From contig JANWVC010000008.1 of NCBI GenBank assembly GCA_025057755.1, forward strand, positions 224,724 through 288,723: a DNA stretch of 64,000 bases, written 5' to 3'. Each line of letters begins with the position of its first letter. The first letter of the stretch is position 1. Under the pieces are notes generated by a model. The model was given only the letters and a program-made list of their open reading frames with translations, was not told the origin of the DNA and ran no database searches. A program made the position numbers and the translations under genes. The DNA is from Limisphaera sp. (GTDB taxonomy: Bacteria; Verrucomicrobiota; Verrucomicrobiia; Limisphaerales; Limisphaeraceae). Shown here in pieces: positions 1 through 64,000 of this stretch.

Positions 1-588
1 ATTTGGTGGGCCGACTGGAGCATGGACGGCACCCTTTTGGGGCAGGGTCGGGATATATACACGCGCACGAATTGTGACGTGACCAGCTTAAGCCCACCGC
101 CGGTACTTTGGCTCACGAACGCGCAAATCATTCTGGGATTACTCTCAACCCCTCGCTACATTTACTTACCGGATGCCCTGCAGACCGCAGCCTACCGTAG
201 TAACTATGTGGTAGCTTACGTGCGGGCTATGAATGGACCTGCAGTGGACAAGTTCCCGCAGCGGGATCCTGCGGTTCAGGAATTGGCGTTCCGTTACCGG
301 TTGGTGTCTGAAATCGTGCCGTTCCGCGAATGGGATACAAATTGGGTGGCTTTCTATGCGCCCGGCCTCGATCCGGCCGAGGTGGCTCAGCGCTCGAATT
401 ATTGGTGGGTGGCTCGAAATCTCCATGCAAATCTGCATGAGATTCGGTTGCTGTTCCGATGGCCGCTCAGGCCCAACGGAGACGTCGGCAACGGTCGCAT
501 GGTCTTGCGCGGGACAATCTCCGGCGCGCGCTCGAATTGGGGACCGTTGTACTATTACCAACTGGGCACGCTCGCAAGGCATCCATGA
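1..588 (+). CDS. C-terminal part of a pseudopilin-cassette protein (5' truncated by window edge)
   Basis: Open frame runs from base 1 (IWWADWSMDG...). Its stop TGA (586-588) overlaps the ATG of the next prepilin gene. Confidence 0.55.
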   Translation: MWWADWSMDGTLLGQGRDIYTRTNCDVTSLSPPPVLWLTNAQIILGLLSTPRYIYLPDALQTAAYRSNYVVAYVRAMNGPAVDKFPQRDPAVQELAFRYRLVSEIVPFREWDTNWVAFYAPGLDPAEVAQRSNYWWVARNLHANLHEIRLLFRWPLRPNGDVGNGRMVLRGTISGARSNWGPLYYYQLGTLARHP

Positions 589-1469
589 TGGCAGTCCCGC
601 TGCAACGACAAAACGACCCGGTTTGCGGACCGAGGCCTCATTTGAGAGCAGGATTCTCCTTGGTGGAGATCCTCGTGGTCGCTGGGTTGTTGTCTGTCAT
701 TGTCCTGGGATTGGTGGCAATGTTCAGCCAGACGCAGCGAGCTTTCCGGGCCGGGCTCACCCAAACTGATGTCCTCGAGGCCGGACGGCTGGTAAATGAT
801 ATGTTGCGACAGGAGCTTGTGTGTGCGGCGCCCACTCGGCAGTCGGGAGTGGTCAACTTCTATGCCGAGATTCCGCCCCCCCTTCTCTATCAGCCTTTGT
901 ATCAAGCGCTGTCAGTGAATCAGCAGCGGACCAATGTCCTTATGGACCTATTCTTTCTCACGCTGGAAAATCAGCGTTGGACGGCCATTGGTTATCGCGT
1001 GGCGAATCCGGAGGCAGGTGGCGGAGTGCTGTACCGATATGTGGCGACAAACCTGCTTCCGGAAGAGTTACGGCCCCAGTTGGTGCGGTTCATCACAACA
1101 CCAGTCACCCATCTGAATCGGGTGGCAGACGGTGTGATTCATTTCCGGGTGCGTGCCTTTGACACGAACGGTTTGTGGATCCGCGCCGACCTGCCGGGAA
1201 ACATTAACCGGCACAAGTCGGACATTCGCCTTTCCAGCGTGGTGCCAGGCGAAGTGGGCCTGTACGCTTTCAAATCGAACGCCATTCCGGCTGCGGTGGA
1301 GGTTGAATTGGGTGTGGTGGAACGCCGAACTTGGGAACGCGCGGCGTCTATCCCGGTGGCAACTGCGCGGCGAGCGTTTTTGGAGCAGCAAGCGGGACGC
1401 ACGCATCTGTTCCGGCAATGGGTGAATCTGCCCATGGTTGACCCCACGGCATACCGAGGAGCTCCATGA
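585..1469 (+). CDS. Prepilin-type N-terminal cleavage/methylation domain protein (Verru_Chthon cassette C-like)
   Basis: GFSLVEILVVAGLLSVIVLGLVAMFSQTQRAFR prepilin motif. ATGA overlap with the upstream ORF. The ORF-track start at 459 is probably too long. Confidence 0.8.
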   Translation: MMAVPLQRQNDPVCGPRPHLRAGFSLVEILVVAGLLSVIVLGLVAMFSQTQRAFRAGLTQTDVLEAGRLVNDMLRQELVCAAPTRQSGVVNFYAEIPPPLLYQPLYQALSVNQQRTNVLMDLFFLTLENQRWTAIGYRVANPEAGGGVLYRYVATNLLPEELRPQLVRFITTPVTHLNRVADGVIHFRVRAFDTNGLWIRADLPGNINRHKSDIRLSSVVPGEVGLYAFKSNAIPAAVEVELGVVERRTWERAASIPVATARRAFLEQQAGRTHLFRQWVNLPMVDPTAYRGAP

Positions 1470-4400
1470 ACAGTTGTGGGTTTAAATCACCAACCACCGG
1501 TTGTGCGCGCGAGGATTTTCGCGGCGATCGAGCGAAAAGCCCAGCGTCGCCTCGCCACGTCCGCTGTAGAGGGGTGGCCCTGGTGGTAACGGTCATTTTG
1601 ATTTCGGTCATCACGTTTTTGACGGTGGCCTTCCTGGTCTTGACCCGGCGCGAAAAAGGTGCGGTCACCACAGCCGTGCATCTCGTAACGGCGCGGCAGG
1701 CGGCCGAAGCGGGTCTGCAACGGGCCCAGGCTGAGCTGTTGGCCCCGATTTTGGCTTTTACCAACACGCTGGCCTACGAGTTGCGGGTCTCCACCAATTA
1801 TATCAACTCACACGGTTTTAATCCGTCGCAAAGGACAGGGCCCTTGACGCCCGCGCAACGACATTGGGCGACGAACGTCAGTTATCAATACCGGGACGGG
1901 CGCCCTCTAAATGTGGATGATTACCGACAAAATCTGGCCAATTTGTGGTATTTCCCGCGTCCGCCGGTCTTCGTGACCAACACGGATGGTTCGGTGGATT
2001 TTCGGTTTTATCTGGATCTGAACCGGAACGGGCAGTACGACACGAACGGCTGGCTGCCGGTGATCATGCCTTCGGGTCGGTATTTGGCGCGAGACGGCAC
2101 GGAAACCAGCAGCCTGACAAACGCAGTGATGCAGTTCATGGTGGGAGACCCCGAATGGGTGGGCATCTTAGAGCGACCGGATCAGCCGCACTCGCCCACC
2201 AACCGCTTTGTCGCCCGTTACGCGTGGCTGGCCATTCCAGCGAGCAAGACCCTCGATCTGAATGCCATTCATAACCAAGCCAAAATGCTCAATCCTCGCT
2301 GGGACGGATTTGTGCGGAACATGGGGGTGGCCCCGTTTGAACTGAACCTGGCCGCATTTCTGGCAGATTTGAACACGAACTTGTGGAATCTCGGAGCGTT
2401 CCCCGGGTTGGAACCCCCTTATTTGCCTTCCGTGCCGTACGGATATAACACGAATTTGACGCAACCCAGTCGCGGCACGGCCTTCGAAGATGCGGTGAGT
2501 TTGTTGAATTACCGCTATGCTCAGAGTTACAATAATTTGTTTACCCCCCAACAACTTTTTGGCGCGGCCGGCGCCGCAGTGTTCGCCACCAACCGGATTG
2601 ACGACTGCCTGAACGGACCGCTATTGACGGGCCTGTTTCTGCCGCTCGTGGACAATGATGCATTGCGGATCGGATTCGCGTGGCCCGGGTCTCGGAATCC
2701 GGAGGCCTTTTTCAACACGCAAGATTTGTTTGATCGGTCCAAGACCCTGCCGGGCCTGTCAGGTGTTGCCGGCCTCACGGACCGCTTGCTGCAGGCAGGG
2801 GGGAAAACGAACAGCTACGATCGGTACACCTTTTATCGGTTGTTAGCCCAGTTAGGCACTGATTCCGAGTCGACGCCTCCGGAGCGAATGCATTTGAACT
2901 TTGATAACCTGACGATGCGCAATCCCGTAACGGGCGTGCTCAGTCCGACGAACTTTTATCCGTGGCAACCGCTGCGCTTTTTTACAAACGCCGCCGACCG
3001 GTTGTTACAGGCCTACACGGCAGAATGGTTGCGTTCGGCACCGGCCGAATACGTTTTAACCTACGGGACCAACCGGCCTTTTGGCGTGACCAACATTCCG
3101 GTGTGGATCAGCAATCGCTTTGTGTACACCCCGGCTGTGCATCGGCTTTTGCAGTTGGCGGCGAATTTGTATGACGCGCGCAACACGAACCGATGGCCAT
3201 CGGTCTTTCGGCCTGTGTTCAGCCGGCAGGGGCCGGATGTGTTCATCAGTGGATATGAAGAGGTACATGGGGATCCGACACCAGCGCTGTCCGAGCCAAT
3301 TGAAGCTACCGAGGTGCCACAGGGCTTTGGCCAGCGAGTCAATGTGTACGGCGTGCCCTGGGTGGTGGGCGTCAAGTCCGGGTTGCCGAACTTCAATGAG
3401 TTCGCCATGCAGACCGTTTTCGATGTGACGCGCAAGGTCAAAATTCGGAAGCCCTCGTTAAACGCACGACCGGACCAGTTTCAGACGAATCAGCTTTACA
3501 TCATCAGCTTGACCAACGTGCTGGCCGCCGAGTTCTGGAACTCATACCGGATGGACTACACCAATCCGATTTTGGTGCGCGTCACCGGGGACGTCACCAT
3601 GGTGCTGACGAACGAGCACGGCCTGATGCGCCTGCGGGGTGGACCCGTTTTGAGCAACACGGTTCGATTTGCCGGAATCACCAATTTGATCCGTTGGCCC
3701 GGTTATCGGACACTGCAAAGTGTTGATCCCGCCTCATTTGTGATTCCTGTGTATACAAACGTGACCTTTGTGCCGCCTGCGATTTGGCTTCAAAATTCGG
3801 CCGAATTAAACACCAATTTGCTCGCGTTTCCGGACCTGGCAGGATTCCCGGTGCCTCGATTTGGCCTGGTCGTGCGGACCCGTTTGCGCGCGGTTTTGCA
3901 GTTAAACGGTGCATCGGGTCCGATTCTGGATTATGTGCAACTGAACGGATTGGATGAATTCCGCGACCTGGCTATGGAATTCAGTCGAACGCGCACGGAC
4001 GATCCCAACGGGCTAGCCTGGGGATTGCTATGGGACACAAACCGGATCGGGGGCACCACGGTCAACCATGTTACCCGGGGCATCGTTTATCAGATTCGAA
4101 TCTCATTGGGAGACTATGGCGCGAACGCTGTGGATTGGACCAGTTATGGTCTGCCGCCGGGCATGAGTAAAGACTGGGAAATTGATGCATTCCGGGTCTT
4201 TTTGGGTTTGTCACCATTGCGCTTTGGCAATCTGGTCAATACGAATCTGGAGCATCAGGTGCCGTTCACACCGTCCCGCCGGATTTCCCGTCACCACACA
4301 TGGCAAGCCAACGATCCGCTGGTCCACTATTTAGCCTCAGACCTTCGTTATTGGCCGGCGGAGGAAGAGTTGCGCGATGAATCCGTCAAACCGGGTGTGC

Positions 4401-5413
4401 CGGTGCAGTTGTTGGAAAACATAGGCCGACTGAACAAGCGGTTCCGACCATGGGGCGGCAACCCGTTGGAAAGCACTGACCCTCGGGCTTTTGATATGGC
4501 GATCAAAGATCCCGGGGTTCGCGCCTCCGATGACTGGGCGTTTCCGACCAACCTTTTCCCAAATGTCGGATGGATGGGCCGTGTGCATCGAGGGACGCCC
4601 TGGCAGACGGTTTACTTGAAAGCGACCCATGTTGCAGCGGACGGCGAGGGGCGTGCGTATTGGAGCCGTGACTGGACGGGCAATACGAATTTATTTGACG
4701 CCCTCAACGCGGCTCCCGCACAGGATCGGCTGTTGTTTGACCTGTTTACCACGGATTACGATGAAATTTCCTCCCGGGGGCGTCTCTCGGTTAATCAAAC
4801 CAATCTGGCGGCTTGGTCTGCCGTATTCAGTGGAGTACTCGCGCTGACAAACGCCCTGCCCGATACAGAGGTTCGGCTCCGCTGGTTGCGGGATCCTCAA
4901 CGTGCCTGGCTGACAGAGCATTACCAGTCGATTCCGATCCCGCCCGCCGGCATCTATGATCCGTTCAACACCAATCTGTGGCCGCCCGTGGTTCGATTGG
5001 TAGATGGCATTAACCGGGCGCGGATGAATACTAATTTGTTTCCGCGCCGGATGTTCGAGCGCGCGGGCGATATCATGGCTGCGCCGGAATTGACCGAACT
5101 GTCGCCATTTCTGAACCGGTCCGCTATCCAGGTCCAATACGGCCTCACAGATCCTGCCGTGGAACGCCTCCCGGAGCAGGTGCTCGGGTTACTCAAGCAC
5201 GAATCGGATCGCCTGCGCTTCGTCATTTACGCTTACGGCCAGGCGTTGCGGCCAGCGCCGAACTCTTTGATCCGGAGTGGACCATTCCTTGGCATGTTCG
5301 AAAACTACGAGATCACCGCTGAGAGCGCTTTGCGGGCGGTCGTCCGGGTCGAGCATGGCTTGGATCAACCCCGCATATTGGTGGAGCGGTATAACTGGCT
5401 GGGACCCGATTGA
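1466..5413 (+). CDS. Large PilX-N-like / Verru_Chthon cassette protein A-like exported protein (1315 aa)
   Basis: N-terminal GVALVVTVILISVITFLTVAFLVLTRREKGAVTTAVHLVTARQAAEAGLQRAQAEL resembles PilX-type minor pilins. ATGA overlap with the preceding gene. Confidence 0.7.
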   Translation: MNSCGFKSPTTGCAREDFRGDRAKSPASPRHVRCRGVALVVTVILISVITFLTVAFLVLTRREKGAVTTAVHLVTARQAAEAGLQRAQAELLAPILAFTNTLAYELRVSTNYINSHGFNPSQRTGPLTPAQRHWATNVSYQYRDGRPLNVDDYRQNLANLWYFPRPPVFVTNTDGSVDFRFYLDLNRNGQYDTNGWLPVIMPSGRYLARDGTETSSLTNAVMQFMVGDPEWVGILERPDQPHSPTNRFVARYAWLAIPASKTLDLNAIHNQAKMLNPRWDGFVRNMGVAPFELNLAAFLADLNTNLWNLGAFPGLEPPYLPSVPYGYNTNLTQPSRGTAFEDAVSLLNYRYAQSYNNLFTPQQLFGAAGAAVFATNRIDDCLNGPLLTGLFLPLVDNDALRIGFAWPGSRNPEAFFNTQDLFDRSKTLPGLSGVAGLTDRLLQAGGKTNSYDRYTFYRLLAQLGTDSESTPPERMHLNFDNLTMRNPVTGVLSPTNFYPWQPLRFFTNAADRLLQAYTAEWLRSAPAEYVLTYGTNRPFGVTNIPVWISNRFVYTPAVHRLLQLAANLYDARNTNRWPSVFRPVFSRQGPDVFISGYEEVHGDPTPALSEPIEATEVPQGFGQRVNVYGVPWVVGVKSGLPNFNEFAMQTVFDVTRKVKIRKPSLNARPDQFQTNQLYIISLTNVLAAEFWNSYRMDYTNPILVRVTGDVTMVLTNEHGLMRLRGGPVLSNTVRFAGITNLIRWPGYRTLQSVDPASFVIPVYTNVTFVPPAIWLQNSAELNTNLLAFPDLAGFPVPRFGLVVRTRLRAVLQLNGASGPILDYVQLNGLDEFRDLAMEFSRTRTDDPNGLAWGLLWDTNRIGGTTVNHVTRGIVYQIRISLGDYGANAVDWTSYGLPPGMSKDWEIDAFRVFLGLSPLRFGNLVNTNLEHQVPFTPSRRISRHHTWQANDPLVHYLASDLRYWPAEEELRDESVKPGVPVQLLENIGRLNKRFRPWGGNPLESTDPRAFDMAIKDPGVRASDDWAFPTNLFPNVGWMGRVHRGTPWQTVYLKATHVAADGEGRAYWSRDWTGNTNLFDALNAAPAQDRLLFDLFTTDYDEISSRGRLSVNQTNLAAWSAVFSGVLALTNALPDTEVRLRWLRDPQRAWLTEHYQSIPIPPAGIYDPFNTNLWPPVVRLVDGINRARMNTNLFPRRMFERAGDIMAAPELTELSPFLNRSAIQVQYGLTDPAVERLPEQVLGLLKHESDRLRFVIYAYGQALRPAPNSLIRSGPFLGMFENYEITAESALRAVVRVEHGLDQPRILVERYNWLGPD

Positions 5414-5497
5414 TGGCAACGGGGTAAAGGCAATGGTGACTTGCAATCAGTGCCGGCTGTGGGAGTTTAGTGTAAGTTTGGGACAAGGAGTGAATAT

Positions 5498-8400
5498 ATG
5501 CCCAAGCGACCGTCTCACTGGTTATTGATCAGCCTGGTTCTTTTCAGTCTCTCTGCGTGGTTGTGGCACTGGGCGGAGCGACGCCAGACCGCGCAGCGGA
5601 AAGCGGCCGCGTCGTTCGGTCATCCAATCCTGCAACCGTTGATGACGAACGTGGCGCTGGACATTACTCCCCGAAGCCTGCGCGTAGCGCTGGGCGACCG
5701 GTTTAGACAGGAGAGCTGGAGAACCAATGGGATGGGACCCGGCTTAGCGGGGCTGCGTTTGACCAATGCGGCCCATACGGCCGAGCAGTGGCTGCGATTA
5801 CGAACGGCTCTCTTGTTGGAAAACGCCTGGATCGACACGGCCGCCGGTGCACCGGCAAGCCCGCCACCTCACCTTCGAGGCTTGGATGACCCTGGCGCCT
5901 ATCTGGTGCAGCATCGCGGTGTAGATGCGGCACATATCATGCGCGTGTTCCAAACGCTCGGAGTAAAGCCAGTGTCATACGTGCCCAATAATGCCTATCT
6001 CGTTCGAGGGGATCGCACGGTGGCGGCGCGACTTGCCTCTCATCCTGATATACAGGCGGTCCTGCCTTATGAGCCTTATTATAAGTTACGAGGCGAGTTG
6101 TTGGCACGCGCCGTCGCCGGTGCGCCCTTGGGCTTGGGCGACCAAGTGTATGTGGCACTCTTTGCGGATGCAGCCGATGAGGTGCGCGCAGCTTTGCAGC
6201 GGATCGGAGCGAAAGTATGGGCGGAGGAACCTTCGCCCTTTGGGCCGGTCCTGACAGTGGAGCCTCCCCCAGAACGATGGCTGGAGTTAGCAGTATGGCC
6301 GGGCGTTCAGTTGATGGAGATCGCCACAGACCGGGTGCCCGCTAATGACTTGGGGCGGGTCCGTATGGGTGTTTCGCCTACGCCGGTTTCTCCAGACAAT
6401 TACCTGGGTCTTACTGGCTCGAATGTTCTGATTAATGTCAATGATTCGGGCGTGGATGCTTCCCATCCCGACTTGCAGGGGCGGATGTCGGGGGCCACAG
6501 CGGAGGCATTGACCGACACTAACGGCCATGGCACGCACGTGGTCGGAACCATTGCGGGCAATGGTCTGATGTCTCCTACGGTGTTCCATGCCAGCGGGTC
6601 ACCGATGCCGGCCGTAGCTGGACAGTTCCGCGGCATGGCACCGGGAGTGCGTGTTTATGTGCAGAGCGTGGGCTTGGCGAATCGGCCAGGACAAGCCGAC
6701 GCCCGTGCGCTGGTCCCAGATGCCGTGCTTCAGGAGCGGGCGGCCCAAACCAATGCATTGATTTCCAACAACAGTTGGCATTACGCGGGCAACACTGGCT
6801 ACGACCTGGCCGCCGCCCGGTACGACGCGGCAACCCGGGACGCCCTGCCCGGCGAACCTGGTTCGCAACCCCTGTTGTTTGTTTTTGCTGCGGGAAATTA
6901 TGGTGCGGGCAATGGGTCGGGTTTGGGTGGAACAGCCGACAGCATTCGCTCGCCTGGCACTGCTAAGAACGTCATCACCGTAGGATCGCTAGAGCAGCCA
7001 CGACAGATTACGAATGAAGTGACTATCTGTCGTCAGACTGATACGGGCACAAATGTGATCCAGAGTTGTTCCACCAATGCGATTTGGAGGGATGAGACTG
7101 ATAGTGATGACCAGGTGGCAGCCGTTTCAAGCCGGGGCAACACGGGCATTGGTGTGGAGGGCGAGTTTGGTCGGTTCAAGCCGGATGTGGTGGCTCCCGG
7201 ACAATGGGTGGTTTCGACTCGTTCACAGCACTGGGATGAACAGAGTTATTATAATCCTACGAATACTTACATAGACGATTTTGCTGGATTGATCATCCCT
7301 CGGGGTGCCATCAACCGTTATTCGGTGTTCGTTCCATACAACGCGGTTCGGCTGGACATTGAGTTGCGTCCGCATCGAGATTCACCGGTTCCATTTCCGA
7401 ATTTGCCCATTTTCGTGCGTGCCGGGGATTTTCCTGGCCCGGCGGACGTGGCTGGCACGAATCGGGTCTCCATTCCGTCGGATGTCATGCCCGCATTGTC
7501 GCCGCGCGATATCAGCTGGAACGTCGGTGTCGGCAACCCCACGGCGAGAGACGTGACGCTGAACCTGCGGATCCGTTTGTACACCACCAACGACACGGGG
7601 AACGAGTTGGAAGTGCGTCGGCAACTAAATGAGGGATTAGGCCCATGGTACCGATACGAGAGCGGGAGCAGTATGGCGGCAGCGCATGTGGCCGGCACGC
7701 TGGCCCTGATCCAAGAGTTCTTTGCGCGTTACGGGATGAAGCCCAGTCCGGCGTTGATGAAGGCCCTTCTCATCAATGGAGCCCGGTCGGTCAACGCAAT
7801 GTACGACTTTGAGGTCCCAACCTTGCACAATTACCAGGGTTGGGGTCTGGTGCGCCTGCCTACTGTCCTGCCACCCGCGCTGACCAATGGATTGCCTCCT
7901 CGGGGGGGGCCCATAATGTTTTACGATCAGAGTGTGACCAATGCGCTAGTGACTGGTGACCGGCACGTGCGGCAATTGACCCTTCGAGAGGAGGCTCGGG
8001 CCCTGCCATTGCGTGTGACGCTGGTTTGGACGGACCCGCCTGCCAACCCGGCCGTGGGCGTCAAATTGGTGAACGACTTGGATCTGGTCGTGACAAACTT
8101 GGATACAGGCCAGGTTTACTTCGGCAATGACATTCCCGGGGGTAGCGATTTTACCCAGCCTTGGCGTACCAACGAGTTGCCCCGAATGGATATGGTGAAC
8201 AATGTGGAGAACGTGTTCCTTGCCCCTCCCTTGGGCACCAATTACACCATCACCGTGATTGGCCGAAGGATTCATGTCAATGCTCTCACAGCCCATACGA
8301 ACCACATCGCCCAGGATTACGCTCTGGTTGTTTCCTGTGGGGATGGTGATTTGCCAAATGCGTTTACCATATCCGAGCCAGTGCGATCCGGCTCGGCGGT

Positions 8401-11400
8401 CACAAGTTTGCGACAGACCACGAATACATTTTCTTCGGAACGCACACCGGGTTATGCGGGCATTCTGTTGCTGGGTGAGCGAGCGGGTGCCAATCCAGCG
8501 CTGTTGGGTTTGACCAATGGATTGGCCTCCCAGTGGCGATTCTATGTTTTGACCAACACTCATAATTATACAAACGCAGCATTTATCACCTTTTTGCCTC
8601 ACACCTTGTCGGTCTCCCGCATGGGCGTTCTTGAGGAGTCCGGGTCAAACGCGACGCGGCTGGAAGCAGACATTGATCTATACGTTTCTCGAAATCCGGC
8701 GCTAACCAATCTGGATCCCATAGCCGTGGCCACCGCGGATCGTTCCCGTGGGCGCGGTGGCACGGAACTAATCGTCTATTCGAATGCGGCGCCGGGAGCG
8801 GTGTATTACGTGGGCGTGAAGGCTGAGGATCAGATGGCCGCTGATTACGGTTTCCTGGGGATCTTCAGTTTATTGCCCTTCAGCACATTGGAGGACGGCA
8901 ACCAAATCGTACGGGGTTTCCCCGTGCCGGCGGTCATTCCAGACGGTTCGCCGGCGGCACCGGGCGTTGCATGGATCTTTGGCGTGGCTACATGGCCGAT
9001 GCAAGTGCGTCGGGTGGTGGTTACCAACGGGCTGACGCATCAAAACTTCGGCGATCTAGTTGTGAGTCTTACGCATAACAACATCTTTGCTGTCTTGCGG
9101 AATCACACGTACCCGTCAATTCCACCGCCTCTCTCGGCATGGACGGTCTATGAAGATCACGGGGAGGGCGATGTGTCTGGAGCTCAGCGATCAGATGGAC
9201 CAGGCTCCCTTCGAGATTTCACTGGTGAAGAGGCCGCGGGACTATGGGTTTTGCAGGCCTTGGACGACGCGCTGACCCAAACAGGCCGGGTGGACCATTT
9301 CTCGCTGCGCATTGAGCCCCAGTTATTGGACCAAACAAACACATGGCGCGGCATTGAGCCTTTTTCCTTCAGATATGAAGTTGTGGATGTCCCGGAAGAC
9401 GGCACGAATCTCACCATTTGTGTGGTCACGACGAATGCACCTGTAGAGCTTTATTTGCGGTATGGGGACTTTCCGACGCGGACGCAGTATGATTACTTCC
9501 GATTAATCTCGGTCCCGGGAGCATGTCTGGGAGTGGACCGAAGCATGACGCCGCCGTTGCGGGCGGGCCGGTATTATCTGGGCGTTTATAATCCACATCC
9601 TTTTCGTGTATATGTTCAGATTGTGGCTCGAGTGGATCGCGATCTATTGGGGATTCGGCCAGTGTTGATTACCTCGAATCTTGAGCAAGAACTGTTGGAC
9701 GACGCTGTTAACTATGCCGAAATGACCGTGACCAATCGTGGCCGGATTGCCTCCCTTGAGGTGGGAGTCAGGATCGATCATCCGCGGGTTTCCGATTTGG
9801 CGATTACTTTGGTCAGTCCCCGAGGCACGCGAGTTCTGTTGAGCGAGGCGCGGGGATGGACCAGTACGGCCGGGATGGGATCCAGTTATTGGATCACCAA
9901 CATAGTGCCTGTGGAGTATAGTGGAGGACCGGAGGCAGTCACGAATGTTGTGGATGTAGGGATCAATGAGGGTAGCGTGCATATCGAATACAACTTTTAT
10001 GGGCTACGGGATCGGTTAAAGGTTTACTATGAAGGAGTATTGTTAGCAGACACGGGCCTGACAAATGGGGCAGGTGTTCTGAATATCTCGTTCGGTCCTG
10101 GCCGTTCCACGGCTTTGACGATCACAGTGAATGAGGGAGGGAATCCGGAACCGTGGACGGAATGGTGGTATCGGCTGACCTCGGTGCGCGAAGTGCATAA
10201 CTACCTGATCTTTACGGAAAATACGAGTCTGGCGGCTGCGCCCATCAAGTTTTTGAGCCCTCCGTTTGCGCCGCCGACGAATCGCACCGTGTCCTTATTG
10301 AGCAGCTTTGAGACGGTGCCGGAGGGCTGGTACGAACCGGGCTCGGTGGTGGAAGGCTGGACAATCGGAGGCAGCGGACCTGTGCAAGTGGTGAATCATG
10401 CAGCGTGGACGCATACAGGTGTCAAGTTTCTGAGTTTGGGACGTGGCAGTTTGAGGCAGGATCTGGCGACCGTTCCGGGGCGGAATTACTTGCTTCAGTT
10501 TGTCTCGCGAGCCGCGGTTCCTTTGCAAGGGATGATTAGTTGGTGGCCGGGAGAGGGGAATGCCCAGGACGTAGTCAGTGGTTATAACGGTTTTTACCGC
10601 GGCGCTGCTGGCACCAGGTTCACCAACGGTGTTGTCGGAACTGCATTTGGATTCGACGGCATTGCAGATGCCATTCAGGTTCCCAATCAGACCGCTTTTC
10701 AGGTCACCACGGGGATGACAGCTGAAGCGTGGGTGTATCCCACGGCTTATGGAGCCATGCGTGACATTCTCACGCGTTGGGGCGGTGAGGGATTGAACGA
10801 TCGGACTTTTCGTCTGTCTCTGGATTCTATCGGGCGGCCCCATTTCGCAGTCAGCTTTGACGGTTCAGAATGCATATATCCATGCAGCGTCTATGCCGTG
10901 GATCCGATCCCCTTGCGGACGTGGAGCCATGTTGCCGGGACGTATGACGGTGAGTCCATACGTTTGTATGTGAACGGGGTATTGGTGTCGGAGGTCTTTC
11001 AACCCGGTCACCTCTGGCGCGGTTCGACAGATTTGGTGATTGGAGGCCAAGTAAGCTTGGGCACGTTGTTCTTCCCGTTCGCTGGCTTGATTGATGAACC
11101 GGCGCTTTATGGACGGGCTCTCGGGGCAGAAGAGATCCGATGGATTTATGAGGCCGGCAGCCGGGGCAAGTGTGGCTTGGCGACGCCGCCCATTGCTTGC
11201 GGTTTTTCCTCGTTGGTTCGATTGTCGGTGGATGGTGCGATCACCAATCTGATTTGGAATACTGCTACTAATTGGATGACCAACACGGTTTCGTTTACAG
11301 CCCACCACCCGAGGACGACTGTGGTTTTGGAGCCCGGTTTAACGGGTTCACAGATATGGTTGGATACGTTTGTGCTGACGGAGTTTCCAAGTCCTTTGTA

Positions 11401-12817
11401 CGCTCTACCGGAAGAATCCCTGCGAGATCTTACCGGAGAGGAGGGGTTCGGAAGATGGCAGCTGGAAATCTGGGATATGCGCGCCGGTGGAACCAATCCA
11501 CCTTCGCTCCTGCGGAGCTGGCAGTTACGCATCGTGTTCTTACGGGATTTTGCGGAGCCGTCGGCTTTGGTCAATGGTCAGTCAATGACCAACATAGCTC
11601 CGGCGGGACAGATGACGTTCCATACCGTGCGGGTGCCGGCATGGGCGCTGGGAGCCACCAACCGCTTGTTGGAGGCAAGTGCGCCGGTGAACCTGTGGTT
11701 CAACCAGGATCGTGTGCCCTATGGCACCAATTCGGGGGACAGGTTGTTGTTGTCACAAGGCCGGTTTGGACAGTTCATCCTGACGACGCAATCCATACCG
11801 CCGCTAGTGTCCGGGGCCACCTACTATCTAGCCGTGGAAAACACCAATGCGGTGCCGGTGACGTACAGCTTGCGGGTTGACTTCAATGTTACTCCCTTGA
11901 CGAACGGGGTACCCTTTTATGGGATAGAAAGCCCCGGAAGCGGTGCGAGGTACTTCAGTTATGTGGTGTCGCCCGCGGCAGACAGCGTCTTATTCCGGCT
12001 CAGTGAGTTGACAGCCAATGCAGACCTGGTTGTGCGACGTGGGTTCACTCCGCCAACTCTCGGCGAATTTGATTATGGCAGTTTTCAGCCGGGTTTGTGG
12101 GATGAGGAGGTGGTTATCCTGACGAATTCGTGGCCGGTGCCTTTGACGCCTGGCATGTGGTTGTTGGGCATTTACAATCGGGATACTGCGCCAGCGTCTT
12201 ACAGTTTGCTAGCCATGGAACAGAGCTGGCCCAACCGCATTGTCACGTTGACAAATGGCGTGTCGTACGCCGACAGCATCGGGCCCGCAGAAACAGATTA
12301 TTATCGGTTTGTCGTCCCCGCGGATGCAACCCGGGCACAGTTTGATCTTGAGGGTGCAACGGCGGACGTCGCGCTGGTGGCGCGCAAGGGTTGGCCCCCG
12401 GCAACGCTGGACAATTATGATTACCTGAGTGCGAACCCGGGCTCAGGAGAGGAGTCCATACTCATCTTCCGGACCAGCGAGCCCGTGCCTTTGACCGCAG
12501 GGGAATGGTACGTTTCAGCCGTAAATGTGACGGCCGGCGAAACCAGTTACAGAATCCGGGCCACTGCATGGCCCAGCACGGGACGCCCGGTGCGGGTGGT
12601 AGGCATCCGGCTGGCTGAGGCAGGGTTGTGTCTGACCTGGTCTGCGTTGCCGGGCGCCCGTTATTACGTGGAAGGGATGGAATCACTGGACTCCGGTCAG
12701 TGGATGGCGATTTCACCGACATTGACCGCTTCTGGAACGAATTTGACGTGGTGTGTGCCTTTGCCGTCCCCGTATCATTTCTTCCGAGTTGTGGATGGTG
12801 TTCGGATAGCTCCCTGA
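5498..12817 (+). CDS. Giant S8 subtilisin-like serine protease with P/proprotein-convertase-like, LamG-like and PPC-like modules (2439 aa)
   Basis: Catalytic motifs DSGVDASHPDL (Asp), NGHGTHVVGTIAG (His) and GSSMAAAHVAGTLAL (Ser). LamG-like segment VSGYNGFYRGAAGTRF...QVTTGMTAEAWVYP. Repeated P/PPC-like segments. Confidence 0.9.
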   Translation: MPKRPSHWLLISLVLFSLSAWLWHWAERRQTAQRKAAASFGHPILQPLMTNVALDITPRSLRVALGDRFRQESWRTNGMGPGLAGLRLTNAAHTAEQWLRLRTALLLENAWIDTAAGAPASPPPHLRGLDDPGAYLVQHRGVDAAHIMRVFQTLGVKPVSYVPNNAYLVRGDRTVAARLASHPDIQAVLPYEPYYKLRGELLARAVAGAPLGLGDQVYVALFADAADEVRAALQRIGAKVWAEEPSPFGPVLTVEPPPERWLELAVWPGVQLMEIATDRVPANDLGRVRMGVSPTPVSPDNYLGLTGSNVLINVNDSGVDASHPDLQGRMSGATAEALTDTNGHGTHVVGTIAGNGLMSPTVFHASGSPMPAVAGQFRGMAPGVRVYVQSVGLANRPGQADARALVPDAVLQERAAQTNALISNNSWHYAGNTGYDLAAARYDAATRDALPGEPGSQPLLFVFAAGNYGAGNGSGLGGTADSIRSPGTAKNVITVGSLEQPRQITNEVTICRQTDTGTNVIQSCSTNAIWRDETDSDDQVAAVSSRGNTGIGVEGEFGRFKPDVVAPGQWVVSTRSQHWDEQSYYNPTNTYIDDFAGLIIPRGAINRYSVFVPYNAVRLDIELRPHRDSPVPFPNLPIFVRAGDFPGPADVAGTNRVSIPSDVMPALSPRDISWNVGVGNPTARDVTLNLRIRLYTTNDTGNELEVRRQLNEGLGPWYRYESGSSMAAAHVAGTLALIQEFFARYGMKPSPALMKALLINGARSVNAMYDFEVPTLHNYQGWGLVRLPTVLPPALTNGLPPRGGPIMFYDQSVTNALVTGDRHVRQLTLREEARALPLRVTLVWTDPPANPAVGVKLVNDLDLVVTNLDTGQVYFGNDIPGGSDFTQPWRTNELPRMDMVNNVENVFLAPPLGTNYTITVIGRRIHVNALTAHTNHIAQDYALVVSCGDGDLPNAFTISEPVRSGSAVTSLRQTTNTFSSERTPGYAGILLLGERAGANPALLGLTNGLASQWRFYVLTNTHNYTNAAFITFLPHTLSVSRMGVLEESGSNATRLEADIDLYVSRNPALTNLDPIAVATADRSRGRGGTELIVYSNAAPGAVYYVGVKAEDQMAADYGFLGIFSLLPFSTLEDGNQIVRGFPVPAVIPDGSPAAPGVAWIFGVATWPMQVRRVVVTNGLTHQNFGDLVVSLTHNNIFAVLRNHTYPSIPPPLSAWTVYEDHGEGDVSGAQRSDGPGSLRDFTGEEAAGLWVLQALDDALTQTGRVDHFSLRIEPQLLDQTNTWRGIEPFSFRYEVVDVPEDGTNLTICVVTTNAPVELYLRYGDFPTRTQYDYFRLISVPGACLGVDRSMTPPLRAGRYYLGVYNPHPFRVYVQIVARVDRDLLGIRPVLITSNLEQELLDDAVNYAEMTVTNRGRIASLEVGVRIDHPRVSDLAITLVSPRGTRVLLSEARGWTSTAGMGSSYWITNIVPVEYSGGPEAVTNVVDVGINEGSVHIEYNFYGLRDRLKVYYEGVLLADTGLTNGAGVLNISFGPGRSTALTITVNEGGNPEPWTEWWYRLTSVREVHNYLIFTENTSLAAAPIKFLSPPFAPPTNRTVSLLSSFETVPEGWYEPGSVVEGWTIGGSGPVQVVNHAAWTHTGVKFLSLGRGSLRQDLATVPGRNYLLQFVSRAAVPLQGMISWWPGEGNAQDVVSGYNGFYRGAAGTRFTNGVVGTAFGFDGIADAIQVPNQTAFQVTTGMTAEAWVYPTAYGAMRDILTRWGGEGLNDRTFRLSLDSIGRPHFAVSFDGSECIYPCSVYAVDPIPLRTWSHVAGTYDGESIRLYVNGVLVSEVFQPGHLWRGSTDLVIGGQVSLGTLFFPFAGLIDEPALYGRALGAEEIRWIYEAGSRGKCGLATPPIACGFSSLVRLSVDGAITNLIWNTATNWMTNTVSFTAHHPRTTVVLEPGLTGSQIWLDTFVLTEFPSPLYALPEESLRDLTGEEGFGRWQLEIWDMRAGGTNPPSLLRSWQLRIVFLRDFAEPSALVNGQSMTNIAPAGQMTFHTVRVPAWALGATNRLLEASAPVNLWFNQDRVPYGTNSGDRLLLSQGRFGQFILTTQSIPPLVSGATYYLAVENTNAVPVTYSLRVDFNVTPLTNGVPFYGIESPGSGARYFSYVVSPAADSVLFRLSELTANADLVVRRGFTPPTLGEFDYGSFQPGLWDEEVVILTNSWPVPLTPGMWLLGIYNRDTAPASYSLLAMEQSWPNRIVTLTNGVSYADSIGPAETDYYRFVVPADATRAQFDLEGATADVALVARKGWPPATLDNYDYLSANPGSGEESILIFRTSEPVPLTAGEWYVSAVNVTAGETSYRIRATAWPSTGRPVRVVGIRLAEAGLCLTWSALPGARYYVEGMESLDSGQWMAISPTLTASGTNLTWCVPLPSPYHFFRVVDGVRIAP

Positions 12818-12830
12818 GAGCGGTGCGAAC

Positions 12831-13772
12831 GTGCAGGGTATGACCGCTGAGCGTGTGGTGGTGTTGTGTGCGAACCCTGCGGTGGACGTGGAGTGGCAGG
12901 TGGACGGGGTGGTGCGAGAGGAGAAGAATCGGATTTTGGGGGAACGGCGGTGGGCTGGGGACAAAGGCGTGAACGTGGCTCGGTGGCTGCGTGTGTTGGG
13001 TGTGCCCTGCCGATTGATTCTGCCGATTGGCGGCGAAAGTGGCGCCATTCTAAGCGAAGCGTTACGGGCCGAAGGGCTGCCGCACGAGGCCGTTTCGGTT
13101 CAGGGGGAAACGCGGGTGAACGTGCTGGTAACGGATCCGCATGGGCGGCAGTGGCGGTTCAATCGGTTGGGTCCGCGGCTAGGTGCGCAGGAATGGCGCT
13201 GCTTGATAGAGTGTCTTGAAAGAGGAGTAGAAGAAGGCTGCACCTTGGTTGTTTTGGCAGGCAGTCTGCCCCGTGGCATAGATTGCGATGCGTATGCCAA
13301 GATTGTCCGGAGAGCGCAGCAACGAGGCATCCGTTCGGTGGTAGATTGTGATGGCGAAACCCTGCGCAAGGTGGTCGACGCGGGCCCGTTTCTGGTTAAA
13401 CCCAACGGGTCTGAGCTTGCAGCTTGGTGGGGACATGCTGTGGAAAATGAGGTTACGGCGTTGCGCGCGGCGCGTGCCCTATCCAATCGAACCGGCGGGT
13501 GGGTGATGGTGAGTCGGGGATCCGGACGCGCCTTGTTAGTCCATGATGGCTGTGGCAGGGTCGTGAGGCGGGTTCCTCCCCGAGTCAGAGCGAGGAACCG
13601 GCTGGGAGCCGGCGATGCTATGTTGGTCGGAGCTTGTTGGGCCATTACAAAGGGCCTCCCCGCGGAGGATTGGCTCCGGGTAGGGGTTGAGACAGGCGCT
13701 CTGGCGACGCAACGGAGTCCGGGAGATCTGCCCACGACAGGTGAGATTTTACGGCGTTTGGGCTTTCGCTAG
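12831..13772 (+). CDS. PfkB family carbohydrate kinase (1-phosphofructokinase-like)
   Basis: NPAVDVEWQVD N-terminus, GDKGVNVARWLRVLG, VLAGSLPRG, and NRLGAGDAMLVG C-terminal PfkB signature. Confidence 0.85.
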   Translation: MQGMTAERVVVLCANPAVDVEWQVDGVVREEKNRILGERRWAGDKGVNVARWLRVLGVPCRLILPIGGESGAILSEALRAEGLPHEAVSVQGETRVNVLVTDPHGRQWRFNRLGPRLGAQEWRCLIECLERGVEEGCTLVVLAGSLPRGIDCDAYAKIVRRAQQRGIRSVVDCDGETLRKVVDAGPFLVKPNGSELAAWWGHAVENEVTALRAARALSNRTGGWVMVSRGSGRALLVHDGCGRVVRRVPPRVRARNRLGAGDAMLVGACWAITKGLPAEDWLRVGVETGALATQRSPGDLPTTGEILRRLGFR

Positions 13773-13882
13773 GTCGGGGTGGAAGCGCATGTTGCGGAAA
13801 GCGAGCCGAACGGCGTTGGGTGCCGGGAATGCCCCTTGGCATTGGTTTCGGCTGATGGATGCATGGGGGCTATGGTAGGAGC

Positions 13883-14623
13883 ATGAAAAAGGTCGGTTTG
13901 GGCTGGTGGACGTTAAGCTGCTTAGGATTCATGAGCGTGCCGTTGGTGGGTTGTGCTCCGTTGGACGAACCTCTCTCGGAGGCCGAATTGCGCCGCAGGA
14001 TGGTTCGGGAGCAGTTGGCCGGGCCAGGCCGGGAGATTCGGCATGCGCGGGTGTTGCAGGCCATGGAGAAGGTTCCGAGGCACGAATTCGTCCCGGAGGC
14101 CATGCGAGCGCAAGCTTATGAGGATCGCCCTTTGCCCATTGGCTACGGACAGACCATCTCCCAACCATTTATTGTGGCCTTTATGACGGCGCAATTGGAT
14201 CCGCAACCCGGAGAAAAAATTCTGGAGGTCGGCACGGGCTCCGGTTATCAGGCGGCCATTTTGGCGGAGTTGGGGGCTCAGGTTTACACAATTGAAATCT
14301 TGGGACCTTTGGCGGAATCAGCAGCAGCCACGCTTCGACGGTTGGGCTACACGAACGTGCAGATCCGAGTGGGGGATGGATATTTGGGCTGGCCTGAGGC
14401 GGCGCCTTTTGACGCGATCATGGTGACCTGTGCACCCGACCATGTGCCGCAGCCTTTGGTCGATCAGTTGCGAGAAGGTGGAAGAATGATCATCCCAGTC
14501 GGTCCGCCGGGGTTGCAGGAATTGGTGTTGCTGAGAAAGTCCGGGGGGAAACTGGAACGACGCGCGGTATTGCCGGTGCTATTTGTGCCCATGACAGGTC
14601 CGCGCGCCCAGCCTCCGGGTTGA
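13883..14623 (+). CDS. pcm: Protein-L-isoaspartate O-methyltransferase with lipoprotein-type signal peptide
   Basis: RHEFVPEAMRAQAYEDRPLPIGYGQTISQPFIVAFMT, VGTGSGYQAAILAEL. N-terminus MKKVGLGWWTLSCLGFMSVPLVGC. SD-like TAGGAG upstream of ATG 13883. Confidence 0.9.
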   Translation: MKKVGLGWWTLSCLGFMSVPLVGCAPLDEPLSEAELRRRMVREQLAGPGREIRHARVLQAMEKVPRHEFVPEAMRAQAYEDRPLPIGYGQTISQPFIVAFMTAQLDPQPGEKILEVGTGSGYQAAILAELGAQVYTIEILGPLAESAAATLRRLGYTNVQIRVGDGYLGWPEAAPFDAIMVTCAPDHVPQPLVDQLREGGRMIIPVGPPGLQELVLLRKSGGKLERRAVLPVLFVPMTGPRAQPPG

Positions 14624-14748
14624 GATTAAAGGAGGGTGAAGCCGAACCATGAGTTGAAGTGGAGCCGAGCGGATTGACTTGGGGGACCGACACTTCAAAG
14701 TTTTGAGAGCACCGATGATTGGCTGCTGTGAGGATAGGAGATCAGGTT

Positions 14749-15018
14749 TCACGCCCTTGCCAGTGTCTTAAGCCGCGCACTCAATCGTGACTTGGCTCGC
14801 GCGGCCCGACGTAAGGGGATGACCCCGGATTGGACAGCCTTATCCACTGCGGAGACGTACGCACGAAAGGCTTCTTCAGCTGCCTGCCGGTTTCCGGCGG
14901 CAATCGTGGAAAGGTAGGTCTTTTGAAGGCGTCGGAGCCGGGTTTTCACTGCCCGGTTTCGGAGACGACGCCTTTCGTTAACGCGCGCCGCTCGTGCTGC
15001 GGATCTTGTATTGGCCAT
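14749..15018 (-). CDS. rpsT: 30S ribosomal protein S20
   Basis: MANTRSAARAARVNERRRLRNRAVKTRLRRLQK...KAVQSGVIPLRRAARAKSRLSARL. Confidence 0.92.
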   Translation of the reverse strand: MANTRSAARAARVNERRRLRNRAVKTRLRRLQKTYLSTIAAGNRQAAEEAFRAYVSAVDKAVQSGVIPLRRAARAKSRLSARLKTLARA

Positions 15019-15186
15019 AATTGCTCCAACGAAACAACACGCTTTGCTATCTCAAATTTGAGCTCCCAAGCATACGCCGGAACTTGGTTTCGTCAATGCG
15101 AAGTTGGGGGCTGACCGCGATTCGGAGTGACAGGCAGGCGGAGCTTGGATAGCCGGAGTTCAAGGGGAGAGCGGAGCAGCCACCGG

Positions 15187-16335
15187 TTAAGACTCGAGCA
15201 CTATGCGTCGTGCCCAATGGTCAACTTCCAGAATTTGCTCAAGGGTTGGGTTTTCGATGACTTGATGAGCGTCCATGGTTCGCCGGACCCGATCTGGGAT
15301 TTCGTGGAAGGCGAGTCGACCTTCGATGAAGGCGGCTACCGCGGCCTCGTTGGCGGCGTTTAAAACAGCCGGAAGAGTTCCGCCAATGCGCCCAGCACGG
15401 CGGGCCAATTCAAGGGCAGGAAAACGTTCCGTATCCGGGGCTTCAAACGTGAGAGTGCCCAATTTGATGAAATCCGTTTGGACGCGGTTATTGGGGACGC
15501 GTTCGGGATAGGTGAGGGCGTACTGGATTGGCAGACACATGTCCGGGGAAGAAAGTTGGGCCAGCCAAGAGCCGTCCACGAATTCGACCATCGAATGCAC
15601 CACGCTTTGAGGATGGATGAGCACTTCGACGCGGTCGATGGGAATATCGAAAAGCCATCGGGCTTCGATCATTTCCAGGCCTTTGTTGAAGAGGGTGGCG
15701 GAATCAATGGTGATTTTTCGGCCCATGATCCATCTGGGGTGTTGTAATGCGTGGTGCAGTTGGATTTCAGAAAATCGTTCTTTTGGCCAGAGGTGGGGGT
15801 CACGGAAAGGGCCGCCTGATGCGGTAAGCCAGATTTTCCGAACCGACTCAATGGGTCGGCCGTCCAAGCACTGGAAAATGGCAGAGTGCTCGCTGTCCAC
15901 TGCCAGGATCCGCACGCCGTGGGCTCGGGCCTCTTGCATGACAATGGCCCCCGCCATGACGAGGACCTCTTTGGAGGCGAGCGCTAGAGTTTTGCCGGCG
16001 CGGATGGCAGCGAGCGCTGGTTTGAGACCGGCAGCGCCGACAATGGCCAACAGGACAATATCGGCCTCTGGCATGGTAGCCAAACGCAGGAGACCTTCTT
16101 CCCCGCTACAGATTTCCGCGGTGATTTCCGGGTCGGTGAGAAGGTGTCGGGCGGCTGCAGGATCTTTCAGCGCGATCAGGCGGGGACGATACCGTCGGGC
16201 CTGTTCGCGCAAGCGCTCGACATTACTGGCAGCGGCCAAGCCGACGATCCGGAGACGGTCGGGTAGATCGTCGGCGACCTTGAGCGCACTTGTCCCGATT
16301 GAACCAGTACTGCCCAAAATGACAACGTTCTTCAT
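15187..16335 (-). CDS. dxr: 1-deoxy-D-xylulose-5-phosphate reductoisomerase
   Basis: MKNVVILGSTGSIGTSALKV, LALASKEVLVMAG, AVDSEHSAIFQCL, WIMGRKITIDSATLFNKGLEMIEA. Confidence 0.97.
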   Translation of the reverse strand: MKNVVILGSTGSIGTSALKVADDLPDRLRIVGLAAASNVERLREQARRYRPRLIALKDPAAARHLLTDPEITAEICSGEEGLLRLATMPEADIVLLAIVGAAGLKPALAAIRAGKTLALASKEVLVMAGAIVMQEARAHGVRILAVDSEHSAIFQCLDGRPIESVRKIWLTASGGPFRDPHLWPKERFSEIQLHHALQHPRWIMGRKITIDSATLFNKGLEMIEARWLFDIPIDRVEVLIHPQSVVHSMVEFVDGSWLAQLSSPDMCLPIQYALTYPERVPNNRVQTDFIKLGTLTFEAPDTERFPALELARRAGRIGGTLPAVLNAANEAAVAAFIEGRLAFHEIPDRVRRTMDAHQVIENPTLEQILEVDHWARRIVLES

Positions 16336-17399
16336 GGACGGCTCAGTACGTGGCGTAGGTAAAGGTACATCAAGGGTGCATTGAACAGGAGGCTGTCCAG
16401 TAGGTCCAACAAACCCCCAATGCCTGGGAACCAGCGTCCAGAATCTTTAACCCCGGCCTCTCGTTTAAGGAGGGACTCGATCAAGTCGCCCAACACGGCA
16501 CCGGCCCCGAGGGTAAGTCCCAGTAAGGTTGCGTGGAACAAGTTCATGCCCGGAAGCCTGTGGTCCAGCATTTCCGCCAGGGCAACACCGGCGACCAGCG
16601 AAAAAACGAGCGCTCCGGCGAAACCTTCCCAAGTTTTACCGGGGCTCACTTTGGGCGCCAGTTTGTGCCGGCCGCATAAAGAGCCGACTACGTAGGCCCC
16701 GGTGTCGCTCAGTTTGGTAACGACCACGAAGTAAAGCACGTAAAATTTCCCCAATCCATTAATCCCCGGAAAAAAATGGATTTTTTGGATGAAATTGAGC
16801 AGCCACGGTACATAGAAAAGCCCCAGGAGGCTAACTGCCATCATCGACAGCCCGTTGCCGGTGGGTCCGGCCGCCAATAATCGCAATGCCAATCCGAGGA
16901 CAAAGAGGATGAGGAAACTGGTTTCGAAATCGTTGACACGAGCCGGGCTGTTATGGATGCCCAGTTTGCCTGTGCAGTGGAGAAACGTGCCGATCATTAA
17001 TAGCAACCCTGCGCATAGGCCGCAGACGCGAAAGGATGGCAGACCGCGCCGAGCGGCCAGGGCGTAAAATTCAGCCAAGCCAGCCGTGGCAAGGATCGTC
17101 ATGATCGCAAGGAACACCCATTGGGCTATTCCTGGGTGCTCTGAAAACAGCGCCCATAGGACCACGCTCCATAGGAGGATGGATGAGCCCAAGCGGCGCA
17201 AAAAGGTTGGTGTTTTGTTTGTGGGTTGTTGATGAGGAGAGTAGGTTGCCGGAGAAGATTCCGGGGAAGGAGAGCGCAAAGCGTGCGAAGCCATGCTTGA
17301 GGTCGGGGGTGCACCCTGAAAGTCCTGTTCGGGGCCAATTCCTTGAGAGTTTTGCCGTCGGGGGGCAGAGGATTTGCTTTTATCACAGGCGGGTTCCAT
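16332..17399 (-). CDS. cdsA: Phosphatidate cytidylyltransferase
   Basis: Multi-TM, SDTGAYVVGSLCGRHKLAPKVSPGKTWEGFAGAL...SLLKREAGVKDSGRWFPGIGGLLDLLDSLL signature. The start may be internal (M at about 17294). Overlaps dxr. Confidence 0.93.
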   Translation of the reverse strand: MEPACDKSKSSAPRRQNSQGIGPEQDFQGAPPTSSMASHALRSPSPESSPATYSPHQQPTNKTPTFLRRLGSSILLWSVVLWALFSEHPGIAQWVFLAIMTILATAGLAEFYALAARRGLPSFRVCGLCAGLLLMIGTFLHCTGKLGIHNSPARVNDFETSFLILFVLGLALRLLAAGPTGNGLSMMAVSLLGLFYVPWLLNFIQKIHFFPGINGLGKFYVLYFVVVTKLSDTGAYVVGSLCGRHKLAPKVSPGKTWEGFAGALVFSLVAGVALAEMLDHRLPGMNLFHATLLGLTLGAGAVLGDLIESLLKREAGVKDSGRWFPGIGGLLDLLDSLLFNAPLMYLYLRHVLSRP

Positions 17400-17414
17400 T
17401 CTTCGAGTGCGGAA

Positions 17415-20400
17415 TTAGGAGGCACGGTTTGGATAAGGCGGCTTTCGGGCTCGCGGGGGCGGGGTCTGTTTGAGCGCTTTAAGGACTTCGTAAACTGCCC
17501 GTTCGAGTTGTGGATCTCGGCCGCGAGCCATTTCTCCAGGGTCATCAACGACCTCGATATCAGGATCGACACCGTACCCTTCGATGATCCATTCACCGGT
17601 GGCACTATAAATGCCGAAAGTGGGAACCGTGACGGAGCCGCCATCGATGAGGGTGGGCGTGCCGGTGATGCCAATCAGACCGCCCCAGGTACGTTGACCG
17701 ATGAGCGGGCCGAGTCCGGACTGTTTAAAATAGTACGGGAAACAATCTCCGCCGGAACCGCTCCATCCATTGATGAGCATGGCCTTGGGGCCGAAATGGG
17801 CCACGGGTGGCCATGCCCAGTCGAGTCCGTCTCGCACGCCCCAGTAATTACGGAGGGGTCGGTTGAGCACTTCAATAAATCGGTCGGGGATCTGACCGCC
17901 GCTATTGAAACGTTCGTCAATGATGAGACCTTCCTTGGTGATCTGGCCTCGCCATTGGCGCATCAGTTCATTTTGGCCATGGCGGCCGGTATCGGGCACG
18001 TATACGTAGCCGATACGGCCCTGGCTCAGTTCTTCGACGCGCCGTCGATTGTGCTCGATCCAGGCCAAGTTCCGCAATCGGGATTCGGCTGCCAGGTCAA
18101 GCGTTTGGACAAGCACCTGCCATGCCCCGTCAAAGTTGGGTTTGTCATTGATTGTCAATAGCACTGGCTGCTGGGCGAGTCCTTGGAAGGCGGCCCAAGG
18201 GTCCTTGCTGGTGTCGATGGGTTCCCCATTTACGGCTAATAAGTAGTGGCCCTCCTGGACGTTGGTGATGCCCGGTTCCCTTAACGGGGACCGAACTTCT
18301 GCTTCCCAGGGAGCCGACTCCAGGATGCGAATGATTTGATACGCGCCGTTTGTGAGTGCAAAATCGCAGCCCAAGTAGCCTACCCCGCGTTCGGGAGATT
18401 GCTCCACGTCTCCGCCGCTGCGGTACGTATGCGAGGCATTTAACTCGGCGATCAATTCGCCGATGATGTAATTGACATCCCAGCGAGTGACAGCTTCTTG
18501 TAGCAGGCGCTCATAGCGGTCACGCAGTTCGTGCCAATTGACGCCGTGGAGGCCCGGATCATAGAAGTAGTCCCGTTGAAAGCGCCATGCGTCGGTGAAG
18601 ATTTGCTTCCATTCGGCCGGTGGGTCGATGGTGGCTTCCAGGCGATCGGTGACGAGCACTTTTTCCATGCGCTGTCCCTCTTTGGGCTCGATGAATGCGT
18701 AGCGGTTGCCTTTCCGTACCAGTAACTTCGATCTATCTGCGGTGAGTTGGAGATCATCTGCGTCGTCCAGAACGCGTTTAGTCTCCCGTTTCTCGAGATC
18801 ATAAAATTCGATGGGACTGGCGGTGACGTCACTACCCGCTCGAGGCAGCCAGCGATAGAGGAGCTTGCCGGGGACAGCAGCCAGGTCATCGTATCGCCCG
18901 GGTTTGGTCGGCAGCAGCACAACGCGACGTTCGAATTTGTCTAAGTCAATTTCTACGGGAGGAGGCGACTTCTTGTCAGGCTTTTCGGTGTTCGATCGTT
19001 CGTTTGAGGCCCTTGAATCTTGGGAGGCCGCAGAGTTGGTGGCCTCGTCGGTGACCGGAGGATCTGGATGGGGCGCGCCGATCATGGCATGCTCTTGGGT
19101 GCCGTTTGCAGTTCGCGCTGGAACTGCAGTAGGGATCGAATCTTCGGTTTTTTCGGGTTTTTGGTCGGGAGTAGACTTGGGGGATTCATCATCGTTTCGA
19201 GGTGCGGTGGGAGAAGGCACCGTTTTGCGCAAGGGCACCGCAGCGAGCCGGGCTCCGTTGGCATAGATCCAACTATTGTCTAATTCGCTGTATATCGGGT
19301 TGAAATCTCGAAAGGTCCTGAAAAAGAGGTATTTGCCATCCGGATCGAAAACGGGCAGATCATCGTTGTAAAAGCCGCTGGTGACCTGGTGGCGGCGATG
19401 ATTGACGTAATCATACAGGACTATCGCTGTTTGGCGGTTCTCAAGGTCGGCGGCATAGGCAATCCAGCGGCTATCGGGCGACCAACTGACCCGGAAGCGG
19501 CTAAGGTCGCCGTGGTACATCCACTTCTGCTGATCGATGCAGCGGTTGGTTTGGATTTCCAGGTCGTACACCCAGATTCGCATCGTTTGGTCAAGCCAAA
19601 GGATCTTTTTGGAGTCGGGTGACCATTGAGGCTGGTAACGAAAGCCAGGGCCCAGCCGGGTGAGCGTGCGCGCAGATGGGCTGTCTGGGCTGCTTGGATT
19701 GGCTGGCAGCAGAGTCAATTCGTACTCACCCGATCGGTCGCTAAAACAAGCAATCCATTGTCCGTCGGGGGACCAACTGGGATAGCGCTCGGCGGCGCCC
19801 GGGGTTCGAGAAACGTTGAGAACCACTCCATGCTCTGCGGGCACCGTGAAGATTTCGCCACGCGCCTCGAAAACGGCCCGTTTGCCGGTGGGAGAAGGAG
19901 CGGCGTTTTGAATGAGGTTGGAGACATTCTGGACTCGTGGCCGAAGGGTGGCTCGATCGGTGCGGACGGTGATAGAGACCTCCCGGACCTCTTCGGTGGT
20001 CAGGCTCATCAGGTAGAGTCGGCCGGCGTGTTCGAACACGATCTCCTCTGGTCCGATGCTGGGGAAGCGCACGTCGTAATCCTTAAAAAAGGTGATTTGC
20101 CGAAACCGGTCCCTGGCGAAATCGTAGGCCCACAGGTTAAACCGTTTTTCCGGACCGCGATCGGATAGAAAATAAAGCGTCTGACCATGCCACATCGGGA
20201 TGGATTCGGATGCGTCCGATTGGGTTAAATTGCGGGCTTTGTAGGTGGTGAGGTCGAATAACCAAAGATCAGGATTCATGCCGCCGCGGTACCGTTTCCA
20301 TGTACGGAAATCCACGCTGATGGGTTGGTAAGCTAGGGTGCGACCGTCCGGTGAGATCGCACCGAATTCGCCATACGGCACGGGTAGTTTCTCGGGTAAT

Positions 20401-20870
20401 CCCCCTCTGACTGAGATCCGGTAAAGCTGATTGAACCGGTCCTTGTAGCTGGTCATTGTCGTGGCATAGAGGAGCGAATGGCCGTCTGGAGACCAGTCCA
20501 CCATGCGATCGGGTGCGCCGTGATGAGTCAGGCGCAAAGGCAGGCCGCCGCTTGTGGGCATTACGTACAGGTCCTGATTTCCATCGTAGTTCCCGCTGAA
20601 GGCAATTTGGGATCCATCAGGAGAAAACTTGGGAAAAGTCTCCTCGCCTCGAGGGGAGCTCAGACGGATGGCTTCTCCGCCCGTTTTGGGAGCCAGCCAA
20701 ATGTCACCGGCATAGACAAACACAATGTGAGAAGCCGAAACGTCCGGATGCCGGATCATGCGGGCGCTTAAGGCCCGAGGTGGGTCATCCGACATAGCGC
20801 AGACTACCCATGGATGGGTCCCTAGCGCGAGGCCAGTGAAAAGGGCGATGCACCACATCATAAGCAGCAA
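17415..20870 (-). CDS. Tricorn protease-like S41 family peptidase (beta-propellers + PDZ + S41)
   Basis: Repeated WSPDG/FSPDG blades, PDZ-like segment, C-terminal [30 protein letters not shown] typical of tricorn/S41. Confidence 0.92.
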   Translation of the reverse strand: [1151 protein letters not shown]

Positions 20871-20929
20871 AAGGGAATGTGCGCAAAAGCGTACCTGAAA
20901 ACCAAGTTCGGAATGCTGCCTCGGAGCCT

Positions 20930-22291
20930 TCAGGGAGATCTGCCGAGCAGACTTTCACCGGATTGTTGATAGTGCATGTCCACGAACGTGAAATAAACTT
21001 CACGTGTGACTTCCCAGGGGCGGGCCTGATCTCTCGCATAGTAAGCGCCGACCTGGGTCCAGCACGGAACTTTATGACCAATGGTGAGCCATTCGGAATT
21101 CCAGCGAGAGTCGGTAGCCAATTGTCGCAGGCGGTCTCGAAGGGGACCACTGGCGAATCGAGTGGGTGAAACGCGCACATCCGCAGTATGAACGGTGCAG
21201 CCGAATTGGCGCGCCATTTCTTCCCGCAAGGAGGTGGCTTCGGTGAAGGACTCCAGACAGCGGAGCAGGTGTTGAGCAGATCGCTGCATGGAGCAACGGC
21301 CTGAGCGGAACGGGATGGACGCATCCAGAAAACAGTCATGCACTCCAAGCAACAGGCGCCAACTGTCGCCGCCGGACTGGCCCACGCCGGCGCACGCTTC
21401 AGAGACCACAGCTGTCAATTCGGCGACCACCGCCCGGCGCAACAAGATCAACGAGACTCCATCAGCGAACCGGCCCAGCCAGGCACTGTCTCCCTCCCAC
21501 TCCACTAACTCGCCGCTGTTCAGGCGGGCCTGAGGCACGACCTCCAAGAGGCCCGTGGCACCGTCTCGCAGCCGGATGAGGTTAATGGATTCCAACTGCA
21601 AGCGGGTGCGGGAGGGGAAATCGATTCTGCACCCATCCGCCAGCAGCAGGCGACCCGGGCGCAAGGAAAGAATCTCACGTCCCTTGGCACTGCGCACTTC
21701 GCAGTCGGCTTCCAAGAGTCCATAGCGGCCTTCGTAAAGCAACCGGCTTCCAGCGGCTAGGAGGAATGCAGTTTGGGGTGGCATGGATTGTTCGCGACCG
21801 TCAGCCAAGCGAAGTTTTAGCTGCCATTGGAGGACCACTTTTTCCACGGCCAGTACTGGCTTCCGGCACCGGACATGTCCCGGACGGTGCAGTTGGTCGT
21901 AATCGACGCTCTCCAAAGGGTTCAGTCCGTCCATGGGCGCCACTTGGATGGCTCGCCCCACGCTGCCAGAGAGGTTTTCCCGAGAAACGCTGACGCGGAA
22001 CCGGGGTGGACCCAGCAGCCGGGTGTGCATGCCATCCACGAGCAACACTTGGTGCTCTAATTCTAGTGGGCGCAGGCCTTGCTTGACGGTTTCTACAGCC
22101 ACCTCGCATGCCCGTTTCAGATCACCCAAAGTCGTGACCACAGGTCGGCTGCTACGCAACTCCACCAGGCCGTCCTTGAGCCGGAGGGTGCCGCCCTTGA
22201 GGAGTTTGCGAAGCCAATCTTCAATTTGCTGAGCCCCTGCCTTGCTCGGTGCACCGAGGGTTTTGAGTTGATCGGCATCCAAACGGATCAT
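20930..22291 (-). CDS. Hypothetical protein, no recognised family
   Basis: Long uninterrupted ORF on the same strand as its neighbours. Likely start MIRLDADQLKTLG. No motif recognised. Confidence 0.65.
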   Translation of the reverse strand: MIRLDADQLKTLGAPSKAGAQQIEDWLRKLLKGGTLRLKDGLVELRSSRPVVTTLGDLKRACEVAVETVKQGLRPLELEHQVLLVDGMHTRLLGPPRFRVSVSRENLSGSVGRAIQVAPMDGLNPLESVDYDQLHRPGHVRCRKPVLAVEKVVLQWQLKLRLADGREQSMPPQTAFLLAAGSRLLYEGRYGLLEADCEVRSAKGREILSLRPGRLLLADGCRIDFPSRTRLQLESINLIRLRDGATGLLEVVPQARLNSGELVEWEGDSAWLGRFADGVSLILLRRAVVAELTAVVSEACAGVGQSGGDSWRLLLGVHDCFLDASIPFRSGRCSMQRSAQHLLRCLESFTEATSLREEMARQFGCTVHTADVRVSPTRFASGPLRDRLRQLATDSRWNSEWLTIGHKVPCWTQVGAYYARDQARPWEVTREVYFTFVDMHYQQSGESLLGRSP

Positions 22292-22497
22292 GGTTCCGCA
22301 TGAAGTTTGGGACAAGGGCTGAGGCAAGGCGAGTCCGGAAATCCCTGACCGTGGTTGTAGGATGGCTCCCGCAGTTGGTTGACACCGGAAATAAACCTAG
22401 GATCCTTCCCCCCTTTGCCCGGTCCATTGGGCGGATGAGACATGCTCTCATCGAACGGAGTGGCGGTCGGGTCATCATGTGCTAAGCTCATGATCGC

Positions 22498-22803
22498 ATG
22501 AAGGACCGGCTGACATGGCGGCGTGTGTTCCGTTTAGCCAGTTTGGGACTCCTCCTTGCGGGTGTGGGGCTCTGGCTGCTAGGCGGCGCACACGTTGGTT
22601 GGACGCAGACCAGCGTGCCAATTCGTACGCTGGACGAGGTCACGGGGCTAGAGGCCGTACAATACAAGCGGCGCTTTGTTCCGGGAGTTGACTTCCTGGC
22701 CATCATCCTATGCGTCGCTGGTTTACTGGCAGGGACCTCGTTTTTGCTGCGGCACGATGTTGGCCCAAAGCGTGGAAACACACAGGAGGACGAGACGACA
22801 TGA
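22498..22803 (+). CDS. Small two-TM membrane protein
   Basis: Two hydrophobic segments (LASLGLLLAGVGLWLLGG and FLAIILCVAGLLAGTSFLL). Overlaps the start of the YceI gene. Confidence 0.6.
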   Translation: MKDRLTWRRVFRLASLGLLLAGVGLWLLGGAHVGWTQTSVPIRTLDEVTGLEAVQYKRRFVPGVDFLAIILCVAGLLAGTSFLLRHDVGPKRGNTQEDETT

Positions 22804-23429
22804 AACCTGGAGTTCGGTTCATTGGCATTGTGGGATGCGCCTGGTTGAGTCTTGCGGTGTCGGGTTGGTCGGCGCCCTTGGCCTTTGATTTCAGGGATCC
22901 CAAAGGGGTGAACCATGTGGTGTTTCATCTAGATGCGCCGTTGGAATCGATTAGCGGGACCGCCACGGGGATTTCAGGCACGGTCATGTTTGATCCGGAG
23001 AATCCTGCATCGACGCGAGGTCGCATAGTAGTCAGCGCAGAATCGTTGCACGTGCCGAATCCGATCATGAAAGAGCATTTGCATGGTGCTCAATGGATGG
23101 ACGTGAAACGGTTTCCGGAGATCGTTTTCGAGCTTGAAACCTTGGATGGGATTCGACAGGAGGGAGCGGATTTGGTGGCCAAGGCGCGAGGTCGGATGAC
23201 GATCCGGGATGTAACCCGCTCCATGGAAGTGCCGGTGCGGCTGACTTATCTGAAAGACAAGCTGGGAGCACGAACCCACGGCAAAATGAATGGAGACCTG
23301 CTTGTCGTGCGGGCGCGGTTCACCCTTCGGCGAAGCGACTTTAACATTAATCCGGGCGCATCCTCCGACACGGTCGCGGACGAAATTCAGTTGACGCTGA
23401 GCCTGGCCGGGGCGGCCCCGCGGCCGTGA
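22800..23429 (+). CDS. YceI family protein
   Basis: Signal peptide, then FDFRDPKGVNHVVFHLDAPLESISGTATGISGTVMFD...MKEHLHGAQWMDVKRFPEIVFE...SDFNINPG. Confidence 0.85.
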   Translation: MKPGVRFIGIVGCAWLSLAVSGWSAPLAFDFRDPKGVNHVVFHLDAPLESISGTATGISGTVMFDPENPASTRGRIVVSAESLHVPNPIMKEHLHGAQWMDVKRFPEIVFELETLDGIRQEGADLVAKARGRMTIRDVTRSMEVPVRLTYLKDKLGARTHGKMNGDLLVVRARFTLRRSDFNINPGASSDTVADEIQLTLSLAGAAPRP

Positions 23430-23494
23430 AAACCCAGTCCCTATGCGCCGCGAGCACGACGTCTGCAGCCGGTCGGCTGGGCCGGGAGAGCGGG

Positions 23495-24784
23495 CTAGTG
23501 TTTCATGAGCCCTTCAATTTCGTCTGGCTCAATGGGGATGTCGGCCATCAGATCCACCGGGTCTTTGTCGGTGATGAGGAAGGTGTTTTCCAATCGAATC
23601 CCGAAACCTTCCTCTCGAACGTAAATCGCGGGCTCGCAGGTCACGACCCAGCCAGGACCGATCTTCTGACCAGGTTTGAGGACGTCATGAACGTCCAAGC
23701 CGATCGGATGCGTGACGCCATGCATAAAGAATTGGCGCACCGGGGGTTCGTTTCCACGGCTTGCGCGCCGTGTCCGCTGGGGCAACAAACCGAGTTGGCG
23801 GCATTCTTCGGCGATCAGTGTTTCGGCTTCCTGGCGGAGGTCGGCTAGCGTTTTACCCGGCACCAATGCTCGGGTCATTTGGCGGAAGACTCGAAGGACG
23901 GCGTCGTAGACCTGTCGCTGGCGACGGGTAAATCGACCGCTCACGGGCACCGTGCGGGTCATATCGGAGTTGTAGCTGCCATAATTGGCTGCCACATCTA
24001 GTAACAGCAACTCACCGGCGCGGCATTGCCGATCATTGCGAGTGTAATGCAGGATGCATGTGTTGGGTCCGGAGGCAATGATGGGCGGGTAAGCAAAGGT
24101 GGCACGGTTTCGGATGAACTCTCGCGCGAATTCAGCCTCGAGTTCACTTTCGTTGATGCCGGGCCGAATGCAGCGTAACACACGTCGAAACGCCCGCCCG
24201 GTGAGCTGGCATGCTTTGCGGATCAGGTCGATTTCAATGGGGGCCTTTACGGTTCGGAGTTCGTGCATGAGCGGTGCTAGGCGACAATACCGGTGTAGGG
24301 GATATTGACGCTGGCACTCTCGAATGAAGCGGACATCCCGGGTCTCTACCTCCGGGAGAGCGCGGTAATGCTCGTTGGTATTAAGGTAAACGAGCTCCAT
24401 TTCGCACATGAGCTGGCGGAAGATCAGAGGAAACTCATCTAGCCATCGAACGTGGTCAATGCCTGAAATGCGACGCGCCTCGTCTCGGGTGAGCTTGGGG
24501 CCTTCCCAGATAAGGGTATGTTCATCGGTGCGACGCAGGAAGAGCATTTCGCGGTAAGATGGGTCACTGGCATCCGGAGCCATCACGAGAATGGTTTGCT
24601 CCTGCAAGATGCCGCTCAAGTAGAACAGGTCCGCATTTTGGATAAACCCCAAAGTGCCGTCCGCGTTGGCGGGCATAACGTCGTTGGCGTTGAGGATAAC
24701 CAGCGAACGAGGCGGCAATAGCTTGCGCAGCCGATTCCGGTTTTCTTGGAACAAGCTGGCGGGAATGGGCACGAATTTGATCAT
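23495..24784 (-). CDS. pepP: Xaa-Pro aminopeptidase (aminopeptidase P family, M24B)
   Basis: AMP_N-like N-terminus, LLLDVAANYGSYNSDMTRTVPVSGRFT, FFMHGVTHPIGLDVHDV, VVTCEPAIYV metal-binding motifs. Confidence 0.92.
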   Translation of the reverse strand: MIKFVPIPASLFQENRNRLRKLLPPRSLVILNANDVMPANADGTLGFIQNADLFYLSGILQEQTILVMAPDASDPSYREMLFLRRTDEHTLIWEGPKLTRDEARRISGIDHVRWLDEFPLIFRQLMCEMELVYLNTNEHYRALPEVETRDVRFIRECQRQYPLHRYCRLAPLMHELRTVKAPIEIDLIRKACQLTGRAFRRVLRCIRPGINESELEAEFAREFIRNRATFAYPPIIASGPNTCILHYTRNDRQCRAGELLLLDVAANYGSYNSDMTRTVPVSGRFTRRQRQVYDAVLRVFRQMTRALVPGKTLADLRQEAETLIAEECRQLGLLPQRTRRASRGNEPPVRQFFMHGVTHPIGLDVHDVLKPGQKIGPGWVVTCEPAIYVREEGFGIRLENTFLITDKDPVDLMADIPIEPDEIEGLMKH

Positions 24785-24917
24785 GGCTAACTACCCAAAA
24801 TGCGACTTTTCGTCGAATATGCTTCAACCCCGGATTCTTGTCTTAAGGTTGAAGGCTTTTCTCATCACCTGGCCCCTTTGTACGAATGAGCTATCGGCTT
24901 GGAGCGGCGGAGGCTAC

Positions 24918-25231
24918 TCATAACGCAGTCAGCTCGGCGGAGGTGTGCCGTGCCGGCGCCACCAACGCCACAGAGCATATGCCGCCGGGACCCAGGACGT
25001 CAGGCGTTTCCAGCGCCGGGAAGCCAGCCAAGCCGTGGCCACTCCAGCGCAGAGCCCCCAGATCGGTTGTTGCGTCAGCCACGTGCGCAGACGCAGGCAG
25101 AGAAACTCGCGGGTGAGCCAGGATCGGGCCATTTGCCATTCGCTGCAAAGGACGGCCCGGTGAAGGTTGGCTTCGACAATCAGCAGACGCTTTAGCTCTC
25201 GCCGGCTTTCGGAAGGGTATCTTGCAGGCAT
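24918..25231 (-). CDS. YqjK-like small basic protein
   Basis: Small Trp/Arg-rich ORF (MPARYPSESRRELKRLLIVEA...WLTREFLCLRLRTWLTQQPIWGLCAGVATAWLASRRW) directly downstream of YqjE/YqjD-like genes. Confidence 0.5.
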
Positions 25232-25599
25232 TGCAGGTCCTTTCGAAATTCCTCAATGGTCTCCGCAAATGGGCCAGGCTCTGCGTGGAGTCGGCGCACC
25301 AAACTGCGGATGCCGAGCACTGACGTTGCCAGACAAACCAGAGCCAGACCAATGGGACCGCCGACACCGAGCCAGTGATAGAGGAGCCATGCGAACCAAC
25401 CGAGCAATAGCAGCACCCCAACCGCACCAACCAACAGATATAATAATAAACGAACCAGCAGGCTGATACATCGCTGCTTCTCTTCTTGCCATTCGAGCGC
25501 AAACAGTTCAATCCGACAACGGGCCAAGCCGAGCAACGCGCGGATCGTCCGCCCCAGGCTCAATCGCCAACCGGATTTTGGGTCCGAGGCAAAGCTCAT
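25192..25599 (-). CDS. YqjE / phage-holin-superfamily membrane protein
   Basis: Two-TM core LLVRLLLYLLVGAVGVLLLLGWFAWLLYHWLG...IGLALVCLATSVLGIRSLVRRL with acidic C-tail. Adjacent to a DUF883 protein. Confidence 0.7.
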   Translation of the reverse strand: MSFASDPKSGWRLSLGRTIRALLGLARCRIELFALEWQEEKQRCISLLVRLLLYLLVGAVGVLLLLGWFAWLLYHWLGVGGPIGLALVCLATSVLGIRSLVRRLHAEPGPFAETIEEFRKDLQCLQDTLPKAGES

Positions 25600-25606
25600 C
25601 AAGTAG

Positions 25607-25942
25607 TTATTTGCGGCCCAACAGCACGCCGAGCAAAAGTCCCACCGCGAAGGCCAACCCGATCGATTCATACGGATGCTGGCGGATGACCGAGTCTGCA
25701 CGCCGAGCTGCATCTTTGGCCCGGGCCAGCACGCCTTCCTCAAGCTCTGCACAAGTCGCCTTGGCCTTCTCCAATGCTTGGGCGAGGCGCTCGCGGGCTT
25801 CGCGGGCCTTTTCGGATACATCATGCGCCGTGGCTTGGAGGAGGGCTTCCGCGTCACGGCTTAATTGCCGGAGATCTTCCAAGACCCGTTCCTTAGCCAG
25901 GTTCAGACGTGCTCCCTCGAGGTTCGCAAAATGGGTTTCCAT
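25607..25942 (-). CDS. DUF883 (ElaB/YqjD-like) membrane-anchored protein
   Basis: Long amphipathic helix followed by RRADSVIRQHPYESIGLAFAVGLLLGVLLGRK, the classic DUF883 C-terminal anchor. Confidence 0.88.
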   Translation of the reverse strand: METHFANLEGARLNLAKERVLEDLRQLSRDAEALLQATAHDVSEKAREARERLAQALEKAKATCAELEEGVLARAKDAARRADSVIRQHPYESIGLAFAVGLLLGVLLGRK

Positions 25943-26102
25943 AAGTTCTGTGCTGATGTTCGACCTAGGCGCGTTTGTTTTGGGTGGCCTTGCTTGTTGG
26001 ATGGCTCCCCGTTCACGGGACCAACTTGGCGCACACTTGATGGACTGGCAAGTGCGTTACGGAACTGGGGCGAGAGAGCGGCCGGAGAATTCCAAAGGTT
26101 GA

Positions 26103-26543
26103 TCATGACTTTTGAGCGTGGGCTCGTTCCAGCAGGTCCAAGAACCATTTGGGCGGACGGATCGGCCTGCCGTGAACGTCCACAAACGCATGCACGGTCC
26201 ACCCTCGAACCACCGGCAAACCGTTTCCAGTTAGTCGGATTTCCATCTCAAATCGCAGTCGGGCCGGGCTGGGGCGGTGCAGAGTGGCATCAATGGTAAG
26301 CAGGTCGTCGTATCGGGCACGCCCGAGGAATTGAAGGAACGCCTCAATTACGGGCAAATACACACCGCGCTTTTCCACTTCAGCATAGGAGAGGCCCATC
26401 AGGCGACGGATGAACTCCGACCGGGCGCACTCAAACCAGTCCAGAGCCCGGGCATGGTAAAAGGTGCCCATCTGATCCGTCTCGCTGTACCGCACCCGGA
26501 TTGTGTGCTGGTGCCGGAGCATGAGTTTGCCCGATTTGTCCAT
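26103..26543 (-). CDS. Acyl-CoA thioesterase (4-hydroxybenzoyl-CoA thioesterase-like)
   Basis: TIRVRYSETDQMGTFYHARALDWFECARSEFIRRLMGLSY hotdog-fold signature. Confidence 0.85.
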   Translation of the reverse strand: MDKSGKLMLRHQHTIRVRYSETDQMGTFYHARALDWFECARSEFIRRLMGLSYAEVEKRGVYLPVIEAFLQFLGRARYDDLLTIDATLHRPSPARLRFEMEIRLTGNGLPVVRGWTVHAFVDVHGRPIRPPKWFLDLLERAHAQKS

Positions 26544-26650
26544 GGGTCTTTGATCGTCCGTGCCCATCGAAGAACCCCGAACACAAGAAAACGCCGGTCC
26601 GTGTCCGACAGCTGATGGGACTGAGAACGTCGGCACGTTTATGGTGCGGT

Positions 26651-26998
<348 letters not shown>

Positions 26999-27511
26999 TT
27001 ACGCATTGATGCCCTATGCTAATCGGAGCGTTCGAGGTGTAAACGCGAATCCTGAACGGACCCGGTAAGCGTCTGGGTCCCAGAAGACCACGGCGGCGCA
27101 TGCGAAAAGAAATCGCTTGAGGCCCGTCGCCGGCTGCTCTGAAGGGTCTGAATCGGTTCAGGGGATCCGTCTCCTCACGAAGGCACGAGCAGGAATTGAT
27201 TGCGCGGAGCTCCATCCCGCAATGCCCACGGGCAGCTCCGCAGGAACGATCGATGCACCACCTTGCCCCGGGTGCTGGGGGCCCTCTGGCTCTGGATTGT
27301 GTTGAGTGGAGAAGTCCTGCCTGGCCCGGCAGTAATCGTGCCATGAGGCATATCTATCGGGGCAATACCAGTGGGAGGCTTTAAGACCAAAATTCTTGCC
27401 ATTTTTCGAGCCGGCGCTTGGAGTGAAGTCTGTCGGAGAAACGGAAATTGTCACTGAGAGACCTTGCAAAAGACAGTGGTCAGCCGGGTGCCACGTTTCT
27501 ATGCTGCGGCC

Positions 27512-27913
27512 ATGGCGATCGTAAGAAAACTGTTGCACACCCGTTATCGAGTGAACGATCTGGAACGAACCGTTCGATTCTACCGTGAGATCCTCGGATT
27601 GGAGGAGGTGCGCAGGCACAAATCCCCTCGCGGATCGGAACTGGTTTTTTTAAAGGCGCCAGGGAGCGAAGAGTTGATCGAAATTTGCTGGTATCCAGCC
27701 AGCGGCCCCGTGCAAGTCCAGCCCGATCTTACGCATCTGGCCTTTGAGGTGGACAGCTTGGAAAGTTTTCGGGAACATCTCAAAAAATTCGGCCTGGACT
27801 TTGCCGAACCGCCACACTTGCGTGAGGACGGCAGCGGCTTTGCCTTCTTGGATGCACCCGAGGGATACGAGATTGAATTGATCCAGCCAAGTCGCTCTGG
27901 CCACGGATATTGA
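27512..27913 (+). CDS. VOC family protein (lactoylglutathione lyase-like)
   Basis: LLHTRYRVNDLERTVRFYREILGLEEVRRH...THLAFEVDSLESFREHLKKFG...FAFLDAPEGYEIELIQ. Confidence 0.88.
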   Translation: MAIVRKLLHTRYRVNDLERTVRFYREILGLEEVRRHKSPRGSELVFLKAPGSEELIEICWYPASGPVQVQPDLTHLAFEVDSLESFREHLKKFGLDFAEPPHLREDGSGFAFLDAPEGYEIELIQPSRSGHGY

Positions 27914-27924
27914 GGACCAACCGG

Positions 27925-28833
27925 ATGATGGCGAGCGGGATCGGCACACACGGAAATGTTGGCCAGCACTCCGAATCGATCGGTCGCCAGGCCGCGGCAA
28001 CTGGTTGGCGGGCGGGCGGCCATCAATGGCGCTTTCCGGGGCCCACCCTTGTGATGGGCATTCTCAATGTAACACCGGACTCTTTCGCGGATGGCGGTCT
28101 TTATGCAGATCCGGAGCGCGCTGTGGCTCGTGGTTTGGAATTGGTCGCCCAAGGGGCGGACCTGGTGGACGTCGGAGGCGAATCCACGCGACCCGGTGCT
28201 GCGCCTGTAGACTGGCGGGAAGAACTTCGGCGGGTGGTGCCGGTGATTCGGTCACTGGCCCGGCAAGTTCGGGTGCCGCTGTCGGTGGATACCATGAAGC
28301 CGGAAGTGGCAACCGAAGCGCTGGCTGCAGGCGCTGTGATCGTCAATGACGTCGCGGCGAACCGGTCGGATCCCAGCATGTGGCGCTTGGTAGCAGATGC
28401 GCGCGCGGGGTACGTATGCATGCATATGCAGGGCACACCGCGAACCATGCAAGAACGGCCGGTTTATCGGGATGTCGTGGCTGAGGTAGCCGAGTTTTTT
28501 AGAGACCGATTGCAGCGGCTGCAAGAGTGCGGAGTCTGCCCGGATCAAGTCGTGCTGGATGTGGGCATTGGTTTTGGCAAGACCTTGACACATAATTTGC
28601 AACTGTTGCGGGCGCTGGCGCATTTCCAGGGTTTGGGGAGGCCGTTACTGTTGGGAGTTTCGCGAAAATCGTTTATTGGAGCACTCACGGGAGCATCAGT
28701 GGAAGCACGATTGCCGGGGTCATTGGCCTGCGCGGTTTGGGCCGTAACCCAGGGAGTGGCCGTGCTGCGGGTGCATGATGTGGCGGAGACGGTGCAGGCG
28801 ATTCGAGTAACGGAAGCCCTATTGCGTGCATGA
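27925..28833 (+). CDS. folP: Dihydropteroate synthase (an alternative TTG start at 27910 is possible)
   Basis: VMGILNVTPDSFADGG, DLVDVGGESTRPGA, GIGFGKTLTHNLQLLRAL, LLGVSRKSFIG. Confidence 0.96.
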   Translation: MMASGIGTHGNVGQHSESIGRQAAATGWRAGGHQWRFPGPTLVMGILNVTPDSFADGGLYADPERAVARGLELVAQGADLVDVGGESTRPGAAPVDWREELRRVVPVIRSLARQVRVPLSVDTMKPEVATEALAAGAVIVNDVAANRSDPSMWRLVADARAGYVCMHMQGTPRTMQERPVYRDVVAEVAEFFRDRLQRLQECGVCPDQVVLDVGIGFGKTLTHNLQLLRALAHFQGLGRPLLLGVSRKSFIGALTGASVEARLPGSLACAVWAVTQGVAVLRVHDVAETVQAIRVTEALLRA

Positions 28834-29702
28834 ATTTGCTGGATTGGTCTGTTTGGAAAGCGTTAGCCGGGCCGGCTCTGGAGATTGCCATCCTGGCGGT
28901 GGTGATTTATTACGCACTGCGCTTCGTGCGGGGAACGAGGGGCTGGCCGGTGGTCATGGGATTTTGCCTGTGTGTGTTGACGTTGGGTGTGGTGATTTAC
29001 TTTTTGGACCTGCAAGTGTTGCGATGGTTGTTGGGTACGTTCTCAGCGTTCTTGGCGATTGCCGTGCTGGTGATCTTTCAACCTGAATTGCGTCGCATGT
29101 TGGCGGAGGTCGGCAAACTGCCGTTGTTTGCGACCCCCCAAGAGCAGCGAGAGATTATCGAGGTGATTATCAAAACTTGCGAGCGGCTTTCCGAGTGCAA
29201 GATTGGGGCGCTGATGGCCATCGAGCAATCGATCCGTTTGGAAGAGGTCGTGGAATCGGGTATTCCGGTGGATTGTGAAGCCACGCCTGAAATGCTTGAG
29301 TGCATTTTCTTTCCCAACAATGCCATTCATGACGGCGGAGTTTTGATCAAAGGCGACCGAATCACACATGCCGCGTGTATCTTTCCGCTTTCTCGTAGGC
29401 AGGATTTGGATCCCACATTGGGTACGAGGCATCGCGCGGCGCTGGGTTTGAGCGAGGAGACGGATGCCGTGGTCGTGGTGGTTTCGGAAGAAACCGGCCG
29501 AATTTCGTACGCGTATCGGGGCCAATTGGTGCGAGGGATTACCCTGGAGGCCTTGCGAGACTTCCTGACGGCAACCTTAATCCGGCCCGTTCGGGCACGG
29601 GGTTGGATCGGATGGCTGCGTCAACGTCTGGAACGGCCCCGGCCTGCACCGGCGGTCTTAAGCCGTCATGGTTCTTTCACCAGCTCAAAAGGCTCTTCGT
29701 GA
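28830..29702 (+). CDS. cdaA: Diadenylate cyclase CdaA (DAC domain)
   Basis: 3-TM N-terminus, NAIHDGGVLIKGDRITHAACIFPLS, GTRHRAALGLSEETDAVVVVVSEETGRIS. Confidence 0.95.
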   Translation: MNLLDWSVWKALAGPALEIAILAVVIYYALRFVRGTRGWPVVMGFCLCVLTLGVVIYFLDLQVLRWLLGTFSAFLAIAVLVIFQPELRRMLAEVGKLPLFATPQEQREIIEVIIKTCERLSECKIGALMAIEQSIRLEEVVESGIPVDCEATPEMLECIFFPNNAIHDGGVLIKGDRITHAACIFPLSRRQDLDPTLGTRHRAALGLSEETDAVVVVVSEETGRISYAYRGQLVRGITLEALRDFLTATLIRPVRARGWIGWLRQRLERPRPAPAVLSRHGSFTSSKGSS

Positions 29703-30109
29703 TGCCAGTCGGGCGTTTCCATAGAATGCGAGAAAACTGGGGCTTGAAGCTGTTTGCCCTAGTACTGGCAGTATTGATTTGGACAACAGTTCACGACATG
29801 ATCCAAGGCAGCAGTGGGGTGTTTTCGGGTCGGACCCGAACTTTGAGCGGCGTGCCGGTGTGGGTTTTGGTACCCGCCACTGAGGGGCATGGTTTCCGGG
29901 TGGAGCCGTCCACGGTGGAGGTCACGGTTCGAGGGCCCCGAGACCTATTGGACGAACTGGCTGCAGAGGATTTGCGGGCGGTTGTGGAGATGGCGCCAGG
30001 GCAGATGGGTCGTTCCCCGATGGCTCCGGTGGAGGTGGTGGCTCCGCCGGGGGTGACGGTGGTGCGGGTCGTGCCTTCACGAGTTCGGGCGCTAATCCCG
30101 CCTGACTGA
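29702..30109 (+). CDS. YbbR-domain CdaR-like regulator
   Basis: MRENWGLKLFALVLAVLIWTTVHD N-terminal TM and a YbbR-like domain. Start overlaps the cdaA stop; located between cdaA and glmM. Confidence 0.8.
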   Translation: MPVGRFHRMRENWGLKLFALVLAVLIWTTVHDMIQGSSGVFSGRTRTLSGVPVWVLVPATEGHGFRVEPSTVEVTVRGPRDLLDELAAEDLRAVVEMAPGQMGRSPMAPVEVVAPPGVTVVRVVPSRVRALIPPD

Positions 30110-30124
30110 AAAGAGGTTAAGACC

Positions 30125-31507
30125 ATGAGCAGTGCGAATCGCATTTTCGGCACGGATGGAGTGCGGGGCACAGCCAATTTGGAACCTGTAACGGCCGAAA
30201 CAGCCCTCAAGCTGGGTCGGGCAGCAGCACATGTGTTCAAACACTTGGAAGCTCAGCCGCGAGGCCGCGGCCGTCACAAAATCGTCATCGGCAAGGATAC
30301 CCGCTTGTCCGGATACATGTTGGAAAATGCCCTTTCCGCAGGGATTCTTTCGATGGGCGTGGATGTGTTGTTTATCGGGCCCCTGCCGACTCCTGGCGTG
30401 GCATACGTGACACGGAGTTTGCGTGCAGACGCAGGCATTGTCATCACGGCCTCGCACAACCCGTACACGGACAACGGGATCAAATTCTTTCAGGCAGACG
30501 GTTACAAGCTGGAAGACGCTGTGGAAGCGGAGATCGAGCGATTGGTCTTCAGCGGCGAAATCGAGCACATTCGCCCCAGTGCGGAGCATATTGGCAAAGC
30601 GGTACGGATCGAGGACGCATTGGGCCGGTACATTGAATTTGCCAAGTCCAGTTTTCCCCGGACGCTCACGCTCGAAGGTATGCGCATCGTTGTGGATTGC
30701 GCTCATGGAGCGGCATACAAGTCCACCCCTTGTGTCTTGCGTGAGTTGGGGGCGGAGGTGATAGTCTTCGGCAATCAGCCCGACGGCACGAACATCAACC
30801 GGGATTGTGGCTCCATGCATCCCCAGCAGCTTTGCCGGATGGTGCTGGAATATCGGGGGGACGTGGGCATTGCGCACGACGGGGATGCGGATCGGGTGTT
30901 GATGTGTGACGAGAAAGGCCGGCTCGTAGACGGAGATGATATCATGGCTATTGCCGCCTTGGAAATGTTGGCCCAAGGAACATTGGCGGACCGAACGTTG
31001 GTGACGACCGTCATGAGCAATGCCGGTTTAGACCGGGCGATTCAAGCAGCGGGAGGGCGAGTGGTACGAACCCAGGTAGGCGATAAATATGTCATCGACG
31101 AGATGATGAAAAACGGTTTCAACTTCGGAGGCGAGCAGAGTGGTCATTTGATATTCCGGGATCATTGCACCACGGGAGATGGCCTGGTGGCTGCTTTGCA
31201 GGTCCTCCGCATTATGCGGACATCCGGTAAGCCTTTGAGCGAGCTAACTCGTTGTTGGCAGCGATTTCCGCAGTTGCAGTTCAATATCAAGGTGCGGGAG
31301 AAGCCTCCTTTCGAGGAACTCAAGGAAGTCTGGTCGTTGAAGACCCAGGCAGAGGCAGCGCTTCAAGAGCAGGGAGGTCGATTGCTGTTGCGATACTCCG
31401 GCACGGAGCCCAAGGTGCGACTCTTACTGGAAGGGCCGGAGCCGGCCCTGCTGGAGCATTGGGGGAATCGGATTGCCACTGTGTTGCGCTTACAGATCGG
31501 CGCCTGA
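30125..31507 (+). CDS. glmM: Phosphoglucosamine mutase
   Basis: IFGTDGVRGTANLEPVT, IVITASHNPYTDNGIKFF, AHDGDADRVLMCDE, GGEQSGHLIF, LLRYSGTEPKVRLLLEG. Confidence 0.97.
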   Translation: MSSANRIFGTDGVRGTANLEPVTAETALKLGRAAAHVFKHLEAQPRGRGRHKIVIGKDTRLSGYMLENALSAGILSMGVDVLFIGPLPTPGVAYVTRSLRADAGIVITASHNPYTDNGIKFFQADGYKLEDAVEAEIERLVFSGEIEHIRPSAEHIGKAVRIEDALGRYIEFAKSSFPRTLTLEGMRIVVDCAHGAAYKSTPCVLRELGAEVIVFGNQPDGTNINRDCGSMHPQQLCRMVLEYRGDVGIAHDGDADRVLMCDEKGRLVDGDDIMAIAALEMLAQGTLADRTLVTTVMSNAGLDRAIQAAGGRVVRTQVGDKYVIDEMMKNGFNFGGEQSGHLIFRDHCTTGDGLVAALQVLRIMRTSGKPLSELTRCWQRFPQLQFNIKVREKPPFEELKEVWSLKTQAEAALQEQGGRLLLRYSGTEPKVRLLLEGPEPALLEHWGNRIATVLRLQIGA

Positions 31508-32470
<963 letters not shown>

Positions 32471-32521
32471 AAGCGGCGCTGCAAATCGGTGCCCCGCCGT
32501 CTATGTTCCAACGAGCCTTCT

Positions 32522-33667
32522 TCAACGCTCCAATCCCGCGGCCGTGCGGGCGGAAATCACGCGACGACTGGGCACATAGGTCGCCACAAACTCACGTCGA
32601 AATTCCTCGAAAGTGCCGGATTCGATGGCAGCGCGGATGTCAGCCATCAGACGCATGTACAGATGTGTGTTGTGCACGCTGACCATGCGAAGCCCCAAGA
32701 TCTCATTGACGTTGAGCAAGTGGCGTAAGTAGGCCCGACTAAAGTGGCGACAGGCATAGCAGTCGCAGCCCTCTTCGATGGGGCGGAAATCGGCCTTGTA
32801 CGAGCCGCCCTTGAGTGCAAAAGCGCCCCGTCGGGTGAAGGCCGTGCCATTTCGTGCCACGCGCGTGGGCAGGACACAGTCAAACATGTCCACGCCGCGA
32901 GCCACCAGCTCGACAATTTGCGCAGGAGTTCCCAAGCCCATGGCGTAGCGGGGTTTATCGGGGGGCAAATGTCGTACCGTAAGGTCAACAGCATGAAACA
33001 TTGCAGGCTCGGGTTCGCCTACGCTAACCCCCCCGATGGCGTAACCATCGAAATCCATGGCGACCAGTTCGCGTGCACATTGTTCCCGCAACTCCGCTGA
33101 CGTGCCACCTTGGACAATGCCGAAGAGTTGTTGGCCCGCTGCCCGCGGTTGCTCACGGCACTCCCGTGCCCACCGGAGGGTGCGTTCCACAGCCATTCGT
33201 TGTTCCCGCGGTGGTGCGTCATAGGGAGGACACTCATCAAAGACCATCGCGACATCAGACCCAAGCACGCGCTGAATGGCCATGACTTCCTTGGGGCCCA
33301 AGAAAAGACGGGTACCGTCCACGTGCGAACGAAACTCCACGCCGTGCGCATGAATTTTACGGATTTTGGCTAGGCTGAATACTTGATAACCGCCACTATC
33401 GGTCAGTATAGGCTTGGTCCAGTTCATGAACCGATGCAGGCCACCAGCCGCCTCCAAGATGTCCAGACCGGGTCGAATGTACAGGTGGTAGGTATTGCCC
33501 AGAATAATCTGGGTGCCCATTTCCTCCAGCTCGCGCGGATCCAGCGCTTTGACGCTGGCCTGAGTGCCTACCGGCATGAAGACTGGCGTCTCTACAACCC
33601 CATGAGGCGTAATCAGACGACCTCGCCGGGCTGCTGTGTGAGAGTCAATCTTAAGCAATTCAAACAT
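32522..33667 (-). CDS. tgt: tRNA-guanine transglycosylase
   Basis: TPVFMPVGTQASVKALDPRELEEMGTQIILGNTYHLYIRPG, LTDSGGYQVFSLAKIRKI, GIVQGG, C-terminal CDCYAC...H zinc site. The ORF-track start at 34009 is an upstream extension. Confidence 0.96.
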   Translation of the reverse strand: MFELLKIDSHTAARRGRLITPHGVVETPVFMPVGTQASVKALDPRELEEMGTQIILGNTYHLYIRPGLDILEAAGGLHRFMNWTKPILTDSGGYQVFSLAKIRKIHAHGVEFRSHVDGTRLFLGPKEVMAIQRVLGSDVAMVFDECPPYDAPPREQRMAVERTLRWARECREQPRAAGQQLFGIVQGGTSAELREQCARELVAMDFDGYAIGGVSVGEPEPAMFHAVDLTVRHLPPDKPRYAMGLGTPAQIVELVARGVDMFDCVLPTRVARNGTAFTRRGAFALKGGSYKADFRPIEEGCDCYACRHFSRAYLRHLLNVNEILGLRMVSVHNTHLYMRLMADIRAAIESGTFEEFRREFVATYVPSRRVISARTAAGLER

Positions 33668-34180
33668 GCGTGCCTCGGGGTTGTACCCGAGAACGAGCTG
33701 GTTCGCCAAGGTCTTCGTTTTGAACAAACACTCGTCCGGAGTTCGGCTCGCGAAGGTTGCCATCGAAAAGCAGCCACGAGCGGCCTCCCCCCTTATCCGA
33801 ACGTGGCCGATTGCAACGAGTTTGTGCAGCCTGACGGCCAAGATCGCCATGGACTCGAACGTCTGCTTTGCATGGCACTTGGACGGCTCAACATCCGGAC
33901 CTGGGGCCCGATTTTCCCATGCGGATATCTCGTCACCTTGGGAAAAACCTGCAGATGGGGACTGCCTTTGGGCACATTTCGACCCTTGCCGATCTACGTC
34001 GCAGATCACACAGATCGACAGGCCAGGCGGCTTCCAAATGCGCCAGAGGCCAGTTTGCCCGACTTTTGGACGGATGCGAACCGAATCACCGGTGGGCTCC
34101 GCACACTCTCGTCGCCTCCCCGGTTCGAACCGTACCGACAGGCTTGCTGCGGAACAGCGCCCGTGATTACTTTGCGCGCC

Positions 34181-35539
34181 ATGCGCAAGTTGGGTCAGAA
34201 GATGTTGTGGTTTGGGTCTCTACTAACGCTGACAGGGGTTTTGTGGCTGGGAATTCCTGCCACGCCCGTGGCAGCGGCGGCTTCGCCAGTTGCGGAAAGT
34301 GCTTTGACCAACGGACCGGTGAACGCCTCGGCTGAAGGCCGTACATCAGGCGACACGTTGGCCCTCAAAACCAACGCGGTGTACTTCACCTTCGGTCTGG
34401 ACAAGCTCCCTGTTTTACAAACCAAGTTCTTGGGCGAAGCCCTCTGGAAATATGTGGCTTCGCTGATTTACTTGTTTTTGGCCATCTTCGGATCCCGGTT
34501 TGTAGATTCTGTCTTGACCGTCCAGCTCCGCCGGTGGGCGCAGCGAACAGAGACGCAATTCGATGACCTGTTAATCGATATGTTGCACGGGCCCGTCCGG
34601 ATGGTGACCTTGGTGATCTTCTTGCACATTGGGTTGGCCTTGTTCGACTGGCCTGCCGCCGCGCGCCAATGGATTTCGGCTGGATTGGTCTGCCTCGTGG
34701 CCATCTCTCTGACCTACCTGGCGATCAAGTTGGTGGACTTGAGCTTGAATGTCTGGCGCCTGAAAGTGGCCGGTACCGAGGACAAGGTCCTGACTGAAAC
34801 GCTGATGCCGGCCATACGCAAAACGGCGCGGGTTCTCATCGTACTCGGTGCCGTTTTGTTGACGGCCGACAATCTGGGCCTCGAAATCAAAACCATCCTG
34901 GCAGGTTTGTCCGTCGGCGGTCTGGCTCTCGGGCTGGCTGGTCAGGAGACAGTGGCCAACCTGATTGGTGCCATTGTGATTCTGCTCGATAAACCGTTTC
35001 GGATCGGCGATCGCATCGTGCTGGATGGCGTGGACGGAGTGGTGGAATCGATCGGCCTGCGCAGCACCCGCATCCGGAATCTGGATGGTCATGTGGTGAC
35101 CGTTCCAAACAAGACTTTGACCAACGCCACCATCACCAACATCACATTGCGTCCCAATATCCGAACGCTCATCAACATCGGCATTACCTTCGACACGCCG
35201 GCGGCGAAGGTTCAACGCGCCGTCGAGATCCTGAATGAGATTTACCGGTCACACCCCATGACCCACGACGTCTGGATCAGCTTCAACAAGTTCAACGACG
35301 CCTCTTTAAACATCTTCGTGGTGCACTGGTGGAAGGGGACGGAGGTGAAGACTTATTTACAGGGTATGCAGGAACTAAACCTGCAAATCAAAGCCCGCTT
35401 CGATGCGGAAGGTATCGAGTTTGCGTTCCCCACCCAGACCTTGTATGTCAAGCAGGGATCCGATTGGCGACTCCAAGGTGCTTCAGATACAATGCCGCCG
35501 CTTACTTCAGAAGCAGCAACCGCAGTCCCACGAGGATGA
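34181..35539 (+). CDS. MscS-family mechanosensitive ion channel
   Basis: KTILAGLSVGGLALGLAGQETVANLIGAIVILLDKPFRIGDRIVLDGVDGVVESIGLRSTRIRNLDGHVVTVPNKTL. Signal peptide from M at 34181. Confidence 0.92.
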   Translation: MRKLGQKMLWFGSLLTLTGVLWLGIPATPVAAAASPVAESALTNGPVNASAEGRTSGDTLALKTNAVYFTFGLDKLPVLQTKFLGEALWKYVASLIYLFLAIFGSRFVDSVLTVQLRRWAQRTETQFDDLLIDMLHGPVRMVTLVIFLHIGLALFDWPAAARQWISAGLVCLVAISLTYLAIKLVDLSLNVWRLKVAGTEDKVLTETLMPAIRKTARVLIVLGAVLLTADNLGLEIKTILAGLSVGGLALGLAGQETVANLIGAIVILLDKPFRIGDRIVLDGVDGVVESIGLRSTRIRNLDGHVVTVPNKTLTNATITNITLRPNIRTLINIGITFDTPAAKVQRAVEILNEIYRSHPMTHDVWISFNKFNDASLNIFVVHWWKGTEVKTYLQGMQELNLQIKARFDAEGIEFAFPTQTLYVKQGSDWRLQGASDTMPPLTSEAATAVPRG

Positions 35540-35867
35540 GAAATCCCCCAAACAGCCGCTTCAGATCCTCGGCGGGCAACTGCGTGGTCAGCCACGCGCC
35601 CAGATAGCCGCCGATCAAGGCTGTTGGAAAAAGCGCAAGGGCTGTGCGCCACTCCACGTTACCTTGGATCCAGTGCTTGGCTGTTCCCACCACCGCGGTA
35701 GGGATGATCACCAGCAACGAGGTTCCCACCGCTTGTTTAATGTCGCGGATGGGCGGACTTAAAAAGTAAATCATGGCCGGCACCATGACGATGCCACCCC
35801 CCACGCCAAACAAGCCGCTGGCTATCCCGCTTATCAGACCAATCAAAGCAGCCGTCCCGTAATCCAT
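35502..35867 (-). CDS. Half-size TauE/SafE-type transporter
   Basis: MDYGTAALIGLISGIASGLFGVGGGIVMVPAMIYFLSPPIRDIKQAVGTSLLVIIPTAVVG, about 121 aa (one TauE repeat). Confidence 0.85.
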   Translation of the reverse strand: MDYGTAALIGLISGIASGLFGVGGGIVMVPAMIYFLSPPIRDIKQAVGTSLLVIIPTAVVGTAKHWIQGNVEWRTALALFPTALIGGYLGAWLTTQLPAEDLKRLFGGFLILVGLRLLLLK

Positions 35868-36615
35868 GGCCTGTTCAAATGGACGGGAATGGCCTGTAGA
35901 GCAATGAGAAATCTCACAAGCGCCCCATTCCAGTTGGGGATCAGTAGGCTGTTCCATCCCCGATGTAAAGTGCGTTGACAACGCTCGCAAAGCGGGCCGT
36001 CATGCTCAAGCGCGGACGTCCACAGCCGACTTCCGACGAAAGTGTCTCGAAATCGATTGCAGGGGGCGTTTCGAATCTTTGCTGTGCCGTAAAATGGATG
36101 GTTGCAATTCGTCCCACAGCCCGGTTGGAAGTGGTTCGTGTCGAAGCTCCCCGGCTAATCGAGGAGCCCGCACCGCTCTGGCCAAGTCTCAAACAAGACC
36201 TGGGCCAGTCCGGTCCCTCTCTGACGGTTCTCTCTTTATAAAACGCTCTCAGAGGGATTCAGGTTCACGCGTCCGCGCACCGGCCGACTCATGAACCAGT
36301 GGTGGGCAAATCCCGCAGCTTGTTTGTCACAAACGGTCAGGAGCTGTGAACGTTCGACACCCCAACACGGCGCTTCTTGGATCGCTTCTTGAGCGGGGGC
36401 GCCGGCCTGAGTAGGTGCCGTTACGCAACTGCCGGTTGTAGCGCCCCGGCGGATTGACCATACGACCTTCCGATAAATAAGAGCGAGCCAGGCAGCTACC
36501 CGCCTTCTTTAGCAAGACTTGCGATAGCACGTCACACAGGTCCAGACCGTGCGCTGCCGCCTGGTCAGGCGTACCTTTGGATGCCTTCTCAGTACTGCGC
36601 GCCGGTCGAGGGGGC

Positions 36616-37182
36616 CTATTTGCTGCCAGGCTTCATTGCGGGGATCGCAGCAAGATCGGGCGGCAATTGGTCTGGCGGAAAAGTTTCTACGGAAAGCTGT
36701 AGTAAACTGAACATGGGCACTCGGAATTGGACCGTTCCGTTCGATCGGTCCACCAAGACGGCAACGGCCACCACTTCGCCACCGGCTTTTTGCACAATGT
36801 CCATGGTCTCCTGCACGCGTCCGCCCTGGGTGACCACGTCCTCGACTACTGCCAGACGTTCACCCGGCGCGATACGGAACCCGCGTCGCAGTGTCAATCG
36901 CCCCTCCTCCTTCTCGGCGAAAATGAAGCGACAGCGCAACTGGCGAGCCACCTCTTGTCCGATGACCAATCCACCCATTGCAGGTGCGATGACCGTGGCC
37001 GGCGCCAGCGGGCGGAGTTTTTCCGCCAGCGCAGCGCCTAGTCGCTCCACAACAGGCATATGTTGAAGGGCCAGGGCACACTGAAAATACTGCCGACTAT
37101 GCAAACCGCTTCGCAGGATGAAATGGCCTTCCAGTAAAGCCCCAGTATGCCGGAAAATCTCCAAAACTTCCTCGGATGTCAT
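36616..37182 (-). CDS. pyrE: Orotate phosphoribosyltransferase
   Basis: GALLEGHFILRSGLHSRQYFQCALALQ, VIAPAMGGLVIGQEVARQL, RLAVVEDVVTQGGRVQETMDIV. Confidence 0.94.
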   Translation of the reverse strand: MTSEEVLEIFRHTGALLEGHFILRSGLHSRQYFQCALALQHMPVVERLGAALAEKLRPLAPATVIAPAMGGLVIGQEVARQLRCRFIFAEKEEGRLTLRRGFRIAPGERLAVVEDVVTQGGRVQETMDIVQKAGGEVVAVAVLVDRSNGTVQFRVPMFSLLQLSVETFPPDQLPPDLAAIPAMKPGSK

Positions 37183-37480
37183 CGTTAGCAGCCAGTTTTG
37201 ATGTTGCTTGATAGGCAATCAAGCGGGAAGCGCTAGGAGCCACCGGCACCATATCCTGAAGATGGGGGCGTTCCAAAAGGCTTCGTTTTTGAGCGCAAGC
37301 GGTCGTTCAGCAGGTCATTCAATGTTCGCTTTGCGTAAAAGGAATAGGCATTAGCTGATGCAGAATAACCGGTGGCATACAAGCTACAATACGGGCCTTT
37401 TGTAAGTCAGATTGCCAAAGGCAAAATGCACGCTTTCTCCCAAACCAGTTAAACCAGCAGAAACCCTCCTGCGAAAAGAT

Positions 37481-37510
37481 AAAGGCCGTTCGCGAATCGA
37501 ACGGCCTTTT
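37481..37510. terminator. Intrinsic terminator-like inverted repeat
   Basis: AAAGGCCGTTCGCGAATCGAACGGCCTTTT: an 11-12 bp near-perfect stem with T-tract/A-tract flanks, directly 3' of the minus-strand prepilin gene. Confidence 0.85.
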
Positions 37511-37535
37511 GAAGATGAACTCCAAACGCAACTGC

Positions 37536-38270
37536 TTAGGGGAATAGCAGGATGTTGCCGGGATTCGATGTGTCCCCTGTCTGACGCGCAGACTCACGAA
37601 GTTTGGACGTGCTCCACTGCTGTACACTGCCATCGGCTAACAAAATGTTGCCCTGCCGCTGGTGCATCTTGTCCGTCCAACCCACGTTGTTCAGCGTGGC
37701 GGCGTTGGTAGTCAATGGTACCCGGGCGCCCGCGACGGTTGTGGGCGAGTTTCCATATCCGTTATTGGCATTTGCTTGGGTTGTCGGACCGTAGATGTTT
37801 CGATCACCGGACAAGAACATGGACGGCATCGTCTCATCAGCATCTTGACCAATGAAGTACGAAACCGCGGTGTTGTCCCGGAAATCCGCCATAGCGGCAG
37901 GAGGGACAAGGAAATTCGTTCGAGCATTGCGCTCATCCGATGGACAAATCACCACTTTGGGGGTGCTCAACTCGTTCGAAAGCACAGCAAAGTGGGTGTA
38001 GATGAGCGTGTTATTCGCCAGGTTGCCGGCCGTGCCTCCCTCACTGTTAGGCACTCGCATCGGGAAACGATCTCCGTTATCACTCGCCCAAATGCGGAAG
38101 GCCAAACCAACCTGCTTGAGATTATTGACGCAATTGATCCTTTGAGCCTTGGCCTTGGCTTTGGCCAGAGCCGGTAGCAACATGCCGGCCAAGATTGCAA
38201 TGATGGCAATCACGACCAGCAGCTCGATGAGCGTGAAGGCGGTGAGTTTGAAGCGACGTGTCTGTTTCAT
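37536..38270 (-). CDS. Prepilin-type N-terminal cleavage/methylation domain protein (H-X-DG family)
   Basis: [54 protein letters not shown]...[13 protein letters not shown]. Confidence 0.93.
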
Positions 38271-38283
38271 GGTTCGTTAGGTT

Positions 38284-38315
38284 TGTTCCGTTCTGCCTGA
38301 ACTTGGGCAGGAACA
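38284..38315 (-). promoter_or_regulatory. Hairpin in the 5' leader of the prepilin gene
   Basis: TGTTC-cgtt-CTGCC-tgaacttg-GGCAG-GAACA: a 10-bp stem with a 4-nt bulge, just upstream of the minus-strand ATG at 38270. Confidence 0.5.
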
Positions 38316-38581
38316 ATGCCAACTTCGCTTGACGTTGTAAAGCCCCGATTTTGAAGCGCTCAAGAAAACGCGTCGCCGTCAGTCCAGTTGGCTTTTCACG
38401 CAGCCTGCGTGAAATTCGCGCAGACTGCTCCCTCGGGGCTCATGGGCTCCTTCGCGCCATGATCGTGCAAACCTTGGAATGACCTCCCCTGTTTCTGACG
38501 AGGAGTTGAAACCGGCCATTAGCTTCCGTGCCATGGGCATCGAGCCCGGCATTCCGCCATGCTTCAGATTCATGGCAGTTA

Positions 38582-39682
38582 TCATCGAATCGGAAGTTCC
38601 ATCTGCTCGGGCCTACTCAGCGGTCCGGGCACCCGAAAGCTGGCAGCGGACAAAACCGGAAAAGGCCGATCCAGGCCAGCTCGGCGGCAGGCCACGGTGA
38701 AGGCCTGTGCGATCCGCTGGGCCGCCGGGCCTGTGCCCGTCAACCGGGTGCCGAACCGGGCGTCGCTCAATTTGCCCTCCCGGACCTCTTGCAGGCGGGA
38801 AAGAACCCTCGACTTCTGCAAGGGCCTGTGTCGTTCCAACCACTCAAGGAAAATGTCTTGGACAGCGTGGGGAAGCCGCAGGATTGAATAACAGGCAAAG
38901 CTGGCACCGGCCCCGGCGGCCGCCTGCGTGATGCAAAACATCTCATGGTCTGTGAGTCCGGGGATGATCGGCGCCATAAGCACACCGACCGGAATGCCGG
39001 CTTTGGCGAGAGATTCGATCGCCTTGAGGCGGGCTTGCGGCAAAGCTGCTCGGGGTTCCAAGCAACGTGCCAGTTCAGCGTCTAATGTGCTGATGGACAG
39101 ACAGACCACAACCGCCTGATGACCCGCTAATTCTGTCAGCAGATCAATGTCCCTTGTGACCAGGAAGTTTTTCGTCACCACACAAACGGGATTTCTGAAT
39201 TCGGCCAACACAGCCAGGCACCGCCGGGTTAGTTGAAGCCGGCGTTCAATGGGTTGGTAACAGTCGGTGACGCCACTCAGTGCGATCGTTCGAGGTTGCC
39301 AACGGGGTGAAGCCAGCTCGGCCCGCAGCAACTCCGGTGCCTCCGGCTTGATGATGATGATAGACTCGAAGTCCAGCCCGCTGGAAAAGCCCAAGTACTC
39401 ATGCGTGGGTCGAGCGTAACAGTAGGCGCAACCGTGTTCACAACCCCGGTATGGGTTGAGACTGACGTCAAAGCCGAGGTCGGGACTGTCATTGAAGCTA
39501 AGGACATGGACGGATCGGTCGAGAAAAAACCGGGTGCGCGGCAGCGGTCGGTCTTCGGGATCACCCTCGGGATCAGGCTCATAAAACCAAGGCTCAAACC
39601 GGTTGGGTGGATTCAGCCCAGTCCCTCGGCCGCGTGACGTCCCACTCTCATGACAAGCTTCTCCAGCCATTGAAGTCTGCAC
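38582..39682 (-). CDS. PA0069-family (SplB-like) radical SAM protein
   Basis: SLNPYRGCEHGCAYCYARPTHEYLGFSSGLDFE with CxxxCxxC cluster motif; LSGVTDCYQPIER; VVTKNFLVTRDIDLL. Confidence 0.92.
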   Translation of the reverse strand: MQTSMAGEACHESGTSRGRGTGLNPPNRFEPWFYEPDPEGDPEDRPLPRTRFFLDRSVHVLSFNDSPDLGFDVSLNPYRGCEHGCAYCYARPTHEYLGFSSGLDFESIIIIKPEAPELLRAELASPRWQPRTIALSGVTDCYQPIERRLQLTRRCLAVLAEFRNPVCVVTKNFLVTRDIDLLTELAGHQAVVVCLSISTLDAELARCLEPRAALPQARLKAIESLAKAGIPVGVLMAPIIPGLTDHEMFCITQAAAGAGASFACYSILRLPHAVQDIFLEWLERHRPLQKSRVLSRLQEVREGKLSDARFGTRLTGTGPAAQRIAQAFTVACRRAGLDRPFPVLSAASFRVPGPLSRPEQMELPIR

Positions 39683-39722
39683 TGGTTATCAGCCCAGTAA
39701 CTCTAACTCTAACCGAGAAGGC

Positions 39723-40528
39723 TCAGGTGAACCAGTCGCGCGTCGCGAGAAAGGCCCGGCTGCAGATCGTGCCTTTCCAAGCCTGGCTCTTGCCCAGCCG
39801 AAGGAACGGTCCCACGGGAGAATCTGCAATCGTGTAGGCCACGGAGTAGTCCGGACCCGTCCAACCACCCTCAGACCACGTGACGTAGGATCTGCCGCCG
39901 CGCTCGAGCATGAACGGACCTTCCTCGTAACCTTCCGGGGTGATTTCCTGGAACACACGGCCATCAGGAAACGGCTCCAAGCCCGTGAAATCCGGCTTGA
40001 GGCGAACCACATTGCACCGGCGCCATCCCCCATAGTGGAGGTACCATCGACCATCGCGGTCGCGAAACGTCTGTTGGTCAATGGTTTGGGCACCATTGGA
40101 GAAACGGTCGATCAGCCGTCGGCCGAGATAATCTCGGAAAGGGCCACCGGGCCGATCCGCGACGGCCACTCCGATTCCGCCAAGCTCGTGATCAATCTGA
40201 TGTCGTTAGCGGAAAAAAGAGGAAGTAGCGACCCCGGTGGCGGACGACAGCCGGAGCCCACAAGGCTCGGCGAGCCCAGCGCACGACATTGGTGTCAAGA
40301 ATCCGCCGATGACGGGTTCAATACACTAAGTTCTGGCGAGGAAAATGCATCGAAAAACACTTCCTGGTCGTAGGGAGCGGAATAGGTGGGATAAATCCAG
40401 ACTTGTTTGCCAAAGACGCCCACCTCCGGATCAGCATGCCAGCCGTGCAGAATGGGATGGCCGGAGTACTTGCGGGGATCGTTCTGAAACTTTCCGCCGC
40501 AGCCAACCCCCCAGCAGGACCAGTGCAC
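39723..40528 (-). pseudogene. Glycoside hydrolase family 43-like pseudogene (multiple frameshifts)
   Basis: Three or more frame segments on the minus strand: HPILHGWHADPEVGVFGKQVWIYPTYSAPYDQEVFFDAFSSPEL / RHRRILDTNVVRWARRALWAPAVVRHRGRYFLFF / ANDI / DHELGGIGVAVADRPGGPFRDYLGRRLIDRFSNGAQTIDQQTFRDRDGRWYLHYGGW. Confidence 0.85.
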
Positions 40529-40897
40529 CCACGGCCAGGGTCAAATGTCCCCAAAGAAGGGACACGCGTAGGGGGAACCAAGAGGAGTCTTGTGAAACCA
40601 AGGTTCGCATGACCTCTGAAATTCGACCACCCAGTGGGCCATAAGGTGTAACCGTAACCTCGCGCTGTCGGCCCCAGCCTTCTTCACGAGAGGGAACCGT
40701 CTCGACGTCTAAGACTGGGGCCTGATGGGGCACACGCATCCGGTTAACGGCCTCGGCGGCATTCAATCCGGGCAATGGTCGTCAATGCTGAGAAACTTGA
40801 GGATTGGCTGATTTTCCACACTGGTTGGACTGCCTTTCGTGGGATCCGTCGTTGCCGCCCTGCAGGCAGATTTATACCCGGACTCTTTGTGGCCTGC

Positions 40898-41890
40898 CTA
40901 CGAAGCTTCGGAGCTTCGCTGGAAGATCTGTTTGAGCCAACCGATATTCGTGGCGTAGTTGTGATGGAGATCGCGCGGCTTGCGCGCGTCGCGGGAACGT
41001 TCGACCACCAACCAGCCGCTCCAACCCATGCGGTCCAACGTCTGTTTGATCCGAGGCAAGTCGAGGCTGGGATCTTCCGGCAGACGCAGGCCATCTTCAT
41101 TGGAGGCATGAATTTGAATCAAACGCTGCGCGCCCAGAGTTTCCAACTCCGTAATCAGGTTACGACGGTGCTTCATTGCCTGAGCAAAATTGAAATAACT
41201 GCGAACAGCGGCTGAGCCGACTTCATCCAATAATTGGATTTCCTCCGCTGCAGGCAGGGAAGTTTCGATGCCGAGGACGACCCGGGCGGCTTCCACGGCA
41301 CCAGCTATTTCGCGTAACCGGGCAACGACAGAGGGTCGCAGCTCAGGCCGTGCCACTAGGTCGCAGGGTACACCCAGAGGAAGAAAAAGCACACGGATTC
41401 CAAGTGCCATGGCGGTTTGCAAGGCATCCTCGACCATCCTTGGTACCGAGGGACGCTCCACAAAAGATTGTGCATAAAAAGCGGACATGGCCAGAGAACA
41501 AAGGGTAATGTTGTGCTGCCGGGCTGTTTCCAAAAACGACGCGCGAAAGTCAGGATCCGCCAAGGCGTTTTGAAACGTCTCGCGTTGCCCCAGCGGTCCC
41601 ATATCCACCTCCAGACCCTGAGCTCCCAGTTCAGCGGCCAGACTGATAGCGCGTAACGTTTGGCGTTGTAAGAGCATCCAGTCGCAGACACCAATTCGGT
41701 AACGGGAGCCAGATGCAGTCAGGGAACCGTAGAGAATGCGACCTTTCAACAATTCAACGCTGGCCAGGCTTCCGAGTGTCACGTGCCTAAGGAATTCTCG
41801 ACGGGACCCTTGCAATCCTGACTCCGAGATCTCTTTGGTAGGATCGAATTCTGTTGGGGAGACGGATAACTCTGATTCTGGACTCTTCAT
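40898..41890 (-). CDS. Exported sugar phosphate isomerase/epimerase (TIM barrel)
   Basis: Twin-arginine-like SRREFLRHVTLGSLASVELL, then RIGVCDWMLLQRQTLRAISLAAELGAQGLEVDMG and C-terminal GWSGWLVVERSRD. Confidence 0.8.
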   Translation of the reverse strand: MKSPESELSVSPTEFDPTKEISESGLQGSRREFLRHVTLGSLASVELLKGRILYGSLTASGSRYRIGVCDWMLLQRQTLRAISLAAELGAQGLEVDMGPLGQRETFQNALADPDFRASFLETARQHNITLCSLAMSAFYAQSFVERPSVPRMVEDALQTAMALGIRVLFLPLGVPCDLVARPELRPSVVARLREIAGAVEAARVVLGIETSLPAAEEIQLLDEVGSAAVRSYFNFAQAMKHRRNLITELETLGAQRLIQIHASNEDGLRLPEDPSLDLPRIKQTLDRMGWSGWLVVERSRDARKPRDLHHNYATNIGWLKQIFQRSSEAS

Positions 41891-43030
41891 AGCAGTTTGG
41901 TGTGGATGTTAGGATCAAGAGCGAGGACGGCACCGAAGCTCGCTTGCGATAGTTCCCGCGCATCAGGTTCGTGTCCTGAGGAACAGCCAACGGCCGTCAC
42001 GCACGCTCCCAGGGGCAAAGATAGACCACCCATCACTCACACAACACAGGCACAATGATAAATCAACGGCCGTTCCAAAGGCAAATATAGGCGACAGTGT
42101 TTGCCGCGTCTCCGTGAAGCGCAGCTTGCCTTAGCGCCCGCCTAATAAGGGGACTCCGCTTGGACCTCTTGGCTCGCTCGGCGTCCCGTAAAGCGCGCGT
42201 GCCCGGAAAGCACAAATAAGTAAGCGACCCGGATTGTACATTATCACGGATGGTGAGAACGTAGCCCATGGAGGCCTTGGTGATTGTATTCATGGTTCGG
42301 CTGGTCAATGACGCTCGCATGACACATCCTTAAGCGGTGCAATTTCGGACCAGTTGCCGTGCAGGGGGGAACCTCCACGGTTGCACCAGGTCTTCATGCT
42401 TGTTTTTCACCGACACCGGCCCGACCCAAAACGTACTGCAACCACAGATTTTTCCCAGGAAAGATGCATAGACGTGGAGGCATCTCCTTTGACGTCTGTC
42501 AGTCAAAACAATAGAAGCACGAGTAGCTTGCAACCCAGCAAAAGTCCCCGTTGCTCGGAATTTGCAGGCTGCAAAGTTGAACGACCATCCCGATCTCGCT
42601 TTTTACCCGACTGTGGATGTTGAAGTAAAAATATCTAACATGGTAATTCCAAGGGCTTGGAGCTACAGACCGGTAAAAGACCCACCGCTGGGATCGATGG
42701 CCGTGAACATCAACCTGGGGGCGGGCTGCAATCGGCGACTCAACGTGGTTGGGCCCAGAGAAGCAGCGCCGGAATACGGAATACCGAACGATCGCAGCCA
42801 AGATGCAGCCTATTGGAAGCGGCACGTCGGTCGGGTTCGGCTCTGGCACGAGTTCCTGTTCGAACCACGGTCGTCACATCCTTTCGATGGGCCATAAGTG
42901 CGAATTGCATATCGGGGCCCGCTAGTGCCCTACCCGACTTCTGGGGGAGCCCTTGTTCCAACATGAATTGATGAAATGATAGAAGAATGCATGCGGTAAT
43001 TGGCCGATGCGCTGCGCGCGGTGATCGTGC

Positions 43031-44818
43031 TCAGCGGTTCGGCAGGATCAAGGGATCGACATTGTTTCGAAGGTCCGTCCAATCTGGAGCCGGCCCCCGC
43101 GGATCGAGGCCATAAAGAAAAGCTTCGATGTTGGTATAACCATCGCCATTGAGATCGGTGGAGGCGTCTGCAGGGTCCTCCGGATTAAGCCCATGCGCTT
43201 GTTCCCATGCGTCCGCCATGCCGTCGTTGTCTCGATCAGCGTATGGCTCCCCACGGTAGGGTGGATAACCGCCGACCTCGTCTGGGTGAGTGATGATGCC
43301 CAAAGGAACGAGACGGCCGATGCGCGCGATGGTGGCCTCATTATAACCAACCTGGCGAAGAAGGTTGGTGAGACCGGACCACGGTGTGGCCCCGTGGCCT
43401 GCGCCAGTTCGTACCATGCGGATGATCCGTTCGTCTATGGCGTCACGGCGCGGGAGCGAAGCACCGGCATGCCGGAGAACGTCTTCATACGCCTCCACGG
43501 CTGATTGAATCCGAAGTGGCGCATGCGGGAACGGCGCACGCGTTCGAATGCGAGCCAACACGATATCTAACGGATCCCGCGCTGGGTCGGGTTGAACACC
43601 GCCATCCCAGTTGTCGGCGGTTACGCGGAGATTACCCTCCACAACGTTGCCGGACACGTATGCAAGGCCGAAATTGTCCACGTTCGTGCGACTGCGTTCA
43701 GACTCAGGCTTGAGGATCCGCCAGGCCACGGGATCTTCTCGAGGTGTCGCAGGCCCAGGTTTGAAATAGTTCTGTATGATATTGAAGTAACTCCGATGAT
43801 CGCCGCCATCGATGGTACGATGCACCCAGTTATAAAGGACATTATTGACAAAAGTGATGTCCCCGTACATGCCGATACTCGGATTGCGGCCGCTGTTACA
43901 AGCCCAAAGATTGTGATGAAAAGTGCTGTTGAGCCCCCCAAGCGTGCTGCCAAAAGCGTGGTTGTACGTGTTCAACGCCTCGCTGAAAATAGAGTACTGA
44001 ATGGTGATATTTACCGTCGGTAATTTGAGCGCCGCAGTTCCGGCATCATTGTCGTGATCATACATGTGCCGGTACAAAGACATGTTTTCGTCTAAGCCCC
44101 AACTGGCGGAGACGTGATCAATCATGATATTGCCAATGGGGTTGCCCCCAAGCGAATCGTCGCGGTTTCCCACCCAGATCTGGCCACGCCGGAATCGCAT
44201 GTGGCGAATCACCACGTCGTGCGTGTCTATGGCAACAGTAGCTCCGGCAATGCAAACTCCATCGCCAGGTGCAGTATTGCCGGCTATGGTGATGTAGGGA
44301 GCTCGGATGTGAATCGGCGATTCTAACCGAATGATCCCAGCTACGTTGAAAACCACAATCCGAGGTCCGCCCGCTTCGCAGGCTTCACGGAAAGTGCCTG
44401 GGCCCCGATCGGCGAGATTGGTGACCACGAAAACGCGTCCGCCGCGTCCCCCCGGAGTATACATCCCCCCGCCCCACGCGCCGGGGAAGGCCGGAATACG
44501 AGCGCGAATGAGGTCACCCGGTTGCGCTGCGCCAGGGCGCCAAGGGCGGCCCTTCGCGGCCCACTCACGAACCACTGGTTCGGCCCGCTGCCACGCCTCG
44601 GCATCCATCCGTTCCGCGTCGGCTTGTTTTCGTTCAGCTTCAGCCGCAATCTCGACTGGAATTTTGGGATACTGGGCCCAAAGAGAAAGAGCAGCAAACA
44701 ACACCAGCACCCCGACAGAGGTCCGGGCGGAATCTGGGGGTGCTCCCGATAGACCCAACCTTAAAGAAGACCGATTCGCCAATACAGAATCTCGAGCGGC
44801 TGGCATCATGCGGCGCAT
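43031..44818 (-). CDS. Pectate lyase-like right-handed beta-helix protein with C-terminal Ca-binding (DxDxDG) segment
   Basis: FPGAWGGGMYTPGGRGGRVFVVTNLADRGPGTFREACEAGGPRIVVFNVAGIIRLESPI...DRDNDGMADAWEQAHGLNPEDPADASTDLNGDGYTNIEAFL. Confidence 0.9.
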   Translation of the reverse strand: MRRMMPAARDSVLANRSSLRLGLSGAPPDSARTSVGVLVLFAALSLWAQYPKIPVEIAAEAERKQADAERMDAEAWQRAEPVVREWAAKGRPWRPGAAQPGDLIRARIPAFPGAWGGGMYTPGGRGGRVFVVTNLADRGPGTFREACEAGGPRIVVFNVAGIIRLESPIHIRAPYITIAGNTAPGDGVCIAGATVAIDTHDVVIRHMRFRRGQIWVGNRDDSLGGNPIGNIMIDHVSASWGLDENMSLYRHMYDHDNDAGTAALKLPTVNITIQYSIFSEALNTYNHAFGSTLGGLNSTFHHNLWACNSGRNPSIGMYGDITFVNNVLYNWVHRTIDGGDHRSYFNIIQNYFKPGPATPREDPVAWRILKPESERSRTNVDNFGLAYVSGNVVEGNLRVTADNWDGGVQPDPARDPLDIVLARIRTRAPFPHAPLRIQSAVEAYEDVLRHAGASLPRRDAIDERIIRMVRTGAGHGATPWSGLTNLLRQVGYNEATIARIGRLVPLGIITHPDEVGGYPPYRGEPYADRDNDGMADAWEQAHGLNPEDPADASTDLNGDGYTNIEAFLYGLDPRGPAPDWTDLRNNVDPLILPNR

Positions 44819-44819
44819 G

Positions 44820-45587
44820 TCAGCGAGAACTGGGGTGATTGGTTGAGCCGGCACCCATGGACTGGCGCAGGCGTCGCTCGGCAGCCTGGAGGTCATATCC
44901 GGCAGATGAGAGATAGTTGTTGATACGCCCTTTATAGCGGTTAAAGAGGATGTGTTTGTCACGAGCGGATCCTTCGTCCATGGCCAATTCACGGGCTTCG
45001 TATAGCATGGCCCGGATGTGCTGTCTCTGTTCTTCGGTCAGTTCGGGCAACAGGCGCAGGTAGGCCCTGTAAGTAATCTCGGCCAGGCGATATGTCATCC
45101 CGTCCTTAATTTGATCGATTTGTTCCGGGCGAAGTTCCGTTTCAAGGCGGCCCAGGAATTCTCGGCGGGCCAAATCCAGTTCGACCCTGGTCTGCCGGAG
45201 AATCTGTTCCTGCGCCCGCTTGTATGAATTTGAATCCTGTGCAATATGGGAAGGGATTTCTTTAAGGGCTTGATCTCGCCAAGCGTGAATTCGTCGAAGC
45301 GTACGATATTGCTCCATGATTATCGCATGAACGCGATTGGAGTGAGCATCTGCTTCGAGCCGAAGCGGGATTAAAATCTGCTCCGCTCGGGCGGCAATGG
45401 CACCGTGGTAGGCCTGCTCTTCTGCATCCTTAACAACAGTTTGGCTGCCCGGAGGCTGCGCGATTGCCATAGGCAAATCGGAACCGACAATGCAGGTGCA
45501 TGCCGTTAATAAAGCAAGGGTTACCAAGCCAACTCGCCGTAACAAGCCACGAGATAACATTGAGTCGATCATTCGGGCCATAGCCAT
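44820..45587 (-). CDS. DUF3826-like secreted protein
   Basis: Signal peptide, C-terminal RYKGRINNYLSSAGYDLQAAER motif as remembered for DUF3826 proteins. Located between pectate lyase and sialidase-like genes. Confidence 0.7.
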   Translation of the reverse strand: MAMARMIDSMLSRGLLRRVGLVTLALLTACTCIVGSDLPMAIAQPPGSQTVVKDAEEQAYHGAIAARAEQILIPLRLEADAHSNRVHAIIMEQYRTLRRIHAWRDQALKEIPSHIAQDSNSYKRAQEQILRQTRVELDLARREFLGRLETELRPEQIDQIKDGMTYRLAEITYRAYLRLLPELTEEQRQHIRAMLYEARELAMDEGSARDKHILFNRYKGRINNYLSSAGYDLQAAERRLRQSMGAGSTNHPSSR

Positions 45588-46759
45588 ACGGTTTCCGTCA
45601 TAGGAATCAAACGAAGCTGGTTGGGATCCAGTACAACGTGTTTGATGCGTTCCCGTTTCCATGTGTAAGTGATGTGAACGAGACCATCCCCGGTCTGGAT
45701 CACGGCGGGATAGGAAAAGCCGTTGGGAGCCGCAGGGTCATGCTCCAGCATAAGCGCGGCAAACCACCGACGGCCATCGGGCGAAATGGCTACATTCAGG
45801 GGCGTGCGCATGCGGGGCCGAGCTGCATGGTTGTAAACCAGCAAATGGCGACCATCTCTCAAAGTAATGGCGTCGGTACCGGCATTGGGGTTGGGCAACT
45901 GCGTCAACCGCATTCTGCCCCATGTGCGGCCACCATCACGCGACCATATCTCAAAGATTCGACCTTGACGCGTGCGACCCACTGCTTGCAGGCGGTGGCG
46001 GCCATGCACGAGCACGCTGGGCTGGATGGCCCCAACAACCTGGCCATCATTCAAAGGCGGTGTTCGTATCCAGGTGCGGCCCAAGTCCGGAGTTCGTTCG
46101 AAGTGCACCCGCCACCCTTCCGGGCCTTCGGTGCTCGATCCACAAAGCAGGTCGCCATTGGGGAGTTGTATCGGCTTGTTTTTGATCGGGCCCAAGATGC
46201 CCTCAGGTAACCGTTGCGGAGCTGACCAGGTCCGACCATCATCGTGCGAAATCTTCATTACGCCCCACCAGGAACTGGGACTCGGCCCCACTTTGTAGAA
46301 CAAAAGTAATGGCCCCCCGTCCGGGCGGAAAAGAACAGGATTCCATGTCGGATATCGCCTGGTGGGTGACTCTGCCCCATTGGCCACTTCGACCGGAAAT
46401 GTCCACCGGCCATTTTCGCGACGCGACAACCAAATGCCTACATCGGGATGGCGCTCATGGGTTCCTCCGAACCAGGCAGCAACTAAGCCCGAGGGGGTTT
46501 CCACAATAGTGGAAGCATGACAGGAAGGGAAGGGAGCCGCGTCGAAAATAAACTCGCTATGAATAAGTCCGGGCATCTGTGCTGAACCCATCGATGCGCA
46601 GAGCCCTACGGTCAGTAAGAACATAAGTAGGCCTTCGGGATGTATCCAGGTACGACAGGCCCGTATCGGCATAAACATAGGGACCGCGACAAGGCCATCT
46701 CGCACCTTTTGGACGACCCTGCGCGCACTCAAACGGGAACAATTGACGGTCATGGGCAC
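45569..46759 (-). CDS. Sialidase/BNR-repeat family protein (exo-alpha-sialidase-like fold)
   Basis: Asp-box-like SHDDGRTWSAPQRL, SRDGGRTWGRMRL; FPSCHASTIVETPSGLVAAWFGGTHERHPDVGIWLSRREN. Confidence 0.87.
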   Translation of the reverse strand: MPMTVNCSRLSARRVVQKVRDGLVAVPMFMPIRACRTWIHPEGLLMFLLTVGLCASMGSAQMPGLIHSEFIFDAAPFPSCHASTIVETPSGLVAAWFGGTHERHPDVGIWLSRRENGRWTFPVEVANGAESPTRRYPTWNPVLFRPDGGPLLLFYKVGPSPSSWWGVMKISHDDGRTWSAPQRLPEGILGPIKNKPIQLPNGDLLCGSSTEGPEGWRVHFERTPDLGRTWIRTPPLNDGQVVGAIQPSVLVHGRHRLQAVGRTRQGRIFEIWSRDGGRTWGRMRLTQLPNPNAGTDAITLRDGRHLLVYNHAARPRMRTPLNVAISPDGRRWFAALMLEHDPAAPNGFSYPAVIQTGDGLVHITYTWKRERIKHVVLDPNQLRLIPMTETVWLWPE

Positions 46760-49700
46760 ACAATTTGATACCGTCCGCTGCCGAGGTGCAAGGCAGGACG
46801 AGGCAAATGGGTGTGAACACTCAAGAGGCCATCTGCGTAACGAACCGCTTGGCCGTTAATTCGGACCTGGTCAACCTGATCGCAATGGAGTTCCACCCAG
46901 GCCGTAGTGTTGGGTGGAATGCAAATGTCCCATACCAGTGAGTTGTGGATTCGTCGCCATTCGCTATGCACCAGCCCAAAGGGAGTCATACGACGAGCAC
47001 TTACCCATACCAACCCGGGAACAAATTGTGGGGCCATGCGTAAGAGCCGATAACCGGGCTTCTCCCCGTCAGGCGCTATGCCAGCAAGACATTCGTAAAG
47101 CCAGAGAACCAGGTCGCCCACGAGCATGACATGGTTGCCTGAGTTCATGCCCGGTTCGGCTGTATCTCCATTCCACAATTCCCAAATGGTTGTGGCACCC
47201 TGCCGGACCATATACCCCCAACTCGGATAATTTGTTTGCGTGGCAATTCGGAACGCAAGGTCGGGTCGACCATGCCGGGTGAGAGTTCGCATAAGATGCT
47301 GAACTCCGATCAAGCCAGTAGCTGGGTGACCGTGGTTGAGCACCTCTATATTGTGAACAAGAGTGGCAAAGACCCTGTCGCGTTCGGACTCCGGCACAAG
47401 ATTTAGCGCGAGGGTCAGAATGCAGGCAGTCTGAGTGCCGTTCCCGTATTGACCGCGTTCAGAATCGTAAAAAGCATGGTGGAAGGCGCGAGCCATGGTT
47501 TGAGCTTGATGTTCCCACGCGGCGGCTTCCTCGGGCCGTCCCAGTAAGCGGGCATAGCGGGCCATCAAACGAAGATCGTGCACGAAATAGGCAGTGGCAA
47601 TCAACGTGGGATCAGTCCGACGAGCGGGATCGCGGGAGTGAATGAGTTGCGGGTCTTCCGGAGGCACACACCAATCGCCATAGCTGTCCTTGGATATGAG
47701 GCCGTTGGTGACATAACCGGACATGTATCGAATCCACTGTGCGGCTGCAGAGTAAGTGTCTTGCAGAAAACGAAAATCCCCATACTGCCGGTATAGAAGG
47801 CCGGGAGCGCTGAGGAACGTGCTTGGCCAGGTGACATTATCCGAGTAAATGGGCCAATAAGGGGGCGCAACATCGGGAAGGCTGCCGGAGGGGCGCTGCG
47901 CGTCAGCGATATCACGCAGCCATTTGCGGTAAAATCGAGCCACGTCAAAAACATGGGCTTCGCCGGCACATTCCTCCAGCCTGTCACCCAACCATCCTTG
48001 ACGCTCATCACGCTGCGGACAATCGGTGGGAATGCTGCGGTAATTCGCGCGTAAGCCCCAGACCACGTTTTGATAAATGCGATTCAGCAAGGGATGCGAA
48101 CAAGTGAAGTCACCGACGCGCGGCAAGTCATCGTGGACCACACAGGCGGTGAGCGTGTGAGGGCCAGGACGACCGGGGTAACCGGTTAACTCCACATAGC
48201 GAAATCCGTGGTAGGTGAACCGAGGTTCGTAAATTTCCTCACCCTGACCTTTCAATATGTACCGATCTGTCTGTTGCGCACCGCGTAGATTGGCGAGATC
48301 AAGGTGTCCATCGGGCCGCAACCGCTCGGCATGTCGAAGCTGCACGGTGGTGCCGGCCGGACCACGCACACGTAAGCGGCACCATCCGGCGAGATTTTGT
48401 CCAAAGTCGAAAATGAAAACCCCGGGACTGGGCTCACGAATGAAAACCGGAGCCAGCATCTGTGTAATCCGCATAGGTTCAATAGGCTGGGCAACGACTT
48501 GACCTGCAGGGGCGGGCATGATGGAGGCAGGTTCCCAATCCGCATCGTCATACCCGGGTAGGTCCCAGCCAGTGAGCTCGCGGCGCGCGTCGTATTCTTC
48601 CCCGTCAAACTCACTGTTACTACGAATGGGGCCTTCATCCGTTAGGCGCCAAGAGGAATCGGTTGCGAGGGTAGTGACGGAACCATCCGTGTGTTCGATC
48701 CGCAGATGAAGCATCAGTTGCGGAAATCCATAACTGACGGTGCCGGCATACACGCGGCTGCGGTCGGCGTAGAATCGTCCGTTGCCCAGCACAGCGCCCA
48801 TGGCGTTGGCACCCCTGCGCAAAAGGCGGGTAACATCTGCCGAGAGATAAAACACCCGCTTATCATAATGGCTCAGAGCCGGAGCCAGCACGGCATCACC
48901 CACGCGTGTTCCATTGAGGTACAATTCGGACCATCCCAGACCCGACCAATGGATAAGGGCGCGGCGCACCGGGCGATCCAGGACAAACTCTTTGCGCAAC
49001 CATCGGGCTGGGAGACGTCGCTCCTCGGCTGTCATAATGGCGCCCCAGGGCGCCATCCCCGCAGGCCCCAGAACACGCGCCCATTCCCAGTCTGAATCCT
49101 CGAAGTCAGGGCGATGCCAGCCAGGCACTTCTTCGGAGTGGACCTTCCACTCAGAATCAGTGGGAATTACTAACGGCGGGCCTTCCTCAAACTGGACCCA
49201 CAGCCGCCCGATGACACCAGCGGGTTTGTTTGGCGCGGTGTTGCGACCTGTCAGCCCAAGTACGAGGGTCTGGCCGGGCTCCACGCGCGTAGTGATGTCG
49301 TTCCATTTAACCCGTCGCGGATGATTACGCGCCCCTAGGTCCAAACCGTTCAGCCAGCCGCGGCATTCATTGTCACCTGTGTATTCAAAAACAGCTCGCA
49401 CAATCCGCCGGTCAGGCGGTAACGTTACAACCCGCCGGAACCAATTGGTGCCAGCCGGAGCACGAAGCGGATCCGCTACGCTGGGATGCCAGATCCAAAA
49501 GGTTTGATCGAGCCAATTTGTGGTTTCCCGCCCAGGCTTTCCAATCCAACGGGCCTGCCACTCGACTGGATCCAAGATTCCCATGGTCCAATGAGCCGCG
49601 CGGCTCCATGGAGAGCAGCGACCGTGGTTATCCCAGACTCGCACGCGCCACCACACTTGCTGGTGCGACGACAAAGGCCGGCCTGAATAGGGGACAAGAT

Positions 49701-50052
49701 GAGATTGGTCCGATTCAACTCGACCGCTATCCCAAAGGTCAGGTTGATTACGATGAAGACGCCGCAGATCGGAGGCGACCTGCACCTGCCAGGCCACCTG
49801 CAAAACATGGAACCGGTCATCTTCCAACCGCCAACTCAGAACCGGTCGGAGTTCATCAACACCGCAGGGATTGACGCGTCCCTCACAACGCAGGTCCACC
49901 ACTTCCAGGGCACTAACCCACACCCAGTTGCTTAGCAAGACGATTCCGACCCGCAGCCCCAGAGTGATCAAGGCTCGGTCAGAGGGAAAACGCGGGCACA
50001 GGGCCCGATGCGGACACCGGTCGTCATCAGCCATCCGAGGCGACACCCGCAT
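46750..50052 (-). CDS. Alpha-L-rhamnosidase (GH78-like)
   Basis: LRCEGRVNPCGVDELRPVLSWRLEDD, NYRSIPTDCPQRDERQGWLGD, SWGYMVRQGATTIWELWNGD. Confidence 0.93.
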   Translation of the reverse strand: MRVSPRMADDDRCPHRALCPRFPSDRALITLGLRVGIVLLSNWVWVSALEVVDLRCEGRVNPCGVDELRPVLSWRLEDDRFHVLQVAWQVQVASDLRRLHRNQPDLWDSGRVESDQSHLVPYSGRPLSSHQQVWWRVRVWDNHGRCSPWSRAAHWTMGILDPVEWQARWIGKPGRETTNWLDQTFWIWHPSVADPLRAPAGTNWFRRVVTLPPDRRIVRAVFEYTGDNECRGWLNGLDLGARNHPRRVKWNDITTRVEPGQTLVLGLTGRNTAPNKPAGVIGRLWVQFEEGPPLVIPTDSEWKVHSEEVPGWHRPDFEDSDWEWARVLGPAGMAPWGAIMTAEERRLPARWLRKEFVLDRPVRRALIHWSGLGWSELYLNGTRVGDAVLAPALSHYDKRVFYLSADVTRLLRRGANAMGAVLGNGRFYADRSRVYAGTVSYGFPQLMLHLRIEHTDGSVTTLATDSSWRLTDEGPIRSNSEFDGEEYDARRELTGWDLPGYDDADWEPASIMPAPAGQVVAQPIEPMRITQMLAPVFIREPSPGVFIFDFGQNLAGWCRLRVRGPAGTTVQLRHAERLRPDGHLDLANLRGAQQTDRYILKGQGEEIYEPRFTYHGFRYVELTGYPGRPGPHTLTACVVHDDLPRVGDFTCSHPLLNRIYQNVVWGLRANYRSIPTDCPQRDERQGWLGDRLEECAGEAHVFDVARFYRKWLRDIADAQRPSGSLPDVAPPYWPIYSDNVTWPSTFLSAPGLLYRQYGDFRFLQDTYSAAAQWIRYMSGYVTNGLISKDSYGDWCVPPEDPQLIHSRDPARRTDPTLIATAYFVHDLRLMARYARLLGRPEEAAAWEHQAQTMARAFHHAFYDSERGQYGNGTQTACILTLALNLVPESERDRVFATLVHNIEVLNHGHPATGLIGVQHLMRTLTRHGRPDLAFRIATQTNYPSWGYMVRQGATTIWELWNGDTAEPGMNSGNHVMLVGDLVLWLYECLAGIAPDGEKPGYRLLRMAPQFVPGLVWVSARRMTPFGLVHSEWRRIHNSLVWDICIPPNTTAWVELHCDQVDQVRINGQAVRYADGLLSVHTHLPRPALHLGSGRYQIVCP

Positions 50053-50802
50053 ATCTCATCGGATAATGCAAGCCCGGGAACTACCGCAACAGAGAGTAGC
50101 GCCTTGGCCTGACATTTTACATGCGGATTTTGACAAGAACACTGCGGTAAAAGGTGCGGCCATGGTTTGGAGACGGAGACCTGAAACGCAACTGGAGCCG
50201 CAGGGGTTGGAGTGGCCGACCTCCTATGATGGACCTCCCGCGAAGCGTGGCTTAGTTCCTGAACTAACGGCCCTGGCCACGCAAGTGGAGTTAACTAGAA
50301 AGTGCGCTGACACTCGCCTAGGCGACCTTCAGCGACCTTATCCTGAAAAGTAGCTGTTTCATCGAGGTTTATCACACGGGTGGTGCTCCCACCATCACTC
50401 GGGCATCCCTGTCCATATGGAGCCTTTGGATCACCCACCAATTGGCTCTGCCTGACGGCTTCGGTCTAGTAATCCTTGCATGTTAGAGAAATGAGCGCCA
50501 CATCCCTAGATCCAGTCCCGGAGGGAACCCGCGCGGAGAACACGTTTGTTTTGGAATATACGCACCGCTTTGGTTACGTGCCAAGCAATACGCCACAAGA
50601 ATGTCCAGGATGATCACCGCGTATGTTCATCATGCCCCCATGACACCTGGATGGCGTGGGATTGCTTACGTAAAGCCACAGAGGCACCTTGAAGCAGCTT
50701 TATATATGCGCCGGGGACAGATATACTACGAGCGACATATATGAGCGGCGCGTTATTACCCATACAGACGCCTCCTTGCACAGAATGGTCACAGAGATGA
50801 CG

Positions 50803-50833
50803 TTATCCACACAGCGGAACGTAACATGTGGAT
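50803..50833. promoter_or_regulatory. Consensus DnaA box with a convergent partial box
   Basis: TTATCCACA (50803-50811) and TGTGGAT (50827-50833) form a 7-bp inverted repeat in a noncoding, AT-punctuated intergenic region. Confidence 0.45.
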
Positions 50834-51359
50834 TCCCCCTGGAGGCGCATTGATGGGACACAGTCGCACGTTGCAGCGGCAAGGAACTGCAGCACTGTTG
50901 CACGTGGAATCGTGGAGGCCTGCTGCTGAATAGGCGACCACGAATAATCTTTGTAAAGTCTCCTGTGAACGAGATCTATTGTGAGCGGCGCAGCGACGTG
51001 TTTGTCGGGCCCGTTATTATAAAAAGCGCAGTGGCTGACCGCTTGCTGTGGTGAGCGCGCTGTCGTAGTGCGCGCACCTAAAAGGCGTAAACGCTGGTAC
51101 GAGCGCGGCGACTATTGGAATCACGCGAAAGGGCCAGGCCACCGGTGGTGCGCTGATAAGATAGACGGGATGGACCGAGGCGGTAACGATCAGGGAAGGA
51201 TTGTAGGTAGGCGGCAGATGGGACGTATGCGATATTACCGGCGAAGAGAGCGCGGCTGTTGTTAGGTGTGGCGGCGGCAGGAGTGCGTCGACAGATGCGA
51301 GAGAAGAGAATCGTGAGGCGGGCAAAGGATGGGGGAAATGGCCCGGCGATAGACGCGGC

Positions 51360-51800
51360 GTGTTTTTCCCGTGGCATTACAGCCCAGGCTGTACGTGGCG
51401 TGAAAAGCAGCGAGCGGTGTGCTCAACCGAGGTGCCTGAAAAATCGGAGCGGATGCCGACGAGGCGAGAGGAAGCCGGTGGAACCGAAAAGGAGGCGCAT
51501 GTGGTTCGTAGGCTGCCGAGGCTTAAAAATTGCTTAAAGGTCTCCTTGATAAGAGAGGGTGCGTTGTATAGTGTTGTTGGGGGTCGCAAAGTTTTCAGGG
51601 AAAATGTGCGATCCGGAACCTATTTTAAGCCAGTCATGCCCGGTGTTGGAGCAGGCCCACGAAGACTGGTGGTACTCAGTGTTTTGCTCGGGGTTTCTAT
51701 TGTGTTAGTTCTAGCGGTTGTTCGGTGGAGCCGTGCCAACAAGATGCCACCGACACAAACGCAACACAGAACAAAGAAAGCACAGAAAAATGAGCAGTAA
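51360..51800 (+). pseudogene. Probable remnant of a C-terminally anchored secreted protein (module 1)
   Basis: Only the C-terminal TM + basic tail (RRLVVLSVLLGVSIVLVLAVVRWSRANKMPPTQTQHRTKKAQKNEQ) looks protein-like. It overlaps the downstream Cys-rich ORF, as in modules 3 and 4. Confidence 0.4.
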
Positions 51801-52152
51801 AGCCATGAGAATGCAAGTACGCGGTCTATTCGTTGTAACGACGCTGCTGTTGACCGGGTCAGCCTTGGCCGTGGTCTGTTACACGACCGTGACTGACACC
51901 ACCTGCAAGAAACTCGGCTCGATCGAGTACTTTTCACGATGCGCGTGGCGTCAGTTTTTGTCGGCTGCGGGCGGGTTCAGCAGATGCGACGAGGCACCGA
52001 CCGGACTGCTGAATTGTAAAGATGTGGGCAATGCCAAAGAGTGCTGGTATCAGTACCTCTATCATGAATGTAACGGGCAAGAAGTCGTATTGTGGGGCAC
52101 AAATTATATTAAAGATTCTGTGGCCACCGGTGGTGTCTGTCCGCCGCCGTAA
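51790..52152 (+). CDS. Cys-rich exported peptide, module 1 (8 Cys after signal peptide)
   Basis: MSSKAMRMQVRGLFVVTTLLLTGSALA signal peptide, then Cys-rich VVCYTTVTDTTCKKLG...NCKDVGNAKECWYQYLYHECNG. Overlaps the upstream ORF by 11 nt. Confidence 0.7.
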   Translation: MSSKAMRMQVRGLFVVTTLLLTGSALAVVCYTTVTDTTCKKLGSIEYFSRCAWRQFLSAAGGFSRCDEAPTGLLNCKDVGNAKECWYQYLYHECNGQEVVLWGTNYIKDSVATGGVCPPP

Positions 52153-52734
52153 CAAGCTGAAGGACAGGCCGGTATCTGGGTAGTAGGGTGTGCGCTTACC
52201 TCACGTGAGAAAAGGGCGGCGATGCTGTGCGCGGAACATTGGAGTGGGCATGCAGCGCCGCGCTAGGTTAAGTAGCCTACGGGACTGACCCCAGTGGTGG
52301 GTTGCAAGGAAAAACAGGAGAGTTGTGAAGGCAGCCGCGTGCCCTGTTCGAGTTAAAGGGGCACCGATGGCGTGAGTGCATTGGGGCTGTGCGCCTTAAC
52401 GGGGTGCATCTCTTGGCGCTCCCGAGTCCACCGTGGGGTGGGAACGGCGGCTTGGTAGGGCGCGTGCCCGATGGTGCGGCCCGATGATTGGTACCGGGTC
52501 CACTCAATAGGAATGGGCCTGCACGGGCGGGATTTAGCCCGGCGATTGTTACTGTTCCCGGTCCCGACTGCCCGATGCGGAGGCGTTGTGTGCGGGCGCG
52601 CCTCGGCTTGGGAAAGTGAAGTTGCGCCTGGAGGGGTGGTAGGGATTTCGGGTGCTGGAGCCGGAAGCATTGGGGCTTGGCCCTGGGTTCAGTCCGGGGC
52701 TCACCCGGAGACTGCGAAGCCCCAGCTTTGCGAC

Positions 52735-52800
52735 GAGCTGGTAATCAGGAAGTTGCGAGGTATTTCGATAAGGTATTGACTTTTTGCGGCTAGAATTGGG
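52735..52800 (+). repeat. Repeat R1 upstream of module 2
   Basis: GAGCTGGTAATCAGG...TTGCG...TTGACTTTTT.GCGG shared with 55656-55722. Confidence 0.65.
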
Positions 52801-52831
52801 TTAAACTTAGGAAACTTCAAAATGCCATGAT

Positions 52832-53293
52832 ATGGACCGCTTTGATCATGTAGTGGGCAAGCGTGTCGGGTCGCTTGTAGCGACGCGCTCGAATATACCC
52901 TCGAAGCAGTTCAGGAATACTCTTGCCTTGCTGAAAAGGGTCCTAGTATCAAGCCTCGCTTTCTTTGCTTGTTCTTCGGCTTTAACCGGGACAACGATTT
53001 ATGCGCAAGTGTATTTTGCTGAGGGGCGAATCGAGCTGGTAACGAAGCGCGCCGCTGACGATCTTGGAAAGACCAATACGTATGCATTTTACGTGGAGGT
53101 TGTGGGAGGCAAGTACAAGATCAGATTACGCACTGGTGTCATGCTTTTGAGTACCGGTTTGGCGAAGGCGCGGAGCACAATCGGCGCCGCGCTGTGTGTC
53201 CGCAAGGACGCTAATGTCGAGCGGCTGGTGAATGCGGCTGCGGCAAGTGCGCATCTTTGCGGCTCTTTTTGTCGGCAATTGCCTCATGAATAA
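52832..53293 (+). pseudogene. Chimeric remnant: N-terminus of an anchored secreted protein fused to a MauE-like fragment
   Basis: GRIELVTKRAADDLGKTNTYAFYVEVVGGKYKIRLRT (compare GELEAIYHDRAGKPVGRQTTKFTVSVGSGRWLLKSEY at 58.1 kb), followed by LLSTGLAKARSTIGAAL (compare LLITGLAKAWSAIGPAR at 57.4 kb). Confidence 0.55.
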
Positions 53294-54374
53294 AATGCGC
53301 AGGCTAGGCAGAGTGTGGCTGGGCGGGTACGGGGGACTCTTGGTTTTGTGTGCCTTGATATCGCCATTGGCCCCGCAGTTGGCCGCGGCGACGCTGCGTT
53401 ATAACGGGGTAGTGGTACTAGGAAAGCCCGACGGCCAAGGTGGGATTGTAGAGACGGTCGGGGGGATAATAATCCGCCAAGATGCGGAAAAAGGGCTTAC
53501 TTGTATCGAGCAAGATTGTACGGCCGTTTACTCCTCGAAAGTGGAGCTGTGGTGCAATGGGATTGACATTTTTCTAATTGAGAGATTTGCGAACCCGAAG
53601 ATAAAACCTCTTGCCACGGTGAGGAGGGTTGGCACCCGCACGCTTGGCGAGGCCATAGGGACTATTGTCGAAATCCCGTATCTGGTGAGTTGCACAAAGT
53701 ACCGGGAGATAACGAACTGTGCTGCATGCGAAATACCCCTCAGCCTGCTTCACAAGGATCCAGACTTCGGGTGTGACGCATTTACGGTGAAACCGGGTGC
53801 CAGGGAAGGCGAGGTGATCTTCTGGCTAAACGGAACGGGCAGGACCAAGCGGGACGGGTACGAATACCAGCTCCCTCCTCCGTACCACAACGGCTATGTT
53901 GCAGCCAGACTACTTATTGATGAAAGTACTGGCCAGGTTGCGGGCACATTGCCCAAACGTGTGGATTTTTCATTCTATCGCTCAAAACCGGGCGGGGTGG
54001 ACGCGAACGACTTGGCGTTGCACCACCGCGTATCAGTAGTCATAACAAACGTTGAGGTGACTTCCGAAACGTTGGTTGGTGCGCCGGTCGTGCGTAATGA
54101 CGAAACATATGAGACGGTTGACTACAGGTTTGAATCTTTGCATGGCGACCCGTTTTTCTACCGCGTGGGGAAGGGTGGCGATTTCCCCAGATTTATTGAA
54201 TCTCAGTCAAAAGAGTTTGGGAAAATTGAAGACGCTTTGAAAGCACGCCTTGGGATGGTTCCAGCCCATCAGCCGGGCTTCGGGCGTCACATTGTATTGG
54301 CCGTGCTGGTTGGCTTTTCCGCCTTTTTTGCCCTGATCCTGGCAAGAAAGGCGCGAAAGACCGGTGCCCCGTAG
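53286..54374 (+). CDS. Secreted protein with C-terminal TM anchor, module 2
   Basis: N-terminal hydrophobic segment, ELWCNGIDIFLIERF motif, C-terminal HIVLAVLVGFSAFFALILARKARKTGAP. Confidence 0.75.
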   Translation: MNKMRRLGRVWLGGYGGLLVLCALISPLAPQLAAATLRYNGVVVLGKPDGQGGIVETVGGIIIRQDAEKGLTCIEQDCTAVYSSKVELWCNGIDIFLIERFANPKIKPLATVRRVGTRTLGEAIGTIVEIPYLVSCTKYREITNCAACEIPLSLLHKDPDFGCDAFTVKPGAREGEVIFWLNGTGRTKRDGYEYQLPPPYHNGYVAARLLIDESTGQVAGTLPKRVDFSFYRSKPGGVDANDLALHHRVSVVITNVEVTSETLVGAPVVRNDETYETVDYRFESLHGDPFFYRVGKGGDFPRFIESQSKEFGKIEDALKARLGMVPAHQPGFGRHIVLAVLVGFSAFFALILARKARKTGAP

Positions 54375-54425
54375 GGGTCGCACTGGTAGGCGTGCCAAGT
54401 TAAATTAGGATCACAGACGTAAACT

Positions 54426-54827
54426 ATGAAACCAAAAAATCCGTAAATAGTTGCATGCTTGGGAGCTGGACTGTTGGCGCTCACGCTTGTGGTAGGTAGT
54501 GTAAACGGTGGGTACAGCGAGGGTTTCAGAACCGTTTGTCCGAAGATTGTATGGAACTATATTGGGGGCGAGTGTTGGGTCAGTAACGGCGTTTGCAACG
54601 GCTCCAAAACGTTCGAAAAGGTGAAAACATATGTTTGCACAGGAAGGGGCGATCTTAATTGTCCTCCTGACGAAAACCTTGGCAGCAAACGGGTAGTTCA
54701 GTGCGAGTGGGTCCCAAGATACGAAAAGGATTTTAAACTCAACGTTGACCTACAAAAGTGTGAAGCCGCCATCGGGTACACATGCCCAGATGGTTCTGTA
54801 TGTGAGGCGCGTACTCCGACCGAGTAA
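54426..54827 (+). pseudogene. Cys-rich exported peptide, module 2, with in-frame TAA in the signal peptide
   Basis: ATG 54426 reads MKPKNP-TAA-IVACLGAGLLALTLVVGSVNGGYSEGFRTVCPKIVWNYIGGECWVSNGVCNG... all in one frame. The ORF track begins at TTG 54459 because of the stop at 54444-54446. Confidence 0.6.
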
Positions 54828-55223
54828 AGTTTGCAGGCGGCGAGCGGAAAGACCGGCTTGGGACACGGAGGGAAGGCTCCCACAGTTGCGCGAGCGACGT
54901 CGGTGTATAGCATTGGCATGCCGCGTACCGCAGCGTGAATGGTAATAAGGCTTGAACATTCGATTGACGCAGCAAAACCCAGCTTCATCCCGGGAAAATG
55001 CGCATTCCTGTGTCATCGTATTGTGCAAGCCTGACCGAGAGTGTATGGCATGGGTACTAACCCGGATATTTCATACTCGATTGTGAAGCGCATCTGGCCC
55101 TGATGCTGACTGCTGCTGTTGCTGCCCGCCGTGGTCATTTCGCCATTCTGTGTTGTTGATTGGGCTGACTGCATGTGGGCACAGGGTGTGGTAGTGGAAA
55201 TGATTGGACAAAACGGAAAAAAG

Positions 55224-55258
55224 TTTCAGCGAGCCGCTGAAATCCCGCGTGCGCGGGA
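55224..55258. other. Two back-to-back perfect hairpins
   Basis: TTTCAGCG-AGC-CGCTGAAA immediately followed by TCCCGCG-TG-CGCGGGA. Confidence 0.75.
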
Positions 55259-55331
55259 CCAGCGGCGTGTGCTACCATCAACTATGAAATATCCGGGCTA
55301 AAGACGGAGCATTTGCAGAAGAAAAACGGGG

Positions 55332-55480
55332 CTGGCCAAGGCGTGGAGCGCAATTGGCCCCGCCTGTGCGTTGGATGTGGCGCACCCGATAGTTGGTGTC
55401 CCGCCAGGCAACTGATTTTGGGCCTGCTAGGGGTAGAGTTGAGCGTTGCTTTTTCCTGTTTCCCGTTGACGACAGAAAAA
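55332..55480 (+). pseudogene. Truncated, frame-disrupted copy of the MauE-like gene at 57347-57835
   Basis: CTGGCCAAGGCGTGGAGCGCAATTGGCCC and TTGGATGTGGCG are identical to 57.43 kb. Similarity continues through GGTGTCCCG...GGCAACTGAT.TTGGG, with no intact frame. Confidence 0.85.
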
Positions 55481-55655
55481 ACCATAACTGCCAAACGCCA
55501 AAACTGCGGGATTGGGGCTGCATTGCGCCCACGTGAATGAGACTTCGTGAGTATGCGTTGCAGGTGGTGTCGACTATTACAGCGGAAAGCGTGCGATTTT
55601 GCCCCAAGATTCGACCTGCAGCATGCCAAATAATGAGTCGAATGTGCTATGTAAG

Positions 55656-55722
55656 GAGCTGGTAATCAGGGATTTGCGGAACATCTCAAAAAGGTTGTTG
55701 ACTTTTTTTGCGGTCTTAAAAT
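55656..55722 (+). repeat. Repeat R2 upstream of module 3
   Basis: GAGCTGGTAATCAGGGATTTGCGGAACATCTCAAAAAGGTTGTTGACTTTTTTTGCGG. Its first 15 nt are identical to R1. Confidence 0.65.
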
Positions 55723-55885
55723 GGCGCAGAAAATTGGAAGAGGGAAAATTTGGAGCGACCTTACTGGTTTCAAAGGGTTGGCTATGGTGCAAAAGCCGGG
55801 GTACGTTCGCAAAAAGCAACTGCGGTGGGTGAGCACAGAAACGACTCGGGTAGAAACTGAAACCTGTAGATCGGCAATTAATTAA

Positions 55886-56908
55886 TTGGCCATGCACAAG
55901 GCCACCCATGACGAAAGTAATGAGTTTGAAAAATTGGCGGGATACCGAGATGTTGATCGGCACCGTCCGATGCGCCGTCAAGCGGGTCTTAGGGCAAGCC
56001 ACTTGCGCAGGAGGGCATTGACAGTTTTGTGGCTTACGACACTAAATGTTCTCGCCCAGCCTTTGGCTGAACGTTGGTGGGAACACAGTTCTCCAGAAAC
56101 CGTCCTGGCAAAAGCCAAATCAATAACACGTGATTTGGCTTACTTCCACGGAAGCAAGGCGCGGCTATTAAATGACCCAGACTCTTCGATCGAGCTTTTC
56201 GCGCGCAAGACACCTACCGGGCGTGTTGAAACGGAATCTGTTCTTTATACTCGGGGCAAAGTGCGGACCGTCACGTATGATCTAGAAAGCGGAAAGTTCA
56301 GCCTTGTAAACGGCATTCTGATAAAACAGGAATTCACCAATCATGCGCAGCGATTGGAAGCGTCGCTTGCGGAGTCGATAGATAGGCCTTACGAATATCG
56401 AGTATTAAAAGCGGAAGTCATTGGCACTAACGATTGTGTTGTTGTGGCCCGTATGGCATCGCCGAAGCTGCTCCAATTATTAAGGGCAGCGCTTTACCCG
56501 CCCCATATTCAAATGCCGGATTTCCTTGGAGACCCTACCAACTACATAAGGGCTGAAACCCACTATTATATCCGGAAAAGCGACGGTGTGATTATTGGCG
56601 AGATCAAAAAGAACAGTGCAGGCGAGATTTTAGAGGACATGCTTTTTGACTTTGTCGAGGTTAACGTTCCGATACCAGAAAAAGTGTTCAACTTGCCAAA
56701 AGCAACACTGGTAACAGCGACGAACGAGGTACAGTTTCTCCAGATAATTGCTACCGGGTACAAAGCTGAACACGTTGTAAAGCCGACGCAAATCAAGATA
56801 ATCCGCGGTGTGATTCTTGGAGCCGTGCTGATTTCTGGGTGCGGATTGTTGTTCCTGCTTTATCTCAAACGAAGAAAACGAGTAAGTGAGACTAAAGGTA
56901 GAGAATGA
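55886..56908 (+). CDS. LolA/RseB-like secreted protein with C-terminal TM anchor, module 3
   Basis: AETHYYIRKSDGVIIGEIKKNSAGEILEDMLFDFVEVNVPIPEKVFNLP resembles the LolA/MucB fold. C-terminal GVILGAVLISGCGLLFLLYLKRRKRVSETKGRE. Confidence 0.75.
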   Translation: MAMHKATHDESNEFEKLAGYRDVDRHRPMRRQAGLRASHLRRRALTVLWLTTLNVLAQPLAERWWEHSSPETVLAKAKSITRDLAYFHGSKARLLNDPDSSIELFARKTPTGRVETESVLYTRGKVRTVTYDLESGKFSLVNGILIKQEFTNHAQRLEASLAESIDRPYEYRVLKAEVIGTNDCVVVARMASPKLLQLLRAALYPPHIQMPDFLGDPTNYIRAETHYYIRKSDGVIIGEIKKNSAGEILEDMLFDFVEVNVPIPEKVFNLPKATLVTATNEVQFLQIIATGYKAEHVVKPTQIKIIRGVILGAVLISGCGLLFLLYLKRRKRVSETKGRE

Positions 56909-57177
56909 AGACGAGGAAATCCCTAAACAGGAAGATAGCAATGGCAGTGGCTAGCTTTGGAGTAGTCGCCTCCATTGTTTACGCGCTCAACGCAACCCCT
57001 GGCATTAAAGACCGGTGTTACCGCTGCGATGACGAACATCCGGTCACTATTGGTAATACAGTTTGCAAGAGTCAGGACTGTTGCTGTATAGCGGTGTGCC
57101 TGCTTCTAAACCCGGACAACCACGAGGCAGCGGGACATTGCACCGCAGACTGTATGGATTACAGGCCTAAGGGGTAA
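56905..57177 (+). CDS. Cys-rich exported peptide, module 3 (9 Cys)
   Basis: MKTRKSLNRKIAMAVASFGVVASIVYALNATPGIKDRCYRCDDEHPVTIGNTVCKSQDCCCIAVCLLLNPDNHEAAGHCTADCMDYRPKG. ATGA overlap with the upstream gene. Confidence 0.8.
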   Translation: MKTRKSLNRKIAMAVASFGVVASIVYALNATPGIKDRCYRCDDEHPVTIGNTVCKSQDCCCIAVCLLLNPDNHEAAGHCTADCMDYRPKG

Positions 57178-57346
57178 AATCGGGTCCGGCCTCGGGGCAC
57201 ATTGTTAGGTGCGCCGCCCGAGCTGTGGTGGAGTTTGGGTGCGGATCAGCAAAGGCGTATGTTACGCCCATCCGCTGAGGGGCAGAGGCCAGCTTGCGAC
57301 TCCGCAAACGTGAGAACTGTGCGTTGGAATGCCGCATATCTGAACG

Positions 57347-57835
57347 ATGACCGCAAAATTTGGTAATGGAAAACGGTTGGTTGAGTCGTTTGTCATCGGC
57401 GCGGGCTTCACTTTACTTATCACCGGTCTGGCCAAGGCGTGGAGCGCAATTGGCCCTGCGCGTGCGTTGGATGTGGCGGAACCGATATTTGGTGTCCCGT
57501 TTCGGCAACTGATGTTGGGTGTAGGGCTGCTCGAGCTGTTCGTTGCGTTCTTTTGCCTGTTTACGGACGAGCGGCAATTCAGTCTGCTGGCGGTAACGTG
57601 GCTTGCGACAAACTTTGTCGTGTACCGGCTCGGACTGCTTTGGATCGGCTGGCGCCGGCCCTGTGGGTGTCTCGGCAACCTAACTGATATCTTGCATATC
57701 TCACCTGGCGTGGCTGACTTGATCATGAAGGTGGTGTTGGTCTATTTGCTCCTTGGCGGTTACGGGCTGCTGGTATGGATGTGGTGGCAGCGGCGCGCAG
57801 AAACGAGGAGACGGGCGTCTCTGACGAGCGCGTAG
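57347..57835 (+). CDS. MauE/DoxX-like 4-TM protein with CxC motif
   Basis: GLAKAWSAIGPARALDVAEPIFGVPFRQLMLGVGLLELFVAFFCLF...LGLLWIGWRRPCGCLGNLTDIL...VYLLLGGYGLLVW. Confidence 0.8.
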   Translation: MTAKFGNGKRLVESFVIGAGFTLLITGLAKAWSAIGPARALDVAEPIFGVPFRQLMLGVGLLELFVAFFCLFTDERQFSLLAVTWLATNFVVYRLGLLWIGWRRPCGCLGNLTDILHISPGVADLIMKVVLVYLLLGGYGLLVWMWWQRRAETRRRASLTSA

Positions 57836-57851
57836 TGGCGTGAAAGTGGTA

Positions 57852-57883
57852 CTTTCTCAGTGCTGTGGTAATGGGTGAGAAAG
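57852..57883. other. Inverted repeat between modules 3 and 4
   Basis: CTTTCTCA-16 nt-TGAGAAAG. Confidence 0.55.
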
Positions 57884-57952
57884 AAGGTGGATCGGCAACT
57901 GTGTAGAAACGCAATGTTTGTGGGGTTCACTGCATAGTGGAGACATACGTTT

Positions 57953-59149
57953 GTGAATGCGATGGTAGAGAAGGCGTGTACCGTGCAAGGTGTGAGCGGC
58001 AGGGTGACGGCAGGGTATGTGCTTAGAATGGCGATCGCGCTTCACGGGTTTTTGATGCACGTTAGCGCAATTGGACAAACCTGCACCGTCACTGGGGAGC
58101 TGGAGGCGATTTACCATGATCGGGCAGGTAAACCTGTGGGCAGGCAGACCACGAAATTTACTGTGTCTGTAGGGAGTGGGCGATGGTTGCTTAAATCTGA
58201 ATACGATCCGGAGTGGTTCTGGTTGGTCGGCTGCGACGGTGTGAATACCTATTCAGTGCTTGTTGATCCCAAGGCCCGGCATTTGCCTGCGCCAGCGACC
58301 GTTTTCCCTGGGGCTTTTCCGCGTGCTGCGTTTGACACGGTGTCCGTTCCGTGGCTGGCGTACTGCTCGTTCGGTTTCCTGGAGAATCCCACTAACAGGA
58401 ATCGAATTCCTTTATTATGGTTGCAGCCTCAACTCGATCCTTTGGCGCACGTGTGTTCCACCACGGTGAAGCAATTCAGGGAGCCACCTTATTTGCCTGA
58501 AGAAGTGGAATGGAGGACAAGTGCAGATGCCATTGCTTCGGCGGCGTCCAATCCCATGTTAAGAATTGAAGGCGCTTCCCCTGAAGAGCTGGCGAGGCGT
58601 CAGATAGACTACAAGACCGCAATTGCGACCAATAAGGTGTTGGGGAAATATCGCGTCCTAGCCTCGACAAATGTGAGTGGACAAACCCTTCCCCTGACTT
58701 TTGAACTGGAGGGTTACGGATATTTGTCGCCGGATCAACGAGAACGCATTTTGTCGGCGGTGGGAATGTCTCTCCCAGAAACGTTCCTTAACGTAAGATA
58801 CCTGGGGCGCGCCTTAGCGATTTCGCACGTACCGGAACCGCCGACACTTCCCGATCCGAGTATGCCTTTGTCTGTGAGCGATTATCGGCTTGCATGCAGG
58901 GAGGACGGAATTGAATACGTGTCATATCAAGCGCGGCGATGGAAAGAAAAAGTGGATGAAGACCTTGTACGTCTTTCGGAACAAAAAAGGCGCAGCCCTT
59001 CGAAGCAATCTAGTCAGTATATAGGCAGCTCGGGCATGCAAAGCATCTCCCGGGGTGTGATCTTTATGGTTCTTCTCATGCCATTACTTGTCTGGGCGGC
59101 GAGAAGGATTCGGAAAAAAGCCAGAAAACACAACAGTCATGGATCATGA
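57953..59149 (+). CDS. Secreted protein with C-terminal TM anchor, module 4
   Basis: Signal peptide, WLVGCDGVNTYSVLVD (compare module 2 LWCNGIDIFLIE), C-terminal GVIFMVLLMPLLVWAARRIRKKARKHNSHGS. Stop overlaps ATG 59146. Confidence 0.8.
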   Translation: MNAMVEKACTVQGVSGRVTAGYVLRMAIALHGFLMHVSAIGQTCTVTGELEAIYHDRAGKPVGRQTTKFTVSVGSGRWLLKSEYDPEWFWLVGCDGVNTYSVLVDPKARHLPAPATVFPGAFPRAAFDTVSVPWLAYCSFGFLENPTNRNRIPLLWLQPQLDPLAHVCSTTVKQFREPPYLPEEVEWRTSADAIASAASNPMLRIEGASPEELARRQIDYKTAIATNKVLGKYRVLASTNVSGQTLPLTFELEGYGYLSPDQRERILSAVGMSLPETFLNVRYLGRALAISHVPEPPTLPDPSMPLSVSDYRLACREDGIEYVSYQARRWKEKVDEDLVRLSEQKRRSPSKQSSQYIGSSGMQSISRGVIFMVLLMPLLVWAARRIRKKARKHNSHGS

Positions 59150-59467
59150 AAAGACCACTATTCGTCATTCTTATGTGCAGCGTGATCCTGTCATTAGGGT
59201 TTTGCGATCTATGCGCAATGCATAGCAAACCCCAGTGTCGATACCTCGGGGTGTAAGAGTGGGTGTACCGAGGGAACGTGCCAAAACATCTCCTATTCGC
59301 CTCCTGGTGGTCAATGTGGTGAGGATCCCACGCCTTGCTCTAACCCGTTTACCTCAGTGAAGACCATTCAAACGGGTTCCTGTTTCCCCACAGCCGGTGG
59401 CGGCTGTCGGTGCGGAACGGCGGGACTAAGCACGTCTCATGTTACAACGTGCGGATGCAGGCCATAG
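59146..59467 (+). pseudogene. Cys-rich exported peptide, module 4 (11 Cys), split by a frameshift at a T4 run
   Basis: Frame A: MKRPLFVILMCSVILSLGF. After T4 at 59200-59203, frame B: AIYAQCIANPSVDTSGCKSGCTEGTCQNISYSPPGGQCGEDPTPCSNPFTSVKTIQTGSCFPTAGGGCRCGTAGLSTSHVTTCGCRP-TAG. Confidence 0.7.
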
Positions 59468-59880
59468 GTCCCGGCTTTTGGCAGTTTAGGCATACCTTAA
59501 AACTGTGGCGCGGGCGTGGTGGCGGAACAGATAGGGCAACAGCGATCTTTCTCATGAAGTTCTCACCTGTGTACTGGGCAGTTATGGATTTGTTCATTTG
59601 AAGATGGGTAGCTACTGCGCCGCAGCGGTGCAGTTCGCTAAAACCGCGGCCGGTAGGAATTGCTAAGAAACTGGTAAACGCGCACCCGCGGGGTGGAATT
59701 GGGGGACCGAGGTTTAGGGGAATGGCCAAGGTAATTTCCGTTACCGGCGAATTCGACGCAGGGCGAATCCCATGCCGTGTGACCCGAATACCGTGCGGCT
59801 GAGAGAGTTGATTCCGGTCGGGCAATCTGACAAACTAGGGTGTGTTGGCGGCATAAGCTGAGGCATGCGGTTTCACGCGG

Positions 59881-60729
59881 ATGCGCGCGCACACGGAAGC
59901 GCGGCCGGTGTTTAAAGGCGCTAATGCGATGGGGCGAGGTCTGAAATGTACCGAGGCAGGTGTGACGCGGCGGGACGTGGTGTTTTTGGTATTCTCCGTG
60001 TGCGTGCTAGCCGCCCTGGGGTGGAGAGCGCTTGGGGGTGGCGAGTTCCAGCGCACCTTGGCTTGCAAGTACAAGCTTGGGCGGTTGGGAGCGGCTTTCG
60101 CCCAGTACGCTGACGAGAATGCACGTGCGATCCCACCTGCTGCGCTTGAAACTGGCCGCGGCTACACGACATGGGACACGGTGCTCGGGCGGTATCTTGC
60201 AAATACCCGTGCTGGGGATGGCGCGGCAACGGGCTCGGAACTCATCCAGCGAACGGCAGCGGCGTTTCATTGTCCGTCGGATACCGAGCCGCGTGGCGGT
60301 GAGAAACCCCGAAGCTACTCGATGCCAATGTATGACGTAAAGAGGGAGGGTTGGCCGCCCGTGGTGTCGAGTCAGGGTGGGCTGGGGCTGTACTTGGACG
60401 CCGAACGGTTAAAGCTTGCGTGCGAGGCCGCACCGGTCGGGCTGCAGAGCTCGATCCCTTCGATCAGGATTTCGATGGTTCCCGACCCGGCTTGGACTGC
60501 GCTGCTTGTCGAGCGGGTTGCGATCCGTAACGTGCTTGGGACCCATGAGTTCGTGGTCACAGCTGGGCCGCGCGAACAATGGGCGGCTAAAACCATCGAG
60601 CTGGATAAATTCCATCGCGGTCGGCTCAACTATTTGATGTTGGACGGGCATGTCGAGCGGTTGAGCATACGCGAAAGTGGCGGTCATGCGGGCAACGGCG
60701 GGGTGTGGACAATCCGGCCTTGGGACTGA
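59881..60729 (+). CDS. Pseudopilin-like (H-X-DG/DUF1559-related) protein with non-canonical N-terminus (start may be 59929)
   Basis: KLGRLGAAFAQYADENARAIPPAALE, FHCPSDTEPRGG, RLNYLMLDGHVERL. N-terminus TRRDVVFLVFSVCVLAALGW lacks the G-F-T-L-x-E motif. Confidence 0.7.
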   Translation: MRAHTEARPVFKGANAMGRGLKCTEAGVTRRDVVFLVFSVCVLAALGWRALGGGEFQRTLACKYKLGRLGAAFAQYADENARAIPPAALETGRGYTTWDTVLGRYLANTRAGDGAATGSELIQRTAAAFHCPSDTEPRGGEKPRSYSMPMYDVKREGWPPVVSSQGGLGLYLDAERLKLACEAAPVGLQSSIPSIRISMVPDPAWTALLVERVAIRNVLGTHEFVVTAGPREQWAAKTIELDKFHRGRLNYLMLDGHVERLSIRESGGHAGNGGVWTIRPWD

Positions 60730-60732
60730 ACA

Positions 60733-62508
60733 ATGAACCTCGGGCGTGGCAGGTTGAGCAAGTGGCTCGTGCACGGTCGTAAGCGGATCGGGCCAGCGAC
60801 TGCAGTGTGTGTGACCGCAATGTTTGCGACGCAGCTTTGTGCGGATTGGGTGGGTGTGCCGCGCAAGGCCGAAAGGCTTGCTGCCGAGTTCGCGTCAATC
60901 GGCGCGATTCAAGTTGACCCTGCCGTGGCCATAAGTGGCGCGGCTGACTTGCTCGGCGTGTTCCGGAGCACCGAAAACGGCGTGGGAATTTTCATTGTTG
61001 ATTTGAAGGACAAGTCCGAGCGCGTTCTGGCCCAGGCTTTGGATTCGGAGTATTACAGGAAGGCACGGGCTGCACGCATTTGGGGCTGGTCAACCGACGA
61101 TTCTCTTTTTGCGTACACTTGGGGCGACGAGCAGGAGAATTACACGCTGGTTATCTGCAATCGGACCGGTGAACAGCAGTTAGGGCGTGTGCCGCTACCT
61201 GACGGGCTCCGCGCTATGAAATGGCTCGGGCCGGACGCGTGCGCGTACATTGATTGGGCGACGAACCTTGTACATCTCAAGCGCAGTGGCACCGATTGGG
61301 AGCGCGCGGCAGTGTGGCGATTGCAGCCGGTCCCCGGGCGACCCGCATTAGAAGCTTTGGACGCCGACACCGTGGCAATCGGCTGGATTGGCGGAACCGA
61401 ACTTTGGCAGGTCGAGCTTGCCTCGGGCAAGACTGCGAAACTTTACACTGCGGCCCCGGGCAATTCTATTGATGCGGTTCGGTACGAGCCCGCTAGGCGC
61501 GCGTTTTTGGTCTCCGAAAGCGCGCGGCGCGCGACCAGATCCTCGTTGGTAAGGGTCTCGCGGACAGGTGCAGATTGGGTGCGCCACGAGCTCGGCCAGT
61601 GGCCGACCATACGCGCGGTAGAATGGTTACGCAACGGCGCGGGGTATGCGCTGCACATTCGCCAGGGCGAGAATAACTACTTGTTGATCAAGCCCGGGCC
61701 GTTCGAATCGGAGTCGATACATTTCAAGGGTGGGGGCGTGGTGGGTGTGGTTCCCGCTTCGGCAGCAGGTGCGGTTTACGCGATTGCCTCAGTGTCGAAC
61801 GAGCCGCCGGCCATTTGGGCATGCGACGGTGAGACCAAAACGCGGGTCTATTCACTAGAGGGAGGCGCAGGGAAAACCTTGAAATATCAACCGGTGCTGG
61901 TTGGGTGGGCGCCGTTCGACGGGCATAACGCGCGATTCGAGCTTGTGCCGCCAGCCGACTTTTCGCGAAGCAAAAAGTACCCGCTTGTCATTGGCCTGGC
62001 AAGTTACACGTGGTCGCCGGTCCCGCACGCAGTGTGCGCGCAAACGCTCGCGCGCGCTGGGGCGTATGTCGCGCTGAGCGGGTTCACATTCCGCGATGAC
62101 CTGCGCAGGGTCTCACTCGAACACGTCAACAACATCAACGCGATCTACAACATAATGGTGGCCAACCCGAATGTGGACGCCGACCGGGTGTTCTTGTTCG
62201 CGTTCAGTGGGAGCACAACCGCTGTGTGCGAGTTACTCAAGCAATATCCCGGCCGGTTCAAAGGTGTAATTTTGTTGCATCCGGCTGAGTTGCCGGAGCC
62301 GAAACCTGGTATGTGCGAGCGTGTCCTTCTGACCGCCGGGGTGGATGAAGACTGGACGAAGGAGAGAATCGCCGAATACCAAGAGGCGTTGTGCAAGGTC
62401 GGCATTCCGCTGGATGTGTATTTGCATGAGGCAGGGGGCCATATTGCGCGAGCGCAGCGCACGATGCGCGAACGGGCGGTGTTGATGGCAAAAGCGGTTT
62501 TCGACTGA
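60733..62508 (+). CDS. S9 prolyl-oligopeptidase-like protein (beta-propeller + alpha/beta hydrolase)
   Basis: KKYPLVIGLASYTWSPVPHAVCAQTLARAGAYVAL...NIMVANPNVDADRVFLFAFSGSTTAVCELL...LLTAGVDEDWTKERIAEYQEAL...HEAGGHIAR. Possible S/D/H triad. Confidence 0.75.
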   Translation: MNLGRGRLSKWLVHGRKRIGPATAVCVTAMFATQLCADWVGVPRKAERLAAEFASIGAIQVDPAVAISGAADLLGVFRSTENGVGIFIVDLKDKSERVLAQALDSEYYRKARAARIWGWSTDDSLFAYTWGDEQENYTLVICNRTGEQQLGRVPLPDGLRAMKWLGPDACAYIDWATNLVHLKRSGTDWERAAVWRLQPVPGRPALEALDADTVAIGWIGGTELWQVELASGKTAKLYTAAPGNSIDAVRYEPARRAFLVSESARRATRSSLVRVSRTGADWVRHELGQWPTIRAVEWLRNGAGYALHIRQGENNYLLIKPGPFESESIHFKGGGVVGVVPASAAGAVYAIASVSNEPPAIWACDGETKTRVYSLEGGAGKTLKYQPVLVGWAPFDGHNARFELVPPADFSRSKKYPLVIGLASYTWSPVPHAVCAQTLARAGAYVALSGFTFRDDLRRVSLEHVNNINAIYNIMVANPNVDADRVFLFAFSGSTTAVCELLKQYPGRFKGVILLHPAELPEPKPGMCERVLLTAGVDEDWTKERIAEYQEALCKVGIPLDVYLHEAGGHIARAQRTMRERAVLMAKAVFD

Positions 62509-62511
62509 ACG

Positions 62512-63873
62512 GTGAGCGCGCAAGGAACACGAGGTCGGCCAGCCGGGCCTAAAAGGCTCGGCCTGAGGGCCGTAGGCGCAGTGGCTGAATTGGCGCGTTC
62601 GACAGTTGTTCAAACCCTGTTCTGCTTGGTTGGGGGCGCGATTTTGCTCTGGCTGGGCTTGGCCACTACTGCCGAAGCGTTATCTGGCGCAACGGTCTAT
62701 AATCTGGTTGACCCGGTGTTCGGATTCCGCCTGGGATACGTTATGGGCATGTATGGTGTGCTCGAGCTTGTTGTCGGGTGCCTTGCATTGCTCCAGACGC
62801 GCACAGGATTGGGCCTGGTGGCTATGGCGTGGCTGGCAGCCAACCTGGGAATTTACAGGTTGGGCCTGGCGAGCATAGGGTGGGTTTTGCCCTATCATTG
62901 GGTCGCGCCGTTGGTGACACGGTGGGGTTTGCATGCGCAGGTTGCCGACCTGCTTTTGACAGCTTTCTTGGTATGCCTGCTGGTGGGCAGTTTGACTTTG
63001 CGGTTCGTACCCGAACGTGTTGGGCGGCCGGTGGCCTTTTACAAAATGCGCTGCCCGAGTTGTGAAGGTAAAGTTGGATTCCCAGCACATGGGGTGGGCC
63101 AGCAGGTTTCCTGCCCGCATTGTGCTGCTGCAATAACCTTAACTGCGCCGGATGCGACCGGGCCTCAGGGACCGGGTATCAACCCGCAGGCCTCCTTTAC
63201 CTTGGTCGAGCTTTTGGTCGTCATTGCAATCATAGGGATTTTGGCGAGCCTGCTTATGCCGGTGCTGACCAAGGGCAAAGACCGCGCACAGCGGATCGTG
63301 GACATCAACAATTTGAAGCAGCAGATCACAGCCACGCACCTGTATGCGGCCGATGGCGCGGGCGTGTTACCATGGCCAAATTGGGCTTTAGGAGATGCAC
63401 CGGACAGGCCCGGTTGGCTGTACAAGCTTGATCCCGCCGCCACAGGCCCGGCGAGGTTTAAGGTCGAGACGGGAGTGTTTTGGCCCATATTGCGAAATGC
63501 GAAGCTGTATTTCTGTCCGCGCGACGGGCCGCATGTGCCCAGGTTCACCGAACGGCCCCAGCGAATTTCAAGCTATGTGATGAATGGCGCGGTCATTGGG
63601 TATAACCGAACAAATTTTCCCCCTGCGCGCTTGGACGCATTCCGGCCTGATGATGTTGCATTTTGGGAAACAGACGAGAAATACCCTGACTATTTCAACG
63701 ACGGTGCGAGCTACCCGTGGGAAGGCGTAAGCGCACGGCATGATCTGGGCGCTATTCATGCAGCGTTTGGAGGGCAGGTCGGATTCATCAAGCTGGACCA
63801 ATGGTACCTCGAAGAAGCCAAACCGACCCGAAACCGGCTATGGTGTTACCCCGGCAGCGAAGACGGACGATAA
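62512..63873 (+). CDS. MauE-like 4-TM + zinc ribbon + prepilin-type (H-X-DG) fusion protein
   Basis: N-terminal VYNLVDPVFGFRLGYVMGMYGVLELVVGCLALL...[87 protein letters not shown] start, 3 nt after the S9-like stop. Confidence 0.8.
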   Translation: MSAQGTRGRPAGPKRLGLRAVGAVAELARSTVVQTLFCLVGGAILLWLGLATTAEALSGATVYNLVDPVFGFRLGYVMGMYGVLELVVGCLALLQTRTGLGLVAMAWLAANLGIYRLGLASIGWVLPYHWVAPLVTRWGLHAQVADLLLTAFLVCLLVGSLTLRFVPERVGRPVAFYKMRCPSCEGKVGFPAHGVGQQVSCPHCAAAITLTAPDATGPQGPGINPQASFTLVELLVVIAIIGILASLLMPVLTKGKDRAQRIVDINNLKQQITATHLYAADGAGVLPWPNWALGDAPDRPGWLYKLDPAATGPARFKVETGVFWPILRNAKLYFCPRDGPHVPRFTERPQRISSYVMNGAVIGYNRTNFPPARLDAFRPDDVAFWETDEKYPDYFNDGASYPWEGVSARHDLGAIHAAFGGQVGFIKLDQWYLEEAKPTRNRLWCYPGSEDGR

Positions 63874-64000
63874 CTTGAAGAAAACGCTGCTGGCGCTGCT
63901 TGATGCGCGACTTTGAAAATTTGCCCTGCTAACTACCAAGTGGACGTTCGCCCAGCTTTATGCGTAATCTCAGCGTCCGTCAGGTTTTGACCATTGGTTG

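What the first reader, a model, noticed from the sequence alone, without database searches (positions are those of the whole stretch)
51360..59467. Reiterated module: anchored secreted protein + overlapping Cys-rich exported peptide, sometimes with a MauE-like membrane protein
Seen in sequence: four times in about 8 kb, an ORF ending in a C-terminal TM helix with a basic tail is followed immediately by a small ORF with a signal peptide and 8-11 cysteines. The junction overlaps by 11 nt in module 1 and as ATGA in modules 3 and 4; module 2 has a gap of about 50 nt. MauE-like sequence, intact or fragmentary, recurs next to the modules. Established knowledge: MauE (with MauD) of the mau cluster is needed to make the methylamine dehydrogenase beta subunit, which carries six disulfides. 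Inference: the MauE-like protein, with a CxC motif, could support oxidative folding of the Cys-rich peptides, and the anchored protein could be a dedicated chaperone, sorting or immunity partner. The peptides are very diverged in sequence, which suggests diversifying selection or a toxin/effector-like role. This is my best candidate for an undescribed system.
Basis: partly seen in the sequence, partly recalled or inferred. Interest (0 to 1): 0.78.

Follow-up and report, generated by a model that had tools for sequence, protein, structure and literature searches.

The report
MauE, anchored LolA-fold, Cys-rich protein module
A set of neighbouring genes, found across many families of one order of Verrucomicrobiota, pairs a membrane-anchored protein with a lipid-carrier-like fold with a small exported protein full of cysteines and a membrane protein that probably makes disulfide bonds; it looks like an undescribed folding station for disulfide-rich surface or secreted proteins.

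Summary
The module is real and recurs, but the window holds a half-decayed array. Only A3-B3-MauE (55886-57835) is wholly intact. Module 1 has a shortened anchored protein, the module 2 Cys peptide is a pseudogene, and the module 4 Cys peptide has a 1-nt frameshift (intact in a near-identical contig).

The same pair (A: anchored protein with C-terminal TM and basic tail; B: signal peptide, median 10 Cys) occurs 44 times in 747 kb of MauE-containing DNA from the order, and 0 times in 400 kb of control DNA from it. ATGA overlaps are common. MauE is always on the same strand, mostly directly beside the pair, and in about seven cases fused to A with a consistent six-TM topology.

Two separate sequence families of A both fold, by AlphaFold2 and Foldseek, like the LolA/LolB/RseB superfamily. 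Neither A nor B has a convincing Pfam match. Family A is almost confined to this order.

Best explanation: an inner-membrane station in which MauE (periplasmic CxC) and a tethered LolA-fold chaperone oxidise, fold and hand on Cys-rich exported proteins, often beside prepilin-like and O-antigen-ligase genes. The toxin and diversifying-selection readings are not supported by the little data available. No function has been shown experimentally.

The parts
51360..51800 (+). A1: short anchored-type ORF (146 aa), C-terminal TM + basic tail; probably a truncated anchored protein
   Evidence: C-terminus 38% identical over 37 aa to A2's C-terminus; no A-profile match to the rest
51790..52152 (+). B1: exported Cys-rich protein (8 Cys), 11-nt overlap with A1
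   Evidence: same architecture as 46 other B proteins
52725..52774 (+). 50-nt repeat upstream of module 2 (copy 1)
   Evidence: 74% identical to 55646-55695; core occurs only twice in the 3.63-Mb genome
52832..53293 (+). relic ORF: N-terminal part of an A protein joined to a MauE fragment
   Evidence: A profile E 0.0035 in the N-terminal half, MauE similarity 68% over 19 aa
53286..54374 (+). A2: anchored LolA-fold-family protein (family g1); ORF opens at 53232, likely start ATG 53286
   Evidence: g1/A5 profile E about 1e-55; no Pfam hit
54426..54827 (+). B2: Cys-rich pseudogene (stop after 6 codons; further lesions in L053)
55302..55412 (+). MauE fragment
   Evidence: 78-nt repeat 90% identical to 57422-57499; MauE profile E 5e-4
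55646..55695 (+). 50-nt repeat upstream of module 3 (copy 2)
55886..56908 (+). A3: anchored protein, 340 aa, TM at about residue 309 + basic tail; outside families g1 and g2
   Evidence: dN/dS 0.31 against L052
56905..57177 (+). B3: intact exported Cys-rich protein (9 Cys), ATGA overlap with A3
57347..57835 (+). MauE-like 4-TM protein with PCGCLG motif in the TM3-TM4 loop
   Evidence: Pfam PF07291 E 3.8e-6, just over cut-off; TM segments; C108 invariant and C106 nearly so in 20 homologues
57953..59149 (+). A4: anchored LolA-fold protein (family g1), modelled
   Evidence: AF2 pLDDT 70, pTM 0.64; Foldseek top hits LolA/LolB/RseB
59146..59467 (+). B4: Cys-rich protein, split by a 1-nt frameshift near 59200; intact in L052
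59881..60729 (+). prepilin-like protein with H-X9-DG-type C-terminus, conserved neighbour (sub-threshold matches)
60733..62508 (+). alpha/beta-hydrolase-like exported protein, conserved neighbour
   Evidence: no Pfam hit itself; homologues beside other modules
62512..63873 (+). MauE-like domain + zinc ribbon + type IV prepilin domain in one ORF; in L072 followed by a Wzy_C O-antigen ligase

Best explanation
A dedicated periplasmic maturation station. B is exported and needs several disulfides. MauE, a 4-TM inner-membrane protein with a periplasmic CxC, supplies or shuffles disulfides. A, a LolA/RseB-fold domain tethered by a C-terminal TM and often carrying an N-terminal signal segment, binds the unfolded or lipid-exposed B beside MauE and passes it on towards the outer membrane or surface. 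One MauE can serve several A-B pairs. The neighbouring prepilin-like, O-antigen-ligase (Wzy_C) and hydrolase genes suggest that B ends up on the cell surface or in a glycosylated surface structure. Shown here: the recurring gene set, the linkage, the fusions and their topology, the predicted fold, purifying selection. Inferred: disulfide chemistry by MauE, A binding B, and the destination of B.
For: A-B pairs 44 in 747 kb of MauE loci against 0 in 400 kb control. All 44 have MauE on the same strand; about 37 have it immediately beside or fused (with one misclassified fusion). True MauE-A fusions have 4 MauE TMs + 1 TM (the former signal segment) + periplasmic domain + C-terminal TM with basic tail. 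CxC conserved. A families g1 and g2, modelled separately, both hit LolA/LolB/RseB. B: median 10 Cys, even number in 32 of 46 (p = 0.006), last Cys within 4 residues of the end in 39 of 46; lipobox in only 3 of 47. MauE is held to act in disulfide formation of methylamine dehydrogenase beta (PMC7794033, citing van der Palen 1997). Wzy_C neighbour.
Against: No experiment. A homologues also occur without MauE, and some without B or without the C-terminal TM, so MauE is not obligatory for A. A and B similarities correlate only weakly (Mantel r 0.09, p 0.017), so cognate pairing is not shown. AF2 models are moderate (pLDDT 70-72) and TM-scores low (0.3-0.55). A3 itself was not modelled and matches neither A family clearly. 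The pair scan started from MauE loci, so genome-wide co-occurrence is the fairer test: 31 genomes with both against 16.8 expected, p 2e-7, not corrected for phylogeny.
Confidence: 0.45

Rival explanations
1. B is a secreted toxin or bacteriocin-like effector, and A (with MauE) is its dedicated chaperone or immunity protein; the array evolves by birth and death.
For: Very diverged B proteins (median pairwise similarity near background), several modules per genome, decay and different lesions in near-identical contigs, patchy distribution.
Against: No match in PADLOC or Pfam. dN/dS of B3 and B4 is 0.2-0.3, not above 1. One MauE serving several A-B pairs and Wzy_C/prepilin neighbours fit surface maturation better. 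No secretion system or killing gene found beside them.
Confidence: 0.18
2. B is a structural disulfide-crosslinked envelope or appendage protein, like the Cys-rich envelope proteins of Chlamydiae in the same superphylum, and A is its anchored assembly factor. This is a narrower form of the best explanation.
For: Cys framework with variable loops, even Cys numbers, prepilin-like and Wzy_C neighbours.
Against: No sequence similarity of B to any Pfam family; nothing shows polymer formation; small size and variability argue against a shared lattice.
Confidence: 0.17
3. A is an RseB/MucB-like sensor of envelope lipids or misfolded protein, B its ligand, and nearby LuxR-type regulators the output.
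For: RseB and MucB among Foldseek hits; LuxR-family genes near 5 of 34 pair loci.
Against: A's tail beyond the C-terminal TM is only about 12 residues, with no signalling domain; no anti-sigma partner seen; most loci lack the regulator.
Confidence: 0.08
4. The region is a decaying repeat family without current function in this genome.
For: One of four modules intact, MauE scraps, relic ORF.
Against: Purifying selection on A3, A4 (p 0.0008) and B3, B4 (p 0.003); intact modules in at least 26 other genomes.
Confidence: 0.12

Closest known systems
mau cluster: MauE/MauD maturation of methylamine dehydrogenase beta subunit
   Same: MauE-family membrane protein with a Cys-rich exported substrate that needs many disulfides
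   Different: No methylamine dehydrogenase light chain found in 146 genomes of the order (the control also gave nothing, so not conclusive); partner is a LolA-fold protein, not a thioredoxin-like MauD; B has no similarity to any Pfam family
LolA / LolB / RseB (MucB) superfamily
   Same: Predicted fold of A
   Different: No sequence-family match, C-terminal membrane anchor, fused or adjacent to MauE, and the putative client B is mostly not a lipoprotein
Candidate RiPP clusters with mauE in Streptomyces (decRiPPter, PMC7794033)
   Same: mauE beside a small precursor gene with no other mau genes
   Different: B is a 70-145-residue mature exported protein with a cleavable signal peptide; no modification enzyme or transporter recognised; different phylum
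Chlamydial Cys-rich envelope proteins with DsbA/DsbB (PMC6752827)
   Same: Disulfide-rich exported proteins in the PVC superphylum
   Different: No sequence similarity detected by Pfam; MauE instead of DsbB; anchored LolA-fold partner

Membership tests
MauE (Pfam PF07291) | profile score above the curated cut-off | tested here: met
   27.7 bits against 27; only just
MauE (Pfam PF07291) | lies in a mau cluster with methylamine dehydrogenase | tested here: inconclusive
   PF02975 0 of 146, but control genomes also silent
MauE (Pfam PF07291) | needed for disulfides of its substrate | not testable with these tools
   needs knockouts and mass spectrometry
LolA family proper | sequence-family match | tested here: not met
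   no Pfam or NCBIfam hit for A
LolA/RseB superfamily (fold) | LolA-type half-barrel with helices | tested here: met
   two independent AF2 models, Foldseek probability 1.00 for the LolA/LolB hits at the top of both lists; models of moderate confidence
LolA family proper | lipoprotein client | tested here: not met
   lipobox at the first Cys in 3 of 47 B proteins; client relation itself not tested
Type IV pilin / prepilin (for B) | N-terminal methylation motif | tested here: not met
   no N_methyl match in 46 B proteins
PEP-CTERM / exosortase sorting (for A) | PEP-CTERM-type model match and an exosortase | tested here: not met
   no NCBIfam match for A2-A4; the multi-TM neighbours tested were Wzy_C O-antigen ligases; exosortase genes not searched genome-wide
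Anti-phage or toxin-immunity systems | match to a known model | tested here: not met
   PADLOC no hit for 8 proteins

The most novel reading that the evidence does not exclude
An undescribed, order-wide envelope machine (MauE + tethered LolA-fold protein, sometimes one polypeptide) that oxidises and exports a hypervariable family of disulfide-rich surface or contact-active proteins.
Probability: 0.3. Interest if true: 0.8.

Novelty: new variant of a known kind. Interest (0 to 1): 0.62.

Why it matters
MauE has no settled biochemical role outside methylamine dehydrogenase, and LolA-fold proteins are known as lipoprotein carriers or stress sensors. A MauE-LolA-fold fusion beside Cys-rich exported proteins would link the two, give a testable substrate for MauE-type proteins, and expose a large uncharacterised set of disulfide-rich exported proteins in a poorly studied bacterial order.

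Tried and rejected
Exosortase for the multi-TM neighbours: the ones tested with Pfam as O-antigen ligases are Wzy_C. PEP-CTERM: no NCBIfam match for A. Mau cluster: no light chain found, control silent. Lipoprotein B: rejected, 3 of 47 lipoboxes. Cognate A-B pairing by Mantel test: weak. PDB sequence searches for A: nothing useful. First A1 alignment too diverse for a collection scan, replaced by A2. Plasmid search for A3: none. Literature searches for a described MauE / Cys-rich / LolA module in Verrucomicrobiota found none in the open-access library; most subscription papers are not in it.
Full report
What is in the window. The window is the end of a 289-kb contig (G000:C6:224724-288723) of a 3.63-Mb genome; the same-genus genome G001 corresponds to a contig filed as Limisphaera sp. 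SKW233, so the genus is Limisphaera or close to it. Between 51360 and 59467 there are four A-B arrangements, with A the anchored protein and B the Cys-rich exported protein. Only A3-B3-MauE is wholly intact. A1 is short (146 aa) and matches no A profile. B2 meets a stop after six codons and has other lesions in contig L053. B4 is broken by one nucleotide near 59200 but is a single 106-aa ORF with an ATGA overlap in L052. MauE scraps lie at 55302-55412 and inside a relic ORF at 52832-53293, which joins an A N-terminus to a MauE fragment. A 50-nt repeat stands before modules 2 and 3 and its core is found nowhere else in the genome. The array therefore looks like one that grew by duplication and is partly decaying.

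Recurrence. MauE homologues were found in 50 of 146 genomes of the order. I fetched DNA around most of them and scanned it with fixed rules: A = frame of at least 150 aa ending in a TM with a basic tail; B = 60-230 aa, signal-type segment, at least 6 later Cys, start within 60 nt of A's stop. Fifty pairs came out, of which 44 remained after removing those that looked spurious by eye and one duplicate; 400 kb of other DNA from the order, some of it from the window's own contig, gave none. Fifteen of the 50 have the ATGA overlap. With the window, the pairs lie in 27 genomes of 16 families (my tally). MauE is on the same strand in all 44, immediately upstream, immediately downstream or fused in 38 by the script; one of these, L054_9819, is not a true fusion because its frame lacks the MauE TMs. 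Seven fusions remain. Six of them show four MauE TMs, a fifth TM where A's signal segment would be, the A domain, and a final TM with basic tail; L122 has one extra predicted TM. That topology puts both the CxC loop of MauE and the A domain on the periplasmic side. A's tails average 4.6 K/R and 0.5 D/E over 12 residues.

A is a LolA-fold family. A proteins fall into two sequence families, g1 (with A2 and A4) and g2, plus some outliers including A3. Members tested have no Pfam or NCBIfam match. I modelled A4 with 14 relatives and, separately, a g2 member with 9 relatives; mean pLDDT 70 and 72, pTM 0.64 and 0.65. Against the PDB the top hits of both are LolA, LolB and LolA-superfamily proteins, with RseB and MucB further down (best E 5.8e-6 and 4.1e-7). 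TM-scores are low, so I claim the superfamily fold, not function. Family g1 occurs in 49 of 146 genomes of the order and in one of 288 other genomes drawn from the phylum.

B. Forty-six B proteins have a median mature length of about 105 residues and a median of 10 Cys; 32 have an even number (p = 0.006), and in 39 the last Cys is within four residues of the end. Only 3 of 47 have a lipobox. Only two chance-level Pfam matches appear in all 46. Loops are highly variable.

Selection. Against L052, a near-identical contig, dN/dS is 0.31 and 0.37 for A3 and A4 and 0.22 and 0.31 for B3 and B4; pooled Fisher tests give p = 0.0008 and 0.003. B2 shows only non-synonymous changes, as a pseudogene would. 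MauE itself gave 1.2 from only nine changes, which says nothing either way.

A caution on that pair. L052/L053 belong to G058 (MAG SKYB101), which is placed in another family. It matches the module region at 95-99% but other parts of the window only at 65-75%. Either the locus moved recently between families or these contigs are mis-binned; the contig title gives a coverage of 2.4. The frameshifts and the stop in its MauE may be assembly errors. Either way it is a near relative of the window's locus and serves for the selection test.

Neighbours. Beside pair loci I find Wzy_C O-antigen ligases, sometimes fused to a transglutaminase-like domain, prepilin-like proteins, alpha/beta hydrolases and LuxR-family regulators, all absent from the control DNA at the same threshold. 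In the near-identical contig the Wzy_C gene follows the MauE-zinc-ribbon-prepilin ORF. PglL-type Wzy_C proteins often lie next to their glycoprotein targets (PMC3643930, abstract), so a surface role for the products is plausible, not shown.

Limits. A homologues also occur without MauE and often without a detectable B, so the triad is one arrangement of a broader family. Genome-level co-occurrence of MauE and g1 (31 against 16.8 expected, p 2e-7) is not corrected for relatedness. Cognate pairing of A with B is not shown.

Conclusion. I think the most likely explanation is a membrane-tethered oxidative folding and hand-over station for disulfide-rich exported proteins, confidence 0.45.

Noticed in passing
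window 62512-63873: One ORF joins a MauE-like domain, a zinc ribbon and a type IV prepilin N-terminal domain.
   Followed up: partly
window 52725-52774 and 55646-55695: 50-nt repeat upstream of modules 2 and 3; its core is found nowhere else in the genome. Duplication scar or regulatory site, not resolved.
   Followed up: partly
L052/L053 (G058) against window 52919-64000: 95-99% DNA identity with a genome of another family whose other matches are 65-75% identical: recent transfer or mis-binning.
   Followed up: partly
L169 2324-4165 (-): Prepilin N-methylation motif and S9 prolyl oligopeptidase in one ORF, next to an A-B pair.
   Followed up: no
L067 9432-11882: Wzy_C O-antigen ligase fused to a transglutaminase-like domain.
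   Followed up: no
L078 and L083: Module-bearing contigs filed under Falkowbacteria and Anaerolineae MAGs: transfer or mis-binning.
   Followed up: no
L077 8876-9964: Frame ends LSLIHISEPT at the contig end, which looks like sequencing-adapter read-through.
   Followed up: no
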